DNA from: a virus
Length of the DNA: 42,793 nucleotides
IMG/VR virus record: IMGVR_UViG_3300028030_000028
Coordinates: 1-42,793 of that record
Direction: 5' to 3' (one strand)
Translations under genes and position numbers: made by a program
In this document: in pieces, positions 1-42,793 of the stretch
How positions within the stretch are numbered: the stretch's first letter is position 1
Layout: each line of letters starts with the position of its first letter
The notes under the pieces: generated by a model
Database searches by the model: none
What the model was told of the DNA's origin: nothing
The model's input: only the letters and a program-made list of their open reading frames with translations

Positions 1-54
1 CTGGTATGTTGTTATTCTAACATACGACGGCCATGGGATTTTAGGATTTATCAT
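1..54 (-). CDS. 5' fragment of the 174-aa unknown gene (duplicate of 42599 end)
   Basis: This is the start codon and first 18 codons of the gene that is complete at 42075-42599, present here only because the contig ends repeat. It overlaps the ligase stop at 41 by 14 nt. On a closed circle it is one gene, not two. Confidence 0.8.
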   Translation of the reverse strand, partial: MINPKIPWPSYVRITTYQ

Positions 55-248
55 AGCGGAGTTCTTTAAACACTGGGAATCTTAAGCTGCCATACGGGGT
101 TTCTTCCATGTAAGCAACTTTGACTATTTTACCAACAATCCGATTAGGGTCGGCCCAAAAGGTCTGGCGCTCTTCCATCGAAAAGCCTGAACCTACTTTA
201 ACCTTCTTGCCTTTATAATCGACAACAATTCCACCAAGCATTCCGGCG
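1..248. repeat. Left copy of 248-bp terminal direct repeat
   Basis: The first 248 bases recur as the last 248 bases (42546-42793). One difference is visible: T at 121 against C at 42666. The repeat covers the start of the 174-aa gene and the 3' end of the ligase gene. Either the contig is a circular assembly closed on itself with leftover overlap, or this is a true terminal redundancy. Because the copies end exactly at the contig ends and cut through a gene, assembly overlap is the simpler reading. Confidence 0.95.
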
Positions 249-1111
249 AACAACCCCTGGCCTTCATAAACTTCAAATACCAGGAGGTCTTCGGTTTCCT
301 CCGGCTTAATCTTCATCCAGTCGTAAGATCGTTTCTGAACATACTTATAGTTAAGAGGTTTAACGACCAATCCTTCGAATCCAAAGTCTCGAGTACGATT
401 ATAATAGTGGTCTAACTCGGCCTCATTGCGTATTAACTTATGCGGGATATATTTAACCATAGGATTTATAAACCCTATACGTTTCATAATTTCATACCGC
501 CGACTAAACGGGAATGTAGTTCCGGGAATATCGATAAGGTTAAAGACCACGTTTTCAACTTCAACCTTTGACCGAAGTAATCCCGAGGCCGTATTAAACT
601 CAGCATCGTTAACAGTTAACTCACCATCAAGGTCAAAATCATATGGCTCGTTAAGCAAAGTAAGGACGGATTGTAACTTAGTTAAGCCAGGGATAATATG
701 GCCATTTCGAGTATAAAAAGTTCCTTGATGAAAGATACCTCGAAGCCCGTCGAGCTTGGGTGAAGCTATCAAGGGAAACTCAAGTCGGGAGGCATCTAAA
801 GGTTTAGCCAGCATAACATCATGCTGCGGAATAAGATCCGGATAAACCTGATTGATAGACCTAGCCCCAATACCTAGTTTAAGGTTCTTTTTGAAGACCA
901 GGGTGATATCCCCCTGGTCTAGTTCAATATCAAAATAACTTAGCTCTTTAGCTGCGTTATCTCGTGACCCAAAACGGTTATACGGATTATAAGTTATCTC
1001 AAGTAGCTTAAGGAATAATCCATTGCGGTCACCGAAAAACTTTAATAGTTTTTGTTTTGCCTTCAAACCTCTGGTCTCTCTGATTTGTCGCAGCTTGTTG
1101 CTTGCATACAT
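41..1111 (-). CDS. ATP-dependent DNA ligase (T7 gp1.3-like)
   Basis: Seals nicks in phage DNA using ATP. The 356-aa length is very close to T7 ligase (about 359 aa). Visible nucleotidyltransferase motifs: motif I KLDGLR, with the AMP-accepting lysine at K119; motif III-like DLDGEL; motif IV EGLVVK; motif V DWMKIKP. An OB-fold-type C-terminal domain follows (roughly residues 270-350). The start at 1111 is chosen because AGGAGGA lies 7 nt upstream. It overlaps the VRR-NUC gene by 83 nt. Residue 331 is Lys here and Glu in the partial copy at the right end of the contig. On the circle the next gene is the 174-aa unknown, whose start overlaps this stop. Family assignment is secure; the role in Okazaki fragment joining is inferred from context. 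Confidence 0.95.
   Translation of the reverse strand: MYASNKLRQIRETRGLKAKQKLLKFFGDRNGLFLKLLEITYNPYNRFGSRDNAAKELSYFDIELDQGDITLVFKKNLKLGIGARSINQVYPDLIPQHDVMLAKPLDASRLEFPLIASPKLDGLRGIFHQGTFYTRNGHIIPGLTKLQSVLTLLNEPYDFDLDGELTVNDAEFNTASGLLRSKVEVENVVFNLIDIPGTTFPFSRRYEIMKRIGFINPMVKYIPHKLIRNEAELDHYYNRTRDFGFEGLVVKPLNYKYVQKRSYDWMKIKPEETEDLLVFEVYEGQGLFAGMLGGIVVDYKGKKVKVGSGFSMEERQTFWADPNRIVGKIVKVAYMEETPYGSLRFPVFKELRYDKS
895..920. repeat. Motif-built inverted repeat inside the ligase gene
   Basis: AGACCAGGG (895-903) and CCCTGGTCT (912-920) form a perfect 9-bp stem with an 8-nt loop, inside coding sequence. Both arms are copies of the genome-wide CCTGGT(A/C) motif. Confidence 0.75.
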
Positions 1112-1385
1112 ATAAGTATCCTCCTAATTTTTTTACTCCTGCTTTACCATATACTACGCAGACTTGTATTTCATGTCTAGCTAACTCTCGGTGAATTAAC
1201 CGTTGCAAGGGCGAAGTTTTACCGTCAATCTTTTTGAGTTCTACCGCGTAAACTTTACCTCTAATAAACACTAGTCTATCAGGTATTCCTCGTCGACCAG
1301 GTGACACCCATTTATAAGATATGCCACCTAGTGACCTAATCAATTCCTTAAACTCCTGTTCTACCTCCTTTTCTAATTCAGGCAC
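1029..1385 (-). CDS. VRR-NUC domain nuclease
   Basis: A 118-aa protein with the compact VRR-NUC (PD-(D/E)XK) fold signature: RRGIPD around residues 31-36, then VELKK about 15 residues on, then SPLQ. Phage members of this family are structure-specific nucleases often found beside helicases and polymerases; here it sits between the polymerase cluster and the ligase. The start is GTG at 1385, preceded by GTAGGAGGACC. The domain is complete by about residue 95. The last 25 or so residues are read from sequence that also encodes the ligase N-terminus in another frame (83-nt overlap), so the tail may not be functional. Confidence 0.85.
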   Translation of the reverse strand: MPELEKEVEQEFKELIRSLGGISYKWVSPGRRGIPDRLVFIRGKVYAVELKKIDGKTSPLQRLIHRELARHEIQVCVVYGKAGVKKLGGYLYVCKQQAATNQRDQRFEGKTKTIKVFR

Positions 1386-1394
1386 TTGGTCCTC

Positions 1395-1709
1395 CTACAC
1401 CTTAGAGATTTTGATTAAGTTATCACGAGTTACTTGTAATTGAGAATCTTTAATACTGAGGTCTTTAAATACCGAAACGATAGTCTCTATCATATACCGA
1501 TTAGACACAAAATTCCCGTAGTGGTCAAAACAGCGAATCCACTTTCCTGGATTTTCGGCGGCTATTTCAATAAAGGCCAAGGCCATAAGATACGATCGGC
1601 CAGTCTGACGATTGTTAATATCATCAAGTAACCATTTCACTTCTTCATACCGTATCCGCTGTTCAGGCCTTAAATGATCTATTCGGTATTTTCGTATCTT
1701 TTCTAGCAT
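1395..1709 (-). CDS. Hypothetical protein, 104 aa
   Basis: No family recognised. The protein is charged and soluble-looking, with a basic start (MLEKIRKYRIDHLRPEQR) and a predicted helical body; there is no signal peptide or membrane segment. AGGAGGATAGT lies just before the start. It sits in the tight minus-strand run between an unknown 92-aa gene and the VRR-NUC gene, with only about 10 nt on either side, so it is probably co-transcribed with the replication genes. Confidence 0.75.
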   Translation of the reverse strand: MLEKIRKYRIDHLRPEQRIRYEEVKWLLDDINNRQTGRSYLMALAFIEIAAENPGKWIRCFDHYGNFVSNRYMIETIVSVFKDLSIKDSQLQVTRDNLIKISKV

Positions 1710-1718
1710 ACTATCCTC

Positions 1719-1997
1719 CTATTTAATAAATTCCGTTAGTCTACGACGCCAATGCCAGTTATCTAAATCCGTCATATCTCGAGTATAAGATAACTTCTTA
1801 TATCTACCAAAAATACGATTAGTATATGATATGCGGTTCTTAGTAAGTAGCTCTACCAACAGTAGCTGTAGAACCTTCTCAAGATCAATCTCTTTAGCTA
1901 GGTATTCCAGGGTAAGTCGGAAAGATTTAAGAACTCTTAAGTGACCTCGAACCTCCGCTTGAGTTAACCGTATTTTATTAAGCTCATCGACTATCAT
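1719..1997 (-). CDS. Hypothetical protein, 92 aa
   Basis: No family recognised. A leucine-rich helical N-terminal two thirds is followed by a basic, aromatic C-terminus (WHWRRRL). No membrane segment. The start codon overlaps the stop of the DNA polymerase gene by 4 nt (ATGA), so translation is probably coupled to the polymerase. A small polymerase accessory or DNA-binding role would fit the position, but nothing in the sequence proves it. Confidence 0.75.
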   Translation of the reverse strand: MIVDELNKIRLTQAEVRGHLRVLKSFRLTLEYLAKEIDLEKVLQLLLVELLTKNRISYTNRIFGRYKKLSYTRDMTDLDNWHWRRRLTEFIK

Positions 1998-3946
1998 TTT
2001 CGATACCTCTTACTATAGAAGCCGTCGGCCTTTAACGGAAGATCAATAGCCCAATTAGGTTTCTCACACATAAGTTCTAGCATGAGATCTAGATACTGGT
2101 CTCTTTGTGAGTCATCAGGACCGAGGCATATAAGCTCATCGTGGACTGAGGCTATCATTATTAGATCACTTTGGCATTCAAAAACATTCACCTTAGCATT
2201 GGCTAAGAGATCACGAGCTATAGCCTGAACAATATTCTCAGTTATCCTCCCTGGACTAATTTCTAAGACACTCCATTTCTTAGAATATGGATTTTTACCC
2301 TCATGCTTAGGAGTAAGACCATATTTTCCTTCACCGATAAAAGGATTAGCATACCAGAGGGGACGACCGGACGGTAAGTAAACTCTCAACCAGCCTTGTT
2401 TACAAACAAAAGTACACTTATGACATTTAACCTCTCTCCCTGGATTTTGAATAGCAAAGATAACAGCTCTATGCAGGGTTCGCCACATTTTAGCTACTCT
2501 GGCATATTTGGTTCTAAAAGCTTTAACAGCGCTCTTAGCTTGAGCATAGGTGAGCTTAACATTCCAGTCAGCTGCAGTTTCTATAAATCGATCAACCCCC
2601 ATCATAAAGCCACAACCAAGGATAATGATCTTACCTATGAGTCGCTGATACGCTGCTTGTTTGTCCCCGGCCTTATAGGCTTCAGCAATTTCGTCATAAG
2701 ACCGCTTAAACAAAAAGGACGCCATGTCAACATATTGATTTCGGCCATTAAGAATAGCTTGCATAGCTTCTGTTTCATCGGCTAGCCACATGATTATGAA
2801 GTTCTCAACACTAGTAAAGTCACCCGCGTATACAAGCATACCAGGGGGTGCTTTAATCATTGGTCGAATAAGGGCCTTAGCTACATTTACCGGGTCCTCT
2901 ACTGCCATAAAACGCATGAACTTATTGATCTCTTTTTCGGGATCTTCAACAGAAGCCCTTGGCAGGTTATGTAATTGAAACGCTCGGCCTGACCATCGAC
3001 CAGTGTTAGTACCATGATACATAAGGTTGTCGTGAACATAACCTTTGTGTTCAAGTTGAAGCAATTTATGAAATTTAGCAGTTGACGACCGTCCTAATGT
3101 TTGTCGTAAGATTAGCATCTCGCGAACATTGGCGGGTAACTTAGGATCTTTAAGAAGACGAATAACAGTATTAGCCTGAAGGTTAGGTACTTTAACACCG
3201 TTTAAGGCCATCCAGTCTCTGAGCTTTTGAACTTGTGTTACTTTTGAAAAAGCTCCTCTAGATAACTCCTGGACTCGGTAAGTCATTTCATCAACATAAC
3301 TCGATATGTATTCAAGGATGCGCTCAATTGCTTGAATATCTACTGGGACTCCAGAGTCGTTAATTGTTTGAGTAATCTCCCAGATATACTGTTCATAGTC
3401 AGTTAACTGTTTTTGTGGGAGGCGCGTTAAGAGCTCCTCAGTGGCATAAACATCATCGAGGCAGTACTGACCAAATCTTTCAAGATCTGAAGCAGTAAAA
3501 TCATAAGGACAAACAGGGCGTTGTCCCTGTGAGTTGGGAATACAAATCTTTTTAATGAGGGACTTGCCATCTTTGTTCTTACGATTCAGGCACCCAGTTA
3601 CTTGAGTAGCCTCATCGAGTTTCGGTGGAAGAGTAAAAGTCGTGGCCAAAGCCATAGAGTCAATCATTTGTGATAACTTAAATGGCGGCAAGCCATAACG
3701 CGTTCCTATTATATTCTCAATTCGCCAATCAAATAAAGCGTTGTGAGCAACGAATTTTGATTTGGGATCAAAGAATTCCTCTGGAGGTGGCTCTCCAGGT
3801 TTCCATAAATAGCCCGGGTATTTTTTTCCATATCTTTTCCAGCCCATAAGGACTATATCCGCATCGGGATGCTCAGCATACTTTTTAGTGCCATGAGAAA
3901 TAGGCACGGGGGAATAAGTTTCGTAATCGAGAATTATTATAGGCAT
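1994..3946 (-). CDS. Family A DNA polymerase with 3'-5' exonuclease
   Basis: Replicative polymerase, 650 aa. The N-terminal DEDDy proofreading domain is intact: Exo I D7-x-E9 (LDYET), Exo II N69-x3-D73 (HNALFD), Exo III Y161-x3-D165 (YCLDD). The polymerase domain has motif A around residue 375 (GDFTSVEN), motif B K439-x3-L443 followed by GCGFMMG, and motif C near residue 600 (VHDE). In motif B the position equivalent to E. coli Pol I Phe762 is leucine, a type described from viral family A polymerases. The start at 3946 has GGAG upstream, and its ATG overlaps the stop of a possible small ORF (TAATG). It ends in a 4-nt overlap with the next gene. Confidence 0.96.
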   Translation of the reverse strand: MPIIILDYETYSPVPISHGTKKYAEHPDADIVLMGWKRYGKKYPGYLWKPGEPPPEEFFDPKSKFVAHNALFDWRIENIIGTRYGLPPFKLSQMIDSMALATTFTLPPKLDEATQVTGCLNRKNKDGKSLIKKICIPNSQGQRPVCPYDFTASDLERFGQYCLDDVYATEELLTRLPQKQLTDYEQYIWEITQTINDSGVPVDIQAIERILEYISSYVDEMTYRVQELSRGAFSKVTQVQKLRDWMALNGVKVPNLQANTVIRLLKDPKLPANVREMLILRQTLGRSSTAKFHKLLQLEHKGYVHDNLMYHGTNTGRWSGRAFQLHNLPRASVEDPEKEINKFMRFMAVEDPVNVAKALIRPMIKAPPGMLVYAGDFTSVENFIIMWLADETEAMQAILNGRNQYVDMASFLFKRSYDEIAEAYKAGDKQAAYQRLIGKIIILGCGFMMGVDRFIETAADWNVKLTYAQAKSAVKAFRTKYARVAKMWRTLHRAVIFAIQNPGREVKCHKCTFVCKQGWLRVYLPSGRPLWYANPFIGEGKYGLTPKHEGKNPYSKKWSVLEISPGRITENIVQAIARDLLANAKVNVFECQSDLIMIASVHDELICLGPDDSQRDQYLDLMLELMCEKPNWAIDLPLKADGFYSKRYRK

Positions 3947-4089
3947 TATTGTTCTCCATATAGCATGTATGACTGGTGAACTAAAGATTCAATAAGCTCA
4001 TCAGGTATGCTCCCTGTCTGACTAATAACGATTAAGTTGTAAAGAAGGTGACACTTAACAGAAAACATCATGTAAGCTGAAAGGGGCAT
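3946..4089 (-). CDS. Possible small ORF, 47 aa, upstream of DNA polymerase
   Basis: An open frame starting MPLSAYMMFSVK and ending MLYGEQ, whose stop overlaps the polymerase ATG as TAATG. The polymerase ribosome-binding site lies inside its last codons, an arrangement typical of translational coupling. Against it: no clear Shine-Dalgarno precedes its own ATG, and there is no recognisable domain. It starts just after the motif hairpin at 4097-4126. It fills the otherwise empty 190-bp gap, so it may be a leader peptide, or simply chance. Confidence 0.4.
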   Translation of the reverse strand: MPLSAYMMFSVKCHLLYNLIVISQTGSIPDELIESLVHQSYMLYGEQ

Positions 4090-4096
4090 TGTTTAG

Positions 4097-4126
4097 ACCA
4101 GGGGGAGTTATTAGCCCTCCCCTGGT
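4097..4126. terminator. Motif hairpin after the ssDNA-binding protein gene
   Basis: ACCAGGGGGAG and CCCTCCCCTGGT pair (with a bulge) around TTATTAG, starting 10 nt after the stop of the DUF2815 gene. On the minus strand, the direction of the genes, no T-run follows, so it is not a textbook intrinsic terminator. It may act as an attenuator or a 3'-end stabiliser. It shares its loop with the hairpin at 5988-6016. Confidence 0.55.
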
Positions 4127-4136
4127 TTTTAAGGGT

Positions 4137-4661
4137 TTATTCTTGAGGCTTAAAAGCTGAAAATGCTTCTTCGGGCTTCTGCCGGCCATCGAGGCGCTCA
4201 TCATCGCCGGCAAACATGACGTTGTTAAGCCAACAAGCTACGCCTTTACCGCCTTTGGGATGTGCATACGGGTAGATATTAACATCAACATTGGCGCGAC
4301 AACCTGAGTAAAATACCTCGGCTGGGTCATAAACCGGTTCAACATTTTCATCAACCATACCAGGGCGAGACATACCGGCTGAACAGTTCATAAACATTTT
4401 ACCTTTATAGTGCGCCGGGCGCTCCTCAGATTCGACCAAGGGATCACCGTCACGAAGACAGACAGTAAAGGTAGAAGCTTTAGCTTGTTTAGCTGTAAAC
4501 TTACCTTTTTCAATTCCCTGGGCAATGGCTTTCTCAATAGCCTGCTGAATCCGGCCTACCTGAGGATCTTTCTTGTTCAGAATCACCGTAACACCGAATT
4601 TGTCGTCCTGGTTCGGTTTGGCCAGGAATACCCAGTCCAATCTTACATTTTGCAGAATCAT
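4137..4661 (-). CDS. DUF2815 single-stranded DNA-binding protein
   Basis: A 174-aa DUF2815-family protein, a phage ssDNA-binding/replication accessory family. Family landmarks: N-terminal beta-strand start MILQNVRLDWVFLAKP, then RPAHYKGKMFMNCSAG, DPAEVFYSGCRANVDVN, GKGVACWLNNV and GDDERLDGR near the end. The frame is open further upstream to 4718, but the start at 4661 is preferred: GGAGG sits 7 nt before this ATG and it matches the family N-terminus. It overlaps the 3' tail of the MazG-like gene by 128 nt in another frame. DUF2815 with a DUF2800 nuclease (6738-7895) is a recurrent phage pairing. A hairpin made of the genome-wide motif follows the stop. Confidence 0.9.
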   Translation of the reverse strand: MILQNVRLDWVFLAKPNQDDKFGVTVILNKKDPQVGRIQQAIEKAIAQGIEKGKFTAKQAKASTFTVCLRDGDPLVESEERPAHYKGKMFMNCSAGMSRPGMVDENVEPVYDPAEVFYSGCRANVDVNIYPYAHPKGGKGVACWLNNVMFAGDDERLDGRQKPEEAFSAFKPQE

Positions 4662-4956
4662 TACAATACCTCCGTTCATTGTTTTTAAGAACCCACTCAA
4701 ACTTTTCAAGTAGGTCAAAGATTGAAATATGAAAATGCCGAGCGATATGATGAAGAAAGAAAATTATGTCAACAATCTCTCGGGTTAAATTATCTTTATC
4801 AACCCATTTCTCAGATCGCCAAGGCTTCCAAGAAAATGAGTCAACTAGCTCTGAAACTTCCATGAACAAACCCAAAGCCAATTGGTCAGGCGGATGCCTT
4901 CCCATTTGGTCTTCAAAGTCTGTGATTCGTTCCCAAATCAATGGATCAATCATCAT
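4534..4956 (-). CDS. MazG/dimeric dUTPase-like nucleotide pyrophosphohydrolase
   Basis: Predicted all-alpha NTP pyrophosphatase that would hydrolyse dUTP or another NTP to NMP and pyrophosphate. Metal-binding helices are visible: MEVSELVDSFSWKPW (E-x-x-E) and REIVDIIFFLHHIA (E-x-x-D), and the conserved end KNNERR. The family domain is complete by about residue 96. The remaining roughly 44 residues are read across the start of the DUF2815 gene (128-nt overlap), are low in structure-forming pattern and look like an out-of-frame extension after loss of a stop codon. It overlaps the ThyX stop by 11 nt. With ThyX and DUF5664 it forms a nucleotide-pool cluster; dUTPase activity beside ThyX would supply dUMP. 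Confidence 0.82.
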   Translation of the reverse strand: MMIDPLIWERITDFEDQMGRHPPDQLALGLFMEVSELVDSFSWKPWRSEKWVDKDNLTREIVDIIFFLHHIARHFHISIFDLLEKFEWVLKNNERRYCNDSAKCKIGLGIPGQTEPGRQIRCYGDSEQERSSGRPDSAGY

Positions 4957-5716
4957 TCATCCTTTTGTAAGGTTCACCACAGGTCATCTTACCCTGATTG
5001 CATTTGGTGAACATACATTCAGGACCAATTGCTTTACCAAAAGCAGGCCAGGAGGTCTTCAGAAACTGGTGTAGCCGACTGGCAATATGAATCATCTCAC
5101 CAACATTTCTCAAGCACTCTCTTTGAGCAATAAAGTTAGCTAGCGATCGAGCATTAACTGTCCAAATAATATTTACAGCCGATGCGTTCGGCAAAACCAT
5201 ACGAGCTTCTTCAACCGGCACCATGTCGCATAAAAGTTTGTACGAGGTCAGGGTGGATTTAAGCTGGGCTTTATAAATCTCGGCAGCTGCTCGATCCTCT
5301 ACCGATTCTTCAAGCTGGGCTTCACAATACTGCTTAAGCCGGTCGGACTGTTCAGCTTCGGGAATAATATACCTGGCGATCTTCGGATGCACAACCATGG
5401 GCATATCCCGATAGTCCGCGTAATGCTGACTCGCTGAGGTAAATGACCCAATTCTATGCCTAGTGATCTGGGCCAAAAATGCTCTCGAAACATTCTCTAA
5501 TAAGAACGTCCACGAGATGTGCTCGAGTACACTCGAATGGCCGGCAGTGATCAAGAACCGAATTAAAGCGCGATTCGAGGTCTTTCCGGATTTTACTTCG
5601 TCGAGATCGACTCGTTTCTTTTGAGTCAAGCGACATGCCTGGTGTACCAGAACTCCGGGGCGAAGTGGCCGTTGAATTGTTCGAATATTTACGTCCAGAT
5701 AACTGAGTATCTGCAT
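4946..5716 (-). CDS. thyX: FAD-dependent thymidylate synthase (ThyX)
   Basis: Makes dTMP from dUMP with methylene-tetrahydrofolate and FAD. The 256-aa protein carries the ThyX signature RHR-x7-S as RHRIGSFTSAS, plus VEEARMVLPNA and NARSLANFIAQRE. In the usual signature the S is followed by x-R-Y; here it is QHY, with His in place of the Arg that normally helps hold dUMP. The start at 5716 is chosen over the longer frame to 5743 because GGAGGAAG lies just upstream. The first 257 nt overlap the tail of the DUF5664 gene in another frame. Neighbours are a MazG/dUTPase-like gene and DUF5664, consistent with control of dTTP supply. Confidence 0.92.
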   Translation of the reverse strand: MQILSYLDVNIRTIQRPLRPGVLVHQACRLTQKKRVDLDEVKSGKTSNRALIRFLITAGHSSVLEHISWTFLLENVSRAFLAQITRHRIGSFTSASQHYADYRDMPMVVHPKIARYIIPEAEQSDRLKQYCEAQLEESVEDRAAAEIYKAQLKSTLTSYKLLCDMVPVEEARMVLPNASAVNIIWTVNARSLANFIAQRECLRNVGEMIHIASRLHQFLKTSWPAFGKAIGPECMFTKCNQGKMTCGEPYKRMNDD

Positions 5717-5981
5717 TATCTTCCTCCATAAGGTTAAAAACAAACATCATGTTCGTAGCTAAATGCAGAGCATGATGCAGATGGCCTTCTTTATCTATAA
5801 TGTTACCTTTAAGCAACTCTTGTAAGTGCCGATAAGATGCTTCAAGGTAGTCTTCTGCCGGTACTGTTTTCCAGTCATCAGGCCCATACTTAATAGACCC
5901 AATCAACAGGACCTTGACTAGACCTTCAACGAATATCGGATCAAGTAATCGATAGGGCAGCTTTCCTTTCTTATCCTTCAT
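5460..5981 (-). CDS. DUF5664 (dATP/dGTP diphosphohydrolase N-terminal-like) protein with long overlapping tail
   Basis: Residues 1 to about 88 match the DUF5664 pattern: KLPYRLLDP, LLIGSIKYGPDDWKTVP, YLEASYRHLQELLKGNIIDKEGHLHHALHLATNMMFV. This helical module occurs in phages with nucleotide-pool enzymes and is annotated as related to dATP/dGTP diphosphohydrolases. Residues from about 90 to 173 are read over the first 257 nt of thyX in another frame and are rich in Ser and Arg, unlike the family. The thyX ribosome-binding site is embedded where the domain ends, so the ancestral stop was probably there and was lost. Function is inferred from family and context only. Confidence 0.78.
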   Translation of the reverse strand: MKDKKGKLPYRLLDPIFVEGLVKVLLIGSIKYGPDDWKTVPAEDYLEASYRHLQELLKGNIIDKEGHLHHALHLATNMMFVFNLMEEDNADTQLSGRKYSNNSTATSPRSSGTPGMSLDSKETSRSRRSKIRKDLESRFNSVLDHCRPFECTRAHLVDVLIRECFESIFGPDH

Positions 5982-5987
5982 AGAGAT

Positions 5988-6016
5988 ACCAGGGAGGGTT
6001 ATTAGCCCTCCCTGGT
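5988..6016. terminator. Motif hairpin between acidic protein and DUF5664 genes
   Basis: A perfect 11-bp stem, ACCAGGGAGGG (5988-5998) and CCCTCCCTGGT (6006-6016), with loop TTATTAG. It begins 8 nt after the stop of the acidic-tailed protein gene and ends just before the DUF5664 start at 5981. No T-run follows on the minus strand. Possible attenuator or RNA 3'-end stabiliser. Confidence 0.65.
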
Positions 6017-6024
6017 CTTAAGAA

Positions 6025-6684
6025 TTAGTCCCAGGGATTATCTTCTTCGGTCTCTGCTTCGGCCGGATCAGCCAGCTCTTTGTCCGACTCTTCGTCCGAC
6101 TCTTCGTCCAACTCTTCGTCCAACTCTTCGTCCGACTCTTCGTCCGACTCTTCAGGCTGTTCCAAAGCCTTGGCTTCCTCGTCATCCAGGGCGGCATGCA
6201 GTTCGCTGACATCCTCGCCGATGGCCTCGAGAGTTTCCTCTACCTGACTATGCAGGAAATCAGCCAGAGCATGCTCAGCCAAGGCAACACCGTGACGCAG
6301 ACGGGACTCTTCAGAGACATTATCGCCTTCCAAGACATTCTCCCAACGACCAAGAGCAGCAACTGCTCGCCGCAGACGTTTACGGGCCAAACGAAGTTTG
6401 TTAAGCGGCGTGCGGACTTTGCCAGCGGAGGACGTGGTTTTCCGATGAGCTTCAATATAGGCCAAGGCATCATCCATGGTCATAACCTTGAACAGGCGTT
6501 TACCGGATTCTTCATCCAGAACTTCAACCGGATAAATCTCAGCGCCGGTAAACTTGGCCGCCGATCGCATACCAGAGAGATACGATGCCATTACTGTGGG
6601 TTTCACGCCAACCTCTTTCAGAATTTCATCGCGAGTGTAGGTGCCTTCCTTAATCATGTTTACAACTTGTTCTTCTTTTGTCAT
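6025..6684 (-). CDS. HTH-like protein with repetitive acidic C-terminal tail
   Basis: A 219-aa protein. Residues 1 to about 40 look like a helix-turn-helix (TRDEILKEVGVKPTVMASYLSG). A basic, helical middle follows (KLRLARKRLRRAVAALGRW, about 98-116). The last 45 or so residues are a strongly acidic run of DEES/DEEL units ending EEDNPWD. A basic body plus an acidic tail ending near an aromatic residue recalls phage ssDNA-binding proteins such as T7 gp2.5, where the tail contacts replication partners, but I see no sequence homology. The start has GGAGGAACC upstream. Its high expression might explain the hairpin after its stop. Best described as a DNA-binding protein of unknown function. Confidence 0.8.
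   Translation of the reverse strand: MTKEEQVVNMIKEGTYTRDEILKEVGVKPTVMASYLSGMRSAAKFTGAEIYPVEVLDEESGKRLFKVMTMDDALAYIEAHRKTTSSAGKVRTPLNKLRLARKRLRRAVAALGRWENVLEGDNVSEESRLRHGVALAEHALADFLHSQVEETLEAIGEDVSELHAALDDEEAKALEQPEESDEESDEELDEELDEESDEESDKELADPAEAETEEDNPWD
6079..6152. repeat. 12-bp tandem repeat coding the acidic tail
   Basis: About six near-identical units of GACTCTTCGTCC or AACTCTTCGTCC on the plus strand, read on the minus strand as DEES/DEEL. The units differ mainly at one base (C/T of the coding strand), the pattern expected of recent slippage expansion. Confidence 0.85.
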
Positions 6685-6737
6685 TTTGGTTCCTCCGTAA
6701 TGACTTGTTATGGGGTTAGGTTACTACATACTACTTA

Positions 6738-7895
6738 TTAGAATTTCTCACCTCCTTGTTTAAGATTCGCAAATACTGATTCAGCATTATAGGCTGGCCG
6801 TCTATCAGACTCAGGTACCATGATTGGTTTACCCCTGGGCTTCTCAACCAGCTGTTTAAATTCCTCTGAGTCTCGAAGTTCCCGACTCATCTTTTCTGCT
6901 TGAGCTGGAGAGACCATCTTTGATTTATACATCTCGTCAAAATCGAGGTACTTACCTAAGACCTTTACCACCTGGTCTTCTGACTTAGCCCATTTTCTGG
7001 TAGATCTGCCTTCAACCAATTTAAAATCTTTAACTGGAATACCAGAGGTGAGCTTGAGATAAAAGTGTTTCCGAGTATCTGCAATATATGACTCAAAAAC
7101 TGGAGCTTGTTTAAGCAGATCACTAAGCTCCTCGTCAGAGACCATGTCCATTCGCTTTCGAACCTTAAACACCTTTTGAGCTACCTCATTAGCATTTTTA
7201 AACCGATGCCGGCAATAAGGTTTGCCTGGACAAAATCGACAGGTTTCAAGACTTGGGTTAAATTCTGCATTATTTGATTTAGCTTCTATAACTTTAGGAA
7301 TCAATATCTCTTTAAGCCACATTCGTAAAGCTTGAGAAGATATAGTCTCCTTATCATAGTTATCTCGAAAAGGTTGAACAATATGATATTCCACCTTTTT
7401 ATACCTTGATAATGTCACCCAGTCTTTTGCATAACCGGCAGCATAGGCTCTGAGCTGAGGATTAGACTCCGCCTTAACCCCGATACCTGAGCCGAATTTC
7501 CAATCAACAACTATAAGCTTAGTCTTGGTTTGCAAAACTACGTCTGCTGTTCCTGACGTAAGATTAAGCTCTTTATGATACCCTTGCAAAGCCACAAAAG
7601 TTTCAAAATGTTCTTGTTGTACATCGATAGCGCACTTAAGATTCTTATAGTACAAAAGCGCATCTCGAATAGCCGCGGTATCGTCAATGGTTAAATCAAA
7701 TTGTCCTAAGGGCACGCCATCCTCAAGAACTCGACGTATTACCTCGTGAAGATAAGTACCATGATCTGCGTATGACGAAGTACGATTTGCCATTTCAGGA
7801 TGCTTCTTTTCAACGGCTTCAGCAAATCGAAAAGAGGCAGGACAACTGATTATTCGATGGAGCCTTGAAGGACTCATTCGTGCATGACCGCTCAT
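6738..7895 (-). CDS. DUF2800 family Cas4/RecB-like nuclease
   Basis: A 385-aa PD-(D/E)XK nuclease of the DUF2800 phage family. Visible landmarks: SPSRLHRIISCPASFRF near the N-terminus, YADHGTYLHEVI (about residues 41-52), the active-site strand VVDWKFGSG (about 129-137) followed by NPQLRAYAAGY (motif with conserved Q), and a cysteine cluster CRFCPGKPYCRHR (about 217-229) which, with the N-terminal Cys, probably binds an iron-sulfur cluster. Probably a DNA exonuclease used in recombination or DNA processing. GAGGTG lies before the start, which overlaps the preceding gene as ATGA. Commonly found with DUF2815, as here. Confidence 0.9.
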   Translation of the reverse strand: MSGHARMSPSRLHRIISCPASFRFAEAVEKKHPEMANRTSSYADHGTYLHEVIRRVLEDGVPLGQFDLTIDDTAAIRDALLYYKNLKCAIDVQQEHFETFVALQGYHKELNLTSGTADVVLQTKTKLIVVDWKFGSGIGVKAESNPQLRAYAAGYAKDWVTLSRYKKVEYHIVQPFRDNYDKETISSQALRMWLKEILIPKVIEAKSNNAEFNPSLETCRFCPGKPYCRHRFKNANEVAQKVFKVRKRMDMVSDEELSDLLKQAPVFESYIADTRKHFYLKLTSGIPVKDFKLVEGRSTRKWAKSEDQVVKVLGKYLDFDEMYKSKMVSPAQAEKMSRELRDSEEFKQLVEKPRGKPIMVPESDRRPAYNAESVFANLKQGGEKF

Positions 7896-8320
7896 TTGGA
7901 CACCTCTGGGCTAGCACAGTCTGCTATCCGATAATGCGAAAAATATTCCATATCTCCTTGGCTACTCCATTCAGTTTTGCCATCTTTAAAACACATAATA
8001 CCCGGGCACCCAGGTTTATATGCTGCAAAATAGGCGGGTTTCCAAGAGGCCGTATTATTATGTCTAACCAAGACGGTATCACCTTTGGTAAGACAAGGAG
8101 ACTGTGAAAAAGGATCAACCTGAGGCAGAGCTTCCGGAAATAACGACGGAAACTTATCAGATCCAAAAAACTTGCCCTTTCTAGTATAACACACTTGAAT
8201 GACTTCATCTTCATTACGAGTATTTACAGCTATCTGAGTGCTAGTAATTTTAGATATCTGTACCCAACCATACTGAATTGTCCAAACCCAGTCACCAAGT
8301 TTTAATTTATTATAGTTCAT
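7892..8320 (-). CDS. Hypothetical beta-rich protein, 142 aa (paralogue A)
   Basis: No named family recognised. It is paralogous to the gene immediately upstream (8317-8754): LGDWVWTIQYGWVQISKIT here matches PGDYVWAIRHGWIKVFSIT there, GKFFGSDKFPSLF matches GRYFENDKFPTVF, and PGIMCFKDGKTEWSS matches PGIFCYIGGTTHWSS. Each protein has two KxGDxVxVR-like segments (near residues 6 and 80), suggesting two small SH3-like beta barrels. Start ATG at 8320 with GGAGGATG upstream. The tandem arrangement indicates gene duplication. Confidence 0.78.
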   Translation of the reverse strand: MNYNKLKLGDWVWTIQYGWVQISKITSTQIAVNTRNEDEVIQVCYTRKGKFFGSDKFPSLFPEALPQVDPFSQSPCLTKGDTVLVRHNNTASWKPAYFAAYKPGCPGIMCFKDGKTEWSSQGDMEYFSHYRIADCASPEVSK

Positions 8321-8754
8321 AATTCATCCTCCGTAGGTAAACGGTAAACTTCCCAATAAGCTGTTTTACTATTACTAGACCAGTGAGTGGTACCTCCGAT
8401 ATAACAGAAAATACCTGGAAAATCTGGATCTCGATAGGCGAAGTATCTACGACGCCATGGTCTGATATTTGATCGCACCATAACTTTATCCCCCGGTTTA
8501 AAAACTATAGGTTTAGGAGTTTGATCGAGCTGTAGTAAAGGCTCCAAAAATACTGTAGGAAACTTATCATTTTCAAAATACCTACCGTCGTTAAAATAAG
8601 TATAAGTTTGACCGCCGTCGGCTTTAACTATAAAAGTACGGTCTGGGGTTATGCTGAAAACTTTAATCCAGCCATGACGAATGGCCCAAACATAATCTCC
8701 TGGCTGTAATTTAGCTAAACGAATAGCCTGCTCAAGGGCTGTTTCTGGATACAT
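8317..8754 (-). CDS. Hypothetical beta-rich protein, 145 aa (paralogue B)
   Basis: Paralogue of 7892-8320, with a slightly longer helical N-terminus (MYPETALEQAIRLAKLQ). The two repeated segments are LQPGDYVWAIRHGW and FKPGDKVMVRSN, each the beginning of a probable SH3-like barrel. The start is set at 8754, not at the upstream end of the open frame (8802), because TAAGGAGGAG lies right before this ATG. It overlaps the previous gene's 3' end by 23 nt and the next gene's start by 4 nt. Function unknown; acts presumably in the cytoplasm, as no signal or membrane segment is visible. Confidence 0.78.
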   Translation of the reverse strand: MYPETALEQAIRLAKLQPGDYVWAIRHGWIKVFSITPDRTFIVKADGGQTYTYFNDGRYFENDKFPTVFLEPLLQLDQTPKPIVFKPGDKVMVRSNIRPWRRRYFAYRDPDFPGIFCYIGGTTHWSSNSKTAYWEVYRLPTEDEL

Positions 8755-9178
8755 TCTGCTCCTCCTTAAGTTTTTTAAATATAGGCCAGCCCAGACTATC
8801 AACTGCGTCGTACATAGTTACTGCTCGATACAGCCGAATATGCTTCAGTACTTCTGACCGCGATACTTTGGTTATGATAGTAACATTATTCTGAAAAAAG
8901 ACAATATTACTTTGTTCAAAATCATGCCGAGAATACGTAGAAGCATCCCACATATAATCATGTACATAGCAGGCCAGGGTGAGATATAAACCCCATGCAG
9001 TCTCAGGAACGATCTTATCGCCGAATCCCTGGCCCGCGCCACAGTATGACCCGCTATATTTAGGTCGCCAGTACCCATAATCGAATGACGGAATATGAAT
9101 ACCAGGGGGCGCTATAATAGGTAGATCGTACCGAACCCTACCTCGCATAAAGAAAAAGTTATGCCTTATTACTTCCAT
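8732..9178 (-). CDS. Hypothetical DUF1353-like protein, 148 aa
   Basis: The central segment GDKIVPETAWGLYLTLACYVHDYMWDASTYSRHDFEQSN resembles the HDY-containing core of DUF1353 phage proteins (hydrophobic helix, H-D-x-L/M, then R-x-x-D), followed by a helical stretch LYRAVTMYDAVDSLGW like the usual C-terminal helix. The match is from memory of the pattern and is tentative. DUF1353 function is unknown. The start at 9178 is chosen for its upstream AAAGGAGGC; the frame is open to 9211. Confidence 0.65.
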   Translation of the reverse strand: MEVIRHNFFFMRGRVRYDLPIIAPPGIHIPSFDYGYWRPKYSGSYCGAGQGFGDKIVPETAWGLYLTLACYVHDYMWDASTYSRHDFEQSNIVFFQNNVTIITKVSRSEVLKHIRLYRAVTMYDAVDSLGWPIFKKLKEEQNVSRNSP

Positions 9179-9179
9179 G

Positions 9180-9467
9180 TCAGCCTCCTTTGAAAGTGAA
9201 TGCGCAGCCAAAGTCTGTGAGAACCAGGTACTTTTTGCCTGGTTTTACGTATTTCTTTTGTCGGATAAAATCAGCAATTTGAGCCACAGCCTCATCATGC
9301 TCGACGACATGTGATTCGCCAGTTGCTAAAACCGGAAATGGCTGAAACCAATCGACCAAAGTAAACGAAGTATTGATTCCACCCTGCATACAATAGTCTG
9401 TTGGCAAGTATAAGGGCAGTTCAAATACACGAAGAAAGTTATCATCGGAATCAAACATATACTTCAT
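9180..9467 (-). CDS. Hypothetical protein, 95 aa
   Basis: No family recognised. It begins MKYMFDSDDNFLRVF and has a mixed alpha/beta composition, with no membrane segment. The start at 9467 is preferred because GGGGAGG is 6 nt upstream; that ribosome-binding site is itself a copy of the genome-wide CCAGGGG motif. The ATG overlaps the stop of the 40-aa gene before it (ATGA), which argues for coupled translation. Confidence 0.75.
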   Translation of the reverse strand: MKYMFDSDDNFLRVFELPLYLPTDYCMQGGINTSFTLVDWFQPFPVLATGESHVVEHDEAVAQIADFIRQKKYVKPGKKYLVLTDFGCAFTFKGG

Positions 9468-9586
9468 TTGCGCCTCCCCTGGCCTGACTGTCGTCGAGTC
9501 TTCCACAGCTTCTTTGCTGATACGGGTTTAGGTATAGGCCGCGGTTCAGGACGCCGTAAAATCCAGTTTATTAACTCTTGATGCAT
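9464..9586 (-). CDS. Small basic protein, 40 aa
   Basis: A short open frame starting MHQELINWILRRPEPRP and ending in a basic tail (SGQGRRK). AAAGGAGGTAAG lies directly before its ATG, and its TGA overlaps the next ATG, so it fits the operon perfectly despite its size. No family recognised. About a third of residues are Arg, Lys or Pro, so nucleic-acid binding is possible but unproven. Confidence 0.65.
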   Translation of the reverse strand: MHQELINWILRRPEPRPIPKPVSAKKLWKTRRQSGQGRRK

Positions 9587-9587
9587 C

Positions 9588-9734
9588 TTACCTCCTTTTA
9601 CGTTTTTCGGCCTTCTTAAGAGCCTTAAGTTCCTCTTTTTCGGCTTTGCGTCGTTTGTTTTTTTGTCGCCGATTTTCAGTCTTATATCGCAACCGGTTCT
9701 TTTTAGCTGCTCGATTAGATTTATGACCAGACAT
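9588..9734 (-). CDS. Small highly basic protein, 48 aa
   Basis: Starts MSGHKSNRAAKKNRLRYK, and about half of its residues are Lys or Arg; probably one long helix. Its ATG overlaps the stop of the preceding gene (TAATG), and its last codons contain the ribosome-binding site of the 40-aa gene that follows. Such short, very basic phage proteins often bind nucleic acid or host RNA polymerase or ribosomes; no specific family is recognised. Confidence 0.65.
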   Translation of the reverse strand: MSGHKSNRAAKKNRLRYKTENRRQKNKRRKAEKEELKALKKAEKRKRR

Positions 9735-10009
9735 TACAACATACCTTTTACCTGAGATCTTACAATCTCATGGACTTTGCTTACTGCAGCATCCAAAAGA
9801 AAGTATCGAGCAGCTCGATTGCCTTCGAGAGCATCATAGATCATTGTTTCAGTAAATTCAGATACCGTCTCACGAGCTTTCAGTGTCTCCAAAACTTTGG
9901 TTGACATTTCTTCTGAAAATTCATCAGGACTCATAGCATTGGTATCAAAACCAGCCGCTTCAGGCAATCGTCGAGCAGTATGGTCATACAAAGTTTCCCT
10001 TTCCATCAT
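9734..10009 (-). CDS. Hypothetical protein, 91 aa
   Basis: No family recognised. Acidic, predicted all-alpha (MSTKVLETLKARETVSEFTETMIYDALEGNRAARYFLLDAAVSKVHEIV). GGAGGAAG precedes the start, which overlaps the previous stop by 4 nt. Part of a run of small early genes with stop/start overlaps (10949 down to 9180), probably one transcript started from the promoter near 11010-11040. Confidence 0.75.
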   Translation of the reverse strand: MMERETLYDHTARRLPEAAGFDTNAMSPDEFSEEMSTKVLETLKARETVSEFTETMIYDALEGNRAARYFLLDAAVSKVHEIVRSQVKGML

Positions 10010-10260
10010 TCTTCCTCCTGTTTAAGGATTTTAAGGTCTTCCAGCATAATTCTAAAATCTGAATCGGTCAATGCTGGATTTTCAGGGGCTTTACCAGTAT
10101 CGTGAAGATGTTTAACAAAGTTTGCATACTGAAGATAAGCTATGCCAAGGATACTAATATTCGCTGAACCTGCATAAGTTTTAGATACTTGAAAATAAAA
10201 GTTTGATAGCTCAATCAACTCAGCTTTAGACTTGGCAAATAAAGCATCTTTTGCAGTCAT
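10006..10260 (-). CDS. Hypothetical protein, 84 aa
   Basis: No family recognised. All-alpha pattern with an acidic end (KILKQEEE). Start and stop overlap both neighbours by 4 nt (ATGA). Soluble and without cysteines. Probably an early host-interaction or accessory protein, judged from position only. Confidence 0.75.
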   Translation of the reverse strand: MTAKDALFAKSKAELIELSNFYFQVSKTYAGSANISILGIAYLQYANFVKHLHDTGKAPENPALTDSDFRIMLEDLKILKQEEE

Positions 10261-10592
10261 TTGATTAACCTCGCGTCTATTGTCTCTTCAAGTTGAGATG
10301 CTAAGACTATCATATCCGGCATCTTCAGCTCGAATGTTTCCACAGCTTCAGCTACCTCATCAATAGAAGTAGCCTGAATTACGAAATTAAGGAACTCCAC
10401 GTATGTAGTATAAGATCTGCTTGCGTGCCGAAGTCTATACTTTCGAGCAGTATCTCTGCAATAATCGTACTCAGTTTCAACTTCGTAGAGAGCTTCTATA
10501 TCATCTACCCGAAGTTCATCTAGGAAGGCAATAAAGTGGTCTTTTGGTTTCTCAAGTTGAGGTAATTCTTCCCACAATTTAGGATCTGCCAT
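10257..10592 (-). CDS. Hypothetical protein, 111 aa
   Basis: No family recognised. Acidic N-terminal half and predicted helices throughout. AGGAGGAAAAA sits just before the ATG. It ends in an ATGA overlap with the 84-aa gene and follows the 115-aa cysteine-motif gene by 9 nt. Likely in the same early transcript. Confidence 0.75.
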   Translation of the reverse strand: MADPKLWEELPQLEKPKDHFIAFLDELRVDDIEALYEVETEYDYCRDTARKYRLRHASRSYTTYVEFLNFVIQATSIDEVAEAVETFELKMPDMIVLASQLEETIDARLIK

Positions 10593-10601
10593 TTTTTCCT
10601 C

Positions 10602-10949
10602 CTATTGAACAGGAAATATTGACTCTGCATGTTGAAGCAGATCATTAAGATCAGCTTCAACATGCTCGTCTACTTCGTTTAAATCAGCCAAGGAAATGCC
10701 AATTCCAAGAAGCAGGATAGCTTGAGTAATTGCAGAATTATTATTTCGGTAAGCTTGGGCAAAAGCTCGTCGTAAATTAATAGGCAAGCTTCTGTGCGAA
10801 GGAGCGCAACAGGCGAAATCAGGACAGCACATATCAGTGATGGGATTGTGCAAAGGTACACCTTCTACCCATTGCTGCAACTGAAATTCAATACTTTCTT
10901 CCTTTGACATACCTTCAAACAGTTCATCAGTTTCATGTTCAGGGGCCAT
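10602..10949 (-). CDS. Hypothetical protein with CCPDFACC motif, 115 aa
   Basis: Contains HNPITDMCCPDFACC (about residues 35-49), a cysteine-rich segment that recurs in small phage proteins of unknown function and may bind a metal. The rest is helical and acidic. GGAGGATAAAAGC precedes the start. This is the first gene after a 120-bp AT-rich gap holding a predicted sigma70 promoter, so it probably opens a transcript that covers the small genes downstream. Confidence 0.78.
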   Translation of the reverse strand: MAPEHETDELFEGMSKEESIEFQLQQWVEGVPLHNPITDMCCPDFACCAPSHRSLPINLRRAFAQAYRNNNSAITQAILLLGIGISLADLNEVDEHVEADLNDLLQHAESIFPVQ

Positions 10950-11008
10950 GCTTTTATCCTCCGATTAAATTATCTAAGTAAGAACCACATTCTCACTTTC
11001 ATAATTAT

Positions 11009-11038
11009 ATTATAATATAAATTTTTTAAAAAGTACAA
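11009..11038 (-). promoter_or_regulatory. Predicted sigma70 promoter for the 10949-7892 gene run
   Basis: On the minus strand TTGTAC (11038-11033), an 18-nt spacer and TATAAT (11014-11009) lie in the AT-rich gap after the primase-helicase gene. A second TATAAT overlaps at 11009-11004. Confidence 0.6.
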
Positions 11039-11069
11039 TAAAAAATATCGATAAGAAAATAAATTTTAT

Positions 11070-14000
11070 TTATACTTTTTGTTCGGGGGAGAAGGGAGAG
11101 TAATCAGCTTTATCTCTAAGCTGGCCAGGAAACTTATATTTTTTAAGATAGTCATATACCTCAGCCCGCTTATTAACGTTCTCTATTCTACGAAGCAAAT
11201 TATCTGCTGATGGGAAGACCAGGAGGGGCTTAATTCCCTGAATAAGATCAATCTTAGACTGAGAATCAAAAGTTAACTTCATAGAGTCATGAACGCCTAA
11301 CTGAGAAAGACCAGTGGGTTTAGGATTAAGAAAGCTAGCATTGCGCGCCTTAGCCTTTTCACGAACTAAAGCTCGAGCTTCCGTTGTTGTCATATTTTCT
11401 TCAAACCAGGAGGAGTTAACCATCTGAAATGGTATGATAATATGCTTGTCCATTCTTGCAAAGATAGGACAGTCATCTGTTAAGAACCGTCGCCATTGAG
11501 ATACGTTCATCGGTATGTGGTCATTCAAGATCTTAGTTATAGCCAAGAAATGCTCTTGCCACCATTCCCAGTGTTGCTGTGAGCTCTGAGAAAAGTTAAA
11601 CTGTTGATCGAGCCACAGAGCAAACAGGGATTTAGTAGACACTGCATCGAGGACGCCGGCTACATGTTGATAGATCTCAGGATCATTTTCCTTCTCTGCA
11701 GTCCAGGTGAGGTGACGTTTATCGGTACCATGGATTAGTGATGCTTGAGCGCAAGCCCACATGAAAGTCCAGGGGGAGAATTTATCACTCTCAAGATACT
11801 CTTTGTTTATATCTTTAAGGGGAATAATCCAGAATCGACGTGCTGATCCTTCGTATAATTCAGGAATGGATAGAAAGTTAACGTTCGTAGAGCCGATGAA
11901 CTTAGCTCGCGCAGTTACTGTAATCGTAGAACCTTTGTATAAAGGCCTAAACTGAGCATTACCACTTAATAGGTGTTTACTTAAAACTTTAGCTACTCCT
12001 CTGGTCTTAAGAATAGTGTCAACCTCATCGAGAACCATGATCAGGTATCTACTGATTCTGTCACCCCATTCAACGCTATTGGTCGCATCTTTACGAGTGA
12101 AGTCCATGTCAGAACTTAAGAGAGGCATAGGATAGTAGGGGTACATCAAAGGCAAGTGGCTGGTTTTACCAATACTAGGGTCGCCTATTAAGATCGTAAT
12201 TGGCGCGCCCATGAGCTGAGCTTTAATCTCTTTCATGTTAAGATGGAGGGATCTTAACGCGCCTATGTGAGTCCTGGCTAAGAGCTCAAGGCCAATTTCT
12301 TTGGGCATTCGTCCAGAGCCCAGGGTGGGATTATAAAGCCGGTTCTCATCGACTGTATAGATTTTGGCTATCTCTTCGCGAACATAAGTTGCTGCTTCAG
12401 CTGGTGTAAAGTCCTGGGGTACCCGCTTTCTTAGATACTCTACAAAGAAACATGGATTCTTAGGATCATCATAACTAACAAACCGCGATGAGAGACTTTT
12501 GTAGGCTCGGGTAACGGCATCACGAACTGGTTCCTGAATATCGTACAAGCCCTCTACCAATGCGCAAAGCGAATCTATAGCTCGTTCAGCTCTTGAATCC
12601 GTTTGTCTGTTAAAGATATCTAGCTGAGTAGAATCACGGTCGCCATCTAATACAGCTTGTACCTCTGGGTATTCAGATACCAGGAGGGGTATCTGACATA
12701 TCCTATCAGGACGAACTGAAATCTTAAGGATTTTGAACCAATAAAGCATATTGTCAACTGAAGGCTTAACTCGAATGGTTCCATTCTTTAATCTTTTATA
12801 TTGCTTACTATATGGCGGCGGAAAGAGGTTTTTAAAATACCAGGTGTAGGAGCGCTCTGTGTAGCCTTTTGATGCCTGAGGATCCGCCGAGGATAGACAA
12901 GTAACTATATCATTTTCGGGATCGTCGGCTACGTTCTCAGGCAAATCTTTTTTGCACCACTCAACGACAGCATCTAGTTTTGTTTGGTTATCCAAGAGAT
13001 CAGGGTGAGCAGCATATATGATTAAGAGACATGAAAGCCAATACTGTCTATGGTCCATAATCGTACCTTCAGGTGAGATTCTAGGCACGAAATCATTGTA
13101 TTCAGGAGACTGAGGATCAATGGGTATGTATTTTAACCAGATATTTAGCGGGATAACCGGTATACGACGATCTAAGGCAAGCTGTTCTATCGAAACCATC
13201 GGCTTGACTGGTCTGGTAGTAATCGATTCCTTTATAGATTTAGTGGTAGCTTTAGATACTGTAGGTGACTTAAAGCCGTTTAAGTAAGTGATATACTCTA
13301 CAGCGGGTGCTAACACTTCGGAACTAGCAAAGGCTTCTAAGAGATCTATTGGATTAACTGGACGTATACCAGGAGTGGACGTCGTTTTGAGGAGCTTCTT
13401 AAATTGAGGAAGTAGGAACTTAATTGCCTCAGGAAAGGCTGTTGACGCAGGATCTTTAGCTACTAACGCTAACTTTGTAGATATTCTTGGGAAGAAACCA
13501 GTAAGGGCTACGTAAGCATTAAACCCTGGTCGAAACATTTCTATGGCATTAGTATTGGTCCCTGCGAGCTTCATAACAGGAACACGTCCTCCACTACGTT
13601 GAAAGGGCACATCAAAGGATTTCTCATGTTTGAGATCCCATGAAAACTCCTGGGATGTCATGTACTGTGGCAAAGCAACCAGAAATATAAGGTGAAACTT
13701 TCCTGGTTTAAGAGAAATTGAAGCCTCAATAGCCATTTGGCGCTGCTTAATGAGAGGAGCTAGTGACTTAAAGACATCCTGATACGCAGTAGCATCTAAG
13801 GGATGGTCGAAGTCAAGAATAAGCGGTACAAGCCGCGCTGCCCGTAGGGACGAACGAACAGAAGTGACATTAAACATGAGAGCTGCGCCTAGGGCGTGAG
13901 TGTCAGTAACATCACGAAACACGTCTCTGAGAATATGAAATGTCTTCGGTTTATTCGACTTTCCAATAACGATTTTTCGATTCTCGTTATTTATAAAATA

Positions 14001-14171
14001 AGGTAAAAACTGATTGGTAGTTGAAATGGGGAATAACATCCTGGCGAGATTGGGCAATCTGGCAGATACCATCGCTTTCTTAATACCAGGGGAGTGCGGA
14101 TCAGGCTTGGCTTTAAGTGACTGTTTGACACTTACTGTAGGGTTAGCTAAGTGGTCGCTGAGAGATCTCAT
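11070..14171 (-). CDS. Primase-polymerase/VirE-type helicase fusion
   Basis: A 1033-aa replication initiator that probably makes primers and unwinds DNA. The N-terminal third has an archaeo-eukaryotic-type Prim-Pol pattern: D120-F-D122 in LILDFDHP and a later GKFH motif (about 157-160) followed by LIF. The C-terminal half is a VirE/D5-like SF3 or AAA+ ATPase: Walker A GDPSIGKTS (about 662-670), Walker B IMVLDEVD (about 706-713), a sensor-like segment GSTNVNFL, and GSARRFWIIPL (arginine finger region). AAGGAGGACC lies upstream of the start. Two tandem promoters lie just before it. Primase and helicase in one chain replaces the T7 gp4 type protein absent here. Catalytic details are inferred from motifs. 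Confidence 0.9.
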   Translation of the reverse strand: MRSLSDHLANPTVSVKQSLKAKPDPHSPGIKKAMVSARLPNLARMLFPISTTNQFLPYFINNENRKIVIGKSNKPKTFHILRDVFRDVTDTHALGAALMFNVTSVRSSLRAARLVPLILDFDHPLDATAYQDVFKSLAPLIKQRQMAIEASISLKPGKFHLIFLVALPQYMTSQEFSWDLKHEKSFDVPFQRSGGRVPVMKLAGTNTNAIEMFRPGFNAYVALTGFFPRISTKLALVAKDPASTAFPEAIKFLLPQFKKLLKTTSTPGIRPVNPIDLLEAFASSEVLAPAVEYITYLNGFKSPTVSKATTKSIKESITTRPVKPMVSIEQLALDRRIPVIPLNIWLKYIPIDPQSPEYNDFVPRISPEGTIMDHRQYWLSCLLIIYAAHPDLLDNQTKLDAVVEWCKKDLPENVADDPENDIVTCLSSADPQASKGYTERSYTWYFKNLFPPPYSKQYKRLKNGTIRVKPSVDNMLYWFKILKISVRPDRICQIPLLVSEYPEVQAVLDGDRDSTQLDIFNRQTDSRAERAIDSLCALVEGLYDIQEPVRDAVTRAYKSLSSRFVSYDDPKNPCFFVEYLRKRVPQDFTPAEAATYVREEIAKIYTVDENRLYNPTLGSGRMPKEIGLELLARTHIGALRSLHLNMKEIKAQLMGAPITILIGDPSIGKTSHLPLMYPYYPMPLLSSDMDFTRKDATNSVEWGDRISRYLIMVLDEVDTILKTRGVAKVLSKHLLSGNAQFRPLYKGSTITVTARAKFIGSTNVNFLSIPELYEGSARRFWIIPLKDINKEYLESDKFSPWTFMWACAQASLIHGTDKRHLTWTAEKENDPEIYQHVAGVLDAVSTKSLFALWLDQQFNFSQSSQQHWEWWQEHFLAITKILNDHIPMNVSQWRRFLTDDCPIFARMDKHIIIPFQMVNSSWFEENMTTTEARALVREKAKARNASFLNPKPTGLSQLGVHDSMKLTFDSQSKIDLIQGIKPLLVFPSADNLLRRIENVNKRAEVYDYLKKYKFPGQLRDKADYSPFSPEQKV

Positions 14172-14210
14172 GGTCGTGGTCCTCCTTCATCTTTAGGCTT
14201 TATAAGTAAT

Positions 14211-14239
14211 ATTATAGCGTGTTTCAGCGAAAAAGTAAA
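14211..14239 (-). promoter_or_regulatory. Predicted sigma70 promoter P1 of the primase-helicase operon
   Basis: Minus strand TTTACT (14239-14234), a 17-nt spacer and TATAAT (14216-14211), about 40 bp before the primase-helicase ATG. Confidence 0.75.
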
Positions 14240-14360
14240 CAAATAAAATATCTAATCATTTCAATACTTTACGCATACCACACAGTGCTACAGGGTCAAG
14301 GATTTCAGTACATTTGTGGTAGTTGGCAAGGATCAAATATTCACTTTACTTTTACTCTGT

Positions 14361-14389
14361 ATTATAACATAAAAAATAGTAAAAGTAAA
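14361..14389 (-). promoter_or_regulatory. Predicted sigma70 promoter P2 of the primase-helicase operon
   Basis: Minus strand TTTACT (14389-14384), a 17-nt spacer and TATAAT (14366-14361). The hexamers and spacing are identical to P1, 150 bp upstream of it. Confidence 0.7.
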
Positions 14390-14439
14390 ACAAATAAAAT
14401 TGATACTTTTGGTCTAAATACCAGGGGGGGATGATGGTC

Positions 14440-14900
14440 CTCGAGGGCTTTTTGACGGGTATAATGGCTTAGAAAGTAAAATTTGAGCCTCGGGTTTCTA
14501 AGTACTTGAAATGATTAAGAAAAAAGTTCTCCTAAGAAATGAATTACGAAAATGTAGTGAAAATTAAGTAGCTGAAATCATTATGAAAGTTAGTATACAA
14601 AAAGGTAGTCCGTGTTTTTGTAATGATTTTAAGTACTTGGAATGTTAGGCATACCTAAAAGTAGTAATTGTAATAATTACAAGTACTTAGAGGTTTAAAA
14701 AAAAGTCTAAGGATTTCATGTACTTATGAACTGTATAAAAATTGTACAGTTGCTACGAAATTGTAAAGTACGCAAAAACAAGCACTTAGGAGTCAAATTT
14801 CATTCCTAGGCTCTTTTTTTAGCTTTAAGAGTTTTGTGTGAAAAAACTCTTATTCTATGAACTACGATATTGTAGTCCATTTGTAGTATTTTTTTTTATA
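14440..14900. repeat. AT-rich noncoding block with degenerate AAGTACTT repeats and small hairpins
   Basis: No credible gene. The palindrome AAGTACTT or near copies recur at 14500, 14566, 14631, 14681, 14719 and 14779, the first three 65-66 bp apart. Between them lie short inverted repeats: TTAGG-CATA-CCTAA (around 14645), TTGTAATAATTACAA (around 14668), AACTGTA...TACAGTT (around 14729) and AAGAGTTTT...AAAACTCTT (around 14827). Candidate replication origin or regulator-binding region. Confidence 0.6.
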
Positions 14901-14929
14901 AACTTAAAAAAGTTCTATATAGCCCCCTC

Positions 14930-15340
14930 CACTACTTTCATCAGTAATAGTGACGTCACACCCTGGAATACGCAATTTTTCAGGGCATAATTGTCCTTAA
15001 ATACTATGACAGTGATGAGTACCACATTTGTACTGGGCGAGAACAAAGTGGTACTCAAAGCCACTGGCACAGGGTATGAGGTACTGAGATCCGTGAAGTG
15101 AAAACCGGGGTATAGAATACGAGGCCTCCGGGGCACAATACACAGGACCTGGGACTACTTCGACCGACGATGATATCCACCCTGGTATTACGAGGACTCC
15201 GGGGCTAGGGGACTAATGGTGTAGATAATGGTAGGCCGATGGATAGACGGGGTTTGCCGGTAGGCTGTCCCATGGGCTGCTGGGGACTACAGGTGGGTGG
15301 GCGGGGTATATAATACATGCGAGCGAAGCGAGCCACTTAG
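14930..15340. other. GC-richer noncoding block with structured repeats
   Basis: No credible gene. It is richer in G and C than its surroundings. It contains a 9-bp perfect inverted repeat, GAGTACCAC (15017-15025) and GTGGTACTC (15048-15056), extended by TTTGT/ACAAA; a 70-bp-spaced direct repeat TACGAGG(C/A)CTCCGGGGC (around 15118 and 15188); repeated GGGACTA(C) words; and GCGAGCGAAGCGAGC near 15319. It could encode a structured RNA or be an origin element; the sequence alone does not decide. Confidence 0.5.
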
Positions 15341-15377
15341 AAAAAAAAAGATGGGAGCCAGGATCTCTCCTGACTCC
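15341..15377 (-). terminator. Intrinsic terminator after the 15386-16065 gene pair
   Basis: On the minus strand GGAGTCAGGA-GAGA-TCCTGGCTCC (15377-15354; one G-T wobble) is followed within 5 nt by nine T residues (15349-15341), 9 nt after the stop of the 117-aa gene. This is the one textbook rho-independent terminator I found. Confidence 0.88.
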
Positions 15378-15385
15378 AAGCTAGT

Positions 15386-15739
15386 TTACTTACTTGCTGT
15401 TTTCCTTCTGGTCTTGGCCTTTGGCTTGACCACTTGATTTTTGTTGAAATCAAAGTACGCATGAAGTTTGATAACTCCTTCCTGCATGCTCACGTCGACC
15501 AAGTCCTTTCGAAGATACGTGAGTTGTGAACTTACATTCTTCAAGATTTTCTTTCGGTCTTCTTGAAGCGTCTTGACCAGGTCTGGCCGAGTGGCTTTGA
15601 CCAGTTCATCAACTGTACAAATCGGATGCGCGATGATAAACTTCTTGAATGACTGGCGCCAACTGGTACCGGTTTTCTTGGTGGTGGTCATGCTCTTCAT
15701 AAACTCTTTAGCCTCAGGGGTCAATTTTGTTTCTGACAT
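15386..15739 (-). CDS. Hypothetical basic protein, 117 aa, possible membrane-anchored long form
   Basis: MSETKLTPEAKEF onward is a helical, basic protein with a Lys/Arg-rich C-terminus (KPKAKTRRKTASK), suggesting DNA or RNA binding. TTGGAGGACAAATT precedes the ATG at 15739. The frame is also open upstream to an ATG at 15811 that overlaps the stop of the preceding gene (ATGA). That longer form adds MKQFILQVWLLVGLITIIV, a clear transmembrane segment, giving 141 aa, but it has no well-placed ribosome-binding site. I favour the short form. It forms a two-gene unit with 15808-16065, closed by the terminator at 15341-15377. Confidence 0.7.
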   Translation of the reverse strand: MSETKLTPEAKEFMKSMTTTKKTGTSWRQSFKKFIIAHPICTVDELVKATRPDLVKTLQEDRKKILKNVSSQLTYLRKDLVDVSMQEGVIKLHAYFDFNKNQVVKPKAKTRRKTASK

Positions 15740-15807
15740 AATTTGTCCTCCAATTACAATGATTGTGATGAGTCCTACAAGTAACCATACTTGTAGGATG
15801 AACTGCT

Positions 15808-16065
15808 TCATCCTTGATAAGCGCCAATTGTCTTGCCATTATGGATCAAAACAATTGACTTTGGTTGACCGATGACTAATGCATCGGCAACCAGTTCAAT
15901 AAATCGTACATGCGCGATATGCTCACACATGTACTGCTCACTCCTTTGGTCTACCAGTAACAGGTAGCCAGGTACAATGGTATGTTGCGTTAGACTACGC
16001 TTAACTGCGTAGCCTAGCATAGCAACAACCATTAGACCAAATGCTGTTAGTACTAACTTGTCCAT
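15808..16065 (-). CDS. Small membrane-anchored protein, 85 aa
   Basis: One N-terminal membrane helix (LVLTAFGLMVVAMLGYAV, about residues 4-21) with Lys at position 3 is followed by Lys-Arg and a soluble C-terminal domain of mixed alpha/beta pattern (YLLLVDQRSEQYMCEHIAHVRFIELVAD, then SIVLIHNGKTIGAYQG). The start at 16065 has AAGGAGACAC upstream; the frame is open to 16104. No family recognised. As the first gene of the leftward arm, with its own promoter/operator region, it could be an early inner-membrane effector. Confidence 0.72.
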   Translation of the reverse strand: MDKLVLTAFGLMVVAMLGYAVKRSLTQHTIVPGYLLLVDQRSEQYMCEHIAHVRFIELVADALVIGQPKSIVLIHNGKTIGAYQG

Positions 16066-16104
16066 TTTGTGTCTCCTTATGTTGAATGTTAATGAAACTT
16101 CCAT

Positions 16105-16136
16105 TTAATACTACATTAGATATAGTCTAATTAAAA
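16105..16136 (-). promoter_or_regulatory. Possible leftward promoter with overlapping operator
   Basis: Minus strand TTTTAA, a 17-nt spacer and TAGTAT form a weak sigma70-like pair upstream of 16065. A perfect dyad ATTAGA-TATAG-TCTAAT (16115-16131) lies across the spacer, as an operator would. Confidence 0.4.
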
Positions 16137-16137
16137 G

Positions 16138-16200
16138 CGAAGCCCGGGGCCCCTTTATATAGGGGCTAGACCTAGGGCGGCCTGGGGGAAAACTAGGTCG
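16138..16200. other. GC-rich dyad segment between promoters
   Basis: Contains GGGGCCCC and the inverted pair GACCTAG and CTAGGTC (about 16169 and 16194). It is a compositional island between AT-rich flanks. It lies at the divergence point of the two arms. No gene is visible. Confidence 0.4.
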
Positions 16201-16238
16201 ACGGAGCGGAGCGTAGGTCATCACATATCCATTTTGAA

Positions 16239-16465
16239 TTTTGACGGATTTTAATAACAATGACTATTAATAAGGAAACCCAGACTTTTAACAGATTTTG
16301 ACAGATTTTGACAGATTTTAATAACAATGACTATTAATAAGGAAACCCAGACTTTTAACAGATTTTAACAGATTTTAATAACAATGACTATCAATAAGGA
16401 AACCCAGACTTTTAACAGATTTTAACAGATTTTAACAGATTTTAACAGTAACGACTATCAATAGC
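16239..16465. repeat. Nested iteron array upstream of terS
   Basis: Three 37-bp units starting TTTTAATAACAATGACTAT and ending GGAAACCCAGAC (16249-16285, 16316-16352, 16373-16409) are each followed by 10-bp iterons TTTT(A/G)ACAGA: three (16286-16315), two (16353-16372), three (16410-16439). A degenerate iteron precedes the first unit (16239-16248), and a fourth, truncated unit follows at 16440. The iterons put T-tracts in 10-bp phase, which predicts bent DNA. Candidate replication origin or terminase packaging site. Confidence 0.9.
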
Positions 16466-16546
16466 ATGTAGTATACTGCTTTCCGAAGCTTCTGTCACAC
16501 AAGAAAAATAAGCTTCTAAACTACTGAAATTATTACGCTTTTTCAC

Positions 16547-16575
16547 TTTACATTTTTGTAATAACGCGTTATAAT
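16547..16575 (+). promoter_or_regulatory. Predicted sigma70 promoter of the late (virion) operon
   Basis: TTTACA (16547-16552), a 17-nt spacer and TATAAT (16570-16575). A start point 7 nt past TATAAT would fall on the terS ATG at 16582, predicting a leaderless mRNA. Confidence 0.78.
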
Positions 16576-16581
16576 GATTGT

Positions 16582-17115
16582 ATGAATGTAGCAGAACTCC
16601 CATCATTTAGCAAGGCACTAGTCGCTGGAATTCGTTTTGAATACGAATTTGAGGGCCGAACTATCCCTGAGTTATCTGAAAAGTATCAGGTACACGAAGA
16701 AGAGCTCTCAGCCCTCGCGACAGACGAAGGATGGCAACACCACCTGGTATTACGAGATTCCTTTGCCACGGCTAAACAAAAGGCTAGTACTCTAACTGAG
16801 TATGCTGATCTATTACGCGAAGAGTTTACTGCCAAGTTTACGATCGCAGATATAGCTCAGCAATTAGAAAATCGACCCACATTTATACAGCTTGAAAAGC
16901 TCATAGCTGAGAAAGCCATAGAGGTAGCTAGTTCTGTTGATTCTGATGATCCTGGCGCTATACGAGCTCTTAAAGACCTCACGTCGATCTTAAGGTCTCT
17001 AAAGTCCGAACAGCCTATAGACATATCTTCTGCCGTAATTAAGGCAGTCAAACAAGATGGCGACGGAGAAGGCCAGGGTCTTCAGGTGCTTATACAGAAC
17101 CATATTGAATCTTGA
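16582..17115 (+). CDS. Terminase small subunit (predicted)
   Basis: A 177-aa protein directly before the large terminase. Its N-terminus has a helix-turn-helix-like segment (TIPELSEKYQVHEEELSALATDEGW), the middle is helical (oligomerisation), and the C-terminus is short and acidic (QDGDGEGQG), as in small terminases that recognise packaging DNA. Sequence identity to a known TerS is not visible to me, so the call rests on position and architecture. No Shine-Dalgarno precedes the ATG, and the predicted promoter places the transcript start at about the A of the ATG. The iteron array just upstream is a natural candidate for its DNA target. Confidence 0.72.
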   Translation: MNVAELPSFSKALVAGIRFEYEFEGRTIPELSEKYQVHEEELSALATDEGWQHHLVLRDSFATAKQKASTLTEYADLLREEFTAKFTIADIAQQLENRPTFIQLEKLIAEKAIEVASSVDSDDPGAIRALKDLTSILRSLKSEQPIDISSAVIKAVKQDGDGEGQGLQVLIQNHIES

Positions 17116-17150
17116 TTTTGACTACAAATCACGTTGAGGGGCGTGTGCCA

Positions 17151-17190
17151 GTTAGACCAGGAGGTCCTTCTTCCTCCCTCCTGGTCTAAC
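17151..17190 (+). promoter_or_regulatory. Perfect 14-bp motif hairpin before terL
   Basis: GTTAGACCAGGAGG (17151-17164) pairs perfectly with CCTCCTGGTCTAAC (17177-17190) around a 12-nt loop. It ends 9 nt before the terL ATG at 17200. The left arm contains GGAGG, the only Shine-Dalgarno-like sequence nearby, so folding would sequester it. No T-run follows. It could attenuate transcription or limit terL translation. Confidence 0.7.
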
Positions 17191-17199
17191 ACTTTATCT

Positions 17200-18684
17200 A
17201 TGAAAATACAGCTACCTGTCGTCAAGTTACGACCATATCAGACCAATATCTGGAACTACATGCTGCAGGATCTCCCAGGTCTTAGGGCCGCTATGGTCTG
17301 GCCTCGTCGTAACGGAAAAGACGTGGTTTGTTGTAATATTATGGCCGCCAAGATGCTTCAAAAGGTAGCTGACTACGCCTACATACTCCCCTTTCAAACA
17401 CAAGCCCGGTCAATTGTCTGGGAAGGTATCACAAACGACGGATCCCGGTTTATAGATTTCTTCCCCCCTGGTCTTATCGAACGTAAGTTAGATCAGCAGA
17501 TGAAAATTTGGTTTAAGAATGGATCTACGCTTCAGCTGGTAGGTAGTGACAACTTTAACGCTCTCGTAGGCCGGAACTTATATGGAATCATTTTCGGTGA
17601 GTATTCTATTCAAAAACCTGAGGCCTGGCAATACCTTCGACCGATGCTTACTGCTAATGGTGGTTGGGCAATTTTTCAGTTCACTCCTCGTGGTACTAAT
17701 CACGCACATGATATTTATCAGATAGCTAAGAATACCCCAGAATGGTTTTGTGAGCGCCTCACAGCTGAAGATACTGGTTACCCCTCTCGTAAAGATATTG
17801 AAAAAGAGCGCGAAGCAGGAATGCGTGAGTCCCTGATTGAACAGGAATTCTATACCTCCTTTACAGCCTCTACTGAAGAAACCATGATACCTTTAGCTGA
17901 CGTCCGGCGAGCATTTCCGGAAGTCATGCCACTTGAATCCCAGATCAGGGCTCGCGCATTCTTCTTTCCTAAAATTATGGGTATTGACCCAGCATTTTCT
18001 GCAAAGGGTGACCGAGCAGTTATCGCAGTTCGTCAAGGTCCGATTATTTATCAACCTCGTATTTTCCAAGGTATCGACCCCATGAAATTGGCCTCAGAAG
18101 GGGCCCGAGATATCAGGTTACACAGACCAGAGTGGGTATTCGTCGACGCAGGTCGAGGTGAAGCCGTATGGTCACGGCTGCATCAGCTAGGATATGAGAA
18201 CATAGTTATTCCCGTAGACTTCGGTGGCACAGCGCACTCTTCGTATTACGCTAATCGTAAGACCGAAATGTGGGACACGATGGCTCAATACTTCAAATAC
18301 CAGAATCCGGTTTTCTACCCTGGAGTTTATCAGGCCGAATGGTCAAAAGATCTCTCAGCTCCGACTGCTGAGGTAAACGAAAAGGGTCGCTTGCAGATGG
18401 AGTCCAAGAAGGCCTTAAAGAAGCGAGGTTATCGATCGACTGACCTTGGTGACTCCCTGGCCTTAACATTCGCAGAAGATTTAGATCAGGCGGACTTACA
18501 AGCTCAGGCAAAGACTGCAGCTCTCTCGCCGGAAGAGATGGCTGAACTTAGTGACGCAACCATGACTCCTGATATGGTGGCGTACCTTCAGGAGATGTCT
18601 CGTAGAATTGATCATGAAAACCTCATAGATCAACCAGCATATGATCCCTTGACGTACATGGAAAAGCATGCCGCTAACTATTAA
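17200..18684 (+). CDS. Terminase large subunit
   Basis: Packaging motor ATPase and headful or end-cutting nuclease, 494 aa. Walker A-type loop WPRRNGKD at residues 34-41; Walker B region GIIFGEYS (about 125-132), where the usual Asp before the catalytic Glu is Gly. RNase H-like nuclease acids are visible in GIDPAFSAKGD, VFVDAGRGE and DLGDSLAL. The start is set at MKIQLPVVKLRPYQ, the natural beginning of the domain. An upstream TTG at 17134 would read through the hairpin and is rejected. There is no good ribosome-binding site at 17200. The end overlaps the next gene by 17 nt. Confidence 0.93.
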   Translation: MKIQLPVVKLRPYQTNIWNYMLQDLPGLRAAMVWPRRNGKDVVCCNIMAAKMLQKVADYAYILPFQTQARSIVWEGITNDGSRFIDFFPPGLIERKLDQQMKIWFKNGSTLQLVGSDNFNALVGRNLYGIIFGEYSIQKPEAWQYLRPMLTANGGWAIFQFTPRGTNHAHDIYQIAKNTPEWFCERLTAEDTGYPSRKDIEKEREAGMRESLIEQEFYTSFTASTEETMIPLADVRRAFPEVMPLESQIRARAFFFPKIMGIDPAFSAKGDRAVIAVRQGPIIYQPRIFQGIDPMKLASEGARDIRLHRPEWVFVDAGRGEAVWSRLHQLGYENIVIPVDFGGTAHSSYYANRKTEMWDTMAQYFKYQNPVFYPGVYQAEWSKDLSAPTAEVNEKGRLQMESKKALKKRGYRSTDLGDSLALTFAEDLDQADLQAQAKTAALSPEEMAELSDATMTPDMVAYLQEMSRRIDHENLIDQPAYDPLTYMEKHAANY

Positions 18685-19276
18685 AGCCCTAACAGCACAG
18701 CCGCGTGATCTCATACAAGAGTACTTTCAGGTCTTGCACATGTATGACCTGCTTAAGGACCGGTTTTACGATACTAAGAACCCCACCTGGTCTGATGTAA
18801 TTGATATTATTAAATATCGTGGGCCAGGGATGTTCTTTATATTTGACACAGACCGAGAGGTCGAGTGCCCGATAGCCGAATTCACGATTGACTTTCCAAC
18901 AGGGAAAGTCAATATGATTCACTTTTCAGTTCATCCAGACCTCCCCTGGTCTGATGTACTTAAAGTAATGCGATTTGGGGCGTGGTCTATTTTGACTCAG
19001 TGGAAACGCCGAGACGGATCCCCTTATGCTTTAGCCCTTACAGGTTTGACCCCATTAAGACTACGGGCAGCATGTATAAGTGTGCTAAGATCTGGGTTTA
19101 CAAAAATCGGGGTTATTCCAGGAAGTGCATATTTTGCTAATGAAGATATTTACGCCGATTGCCAGTTGTCGCTACTAACACGAGAAGAGGTTTTATTATG
19201 GGAGGAGGGAAAGGAATATCAGACTGGATTGGCGCAAGTTTTGACCCCTTCGGAACCGTCTTTGGCGACTCTTTAG
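18668..19276 (+). CDS. GNAT-like virion-block protein, 202 aa
   Basis: The C-terminal half (ALTGLTPLRLRAACISVLRSGFTKIGVIPGSAYFANEDIYADCQLSLLTREE) has the shape of the last helix-strand part of GNAT acetyltransferase-like phage proteins, such as the T7 gp13/DUF2833-type proteins coded among virion genes. I see no clear acetyl-CoA loop, so enzyme activity is doubtful. It starts 17 nt inside terL and its end overlaps the next gene by 79 nt. Role in the virion or in host modification is unknown. Confidence 0.55.
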   Translation: MPLTIKALTAQPRDLIQEYFQVLHMYDLLKDRFYDTKNPTWSDVIDIIKYRGPGMFFIFDTDREVECPIAEFTIDFPTGKVNMIHFSVHPDLPWSDVLKVMRFGAWSILTQWKRRDGSPYALALTGLTPLRLRAACISVLRSGFTKIGVIPGSAYFANEDIYADCQLSLLTREEVLLWEEGKEYQTGLAQVLTPSEPSLATL

Positions 19277-19608
19277 GATTCGATGTCGATCCGATTGGGA
19301 ACATGGTTGGAACTAGTTTTAGTAATATTACTGGTCTGGCTACTGGTGAGAAAAACTTAGGCGATGTGCGGAATAACTTTTTTGGTCGTAACTGGATTGG
19401 TGACCTAGCTAATCCACTTTTAGGTGGCCAATCTCGTCAGGACATACAACAGCAGGAAACCTTTCGGATGGCTGATGAACAGGCTATGTTTGGGAAGCAT
19501 GCTCCAGCCAATGAAGATTTGTGGAAGCCATTTAGGTCTAAAGCTAAGCCTAAGCATATTGAAATACCCACTAGCCTTTTAACTGACAGTACAAACGAGG
19601 ATCTATAA
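19198..19608 (+). CDS. Hypothetical virion-block protein with MGGGKG N-terminus, 136 aa
   Basis: Starts MGGGKGISDWIGASFDPFG, followed by a Gly/Asp-rich region (FGDSLGFDVDPIGNMVG) and a more helical C-terminus. GAGG lies before the ATG at 19198; the open frame reaches 19159 but without a better start. The last codons of the GNAT-like gene overlap it by 79 nt. The start resembles that of the gene at 20548. No family recognised; lies between terminase and portal genes, so probably a minor virion or assembly protein. Confidence 0.72.
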   Translation: MGGGKGISDWIGASFDPFGTVFGDSLGFDVDPIGNMVGTSFSNITGLATGEKNLGDVRNNFFGRNWIGDLANPLLGGQSRQDIQQQETFRMADEQAMFGKHAPANEDLWKPFRSKAKPKHIEIPTSLLTDSTNEDL

Positions 19609-19609
19609 A

Positions 19610-20545
19610 ATGAGTAAAGGAAAAAGTGGCGGGGGTGGTGGCCAGGGAGATCAGCGAATAAACTTCGAATCTGGCTATGCGGCATTTAAACCAGGTGCAA
19701 CAGCTGTAGGTTCAACTCACCCTTATTATGGTGGTATAGTTCAAGCTGGGCATCCTATGTTTCCGTATTATCAAGCTGGTTGGACTAAAGCTCAGCAAGA
19801 CTATGAAGCTCAGCAAAAAGAATCAGAGACACTCCTTGGTATTCTTAATGGTCAGCGAGAAGCTGCTAATAACCAAGCCGCCGAAATGGCACGTCAACAG
19901 CGAGAATACTCGATTATGTCTAATCCAGCCGCGCAGTATAAAGACGTAGCCGGTATTCTCGGTAATGCATACGCTTATGCTTGGGATCCTGGTGCAAGAC
20001 ACGGTGATATAGTCGGCGCCTGGACACCTGTTGACGAACAAACATTTAATTCTTGGAAAGACGATCGCGAATCAGCCGTTAATAAGTATCCGAGCGTTAT
20101 TACTCAGGACAATACCAACTGGTCTGACACTTGGAAGTCTGCTTTAGAAGGCGAAGCAAAACGGGATGAAGCTTATGGTCAGTATATGGACGCGGCTAAA
20201 AGCGCTATTGATTACATCAATGACTTGGTGGAAGCTGAGCGATCTAATGCAGGTTTGTTGGGCATTGATTATCAGCTATCTGACGAAGATAAGCAGAATC
20301 GCATCAATAACTACTTTGCCACCCTCTGGTCTGATACCGACCAGAAAGGCTTACAAGACTTGTTTGACAAATGGGGGAAGCCTGAGGGCTTCACTGATTG
20401 GTTAGCTGTTCGAGGTGATAATCCCGATACCCCTAAAAAGCCAGGCAGTACTCTTATTGGCTCATCGCAAGGTATGCCGAAGAAGAAACAAACTCAGGTA
20501 TCTGATGCTGATACGCTTTCAAAAACTGTATTGTTAGGAGCATAA
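19610..20545 (+). CDS. Hypothetical virion-block protein, 311 aa
   Basis: Glycine-rich N-terminus (MSKGKSGGGGGQGDQR), a Tyr/Gly/Pro-rich stretch to about residue 60, then long helical segments with coiled-coil character (KAQQDYEAQQKESETLL and AERSNAGLLG), and a low-complexity Lys/Gly C-terminus. No enzyme motif. GAGG upstream of the ATG; 2-nt gap to the next gene. A structural or scaffold-like role is a guess from composition and position. Confidence 0.72.
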   Translation: MSKGKSGGGGGQGDQRINFESGYAAFKPGATAVGSTHPYYGGIVQAGHPMFPYYQAGWTKAQQDYEAQQKESETLLGILNGQREAANNQAAEMARQQREYSIMSNPAAQYKDVAGILGNAYAYAWDPGARHGDIVGAWTPVDEQTFNSWKDDRESAVNKYPSVITQDNTNWSDTWKSALEGEAKRDEAYGQYMDAAKSAIDYINDLVEAERSNAGLLGIDYQLSDEDKQNRINNYFATLWSDTDQKGLQDLFDKWGKPEGFTDWLAVRGDNPDTPKKPGSTLIGSSQGMPKKKQTQVSDADTLSKTVLLGA

Positions 20546-20547
20546 TT

Positions 20548-20913
20548 ATGGGAGGAGGAAAAGGATCAGCTACCCCACCACCGATGCAAGCACCACAAGT
20601 CCAGGGAGGAGGTGGAGATGATATGGCCGCTATGCTAATGATGATGGAAATGCTTTCAGCTCAGCCACAAAGCGCTGAGGCCCCAGGATATATTCCGCCT
20701 CCACCGCCTACGCCTAAAATGCCAGAGATTCAAAAGCCTACTCCGAGAAACTGGGCAGAAGAGTATGAAAAAGCCCGAGCAAAAGCTCGAGCAGACTATC
20801 AAGCTTCGAAACATGACTCTTATGGCCGTGCAGATACCGTACACACGAGTCCTTTGTTAGATGAAGAGGATCCTAATTTTAACTCACTTGTTGACTTGGC
20901 AGGCTCTAAATGA
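20548..20913 (+). CDS. Hypothetical Pro/Met/Gly-rich protein with MGGGKG N-terminus, 121 aa
   Basis: Begins MGGGKGSATPPPMQAP, then GGGGDDMAAMLMMMEMLSAQ and PPPPPTPKMPE, then a basic helical segment (WAEEYEKARAKARADYQ). Mostly disordered by composition. Shares its first six residues with the 19198 gene. GGAG precedes the start. Its end overlaps the portal start by 4 nt (ATGA). Family unknown. Confidence 0.7.
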   Translation: MGGGKGSATPPPMQAPQVQGGGGDDMAAMLMMMEMLSAQPQSAEAPGYIPPPPPTPKMPEIQKPTPRNWAEEYEKARAKARADYQASKHDSYGRADTVHTSPLLDEEDPNFNSLVDLAGSK

Positions 20914-22604
20914 AAGTCTTAAAACGATCACAGGCCCTGGCTTTGTATAATGACTCAATTACGGAGCGCGAAGACTATGAGGTAGAGTGGCGAGCGGTAA
21001 GTCGGTATCTATTACCAGCTCGAGGAGTATGGAATCGTACCTCTAAGCCCAGGAAACGTCGAGTAACCAACTCTGCAGTTGTTAATCCTGAAGCTGAAGA
21101 CGCTTTGTATGTGCTCACCTCCGGCTTTCATGGCGCTTTAACCTCGCCTTCTCGGCCTTGGTTTAGATTGGATTGGTCTGATAGCAAGGTTAAAGAAGTA
21201 GAAGAGCTTAAAGCCTGGTTGCAAGAATGCGAACGTCGTATGCACGCTGCTCTTCAGCAAAGTAACTTCTACCCAGCTATTGAATCAGCTTATATCGAAA
21301 TAGCAGGTTTTGGTATTAACTCGATGTTTATTGGGTCAAATAACGATGGAACAGATATTCCCTTTTACTTTGAACCACTAACTGCAGGGGAGTACTCATA
21401 TGCCTATGGTAAGCTTGGTCAACTAGCAGTTTATTGCCGAGTGATCTTTATGAGTCAACGACAAATCGTATCAACCTATAAGAAAGCTCCCAGAAAGCTC
21501 AAAAACCGAGTTAAACTTAATGCCTCGGGTGTTGACATTGTAGATCGTTCAATACTCGAAATTATCTTGCAAGGCGAAGGAGATAAGCCTTTTAAAAGGT
21601 TTACGTACCTGCTGGAAGATGAAAAAGGCTTCACCAGTTCAGAAGCTCCCCTGGCCTCTGAAAGCTTTTATGAAATGCCTTATGTAGTAGGTAGATGGTC
21701 TTCGGTTGCGCGAGATACTTATGCACTAGGCCCTGGGGTACGAGCAATTCCATCAGTTAAGAGCCTTCAAGAAGTCGAGAAGTCGATTTATATGGCTGCT
21801 CATAAAATGGTAGACCCTCCTACTATGGCCCCAGCAACTTTACGAGGTAAACTAAATACGCTACCAGGCGGTAAGAATTACTATATGAACCCGAATGATA
21901 AGATTGAAAGTTTGTATAACTTTCGATTTGATATTCAGGGAGCCGCTGCAGTAGCTGATCGTATTTCAAAACGAATTACTAATATCTTTTACAACGATAT
22001 ATTCTTAACAGGGTCTAGGGACCCGAACGCCAGCCCATACAAGGCTACTGAAGTCCAAGCGAGAGAACAAGAAAAGATGCTTCGACTTGGTCCGGTTGTC
22101 GAACGATTACAGCATGAGTTTTTAAAACCAATTGTTGAACGGTGTTTTAATATCATGTTACGGGGTGGCTACTTTCCGGAGCTTAATCCTGCCTTAGCAA
22201 AGATGGCTGGAGCATATAATATTTCAATTGTGTCACCTTTAGCTACAGCTCAACGGGCGGTAGCTCTGCAAGGAATCACATCCTTCTTAAGCTTTATCGG
22301 TCAGGCTGCACAATTTAAACCTGACATTATGGATAACGTGGATGTCGATGAAGCTGCAAGAGACTTTGGTGATATTACTGGAGTAAGATATGGTATATTA
22401 AGGCCAGAGTCTGCTGTTAAAGAGATTCGGGCTACCCGAGCAAAAATGCAGGCTCAACAAATGGCTAAAGAAGAAGCTATGGCTCAAGCACAAGCCCAGT
22501 CACAGCAAGAGGTTCAAAAGGCTCAAGCTACTAAGGCTCAAGCTGAAGCTGGAGCAACCTTGATTGAAGGCCAGAAGAATGCCACGGAGGCTGGGATCTT
22601 ATGA
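20910..22604 (+). CDS. Portal protein (head-tail connector, T7-type)
   Basis: 564 aa, matching the length and N-terminal pattern of podovirus head-tail connectors: a long helical start with REDYEVEWRAVSRYLLPARG, then LTSGFHGALTSPSRPWFRL and AYIEIAGFGINSMFIG. Forms the dodecameric ring at the portal vertex through which DNA is packed and released. The C-terminus is a long Gln/Ala-rich coiled coil (about residues 505-555: KMQAQQMAKEEAMAQ and so on), probably the barrel that reaches into the head. ATGA overlap with the gene before and 4-nt overlap with the Bbp19-like gene after. Confidence 0.93.
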   Translation: MKVLKRSQALALYNDSITEREDYEVEWRAVSRYLLPARGVWNRTSKPRKRRVTNSAVVNPEAEDALYVLTSGFHGALTSPSRPWFRLDWSDSKVKEVEELKAWLQECERRMHAALQQSNFYPAIESAYIEIAGFGINSMFIGSNNDGTDIPFYFEPLTAGEYSYAYGKLGQLAVYCRVIFMSQRQIVSTYKKAPRKLKNRVKLNASGVDIVDRSILEIILQGEGDKPFKRFTYLLEDEKGFTSSEAPLASESFYEMPYVVGRWSSVARDTYALGPGVRAIPSVKSLQEVEKSIYMAAHKMVDPPTMAPATLRGKLNTLPGGKNYYMNPNDKIESLYNFRFDIQGAAAVADRISKRITNIFYNDIFLTGSRDPNASPYKATEVQAREQEKMLRLGPVVERLQHEFLKPIVERCFNIMLRGGYFPELNPALAKMAGAYNISIVSPLATAQRAVALQGITSFLSFIGQAAQFKPDIMDNVDVDEAARDFGDITGVRYGILRPESAVKEIRATRAKMQAQQMAKEEAMAQAQAQSQQEVQKAQATKAQAEAGATLIEGQKNATEAGIL

Positions 22605-22861
22605 ACGATAAAGTAAAACATGAGTTGTTAGAGAACGCCGTACTAAAGCTAGCAACATCAGACGAAGGTCGACGGTTTATATATCATATTCTGGACATAT
22701 GTGGTATTCATACTTCGTCCTTTACAGGGAATTCACAGACCTTTTATCTTGAAGGTAGAAGGTCAGTAGGACTGGAAATTATAGGCTTAATGGAAACTGT
22801 CGATCCTCGACTGTATCCTAAGCTCTTATTAACTATGCAAGAGGAGACTACAAATGGGTAA
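22601..22861 (+). CDS. Bbp19-like structural protein
   Basis: 86 aa matching the pattern of the Bordetella phage BPP-1 Bbp19 family: LKLATSDEGRRFIYHILDICGIHTSSFTGNS followed by EGRRSVGLEIIGLM. The family lies between portal and capsid genes in many podoviruses and is found in virions; its exact job is not established. GGAGG in the portal 3' end serves as ribosome-binding site. Overlaps the scaffold gene start by 8 nt. Confidence 0.85.
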   Translation: MNDKVKHELLENAVLKLATSDEGRRFIYHILDICGIHTSSFTGNSQTFYLEGRRSVGLEIIGLMETVDPRLYPKLLLTMQEETTNG

Positions 22862-23588
22862 CGATAACACGAATCCCCAAGGTAATCCGAATCCTGCGCC
22901 GGCTCAGAACCCACCGGCTCAGAACCCACCGGCTCAGAACCCACCGGCTCAGAATCCGCCGGCTCAGAATCCGCCGGCTCAGAATCCGCCGGCTCAGAAC
23001 CCATCGGCCCAGAACCCACCGGCTCAGAATCCGCCGGCTCAGAATCCGCCGGCTCAGAATCCGCCGGCTCAGAACCCACCGGCCCAGAACCCACCGGCCC
23101 AGAATCCGGAACAAAGTCCTTTAGGAGATACCGACACCCCTGGTATGCCAGGCGATCAGACCCAGCAAGGGCTTAAAGCCCCCGAGGGCACGCCTCAGAA
23201 CATCGTGGATTGGGCAGTATCCCAAGGATTTAATCAGGCTCAGTTTGATGCAGCGATTCAGCAGTATAATACCGTTATTTCTGCACAAGCTGAGGCTACG
23301 AAAACTGAATTACAACAGGCAGGTAAAGCCAAACTTGCAGAATGGGGTGATGCGGCAGAGCGTAATCTGTCGATGGCCAAATCAGCCCTGAAAACTTATG
23401 ATAAGACCGGCGAGCTTAGTAAGCTCTTGTCTGAATCAGGTTATGGCAATCATCCTGTAGTACTTCAATTTTTTAAAGACCTGAGTGATACTCTTAAAGA
23501 AGGTGAATTCACTCCAGGTAGACCAATGTCCCGAGCTCGCAAGCAGTCAGCTGCTGAAAAGCTCTACCCATCAATGAAACAAAAATAA
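22854..23588 (+). CDS. Scaffolding protein with PAQNP repeat
   Basis: 244 aa. It is taken as the capsid scaffold because it directly precedes the major capsid gene and ends in a helical, basic C-terminus (FTPGRPMSRARKQSAAEKLY), typical of capsid-binding scaffold tails. Residues about 16-85 are 14 tandem copies of the pentapeptide PAQNP (one SAQNP). A helical region from about 110 to 215 contains the likely assembly domain (AQAEATKTELQQAGKAKLAEW). AGGAG precedes the start. The repeat is probably an expandable, disordered linker, not a folded domain. Confidence 0.8.
   Translation: MGNDNTNPQGNPNPAPAQNPPAQNPPAQNPPAQNPPAQNPPAQNPPAQNPSAQNPPAQNPPAQNPPAQNPPAQNPPAQNPPAQNPEQSPLGDTDTPGMPGDQTQQGLKAPEGTPQNIVDWAVSQGFNQAQFDAAIQQYNTVISAQAEATKTELQQAGKAKLAEWGDAAERNLSMAKSALKTYDKTGELSKLLSESGYGNHPVVLQFFKDLSDTLKEGEFTPGRPMSRARKQSAAEKLYPSMKQK
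22899..23108. repeat. 14-copy 15-bp minisatellite in the scaffold gene
   Basis: Fourteen in-frame units of the type CCGGCTCAGAACCCA, differing at third positions (CCA/CCG, AAC/AAT, GCT/GCC) and one Pro to Ser change. Higher-order blocks of similar units are visible, indicating block duplication. Long open frames on the opposite strand here are artefacts of the repeat. Confidence 0.95.
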
Positions 23589-23601
23589 GGAGACATGACT
23601 C

Positions 23602-24624
23602 ATGGCTTTTGTACCCATTCAACCCAATGAAGTTCCGAATCTGGTAACGGTCGCCAAGCGAACTGATCCCGACGGATCAATTGCGAGTATCGCTGAATTT
23701 CTTACCGAATCCAATCCGGTCCTCGAGGATATGCCCGTTGTCGAGAGTAACCTGGCTACCGGTCATCGCATGACCATTCGAGCAGATATGCCTCAGGCTA
23801 CTTGGCGTAAACTTAATTACGGTGTTCGTGATTCGAAGTCCGCCACTGAACAGGTCGATGAAACTATCGGTATGCTAGAAGATTATGCCGAGGTTGATAA
23901 GGACCTGGCTAACCTTAACGGTAATTCTGCTGAATTTCGGCTGTCTGAAGATCGACCGCATATTGACGGCATGTCGGCTACCATGGCGGAGACTCTGTTT
24001 TATGGAAACACCGCTGTTCACCCTGAGCGCTTCCTTGGTATTGCACCTCGGTACGACTCATTGACCTTGGATAAACCCACAGCTGTTACCCCATCTGCAC
24101 ACCTAAAAAACGTTATCTCTCTGGGTGGTACTGGTAGTGCTTTAACTTCCGTATACTATGTGGTTTGGGGTGAAAATACAGTATTTGGCCTGTATCCTCA
24201 AGGATCCAAAGCTGGTTTATCTCAGCAAGATCTCGGTGAAGTTACCTTGTTTGACCCCGAAGGTGGTAAGTACCAAGGCTATCGTACCCATTATCAGTGG
24301 AAACTCGGTCTGGCAGTAAAGGATTGGCGGTACATTGTTCGGGTATGTAATATTAACCTGAATGATATGGATGACGCAGCCACCCGCAAGGCTCTGTATC
24401 AGGCAATGATCAAGGCTAAGTATGCTGTTCCTAATGTAAGTATGGGTCGCGGCGTCTTCTACTGCTCTGCTGCTATTGCTGCCATGCTGGACATCGCTGC
24501 CGTTGAAAAAGAGAATGCTGCCTTGGGTATTGCTGAGATTTTTGGTCGTGAGGTTACTGTTTTCCGTAATTCTCCGATCCGGCCCTGTAATGCCATTTTG
24601 GAAGCTGAAGCCCAAGTTTCTTAA
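23602..24624 (+). CDS. Major capsid protein (BPP-1 Bbp17-like)
   Basis: 340 aa, in the size range of podovirus HK97-fold capsid proteins, and placed after the scaffold. N-terminal features (IAEFLTESNPVLEDMPVVESN, MTIRADMPQATWRKLNYG, ETIGMLEDYAEVDKDLANLNG) match capsid proteins of BPP-1-like phages, as do AETLFYGNTAVHPERFLGIAPRY and the conserved tail GREVTVFRNSPIRPCNAIL. GGAGACATGACTC precedes the ATG; an out-of-frame ATG lies in the spacer. Codon choice is biased toward C-ending codons compared with neighbours, as expected of a highly expressed gene (visual impression). Confidence 0.93.
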   Translation: MAFVPIQPNEVPNLVTVAKRTDPDGSIASIAEFLTESNPVLEDMPVVESNLATGHRMTIRADMPQATWRKLNYGVRDSKSATEQVDETIGMLEDYAEVDKDLANLNGNSAEFRLSEDRPHIDGMSATMAETLFYGNTAVHPERFLGIAPRYDSLTLDKPTAVTPSAHLKNVISLGGTGSALTSVYYVVWGENTVFGLYPQGSKAGLSQQDLGEVTLFDPEGGKYQGYRTHYQWKLGLAVKDWRYIVRVCNINLNDMDDAATRKALYQAMIKAKYAVPNVSMGRGVFYCSAAIAAMLDIAAVEKENAALGIAEIFGREVTVFRNSPIRPCNAILEAEAQVS

Positions 24625-24658
24625 TTAACTTCAAATCTTAACTCTTAAGGAGAAGATA

Positions 24659-25009
24659 ATGATTTTTGATAAACATACTATGTTTGCCGACAAGGTCGAC
24701 GTCACGGTTACAGCCGAAGGAAAGCTGGACCTGATCACCAAAAACCCTGGTCGAGGGGGCGCTCTTAAAGTCGGATTGGTCTTCGATGACACTACTGCCG
24801 GTTGTACAGGTGTTCGGTTTGAAACCAGCGCTGATGATACTACCTATAAATGGCTCGGTACTCTGGCGGGTTCTGAGTTTAATGGCGGAGGTATCGGCGA
24901 ATTTGAGATCCCGTCCACTTGCCTGCGGTATGTAAAGGCTATTGTTCAAGGAGCTACTGCTGGCGTATGGACCGCCGGTATTATTGAGGCTTTCCAGTCA
25001 AATAACTAA
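24659..25009 (+). CDS. Bbp16-like capsid cement protein
   Basis: 116 aa. Position directly after the capsid gene and the sequence pattern (MIFDKHTMFADKVDVTVTAE, GGALKVGLVFDDTTAGCTGVRFETSADDTTY, EFEIPSTCLRYVKAIVQG) fit the Bbp16 family of capsid decoration proteins, which sit on the outside of the shell and stabilise it. All-beta composition. TTAAGGAGAAGATA precedes the start. Followed by a perfect motif hairpin. Confidence 0.85.
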   Translation: MIFDKHTMFADKVDVTVTAEGKLDLITKNPGRGGALKVGLVFDDTTAGCTGVRFETSADDTTYKWLGTLAGSEFNGGGIGEFEIPSTCLRYVKAIVQGATAGVWTAGIIEAFQSNN

Positions 25010-25018
25010 TATTTTCTA

Positions 25019-25047
25019 ATACCAGGGGAGTAGTCCTCCCCTGGTAT
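25019..25047 (+). terminator. Motif hairpin after the cement protein gene
   Basis: TACCAGGGGAG (25020-25030) and CTCCCCTGGTA (25036-25046) form a perfect 11-bp stem, 12 bp with the flanking A-T pair, and a 5-nt loop. It begins 10 nt after the cement stop and ends just before the AAGGAG of the next gene. No T-run follows. Probably lowers downstream expression or protects the capsid-mRNA 3' end. Confidence 0.7.
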
Positions 25048-25058
25048 AAGGAGCTAAA

Positions 25059-25355
25059 ATGAACTGTATATGCGCACAAAAATGCCAAATTCGAGTGAAC
25101 GGTCAACCGGTTGTGGCGCCAGTTGGAATGATTAAAGACTTCAAAAAATGCCCAGAGCACTGGCGGCCTTTGAAAGGGCATAAACTTGACTTTGGGACCG
25201 CATCAGAAGACGAGCTTATGGCCAGTGATTGGAAAGTACCTGAAATCTTGGCCGCTGCCAAATCCATGTATGGCATTGAGCTTAAAGTAACCAAAGATTC
25301 AAGTAAGAAGGAAATCGTTGAGCAGTTTCTCTACGCTCGTAAAAGTAAGATGTAA
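25059..25355 (+). CDS. Hypothetical protein with N-terminal cysteines, 98 aa
   Basis: Begins MNCICAQKCQIRVNG and has a further Cys at KKCPEHW, so four cysteines could bind one metal ion. The C-terminal 35 residues (AAKSMYGIELKVTKDSSKKEIVEQFLYARK) resemble a short HeH/LEM-like helix-extended-loop-helix. AAGGAG precedes the start. Lies between cement and tail tubular genes; an assembly or head-completion role is possible. Confidence 0.72.
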   Translation: MNCICAQKCQIRVNGQPVVAPVGMIKDFKKCPEHWRPLKGHKLDFGTASEDELMASDWKVPEILAAAKSMYGIELKVTKDSSKKEIVEQFLYARKSKM

Positions 25356-25365
25356 GGTATAGACC

Positions 25366-25989
25366 ATGGCTGTTTCAGAAATCCAGATTTGTAATTTAGC
25401 ACTGGCTATGATTGGCGCAGAGTCTATTAGATCATTTAGTGAGGATAACATTCGAGCTCGAATGTGTAAAAGTTTTTATGACTATACTCGAGATTACCTT
25501 CTTTATACTTTTGATTGGCCATTCGCCCGTGGACGTAAAATTATACGGCGCGTTGACCCTGTGTCTCTGGATGATGATCTGCCTGAGGGCGTTTATGCAT
25601 ATTCTATGCCTGCTGACCTTTTGGTTCCTCGAGAGCCTGAAGGCGTAAAAACCTCAGGCTCTCGTTTATGGTGGCGAGTCCAAGGGGAATATTTATGGCT
25701 GCAGTTAGATGTGGATACTACCGGACTGTATTATACTCGGCGTATTTCAAATGTGGTTCTGTTCTCAGAAGCCTTTATTCAGGTAGTCTCTCTTGGTCTG
25801 GCAGTAAAATTAGCAGTTCCAATTTCGCAAGATAAGAGTATAGCACGAACTTTGTTTCAGCAATATACTTTTGAAAGAGGTAATGCTATGGCTCTAGAGG
25901 CTAATATGGGTTCTGAATACATAGCTCCAGATGACAATGCTAATTTAGACTCATACATAACAGGACAAACAAATGCCCAGTTATCATAG
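25366..25989 (+). CDS. Tail tubular protein A (T7 gp11-like adaptor)
   Basis: 207 aa; the connector-tail adaptor ring. The pattern EIQICNLALAMIGAESIRSFSEDNIRARMCKSFYDYTRDYLLYTFDWPFARGRKII is typical of the family: helical core with Ala-Arg-rich ends, then a Trp-Pro-Phe segment. Length agrees with T7 gp11 (about 196 aa). A weak ribosome-binding site (AAGG) precedes the start. Overlaps the next gene by 17 nt. Confidence 0.92.
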   Translation: MAVSEIQICNLALAMIGAESIRSFSEDNIRARMCKSFYDYTRDYLLYTFDWPFARGRKIIRRVDPVSLDDDLPEGVYAYSMPADLLVPREPEGVKTSGSRLWWRVQGEYLWLQLDVDTTGLYYTRRISNVVLFSEAFIQVVSLGLAVKLAVPISQDKSIARTLFQQYTFERGNAMALEANMGSEYIAPDDNANLDSYITGQTNAQLS

Positions 25990-27820
25990 ATTAAAACGAA
26001 CATTTACCTCAGGCGAAATTACGCCTATATTGGAGGTTCGCTCAGATTTTAAGAAACTGCAAGCTGGATGTAAGGTTCTTAAAAATATGGTCTGTTTACC
26101 TCAAGGTGCAGTTACTCGTAGACCAGGTACTAAATATGTATTTGATTTAACTGCGCACGGCCTTGATCTTACTAAAACAGACATACGCTATCTGCCGTTT
26201 ATTTTCAATAAGCAGGAAGCTTACTGTTTAATATTGTACTATCATACTTCTGGGCATCCTAGAATGATCTTTGGTAAGCAAGACGGTACAATTTTAGTTT
26301 ACCCTGATCCACCACCTACTGAATGTCCGGCTGGGAACTCTATTTCTGTGAACGCAGGGGACGTGGTTTATTTAGACTTACCTTCCACCCTGGTATTGTC
26401 TGAACTTGATTGGGCACAGTCAGCAGATGAAATGTATATTGCTCAACGTAACACCCCTCCATTTAAAATTGTAAGACACGATGAGTATTGTTGGACAGTT
26501 GAAACTCTTACTTTTGTAGACCCACCTACCGAATGGCAAGCTCCTAATGCATGGCCGAGAAAAGTTACCATGCATCAACAACGATTAGTTTATGGCAGTA
26601 ATCTTACTCGTCGACAAACTGTGTGGTTATCTAAAGCTAATTATTTCCTCACCTTTACTCCTGCAGCCACTGGAGGAATAAAGCCAGATGACGCAATTAC
26701 TTTTAGACTAGATTCTGGAACTCAAAACCGTATAACATGGCTTCTTTCAGGTAAAGCACTATTTATCGGTACAATGGGAAATGAGTGGGCCGTTACCGGG
26801 TCTAATAGATCAGCTTTAACCCCAGATAATGTTTTAGCTCAACGGCAAACAAATAGTGGCTCAGAAGATATTAAGCCCTTAATGATTGGGCTAGCGGCTC
26901 TATTTGTTGAAAGGCATGGTCGTACTACTAATGAATTTATTTATGATTATAACTACGATAGCTATAAGAACGCTGATATTTCAGTTTTATCACCACATCT
27001 AACTGAGCATTACTCAATAATAGATTGGACATACCAACAGGTACCTTATCGAGTATTGTGGTGTATACGTCAAGACGGTGCACTTATAGCATTAACTTAT
27101 CAACGAGAACATAAAGTATTAGGATGGCACCGACATGCAACTCAAGGTAATTTTCATGCTGTTACTTCTATACCTGGTCCTGACAGAGACGATTTACTAT
27201 GGGTTGCCGTAAGTAGGGAGATAGACGGACAATCAAAAGTGTATGTTGAAATTATGTCTCCTTTCTTTAAAGGTGATGAAGCTAAGGATAGCGAGTTTCT
27301 TGATAGCGCAAGCATTCAAGAGAGCGAGAACCCTATGCCTTCTATTATTACTGGCTTAGACCACCTAGAAGGAAAAACAGTATCTGTATTAGTAGACGGA
27401 TCTGTTCATCCTGATTGTGTAGTTGAAAATGGAGAGATAACTCTAAGTTATTCTAACATCCATAAAGTAGTTGTGGGCTTGTCGTATGACTCTGAAGTAA
27501 GGCCTTTCTTACCCGATATTGAAGGCAAAGACGGCACAATCTTAGGACGGGTGCAACGTATCAAAGCTTTAGATATTTTCTTTTATAAAACCCTTGGGGC
27601 TTATATCGGTAGATCTAGTACCCACGACGCCGACCAGGTGGAAGAACTACCTTTTCGTGTTCCTACAGATTTAACTGGTCAAGCAGTTCCATTATTTACC
27701 GGAGTACGCCATGTCGAGTTTATGGAAGGCTTTGATCGTAAGTCCGAATATTTTATTAGACAAACTCAACCATTACCAATGACTATACTAGGCATAGTCG
27801 ATATTGTTGAGGTATCATAA
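25973..27820 (+). CDS. Tail tubular protein B (nozzle, T7 gp12-like)
   Basis: 615 aa. The N-terminus FTSGEITPILEVRSDFKKLQAGCKVLKNMVCLPQGAVTRRPGTKYV is the common start of podovirus nozzle proteins. The rest is rich in beta-strands and contains a repeated WLLSGKALFIGTMGNEWAVTG-like blade pattern, consistent with a propeller. Forms the tip of the short tail through which DNA leaves. Overlaps its neighbours by 17 nt and 1 nt (TAATG). Confidence 0.9.
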   Translation: MPSYHRLKRTFTSGEITPILEVRSDFKKLQAGCKVLKNMVCLPQGAVTRRPGTKYVFDLTAHGLDLTKTDIRYLPFIFNKQEAYCLILYYHTSGHPRMIFGKQDGTILVYPDPPPTECPAGNSISVNAGDVVYLDLPSTLVLSELDWAQSADEMYIAQRNTPPFKIVRHDEYCWTVETLTFVDPPTEWQAPNAWPRKVTMHQQRLVYGSNLTRRQTVWLSKANYFLTFTPAATGGIKPDDAITFRLDSGTQNRITWLLSGKALFIGTMGNEWAVTGSNRSALTPDNVLAQRQTNSGSEDIKPLMIGLAALFVERHGRTTNEFIYDYNYDSYKNADISVLSPHLTEHYSIIDWTYQQVPYRVLWCIRQDGALIALTYQREHKVLGWHRHATQGNFHAVTSIPGPDRDDLLWVAVSREIDGQSKVYVEIMSPFFKGDEAKDSEFLDSASIQESENPMPSIITGLDHLEGKTVSVLVDGSVHPDCVVENGEITLSYSNIHKVVVGLSYDSEVRPFLPDIEGKDGTILGRVQRIKALDIFFYKTLGAYIGRSSTHDADQVEELPFRVPTDLTGQAVPLFTGVRHVEFMEGFDRKSEYFIRQTQPLPMTILGIVDIVEVS

Positions 27821-28659
27821 TGATAACAGCACTAATTGCTGCAGGCTCAGCATTAGCTAATATAGCTGGTGGAGTTGCCTCGGCTAGACGAGCACAACGA
27901 GAAGGCGAGCGGGCCCAGCAGTATGCTATGTTCAACGCCATGCATAACAAGGCATGGGGCCGCGAGCAAGCGATGTTTACTTTGGCCGCCGCAGCCTTTA
28001 ATGCTCGACGAGTCTTAGAGAACGCCCGAGTTAATACTGGATTAAATACTGCAGCGATTAACCATAATGCTCAGGTGCTTCGCCAAGTTAGAGGCTACAA
28101 TGCTCTTCTAGCCGATGCTGAAGTCGAGTCGATCTACGATGCACTAGGCCTCGATAAGACTTTGGTTGAACGGCAATCACAAGTAAATATAGGTAAAGAG
28201 ATCGTAAGGCAGGCGGCCTCAGGAACTGTTATTGGTGAGGGGTCCAATGCTGAGGTCGTCACAAGTATGCTGGCCGATGAAGCTATCCAGAAAAAGATTA
28301 TGGACCACAATGCCGAAAATCGAGCTTTAGAGATAATCAATGCTAAAGCCCAAGGCCAGTGGGAAACAGAAATGCAGATTGGCAAACTAACTTATGAAGG
28401 TGAATTGAGTGCAGTCGGCCAATTAACTACGGCAGCTCTTAACTCATCAGCTATGCTTACAAACGCAGGTTTCTCCTCCTGGTCTACATTGCAAAATGCT
28501 GAGAACGCTTCACAGCGTGATATGAATATAGGACATCAGCAGCAGGCCAGATACGATGACCAAAGTCAAGCTATGCTAATGAATGGAATTTTTGGGGCAG
28601 GAAGATCACTGGCTAACTCCTATGCTAGTGGACAATTTGACTCTTTACTAACAAGCTAA
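27820..28659 (+). CDS. Internal virion protein (gp14-like)
   Basis: 279 aa. Small Ala/Gly-rich N-terminal hydrophobic segment (ITALIAAGSALANIAGGVASA), then long Ala/Asn/Gln-rich helices, the composition of T7 gp14-type ejection proteins that form a channel in the outer membrane. The position after the nozzle gene matches. GAGG precedes the ATG, which shares its A with the stop of the gene before (TAATG). Confidence 0.8.
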   Translation: MITALIAAGSALANIAGGVASARRAQREGERAQQYAMFNAMHNKAWGREQAMFTLAAAAFNARRVLENARVNTGLNTAAINHNAQVLRQVRGYNALLADAEVESIYDALGLDKTLVERQSQVNIGKEIVRQAASGTVIGEGSNAEVVTSMLADEAIQKKIMDHNAENRALEIINAKAQGQWETEMQIGKLTYEGELSAVGQLTTAALNSSAMLTNAGFSSWSTLQNAENASQRDMNIGHQQQARYDDQSQAMLMNGIFGAGRSLANSYASGQFDSLLTS

Positions 28660-28660
28660 T

Positions 28661-30493
28661 ATGCCAAGAATAAATCCAATACACCTTCGAAGAGTTAACC
28701 CAATAACGGTATCTGGTGCTCCTGGGAACGTCAATCTAGGCGCAGGTACTGTAGCAACTCCTAGAGCCGCAAGTCCAGCTCAAGCTCAGTTTATTGGCCG
28801 AGATACTCAACTCCCCCTGGTCTTGGGACAACAAGCTGCTGATTTAGCTAATACGCTTAATTCAGCTATTACTAAGCGAGCTCAGGTTTTAGCGGCCGCT
28901 GAAGGTATAGAAACAGCTAGAGGGTTCATAAAAGACCAGGACACCCGATACATGGGCACCCCTAATCAAGATCTTAAGACTATTCCCGCATTTCAAAGTG
29001 GTAAAGCTTATGTACAAGCCGGTGATCAATACCTGACTCAATATGACTCTGACCGGGAAAAGGTAGCTAAATCTTTAGATCCAGCTGCTCGATTAGTTTT
29101 TCTACAGAAGACAGACGGACATCGAAACGAGGTATACCAGAAGATTCAGGGCCGTAGATATAAAGAGCAAACAAAATACATTCAAAAACAGCTCTCATCC
29201 GTCGCGGAATCTAATGCGAGGCTTATAGGAGATAAAGCTTTTAGAATCCTTTCAGAAGTCAAAACAACGCTCCCAGAGGAGCTAAAAGCGAGAACTGCAG
29301 AGTTAAATGTAGAACTCTCTGCAGAAGCTACTCGTATAGCTAAAGCCAATGGTGTTCCTCTAACGGTTGCTAAAGATACTGCGATTTACAATGCCTTACG
29401 AGATATCTATAGCCGAGAAGAAGGCGATGCTGTAGCAACCTTAGTTGAAGACCAGTGGTTAGATGCAATAACTGATCCAGATGTAAAAAAGAAAGCCCAG
29501 TCTTTACATACTGAGTACATAGATAGACACTATAAATTACTTAAGGCGGCTAATGACTATGCCGACGCGGAGGATAAATATGCCTACCAACAAAGAGAAA
29601 AACAATATTACGACGAAGTTTTGGGACTTAAGCATGCGGGAGATGCTCAGCCTATTATTGCGAAAGCTTATGCCTATAGTCCTTATGAAGGTCAGAAAGT
29701 GGCTGCCCTGGTTAAGGCTTTAACCTCTAACAATTCTGTTAATGCTGAAAATGCGACCTTTACAGCGATGGCTAAACTTAAAGGCTGGTCGCCATCAAGA
29801 GCAAGCTTAATAGCTGAGCAAAATGGGGTTAATCTTGCTAAAGCTCAAATAGAAGAAATAGCTAAAGCTTGGCCAACAAACGTAAGGCATAGGACCAAAG
29901 ATTATGTTGATCGCTTTAGCTCTGAATTTCAACGGCTAATGGGTGCGCAATCTGATTTTGCTTCCAATATAGCAGCACTTATGTCTGGAGGAAAAACTAA
30001 TCCTAATAACCCGGCTATTCGTCAGTTTAAAATGTGGAAAACTGAAATCCAGCAAGGTGTAGAAAAAGCTTTATTGTCTGATGGGGACCCTGATGACTTT
30101 TATAATAAGTTTGTTGCTTCTAGATTGAACCCAGATAAGATCAACTCTATGTTTTTAAAGTTTGAGCCTAAAGATTCCATAGTTCCTGTTGGGCTATTTA
30201 AAAAGCTTCCAAAAGACGGTCTTAATTCATATACTAGCGTGGGAGTCTTAATCAACTCCTCTGGTATGCTATCTAAGCACGAAAAAGCCCAGGTACTTAA
30301 ATTAGCTGAGGCAGCTGATTCAACAGACCTTAAAGTTAAAAAACGAGCAATAGGTCAGTTAGGCCAAATTTATAAAATTACACAATCCCGGATCTTTAAA
30401 AGAACAAAGCAGTCAGACATGTATAGCGAATGGGTCAATGAAATTCCATTCCAGTGGTTTGCAATTCGTGCAAAAATAGGAGACTCAGAGTAA
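28661..30493 (+). CDS. Internal virion protein (gp15-like), 610 aa
   Basis: Almost entirely helical by pattern, rich in Ala, Lys and Gln, without membrane segments, as in T7 gp15-type ejection proteins. The position between gp14-like and the giant protein matches the T7 order 14-15-16. It starts 1 nt after the previous stop without its own ribosome-binding site, so it is probably translated by re-initiation. Its stop overlaps the next ATG as TAATG. Sequence similarity to gp15 itself is not visible; the call is by order, size and composition. Confidence 0.72.
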   Translation: MPRINPIHLRRVNPITVSGAPGNVNLGAGTVATPRAASPAQAQFIGRDTQLPLVLGQQAADLANTLNSAITKRAQVLAAAEGIETARGFIKDQDTRYMGTPNQDLKTIPAFQSGKAYVQAGDQYLTQYDSDREKVAKSLDPAARLVFLQKTDGHRNEVYQKIQGRRYKEQTKYIQKQLSSVAESNARLIGDKAFRILSEVKTTLPEELKARTAELNVELSAEATRIAKANGVPLTVAKDTAIYNALRDIYSREEGDAVATLVEDQWLDAITDPDVKKKAQSLHTEYIDRHYKLLKAANDYADAEDKYAYQQREKQYYDEVLGLKHAGDAQPIIAKAYAYSPYEGQKVAALVKALTSNNSVNAENATFTAMAKLKGWSPSRASLIAEQNGVNLAKAQIEEIAKAWPTNVRHRTKDYVDRFSSEFQRLMGAQSDFASNIAALMSGGKTNPNNPAIRQFKMWKTEIQQGVEKALLSDGDPDDFYNKFVASRLNPDKINSMFLKFEPKDSIVPVGLFKKLPKDGLNSYTSVGVLINSSGMLSKHEKAQVLKLAEAADSTDLKVKKRAIGQLGQIYKITQSRIFKRTKQSDMYSEWVNEIPFQWFAIRAKIGDSE

Positions 30494-33400
30494 TGGCTGA
30501 TATTTATACTCAACTTATAGAGGCTAACCAAACATCAAATGATAAAGACGCAAATACCTCGGCTTTTGATACTTCCTGGCTTGATTCTCCTTCTGATACC
30601 CAGACTGATAATGCTACTCAGCCTAACCAGTCTAATGATGTATTAGAGCCCAGGCCTTTATCTACTGAGGGCGAGACTCCTACTCCTACTTCTACTCCAA
30701 CATCTGAAACTGAGACACCTGCTTCTACGTCTGAAACTGAGACACCTGCTTCTACGTCTGAAGCTAAAACACCTACTGAGACGCCTGCTGAGACGCCTGC
30801 TGAGACACCTGCTGAGACACCTGCTGAGACACCTGCTGAGATACCCACTGAGACACCTACTTCTGCTCCCGGAGCTGAGTCTTCAGCAGCTGAAGTTATT
30901 GAGCAGGCCAATGTAGCAGACCAGGGTGAAGCTGCTCCGGATTTTCAAAAAGCTTTTGATATGGAGCACCTTATTGATGATACCTTTGCTGAAACTAAAG
31001 AGTTAGCAAAAGATCCTAAGAAGATGGCTGAAGTTCATGCTATGATGACTCAGTATCACCCCGCTGGGCCGGCAGTATCAACAATTAAGTTTCCTAAAGA
31101 AATCAAAGCTTCAACTTCAGAAGCTGAAGGCCAGTGGGATAATGCTGAAGCCGGTGAAAATAAGTTAATGGCTACCTCTCTGGGCGATGCATTCTTTCTT
31201 ATTACTCGAGGTAACTTTACTGAATACGATGCTAGGTATCAGCAAGGTGAAGCTGAAGAGGCTTTGCGAAAAGGGCTGTCTGGCCACGCTGAGTATATTG
31301 CTAAGGCCTTGGGCATCCACGAAGCTACAAAAGAATATCGTCAACGACGAGAGGTTGAGCGAAATATATTCTTAGCGCAGAACCCAGGGAAAGAAGAAGA
31401 GTTCGATAAACAGTTTCCCGCTGAGCCTGAATTGACCAAAGAGTTCGCAGACAGCATGCATTTCTTTACCAAACAAAAATGGCAAGAGATGCAGGAGAAC
31501 GTCAAGAAGTACCCGAGTTCTCGACTTATGCACTTTCTGGATACTAAGGCAGCTGGGATGCTATCTGAGGCCACCCTGGGATTCTGGGAACCCACAAAAA
31601 CGCGGGATCCTACTATTCCAGAAAGGATTATTGGTGCTGGTGTTGGAGCATGGGCTTCAGCAGGTACAAGTCGATTGATTCCCATACTTCGTGATATCCC
31701 CCTGGTCTCTGATTTGTTTGGCGCTAATGTTTCTAAGGGCAAGTTTGCCGCCGAGATGGCAGGTATTACTGCAACTGAAACTACAGTAGTTGACCCCATT
31801 TTTGAACATCTTGAGGAAACTGAGCCTTACAATGCCGAGTGGTATAAATGGATGCACATTGGAGCCTCGTTAACCGCAGGTATTGCTACCGCTCATGCTA
31901 TTGGAAAAGTCGCTGAAGTGGGTCATTATATCTATGCTGATCCTTCGCTAGCGCACCTTAATCTAGGTACCCACATGAACAATCTAATAGTGGCTACTGA
32001 AGCTTCATTAGCTACACGTGGACCTTTAGCCAGAAACAGTATACTACGAGATTGGATGCTTCGACATGCGATGTCCACCCCTGGTCTTACAAATGCCGCT
32101 CGTCGTGATCTTGAGAATGCTTATATTATGCAGAAGAAAGAGATAGCTGCTGGGTTTGATGATGAACTTAAGGTCTTTCCAGCACATTACGAACATCCTG
32201 CTATTGCTGATATACGTGAAAATGTAATTCGTCCGCAATTACGAGGATTTAAAGATCAATTTATCAACGCTGACAAACGCAAGGTCGCTGATCTTAAGTA
32301 TAAAGCTCTGACTCAAGTCGTAAACAACCTAGAGAAAAAAGGCTACTCTGGCCTACTTACCGATGAAGGCGAGATTCAGAAAGAAACATTTAACCGGGCC
32401 TTAACTTCGGCTATTAAGCGGGAATTTAAACAGTCTCCTGAATTAGCTGATTACTCTGACGAATTATATGAATTGTATCAAGCTTCACAATTTCCAACAT
32501 CGTCATCTATTCGAGAGTTATCAGAGATGCTGGCAGACCAGGATGTTGAGAATTTGTATTCAGCGCTAGAAGACGTAACAACTAAATCTTACTTAGCTGA
32601 ACAAATGCACCCTGAACTTAAGGAAGCTGAAATCGATCAAGTTCTAGATCGTGAGTATACTCTGGCTAAACAGCTCTATGCCAAAAAGTTTGATCCGTCT
32701 CTGTTTCCTGATCTTGAGCCTGCTAATTTTCCTGAGCTCAAGAAATTTGTCGATGACTGGAATCCTGAGGCCTTCGGTGACTTTCTCATTAAAGGCAAGC
32801 AAGAACTTCGTAAGCATGCTGAAAACTTGGTCAAAGCTGATAAAACCCAACAGGCTAAGATCGTTAAGAGTGTTGGCCTAACACGTGAGGGCGAGCTAGT
32901 TATCAATCCAGGGAAGGACTCCGTCATTGCTAATCGTCCTATGACCTCTGAACTGTCTGATACTCTTCGGCAGTTGGTTTATATGGATAAAGCTTATGCG
33001 GTCGGACTGCCTGTTGTGCCGAAGAATACTGTCAAAACTCCATCTTTGTTTTCAGGACGAGCTCTTAAGACCCCACACGAGGTTAAACAAGCCATTTATC
33101 GAGCGTATAGTCGAGCTAAGCTTATCAAAGGCAAAGTTCATCAGTTTCCTATCCAGGATGAACTAAGATTAGGTGAGCTTTTCGACGTAGCTTCATCCGG
33201 TCCCAAATCACAGGGTCGCACCTATACCACCTGGTCTTACGATCAAGGAATTGATTTAGCTAATAAGATTCGAAACATACCTTATGGCAAGCGAGCTACT
33301 TTAGACTTTAGCAAAGTTAAAGCAGGTGAGTTTAAACCAGGGGTGTCAGCCAATCCTGAGGTGCCTAAACTTAATCAAAGTAAGGCTCTTAAATGGGTTT

Positions 33401-36240
33401 TAGAACATCAAACAACAAAATCGGGAGCCCCTTTACCCTCAGAAATTCAGAAAGCAGTTGAGATTTATAAAAAGGGAACTGTTAAAGGCTTTCAAGTTCC
33501 AGAGGCCATTAAACAAAATCCTGCTAAAGCTAAGGCTTTTGAGAATATTATGAACTATCTTGAAAGCCAGAAGGCAGTAGATACTTTAGATTATAAAACT
33601 ATTGAAAACCAAGTACTGGCTCTTATTGAGAGCACTGAGTTATCCCCCGAAGAACTTGACACTGCGAAGAGTATTTTAACTAAGGTTAATATAGTGACGC
33701 CTATTAAAGGCGTTAAGGCTAAATCAGCTAAGGACCTAGGATTATCTGAAACTGAAAAAGACTTCTTAGTTTCGCATTTTGAAGGCCCAGAGGTTACGCC
33801 TGCGCAAATGATTGAGGTTTTAGAAAAAATGGGGAAAAAAGACCCTAAGTATTTAGATATAGCTTCTGATATTAAGAAAGCTCAATTTAATGGTGAAATT
33901 CGAAATCAAGCGCCTGAACAGCAGAAAAAACTCAGGGATGCGGTCCAGAAGATTACTGACTTTTATGCTCATGAATTTGCAGCTCCTGAGTACTCAAAAG
34001 AGCAGCAAGAGCTCTTCAATAAACTAATCAATATAAAAGAAAAAGGGGCTAAAGCCCAAATTTATCAAACAGTCGCCAAAAGTAAATTATCTAAAGATGA
34101 AAAAGAGGCATTACGGTCATACCTTGATCTTTGGTACAAGGCGGCTAAAAAGAGTCCGCTTCTCGCCACACGTGACTATAATGCTTTTGTCCTTAATAAG
34201 GTTAGAGATCTAGGCCTTAGAAAAGGCGGAGCTTTGAGCGATCTTCCTAGGTTTTTGAATACCCACTTTTCCCGTAAAGATAAGCAAGAGTTACTTGATA
34301 CTCTTAAAACTATCGCCAAAGATCTTAAACCTAGTGGGGACTTTATTGAAAATCCGGCAGAACGAGCATTTAATAAAACTACTGTTGAACAGCTCGATGC
34401 GCTGGTTCAAGAAAAGATTCGGCAGTCGGCTAATGATCCTAAGAAAGCTCTTAAAGAATGGAAGGCAATGCGTAAACAGTTTATGAAAGATGTATCAGAA
34501 GGATTACCGTCTGAACTTCCGGAGCCAAATACATCTCCATATGTTAAAACAACGTATACTGAAGAAGAGCTAGCACAAAATAACCAAGCTATGCAAGAGG
34601 CCCTTAGAGATCCTAAGTTTGCGATAGCCAAACAAATCATAAGTTATGATCGAAAGAATCCCCAGTTCTTTAGTTCTGAAGTTAATGAGATGATGGATAA
34701 GCATCGCGCATACCAACGAGCTCTTGAAAAGACTTTACAGAATTATACAGGCTGGGACAAATCCCTAGATAAACTCGTATCCCACCCTGGTATGCAAAAA
34801 ACTCTCAAAGTTGATCGTATGATTAAACAAGAATCTGCTAACCTTGTCGGTACCCCCTTTGAACAAGGAGTTCGGTATTTGAGACTTGGATTTCTTGATA
34901 AACTAAGGGGTACAAAAGAACTCGATAATTTCACTGCTCTTACTCACAGAATGCAGCAAAATCAATTTCTAGATGCCTTAAGAGCACGTATGGGAACTCC
35001 AGTAGATCTTGATAGTTTTACCAATGAAGAACTTAGAGATCACATTATCGAGAAACTTTCGCGAGATATATCAGAAGCCGATATTAAAGACCAGGGAGTA
35101 ATTGATAGCCTCGAAGAAATTGCCGTGGCTACGGATCCTCTTACTGGTCAAAGAGAGACTTATGTGCCTGAGAATATTAAGCGAGCCCTGGGCTACAGTG
35201 ACCCCGACCTAATTGATGTCCAACGAGCAACAGCTACTGAAATCACTGAGTCATCAAAAGCTCCGTCATTACAAGTACGAGTAACCAAAGTAATGAATAA
35301 ACTACTAGATGATACTGTCGATACTTCAAGTATGGCCATTAGTGATATTATAACCCGACGAACGACCGATCCTTTATTTATGGAGGTCTTAGACCCTGAA
35401 GAGATTGTCGAAATATCTAAAAACATGGTGATCTCAGGTAAAGAACAGTTCTTAGCAATTCCTAAAGTTAAGAAGGCTTTAGGTCTCTCTAAAATCTCCC
35501 CTGGTCTTTCTGAAAATAAGGTGAGTCGGCTGTATAAACTCTATAAGGGAGTAGAGGCCAAGAACTTAAAGCGGTTTAAAAAATACTTAAGCTCTAAGGA
35601 GTCTACAACTTTTATGAAACCTAACGACCTTAGCTCAGGTCGCATAAATGCGTTATCAGATAACGCAATAGGTTTGGCTGTAATTCGTAGAGGTGTGCTG
35701 GTTCAACAAGCCATACGAGAGACCCTTGAAAATGGCCAAGTGAATTCTAGAACCCTTAAAAACTTGAATAGATACTCAGTTAAGTTATCTTCACCTACTG
35801 CGGCTTATAAGTCTATGACTAAAATCTTATCAGAAGATTTTGTTTCAGTTAAACGAAACTTAGACAGATTGTACGCCACGCCTAATAGTCAAATGATCAC
35901 AGCTCAGTATCTCACTTCTTGGCAACATGAAGTTGAGACGGAAGACGCTATGCTTCGACAAATTCTTAATGCTAGGGGGGACCGTCCGCGGGATATAACC
36001 AATATGCGCAGGGCCATTAGTAGATATGCAGAGGCGGTTCAGCAAATTATTAACAAACAAGCGGTTAACCGGGTAGGAGAGTCTATTGACTATATGAGTC
36101 AATCGTTACCTGAACAAACTTTTTCAGCCTCTCGAGCAACCGAAAGTTTAAAACCAAAAACTACCCAACAGCTTTCACGCGAAGAAAATCTTAAAGCGTC
36201 TATCGACCAGAAGAAAGCAAAAATTCAAGGAGCTCAGTAA
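30493..36240 (+). CDS. Giant internal virion/ejection protein, 1915 aa
   Basis: The largest gene of the window. An acidic Thr/Pro/Glu-rich disordered N-terminus (about residues 10-145) contains TPAE repeats. A small Gly/Ala-rich hydrophobic stretch around residues 380-480 (IGAGVGAWASAGTSRLIPIL and IGASLTAGIATAHAIG) could insert in a membrane. The rest is long helical protein. No transglycosylase or protease motif is recognisable, unlike T7 gp16. The start at 30493 overlaps the previous stop (TAATG); the open frame begins at 30454 but a start there would overlap 13 codons without ribosome-binding site. It ends in a TAATG overlap with the 654-aa gene, with which it probably works as one unit. 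Confidence 0.85.
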   Translation: MADIYTQLIEANQTSNDKDANTSAFDTSWLDSPSDTQTDNATQPNQSNDVLEPRPLSTEGETPTPTSTPTSETETPASTSETETPASTSEAKTPTETPAETPAETPAETPAETPAEIPTETPTSAPGAESSAAEVIEQANVADQGEAAPDFQKAFDMEHLIDDTFAETKELAKDPKKMAEVHAMMTQYHPAGPAVSTIKFPKEIKASTSEAEGQWDNAEAGENKLMATSLGDAFFLITRGNFTEYDARYQQGEAEEALRKGLSGHAEYIAKALGIHEATKEYRQRREVERNIFLAQNPGKEEEFDKQFPAEPELTKEFADSMHFFTKQKWQEMQENVKKYPSSRLMHFLDTKAAGMLSEATLGFWEPTKTRDPTIPERIIGAGVGAWASAGTSRLIPILRDIPLVSDLFGANVSKGKFAAEMAGITATETTVVDPIFEHLEETEPYNAEWYKWMHIGASLTAGIATAHAIGKVAEVGHYIYADPSLAHLNLGTHMNNLIVATEASLATRGPLARNSILRDWMLRHAMSTPGLTNAARRDLENAYIMQKKEIAAGFDDELKVFPAHYEHPAIADIRENVIRPQLRGFKDQFINADKRKVADLKYKALTQVVNNLEKKGYSGLLTDEGEIQKETFNRALTSAIKREFKQSPELADYSDELYELYQASQFPTSSSIRELSEMLADQDVENLYSALEDVTTKSYLAEQMHPELKEAEIDQVLDREYTLAKQLYAKKFDPSLFPDLEPANFPELKKFVDDWNPEAFGDFLIKGKQELRKHAENLVKADKTQQAKIVKSVGLTREGELVINPGKDSVIANRPMTSELSDTLRQLVYMDKAYAVGLPVVPKNTVKTPSLFSGRALKTPHEVKQAIYRAYSRAKLIKGKVHQFPIQDELRLGELFDVASSGPKSQGRTYTTWSYDQGIDLANKIRNIPYGKRATLDFSKVKAGEFKPGVSANPEVPKLNQSKALKWVLEHQTTKSGAPLPSEIQKAVEIYKKGTVKGFQVPEAIKQNPAKAKAFENIMNYLESQKAVDTLDYKTIENQVLALIESTELSPEELDTAKSILTKVNIVTPIKGVKAKSAKDLGLSETEKDFLVSHFEGPEVTPAQMIEVLEKMGKKDPKYLDIASDIKKAQFNGEIRNQAPEQQKKLRDAVQKITDFYAHEFAAPEYSKEQQELFNKLINIKEKGAKAQIYQTVAKSKLSKDEKEALRSYLDLWYKAAKKSPLLATRDYNAFVLNKVRDLGLRKGGALSDLPRFLNTHFSRKDKQELLDTLKTIAKDLKPSGDFIENPAERAFNKTTVEQLDALVQEKIRQSANDPKKALKEWKAMRKQFMKDVSEGLPSELPEPNTSPYVKTTYTEEELAQNNQAMQEALRDPKFAIAKQIISYDRKNPQFFSSEVNEMMDKHRAYQRALEKTLQNYTGWDKSLDKLVSHPGMQKTLKVDRMIKQESANLVGTPFEQGVRYLRLGFLDKLRGTKELDNFTALTHRMQQNQFLDALRARMGTPVDLDSFTNEELRDHIIEKLSRDISEADIKDQGVIDSLEEIAVATDPLTGQRETYVPENIKRALGYSDPDLIDVQRATATEITESSKAPSLQVRVTKVMNKLLDDTVDTSSMAISDIITRRTTDPLFMEVLDPEEIVEISKNMVISGKEQFLAIPKVKKALGLSKISPGLSENKVSRLYKLYKGVEAKNLKRFKKYLSSKESTTFMKPNDLSSGRINALSDNAIGLAVIRRGVLVQQAIRETLENGQVNSRTLKNLNRYSVKLSSPTAAYKSMTKILSEDFVSVKRNLDRLYATPNSQMITAQYLTSWQHEVETEDAMLRQILNARGDRPRDITNMRRAISRYAEAVQQIINKQAVNRVGESIDYMSQSLPEQTFSASRATESLKPKTTQQLSREENLKASIDQKKAKIQGAQ
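30697..30861. repeat. Short tandem repeats coding the Thr/Pro/Glu-rich segment
   Basis: Two copies of a 27-bp unit (ACTGAGACACCTGCTTCT and following bases) are followed by five to six copies of a 12-bp unit GCTGAGACACCT or GCTGAGACGCCT, encoding AETP. In frame and slightly diverged. Confidence 0.85.
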
Positions 36241-38204
36241 TGGGTATTATTCAACAAGGCGCAGAAGCTGTCCGGTCAGAAGTCCCCACTTCAAGGGGAC
36301 TTGCTGAGTCATCGACATCTATTAGAAAAACAATGGCCAACGCGGCATTTGAAATAGGAGTTAACAATATGTTAGCTCAGTCTCACACTGGCATAGTCAA
36401 CCTCTTATCGAATGCCGCGGCTTTAGCAGTTAAAGGGCCTGAGACCGGAGTACGGGCCGTACTATCAATGGGTAACAAACCTGAGAGTCGAACCTATTAT
36501 CCTGAAGCTCTTGCTGAACTCACTGGTCTTGTAAGTGGTATTGATAAAGCTGTCAGATATTCTGGTCGTCGTCTTATGAACGGAATTACTCGGTCAAATG
36601 AAACCGTTGAAGAATCGCTGAGTAAGGTTAATTCTCTTAAAGAGATCGCTGATGTTAATGACTTGTATCTTAAGAATCGATCAATTACGAAAGAGAACTT
36701 GGGAGTAGAGGATATTCCATTAGTAGGAACCCTAGTTGATGGTTTAGGATCTATTATTAATGCCCCTGGAACTATGCTAAACCATACTGACATTACTTTC
36801 AAGATGATCCATGCTGAGCAAGCGAAAGAAAAAATGGTCATTAACATGGTGAAGTCAGGTAAAGCAAAAACCCCTGAAGAGGCACGTCAAATTATTAATT
36901 CATCTGAAGATGCCCAGAAATCTTTAATTAACGAAGCTGAATATTATACCTATCAAGCTCATCCTAAATCTAAACTGTTCTCTTGGATCATGGATAGCAA
37001 GCTGACCGAAGCACCAGGGGTTAGATGGCTGATTCCCTTTAAAAGATCTATTGCTAACATCCAAGAAATGGGTTTTGAGTACTCCCCCCTGGCCTTTGCG
37101 GTTCCTGAGCTTCGTAGACGTATTCTCTTTGGTACAGAAGCTGAGAAAGCCGCAGCTCGAACTAAGCTGATTACCGGTTCATTTATGCTAGGGCTCTTAG
37201 CGTATAAATTAAATGATAATCTTACTGGTGCAGCACCACGAGATCCTGTTCAACGTGAGATGTGGCAAGATACCTACGGTAAAGAATTTACTTTTAAAGC
37301 AGGAGACCAGAGGGTAGAACTTGATACTCTTGGACCTTTAGGTGAAATGCTCAAAGCTGTAGCTCTGTACAAACAATGGGCAGCTAATGAATCTGCTTTA
37401 GATGAGGGCGACCACCCGATGAATAAACTGGAAACCGTACAGAAGTACGCGCAGTTTGTTCGTCCTATTATGGAAGTGCTTACTGATGATTATTGGACCC
37501 ATAATTTAGCTGAGTTCTACAACGATATTGACATGGCTCTTCAAGAAGGCAATATTAAACCGCTTGCTCGATGGGTTGAACGAATGGGTGAACTTACCGT
37601 TCCTTTAGCCGGTGCACGCGGAGTTCAACGTATAGTTGAAGATCAAGACCCGACTAAAAAAGAATACCGAGATATCGGGGACCAAATTAAACTTATGATC
37701 CCCGAGCTTCGTAAGAATCTTCATCAGTCCTACTCCTGGGATGGCTCGCCAATGCTGGTTAATAGATTCCAGGGGTTTAACACTTTACCATTTATACCAA
37801 ATCCTTATCATAAAGATGATCCTATCCGTGATGCTTTGATGCAGTATAAAGTCAAATTCCACAAGCGCCAGGACTTTGTTCGCACTCCTGGAATAGGAGG
37901 AAAACCTGGAGTTAAAGTCCAGATGAACCGTGATGAGTGGGACGCATTTAACGCCCTTATAAATAAAGGACTACCTGACCAGGGATTTCCGTCAATTCGA
38001 GATATCATGGGAAGTGTAATTGAGTCCCGTAAATTTGAAAGACTTGATAATGACGATCAACGAAATATAATGCTTAGCTTAGTCAGAGATCGATACTTTA
38101 AACAGGCTAAACAGATCTTTTTGTTAACTCAACCTGGTCTTCAAGAACGCAGAAAACTTGCTTACATTAACCAGCTTAACTGGTATAACAGAAAGGAGCA
38201 GTAA
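36240..38204 (+). CDS. Internal virion protein, C-terminal-module type, 654 aa
   Basis: Has the segment VRWLIPFKRSIANIQEMGFEYSPLAF followed by a small hydrophobic helix (TGSFMLGLLAYKL) that I recognise from the C-terminal part of very large podovirus ejection proteins, where it is usually fused to the part encoded here by the preceding gene. Another hydrophobic stretch lies near residue 45 (TGIVNLLSNAAALAV). AAGGAGCTC lies before the ATG, which shares one base with the previous stop. Possible roles are DNA ejection across the inner membrane or internal core formation. Confidence 0.78.
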   Translation: MGIIQQGAEAVRSEVPTSRGLAESSTSIRKTMANAAFEIGVNNMLAQSHTGIVNLLSNAAALAVKGPETGVRAVLSMGNKPESRTYYPEALAELTGLVSGIDKAVRYSGRRLMNGITRSNETVEESLSKVNSLKEIADVNDLYLKNRSITKENLGVEDIPLVGTLVDGLGSIINAPGTMLNHTDITFKMIHAEQAKEKMVINMVKSGKAKTPEEARQIINSSEDAQKSLINEAEYYTYQAHPKSKLFSWIMDSKLTEAPGVRWLIPFKRSIANIQEMGFEYSPLAFAVPELRRRILFGTEAEKAAARTKLITGSFMLGLLAYKLNDNLTGAAPRDPVQREMWQDTYGKEFTFKAGDQRVELDTLGPLGEMLKAVALYKQWAANESALDEGDHPMNKLETVQKYAQFVRPIMEVLTDDYWTHNLAEFYNDIDMALQEGNIKPLARWVERMGELTVPLAGARGVQRIVEDQDPTKKEYRDIGDQIKLMIPELRKNLHQSYSWDGSPMLVNRFQGFNTLPFIPNPYHKDDPIRDALMQYKVKFHKRQDFVRTPGIGGKPGVKVQMNRDEWDAFNALINKGLPDQGFPSIRDIMGSVIESRKFERLDNDDQRNIMLSLVRDRYFKQAKQIFLLTQPGLQERRKLAYINQLNWYNRKEQ

Positions 38205-40106
38205 ATGACTATTCAAGAGCACAGCAGTCGAATCTATTATCCTTATACTGGACCCGGGGACTATACCTTTAACTTCCGTATCTATGACGATGTTGATATA
38301 GTCTGTCAGATTCTATTTGCTACTGGAGTTGTTAAGACCCTTGATCTTGGAACTGATTATACGGTTACAGTTCAATCAGGATCCGACGGAGGAACTGTTC
38401 ATACTACATACACTCTAGGCCAGGGGGAGACTGGACAGCTTTATATATCTCGTGGATTGCCAGCTGTTCAATTAACAGACTATGTTAATAACCATCCTTT
38501 TGACGTTGAAATTCTTGAAAAAGACCTTGACTACATAACCATTCTTATTCAAGATGGCCTTCGAGACCTCCATGACGGTACAGTAGCTGCTAACTGGAGA
38601 GGTGACTGGCAAGCAAATACTAAGTACATGGTTAAAGACCTCGTTGTAGCTGGGCCTGATAACAATTGGTATGCTTGTCTAGTCGAGCATACTTCTACTT
38701 CTTCATTTTCAAATGATTTAGCCGCTGGCTATTGGACTTTAGCCTTAGATGCTGGTGGTATTACAGATGACGCTGATCGAGCTGAAACTGCAGCTAATAA
38801 TGCGGCTACTTCTGAAGCTAATGCTGCGACCTCTGAAACTAATGCAGCTCAGTCGGCATCTGACGCTCAAGACTCAGCTGATGATGCCGCCGATTCAGCA
38901 ACGCTAGCTCAGCAAGCTATTGATGATACTCATGCTATTGCTGAAGGTGATAGTATTCGAGTAACTACTAGTGGAACTAACCCAATTACTAGTGAAATTA
39001 GTTTGGCTACCGGCGCAGCCACCTGGTCTGATACTGCCGATTGGAATAGCGACGACTTAGCTGTAGCAGGTAGTGCGCATTGGATAACCCGAGGAGACAC
39101 TCCTAATGGCCCAGGGGATCATGAGTACTTCTATAGTTTCTGTTTCGAGTACGAGACTAAAGACGGTTCTGGAAATCTGACTCAACTAGCTATTGGCTAC
39201 GAAAGCGATAAAATTTTTATGCGCCATCGACATAGTGGTACTTGGTCTAGCTGGGTTGAATTTGCCTCTGAACTCTGGCAAATTACCGAGAACACTACTT
39301 TTTATATTGATAACTCAGGTAATGATAGTACTGGAGATGGTAGTTATGGGAATCCTTGGAAAACGGTTACTCATGCACTAGCCGTGTTAAGCCGTTATCG
39401 CATTACTAATAACGCGCTGGTAACTATACATTTATCAGCAGAAGACCATATAGAACCAACACATGGAAATAATAATGGTTTAACTTGGAGTCATCCTCAA
39501 TCGGAGTCAATACGATTAGTAGGCGCCGATCAAAATGCTAGACTACTGTTTAACACTACTGATGGCGCTGTTACTGGGATTACTGTACGAGTAGGAAATA
39601 CTTTAAATATAACTAATATTACTCTAGTTGGCCCTAGAGTAAATGGGGAATCTCAAGCAAATGATACTACTATACGAGCTATTAAATGTGAGTCAGGGAC
39701 AAAAATAATTTCGACTAGCCTATTGCAAATCGAAAATTTTCTCTCTGGTATGTGGTTAGCTAATTCATACATACGGTGCGGCGTACTTTATATAGCTGGG
39801 TGCCACGACTACTTAACTCTACTAGAAAATAGCGCTGGTTCTATTAAAACTTTAAATTTAATAGGGTATAGCACTTTTGCTGCGTACGGTTTACAGGCTG
39901 ACGGCGGATCGTGTATTAAGATATGGTACTCATTATCAATTATGAATACCACAGTTGCGTGCTACGCACATCAAAGTGGACAAATCTTACTTCCAATATC
40001 AAATATAACTTTAACAGATAATACCACAGATTATAGTCCGCCGGCTTTTACTGGTAGTAATACGCCGATTTGGGGAACAGGAGGTGCGTATATATGGAAA
40101 GCGTAA
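38205..40106 (+). CDS. Tail fibre protein, T7 gp17-type N-terminus
   Basis: 633 aa in three parts. Residues 1 to about 130 match the phage T7 fibre N-terminal domain that attaches to the tail (RIYYPYTGPGDYTFNF, GRxxL-type ISRGLP, YVNNHPFDVEILEKDLDYITILIQD). Residues about 190-245 form an Ala/Asn/Ser/Asp heptad-like segment (TAANNAATSEANAATSE), a trimeric stalk. After about 365, FYIDNSGNDSTGDGSYGNPWKTV begins a right-handed beta-helix of the pectate-lyase type, the likely receptor or polysaccharide-binding part. GGAG precedes the start; the last codons overlap the lipoprotein gene by 13 nt. Confidence 0.9.
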   Translation: MTIQEHSSRIYYPYTGPGDYTFNFRIYDDVDIVCQILFATGVVKTLDLGTDYTVTVQSGSDGGTVHTTYTLGQGETGQLYISRGLPAVQLTDYVNNHPFDVEILEKDLDYITILIQDGLRDLHDGTVAANWRGDWQANTKYMVKDLVVAGPDNNWYACLVEHTSTSSFSNDLAAGYWTLALDAGGITDDADRAETAANNAATSEANAATSETNAAQSASDAQDSADDAADSATLAQQAIDDTHAIAEGDSIRVTTSGTNPITSEISLATGAATWSDTADWNSDDLAVAGSAHWITRGDTPNGPGDHEYFYSFCFEYETKDGSGNLTQLAIGYESDKIFMRHRHSGTWSSWVEFASELWQITENTTFYIDNSGNDSTGDGSYGNPWKTVTHALAVLSRYRITNNALVTIHLSAEDHIEPTHGNNNGLTWSHPQSESIRLVGADQNARLLFNTTDGAVTGITVRVGNTLNITNITLVGPRVNGESQANDTTIRAIKCESGTKIISTSLLQIENFLSGMWLANSYIRCGVLYIAGCHDYLTLLENSAGSIKTLNLIGYSTFAAYGLQADGGSCIKIWYSLSIMNTTVACYAHQSGQILLPISNITLTDNTTDYSPPAFTGSNTPIWGTGGAYIWKA

Positions 40107-40573
40107 AGCGGGTAGTTAGTTTTATCTGTATAGTTTTAACTTTAACTGGCTGTGGATTTAAAGAATACAACTCTGCAGTTCAACAAGATAACCAGGCCAG
40201 GGTGAAAGCCTTTGGCGAAGCCATGTCCAAACAAACTACTGAGGGCGGGAGGTTAGCGGTCGCGTTAATCTTTGCCACGGGTATGGGGCAAACTCCATTG
40301 GCCAAGCCCGAAACGGCTGCAACATATATCCCTCTGGTATCTTCAGCTGTTAGTCCATTTATACCCTTATTTTATGGAGGTAATCGTCATAAAACTACAA
40401 CTTCAGATCTTAAGGCTGGTCGAGATATTTTCTACTATGGAGCGAGAACTGACGCCCACATAAACGGTCCTGAAACTACGACCATTGGCGACAAGAACAA
40501 AATCAAATTAAAAAGAAGTGATGAGCCCAAAAAGATCAAAATTCCGATTGAAGGAACCCAAGATGAGAATTGA
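40094..40573 (+). CDS. Predicted lipoprotein, 159 aa
   Basis: N-terminal signal MESVKRVVSFICIVLTLTGC with lipobox LTGC: the cysteine would be lipidated after cleavage by signal peptidase II. The mature protein has a moderately hydrophobic central part (GGRLAVALIFATGM and YIPLVSSAVSPFIPLFYGG) and a Lys-rich end. ACAGGAGGTG precedes the ATG at 40094. Position next to the small membrane protein at the end of the late operon would suit lysis or superinfection exclusion. It is longer than typical outer-membrane spanins, so that role is only a possibility. Confidence 0.75.
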   Translation: MESVKRVVSFICIVLTLTGCGFKEYNSAVQQDNQARVKAFGEAMSKQTTEGGRLAVALIFATGMGQTPLAKPETAATYIPLVSSAVSPFIPLFYGGNRHKTTTSDLKAGRDIFYYGARTDAHINGPETTTIGDKNKIKLKRSDEPKKIKIPIEGTQDEN

Positions 40574-40781
40574 GGGGATGCTAATGCTGTTTGTAACAGC
40601 ATTAGCAATCGTAGTTTCAGTGTTTGGAGTTCTGCAGTCATACGACAGGGAGACCGCTCAAAGAATAACTAAACTTGAGTCAGAAGTCGAGATGCTTAAA
40701 ACTTCATGTTGTGGTGAAATGTATTATAGATTTGGTCCTTCAAGAACTAATCAAAATACACCGATCGAAGGGCATCCATAA
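40563..40781 (+). CDS. Small membrane protein with coiled coil, 72 aa
   Basis: One membrane helix (MLMLFVTALAIVVSVFGVL, about residues 6-24), then a short coiled coil (ETAQRITKLESEVEMLK) and two adjacent cysteines. The start at 40563 has GAAGGAACC upstream; the open frame to 40518 lacks one. A holin-like or inner-membrane spanin-like protein would look like this, so it is the best lysis-gene candidate in the window, but no family is recognised. It overlaps the lipoprotein gene by 11 nt and the oppositely oriented helicase gene by 35 nt. Confidence 0.68.
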   Translation: MRIEGMLMLFVTALAIVVSVFGVLQSYDRETAQRITKLESEVEMLKTSCCGEMYYRFGPSRTNQNTPIEGHP

Positions 40782-42087
40782 AATTCATATTACATAACTC
40801 TTTATCATGGAGTATCTTCAGGATCTTTTCATCAATAGTACCTTCCATAACCAGGTGGTGGTTGATAACCTTTTCTCGTTGGCCTTGCCGATGTAAGCGA
40901 CCGACTGTTTGGAAGTATTGCTCGAATGACCAAGGGAAAGACATCCACACGAGGATACTCCCGCCCGCTTGTAAATTCAAGCCATGAGAAATAGATCCGG
41001 GATGTACTACCAACAAAGGTAATGAACCAGCGTTCCATTGTGACAGTAATTGATTCCCAGCTTTGGCCCCTAACCCACCATACAAAAATTTCGCTTGGGG
41101 CAATACCCGAGCGATTTGCTTTACACTCCCCCTGTACTGGATACAGCATAATATAGGCTGTCCCGCAGCACTCTCGACAAGTTCCTTCAGAACCATCAAC
41201 TTTGAATTGTGTACCTCTAGCCATTCGTGTTCCTCACTGTATAATCCACCAGCCGTAAACTGACTAAGTTTATTCCCAAGCGTAGCTCTTGAAAACGCAG
41301 CTACGTCTCCTTCTTCTAAGGCCAAACAGAAATTCTTTTCCAGGTCTTTATACATCTTTTTATACTTCTCTGGAAAAGGAACTACTATCCGGTTATTAAC
41401 CATAGGAGGCAGTTCAACGTCAGCATCCTTAAGCTTAATACTTAAGGTTATATCTGAAACCCGCTCATAAATCTCCTTAGACACCCCTGGTCTAATACGA
41501 TACAAACGGACTGTCATACCAGGGTAGGAAAAGGATTCACAATACCGACGTCTAAACGTCGTTATATTCTTCCCTAGTCTTTCCCCCTGGTCTAGCATGT
41601 AATACTGAGACCACAAGTCCATCAACGAATTGGGAGCCGGAGTTGCTGATAATAAGATACGTCGATCAGTAAATAGAGGGCCAGCTAACTTCAGGATCTT
41701 AAAACGCTTAGTCGCATGGCTTTTGATAAAAGTAGATTCATCAAAGACTACATCCCTTGGTCTCCAAGAACATGACTGTTTTGAAAACCAGGGGATACCT
41801 TCGTAATTGAGGATATTGAAATCGTATAACTGATTATGAACTAATGACTTATTCGGTCCATGAAGAACTTGATAAGAGGCTTCAGGATACCATTTTTGTA
41901 TTTCCTCAGGCCAAGTTCTAGTAACAACACGTAATGGAGCCATAACTAAAGCTGGTCGTTTAGCGTGTTTAAAATGTTCTAATACCACCCTAGTCTTACC
42001 AAGCCCCATGTCCATCCATAATGCAGCTATAGGATGGGTCTGTAAGAATTTACAGGCTACTTTTTGGTGTCGTCTTAAAGGTTCCAT
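40747..42087 (-). CDS. SNF2/SF2-type DNA helicase
   Basis: 446 aa with all major SF2/SNF2 motifs: Q-like RHQKVACKFL, Walker A MDMGLGKT (residues 26-33), motif Ia VMAPLRVV, motif II VVFDEST, motif III LLSATP, and in the second lobe VHPGSISHGLNLQ and motif VI QTVGRLHRQGQ. Small single-chain helicases of this kind are common in phages and act in DNA remodelling or replication restart. Shares 13 nt with the 174-aa gene upstream, so it belongs to the same leftward transcript that crosses the contig junction from the ligase. Its 3' end overlaps the last late gene. Confidence 0.93.
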   Translation of the reverse strand: MEPLRRHQKVACKFLQTHPIAALWMDMGLGKTRVVLEHFKHAKRPALVMAPLRVVTRTWPEEIQKWYPEASYQVLHGPNKSLVHNQLYDFNILNYEGIPWFSKQSCSWRPRDVVFDESTFIKSHATKRFKILKLAGPLFTDRRILLSATPAPNSLMDLWSQYYMLDQGERLGKNITTFRRRYCESFSYPGMTVRLYRIRPGVSKEIYERVSDITLSIKLKDADVELPPMVNNRIVVPFPEKYKKMYKDLEKNFCLALEEGDVAAFSRATLGNKLSQFTAGGLYSEEHEWLEVHNSKLMVLKELVESAAGQPILCCIQYRGSVKQIARVLPQAKFLYGGLGAKAGNQLLSQWNAGSLPLLVVHPGSISHGLNLQAGGSILVWMSFPWSFEQYFQTVGRLHRQGQREKVINHHLVMEGTIDEKILKILHDKELCNMNFMDALRSVYFD

Positions 42088-42599
42088 AGTCGCCTCTCAA
42101 TTTCAGTAGGGCCAGGAATATTCTTGATACTCTCTACTCGACGTATATCTTCTTCAGATCGTGGTTGAGTATATGAATCTACCTTGGCATCTGTATACCT
42201 CTTTATAGGCTTATATAAATCATCACAGTCGATTTTGCCGTCTTCCCATTGTTGTAGCTTTTTGCGTAAATAAGTTTCTGAAATTCCAGGGAAATGCTCT
42301 TGTAGCGCCGAAACAAAATTTACGCAGTCTTTCCCTCTCACATATACTTTCTTAGTGAGAGGGAGTCCGTATCGCGCGTTTATGAGAGCCTTTTTCACGA
42401 ATTTACGGAGCTCTTCCAGATTCTTACAGCGCTCAAGATTTGAATAAACACCTGAGGTGGATATACCTAAAAACTTTGCAAACTTAGGGATCGAATCGAA
42501 TACAAGACCATCAAACGATATTCGATATTGCCGTCTCTTTCCCCTCTGGTATGTTGTTATTCTAACATACGACGGCCATGGGATTTTAGGATTTATCAT
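42075..42599 (-). CDS. Hypothetical protein with HTH-like segment, 174 aa
   Basis: Residues about 24-60 (YRISFDGLVFDSIPKFAKFLGISTSGVYSNLERCKNLEEL) look like a strand pair followed by a helix-turn-helix, similar to the NUMOD-like DNA-binding modules of homing endonucleases and regulators; a second helical repeat (FPGISETYLRKKLQQWEDG) may mirror it. No nuclease motif is visible. The start lies 13-14 nt upstream of the ligase stop, without a clear ribosome-binding site, implying re-initiation after ligase translation. Ends 13 nt inside the helicase gene. Function unknown; DNA binding is inferred. Confidence 0.7.
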   Translation of the reverse strand: MINPKIPWPSYVRITTYQRGKRRQYRISFDGLVFDSIPKFAKFLGISTSGVYSNLERCKNLEELRKFVKKALINARYGLPLTKKVYVRGKDCVNFVSALQEHFPGISETYLRKKLQQWEDGKIDCDDLYKPIKRYTDAKVDSYTQPRSEEDIRRVESIKNIPGPTEIERRLWNL

Positions 42600-42793
42600 A
42601 GCGGAGTTCTTTAAACACTGGGAATCTTAAGCTGCCATACGGGGTTTCTTCCATGTAAGCAACTTCGACTATTTTACCAACAATCCGATTAGGGTCGGCC
42701 CAAAAGGTCTGGCGCTCTTCCATCGAAAAGCCTGAACCTACTTTAACCTTCTTGCCTTTATAATCGACAACAATTCCACCAAGCATTCCGGCG
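42546..42793. repeat. Right copy of 248-bp terminal direct repeat
   Basis: Matches 1-248 with one substitution (C at 42666, T at 121). See the left copy for interpretation. Confidence 0.95.
42586..42793 (-). CDS. 3' fragment of the DNA ligase gene (duplicate)
   Basis: Encodes the last 68 or so ligase residues, cut by the contig end. Identical to the left copy, except that Glu replaces Lys at the position equal to residue 331 of the complete gene. Confidence 0.9.
   Translation of the reverse strand, partial: AGMLGGIVVDYKGKKVKVGSGFSMEERQTFWADPNRIVGKIVEVAYMEETPYGSLRFPVFKELRYDKS

Follow-up and report, generated by a model that had tools for sequence, protein, structure and literature searches.

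The region upstream of the terS-like gene in the window (the complete 42,793-bp IMG/VR virus contig analyzed here) contains a nested array of direct repeats, held at a fixed spacing from a GC-rich box that is conserved in related phages and linked to TerL. By analogy with known systems, terminase probably recognizes and cleaves DNA in this region, much as it does at lambda cosN/cosB or SPP1 pac; TerL would act at the box and TerS on the iterons. The array is best explained as the putative subunit-binding half of a composite site, of which the box would be the other half. Most likely the site represents a nested-iteron variety of terminase recognition site; we found no description of nested iterons at terS in the literature searched, which consisted mostly of non-subscription papers. 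Of three functions proposed for the array in an initial annotation, a TerS-binding packaging site is the most supported, since the array is anchored to the box and the box travels with TerL. Binding by TerS and TerL, cutting, the direction of packaging and the nature of the cut (cos-type or headful) are the parts that we infer.

The window carries the genes of a podovirus-like tailed phage, arranged in two divergent arms. The leftward arm encodes a ligase, a family A polymerase, ThyX, a DUF2800 exonuclease, a VapE-like primase-helicase and a helicase located across the contig ends. The rightward arm comprises the terS-like gene, terL and the genes for a head-tail adaptor (phrog_332), the major head protein (phrog_212), and tail and internal virion proteins. 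In G016, a syntenic relative, the ligase gene lies next to the helicase gene, indicating that the contig ends of the window are an arbitrary break and that the genome is probably near complete. The position of the break within the early arm fits circular permutation but also a replicating circle. No DNA match to the window was found among cultured phages, a search against Rfam returned nothing, and the window contains no tRNAs. Note that a further tandem array, of ~14 copies of a 15-bp repeat (22897-23108), lies within the coding sequence of a 244-aa protein preceding the major head protein gene and is likely a repeat-rich linker.

The nested array is real and far beyond chance. Its best direct-repeat score is 74, compared to a maximum of 12 among 100 dinucleotide shuffles, and scores of up to 382 were obtained with Tandem Repeats Finder. 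The initial annotation had described 37-bp units with three, two and three copies of a 10-bp iteron between them, and this is exact by coordinates. The 37-mer AATAACAATGACTATYAATAAGGAAACCCAGACTTTT is present on the plus strand at 16253-16289, 16320-16356 and 16377-16413, followed by a degenerate and truncated fourth copy, AACAGTAACGACTATCAATAG, at 16444-16464. The 10-mers, with the consensus (A/G)AC(A/G)GATTTT, occur on the same strand as a single copy at 16243-16252 (GACGGATTTT) and then in runs of three (16290-16319), two (16357-16376) and three (16414-16443). The units are spaced by exactly 67, 57 and 67 bp, so that the change in period noted earlier holds to the base. In an exact search of IMG/VR, the 37-bp unit was absent from every other contig. 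The repeats are as originally described, but the array forms only part of the conserved site, which begins at the GC box, at position 16174.

The terS-like gene (16582-17115, plus strand) codes for a 177-aa protein with a predicted N-terminal HTH followed by long helices. We take this protein to be TerS mainly from its position before terL, its identity being weak by profile and by fold. Its only profile match in the window is to a transcriptional regulator (E=0.0003), and Foldseek with the TerS model returned no significant match. The terL open reading frame spans 17134-18684 on the plus strand, with the likely start at ATG 17200. Solved relatives of TerL include gp17 of phage T4, which packages DNA by the headful mechanism; this kinship does not settle whether the site is of the cos or the pac type. 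A late promoter ~80 bp downstream of the array had been proposed, and a strong one, TTTACA-17-TATAAT, is found on the plus strand at 16547-16575, its -35 element starting at 16547, ~84 bp after the array. Most relatives have a promoter of this type before terS. The -10 element ends 7 bp before the terS ATG (16570-16584), a distance also seen in L117, L123 and L201 (4 bp in L138), and this short gap suggests that the terS mRNA may be leaderless.

The GC box, AGGGCGGCCTGGGGGAAAAC, is located on the plus strand at 16174-16193, ~50 bp to the left of the array, and was absent from the initial annotation. It ends in an A-run and is a candidate terminase cleavage element. Relatives of the phage were collected by alignment of TerL proteins (34 loci) and of TerS (one more, L201). 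Note that searches with the single TerL and TerS sequences returned zero relatives, so that alignments were needed. Twenty related uncultured phages carry the box at the corresponding location, with a consensus of roughly AGGGGGNGCCYGGGGGAAAA and the A-run always facing terS. For a leave-one-out scan, we built a weight matrix without the tested locus and ranked all sites on both strands. The box ranked first in 17 of 20 loci, was displaced by one base in two and was missed in L141. Across the 42.8 kb of the window, the box scored 20.6 and ranked first, with the best unrelated site reaching at most 11.4; in unrelated phage DNA, a score of 15 or higher occurs about once per 100 kb. The GGGGAAA columns served as the search key and thus do not constitute independent evidence, which is provided by the preferences outside these columns and by the rank test. 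A second, more distant TerL group (L047, L183, L063 and L065) carries a variant box ~1.15 kb before terL. No box is present in L142-L145 and L205, which are the most divergent of the TerL relatives (L205 is also the only locus from a prokaryote genome), and none was found upstream of terS in MW202510.

Contig ends that coincide with the box would argue for fixed termini, but we rejected them as proof because the cases are too few to decide: only contig L114 begins inside the box, and others span it. The G017 contig ends 66 bp to the left of the box. In the window, a perfect GC hairpin, GCCCC-TTTATATA-GGGGC, lies just left of the box at 16149-16166.

A second conserved element, the T-tract CATTTTGAATTTTGACGGATTTT (16229-16252, plus strand), follows the box at a distance of ~40-63 bp from the start of the A-run. 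With positions counted from the first A of this run, the T-tract is fixed at +51 to +55 in most of the 25 loci compared and frequently reads (C)AG(A)TTTTnGG; 21 loci have T at +54 and 19 have it at +53. The probability of such T columns arising by chance is ~2e-5 after correction for 95 columns if the loci are independent, and since they are related this significance is overstated. In several phages the element is part of the tandem unit itself, as in the window (AACAGATTTT), L113 (GTCAGATTTTGGAAGC), L117 (CTCAGTTTTAGAAGC) and L123 (TTTTCCAGTTTTTGGAA), and it is also found in one copy of the L129 repeat (CCAGTTTTGG).

Direct repeats between the box and terS exceeded every shuffle in the window and in L113, L117, L123, L129, L131, L134 and L138; the array of L201 was read directly from the sequence. 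Repeats in L118 were marginal and those in L140 fell within a coding stretch. No array was detected in L114, L119 (G016), L121, L124, L125, L127, L128, L135, L139 or L141. About half of the relatives contain the box without an array, and the extra copies are therefore dispensable. The letters of the arrays in the nine phages are unrelated to one another. In each of the nine, the array begins 26-54 bp beyond the A-run (mean 40, sd 9.5), whereas its end lies 52-289 bp before terS (sd 85). Thus, the arrays are tied to the box. A nested design made of other letters is also present in L201, which has four long units of ~36 bp with one, three and two short units of 14-16 bp between them, and in L123, whose first long unit contains one copy of a 17-mer and whose second contains two, giving at least three occurrences overall. 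Copy-number variation within a species was not seen, L116 and L117 being identical in this region. The gap between box and terS in L134 (1354-1563) also contains an 8-bp repeat, AGGTCAGG, in long runs totaling ~20 copies, plus 31-bp repeats. In L112, an HNH endonuclease-like gene (74-592) lies directly upstream of terS, where relatives carry the repeat site.

The anatomy and spacing of the site, with repeats (putative TerS-binding sites) at a fixed distance from a candidate cut element and upstream of terS, resemble those of lambda cos. In lambda, TerS binds the cosB repeats, the first of which (R3) is ~50 bp from the end, thereby placing TerL on cosN; this spacing is critical, and changes misplace the nicks. 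Phages lambda and 21 have cosN in common but differ in their R sites (PMC4669245, PMC4856287). The window shares with the lambda-type sites (cosN, I2 and cosB with R3-R2-R1, in lambda, 21 and N15) a GC-rich element (here the candidate cut site), an A/T-tract spacer and repeated sites that begin ~50 bp away, just upstream of terS. We also looked for a conserved candidate cut element combined with phage-specific repeats, and found this combination. Unlike the lambda-type sites, the window is without a lambda-type cohesive-end sequence, no IHF site was identified in it, and its repeats are more numerous, nested and all in one orientation. In the pac sites of SPP1 and SF6, direct repeats are located at the terS promoter, and the box at the cut is conserved while boxA is not; as a caution, the DNA-binding domain had only a slight preference for the repeats there (PMC4737164). 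Here, too, the terS promoter is accompanied by several sets of direct repeats. However, the TerS-bound segments of SPP1 lie on both sides of the cut, whereas the repeats of the window are on one side only, and array-wide intrinsic bending is unsupported in the window. The 19-nt cohesive end of P2 cos, GGCGAGGCGGGGAAAGCAC, contains a GC-rich stretch followed by GGGGAAA as in the box, a short resemblance only.

Bending had been predicted for the array in the form of curved DNA, based on TTTT tracts recurring every 10 bp. This is plausible locally, as the 10-bp recurrence is present inside each short run only, but successive runs are out of helical phase because a 37-bp unit intervenes. According to a crude vector measure of A-tract phasing at 10.0-10.5 bp, 150-bp windows starting at 16200-16475 fall between the 40th and 99th percentile of the genome, and the top-scoring window is at ~14616, not at the array. 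With phasing at 10-10.5 bp being ordinary across the array, curvature of the array as a whole is not supported.

Which gene module the site follows bears on the other functions proposed. The box was found with four unrelated types of TerS, and it is present in the near-complete genomes G017, G034 and G035, which are without the polymerase and helicase of the window phage (in G037, likewise, no helicase is present and the polymerase match is only marginal). Thus, the box goes with terL and the late genes. This argues against the array being a replication origin with initiator iterons, as had been proposed, even though an AT-rich gap with nested direct repeats, close to a primase-helicase gene, resembles iteron-type origins, which also consist of short AT-rich direct repeats in a noncoding gap. 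The box that anchors the array does not travel with the replication genes, and the array is linked to the late/packaging module instead. Moreover, the cumulative GC-skew has its minimum at 11049, where the leftward-running primase-helicase gene reaches its 3' end, 5 kb from the flip in gene direction, and its maximum at 40735, where the arms converge; neither is at the array. Next to the primase-helicase gene, a 1.2-kb noncoding region (14172-15385) holds clustered copies of TAAGTACTTG, and tandem repeats occur in the corresponding region of G016 and L117. We therefore disfavor an origin at the array and consider it very unlikely. The region at 14172-15385 is itself a candidate origin or operator region. 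The sequence AAGTACTT has only three copies in the window, all within 14500-14688, with near-copies at 14717 and 14779. It is similarly improbable that the array is slippage-generated tandem DNA in a noncoding gap, with no function of its own beside the conserved box. The absence of arrays in about half of the relatives, their unrelated letters and the accumulation of repeats in other noncoding gaps would agree with slippage; the arrays' preference for a single distance to the box, the presence of the conserved T-tract element in several repeat units and the appearance of the nested design at least three times would not.

A role as the operator array of an early/late switch has more in its favor, but is still unlikely. 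The winged-helix protein encoded at 15386-15739 or the HTH protein encoded from 16582 would bind the iterons and control divergent promoters. The array sits between the divergent arms, upstream of the strong and conserved late promoter, and the terS-like protein has its profile match to a regulator. The divergent neighbor (15386-15739, minus strand, 117 aa) is a predicted winged-helix protein, with Foldseek matches to such proteins that are not significant, and its gene is conserved in place among the relatives. A possible leftward promoter, GTGACA-17-TATACT (16470-16498, minus strand), abuts the right edge of the array. This promoter was rejected as the reason for the position of the array, since it is not conserved, a comparable one being found only in L139. 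In addition, the position of the arrays follows the box and not the promoter or the terS start, to which there is no fixed spacing, and the box is kept where other modules change. The winged-helix gene beside the site and the overlap of SPP1 pac with promoters leave some room for the initial proposal of a regulator array; the spacing of the array speaks against it. Operator and packaging roles may possibly coexist.

As a terminase site, the region might function as follows. Given an anatomy of the same kind as in lambda and SPP1/SF6, we assign putative cleavage by TerL to the box, and TerS binding to the T-tract and iterons. TerS would use its N-terminal HTH to bind the T-tract element, which lies ~50 bp from the GC box, as well as the iterons, in which this element is repeated. 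Binding of TerS would set TerL on the GC box (16174-16193), where TerL would make the first cut in concatemeric DNA, and packaging would proceed rightwards through terS and the late genes. Whole iterons would be gained and lost over time. The GC box may be held fixed because TerL is conserved, while the iterons could be rebuilt quickly, as the phage's own TerS would be their sole reader. Counting against this reading are the weak identity of TerS, the relatives with a box but no array, the missing box in the most divergent TerL relatives and upstream of terS in MW202510, and the single contig that begins inside the box. More tentatively, the site in this group of uncultured phages may consist of a near-constant box bound by TerL and a nested array bound by TerS that is repeatedly rebuilt from new letters, its grammar of long units with varying numbers of short ones being kept, such that packaging identity can shift as whole iterons are gained and lost.

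Packaging sites are known in detail from only a few cultured phages. If the reading of the region as a terminase site is correct, a GC box with a T-tract 50 bp further on would be a landmark for likely packaging starts in uncultured genomes. Nested, letter-independent arrays would make it testable how the specificity of TerS evolves while TerL and the cut site stay the same.
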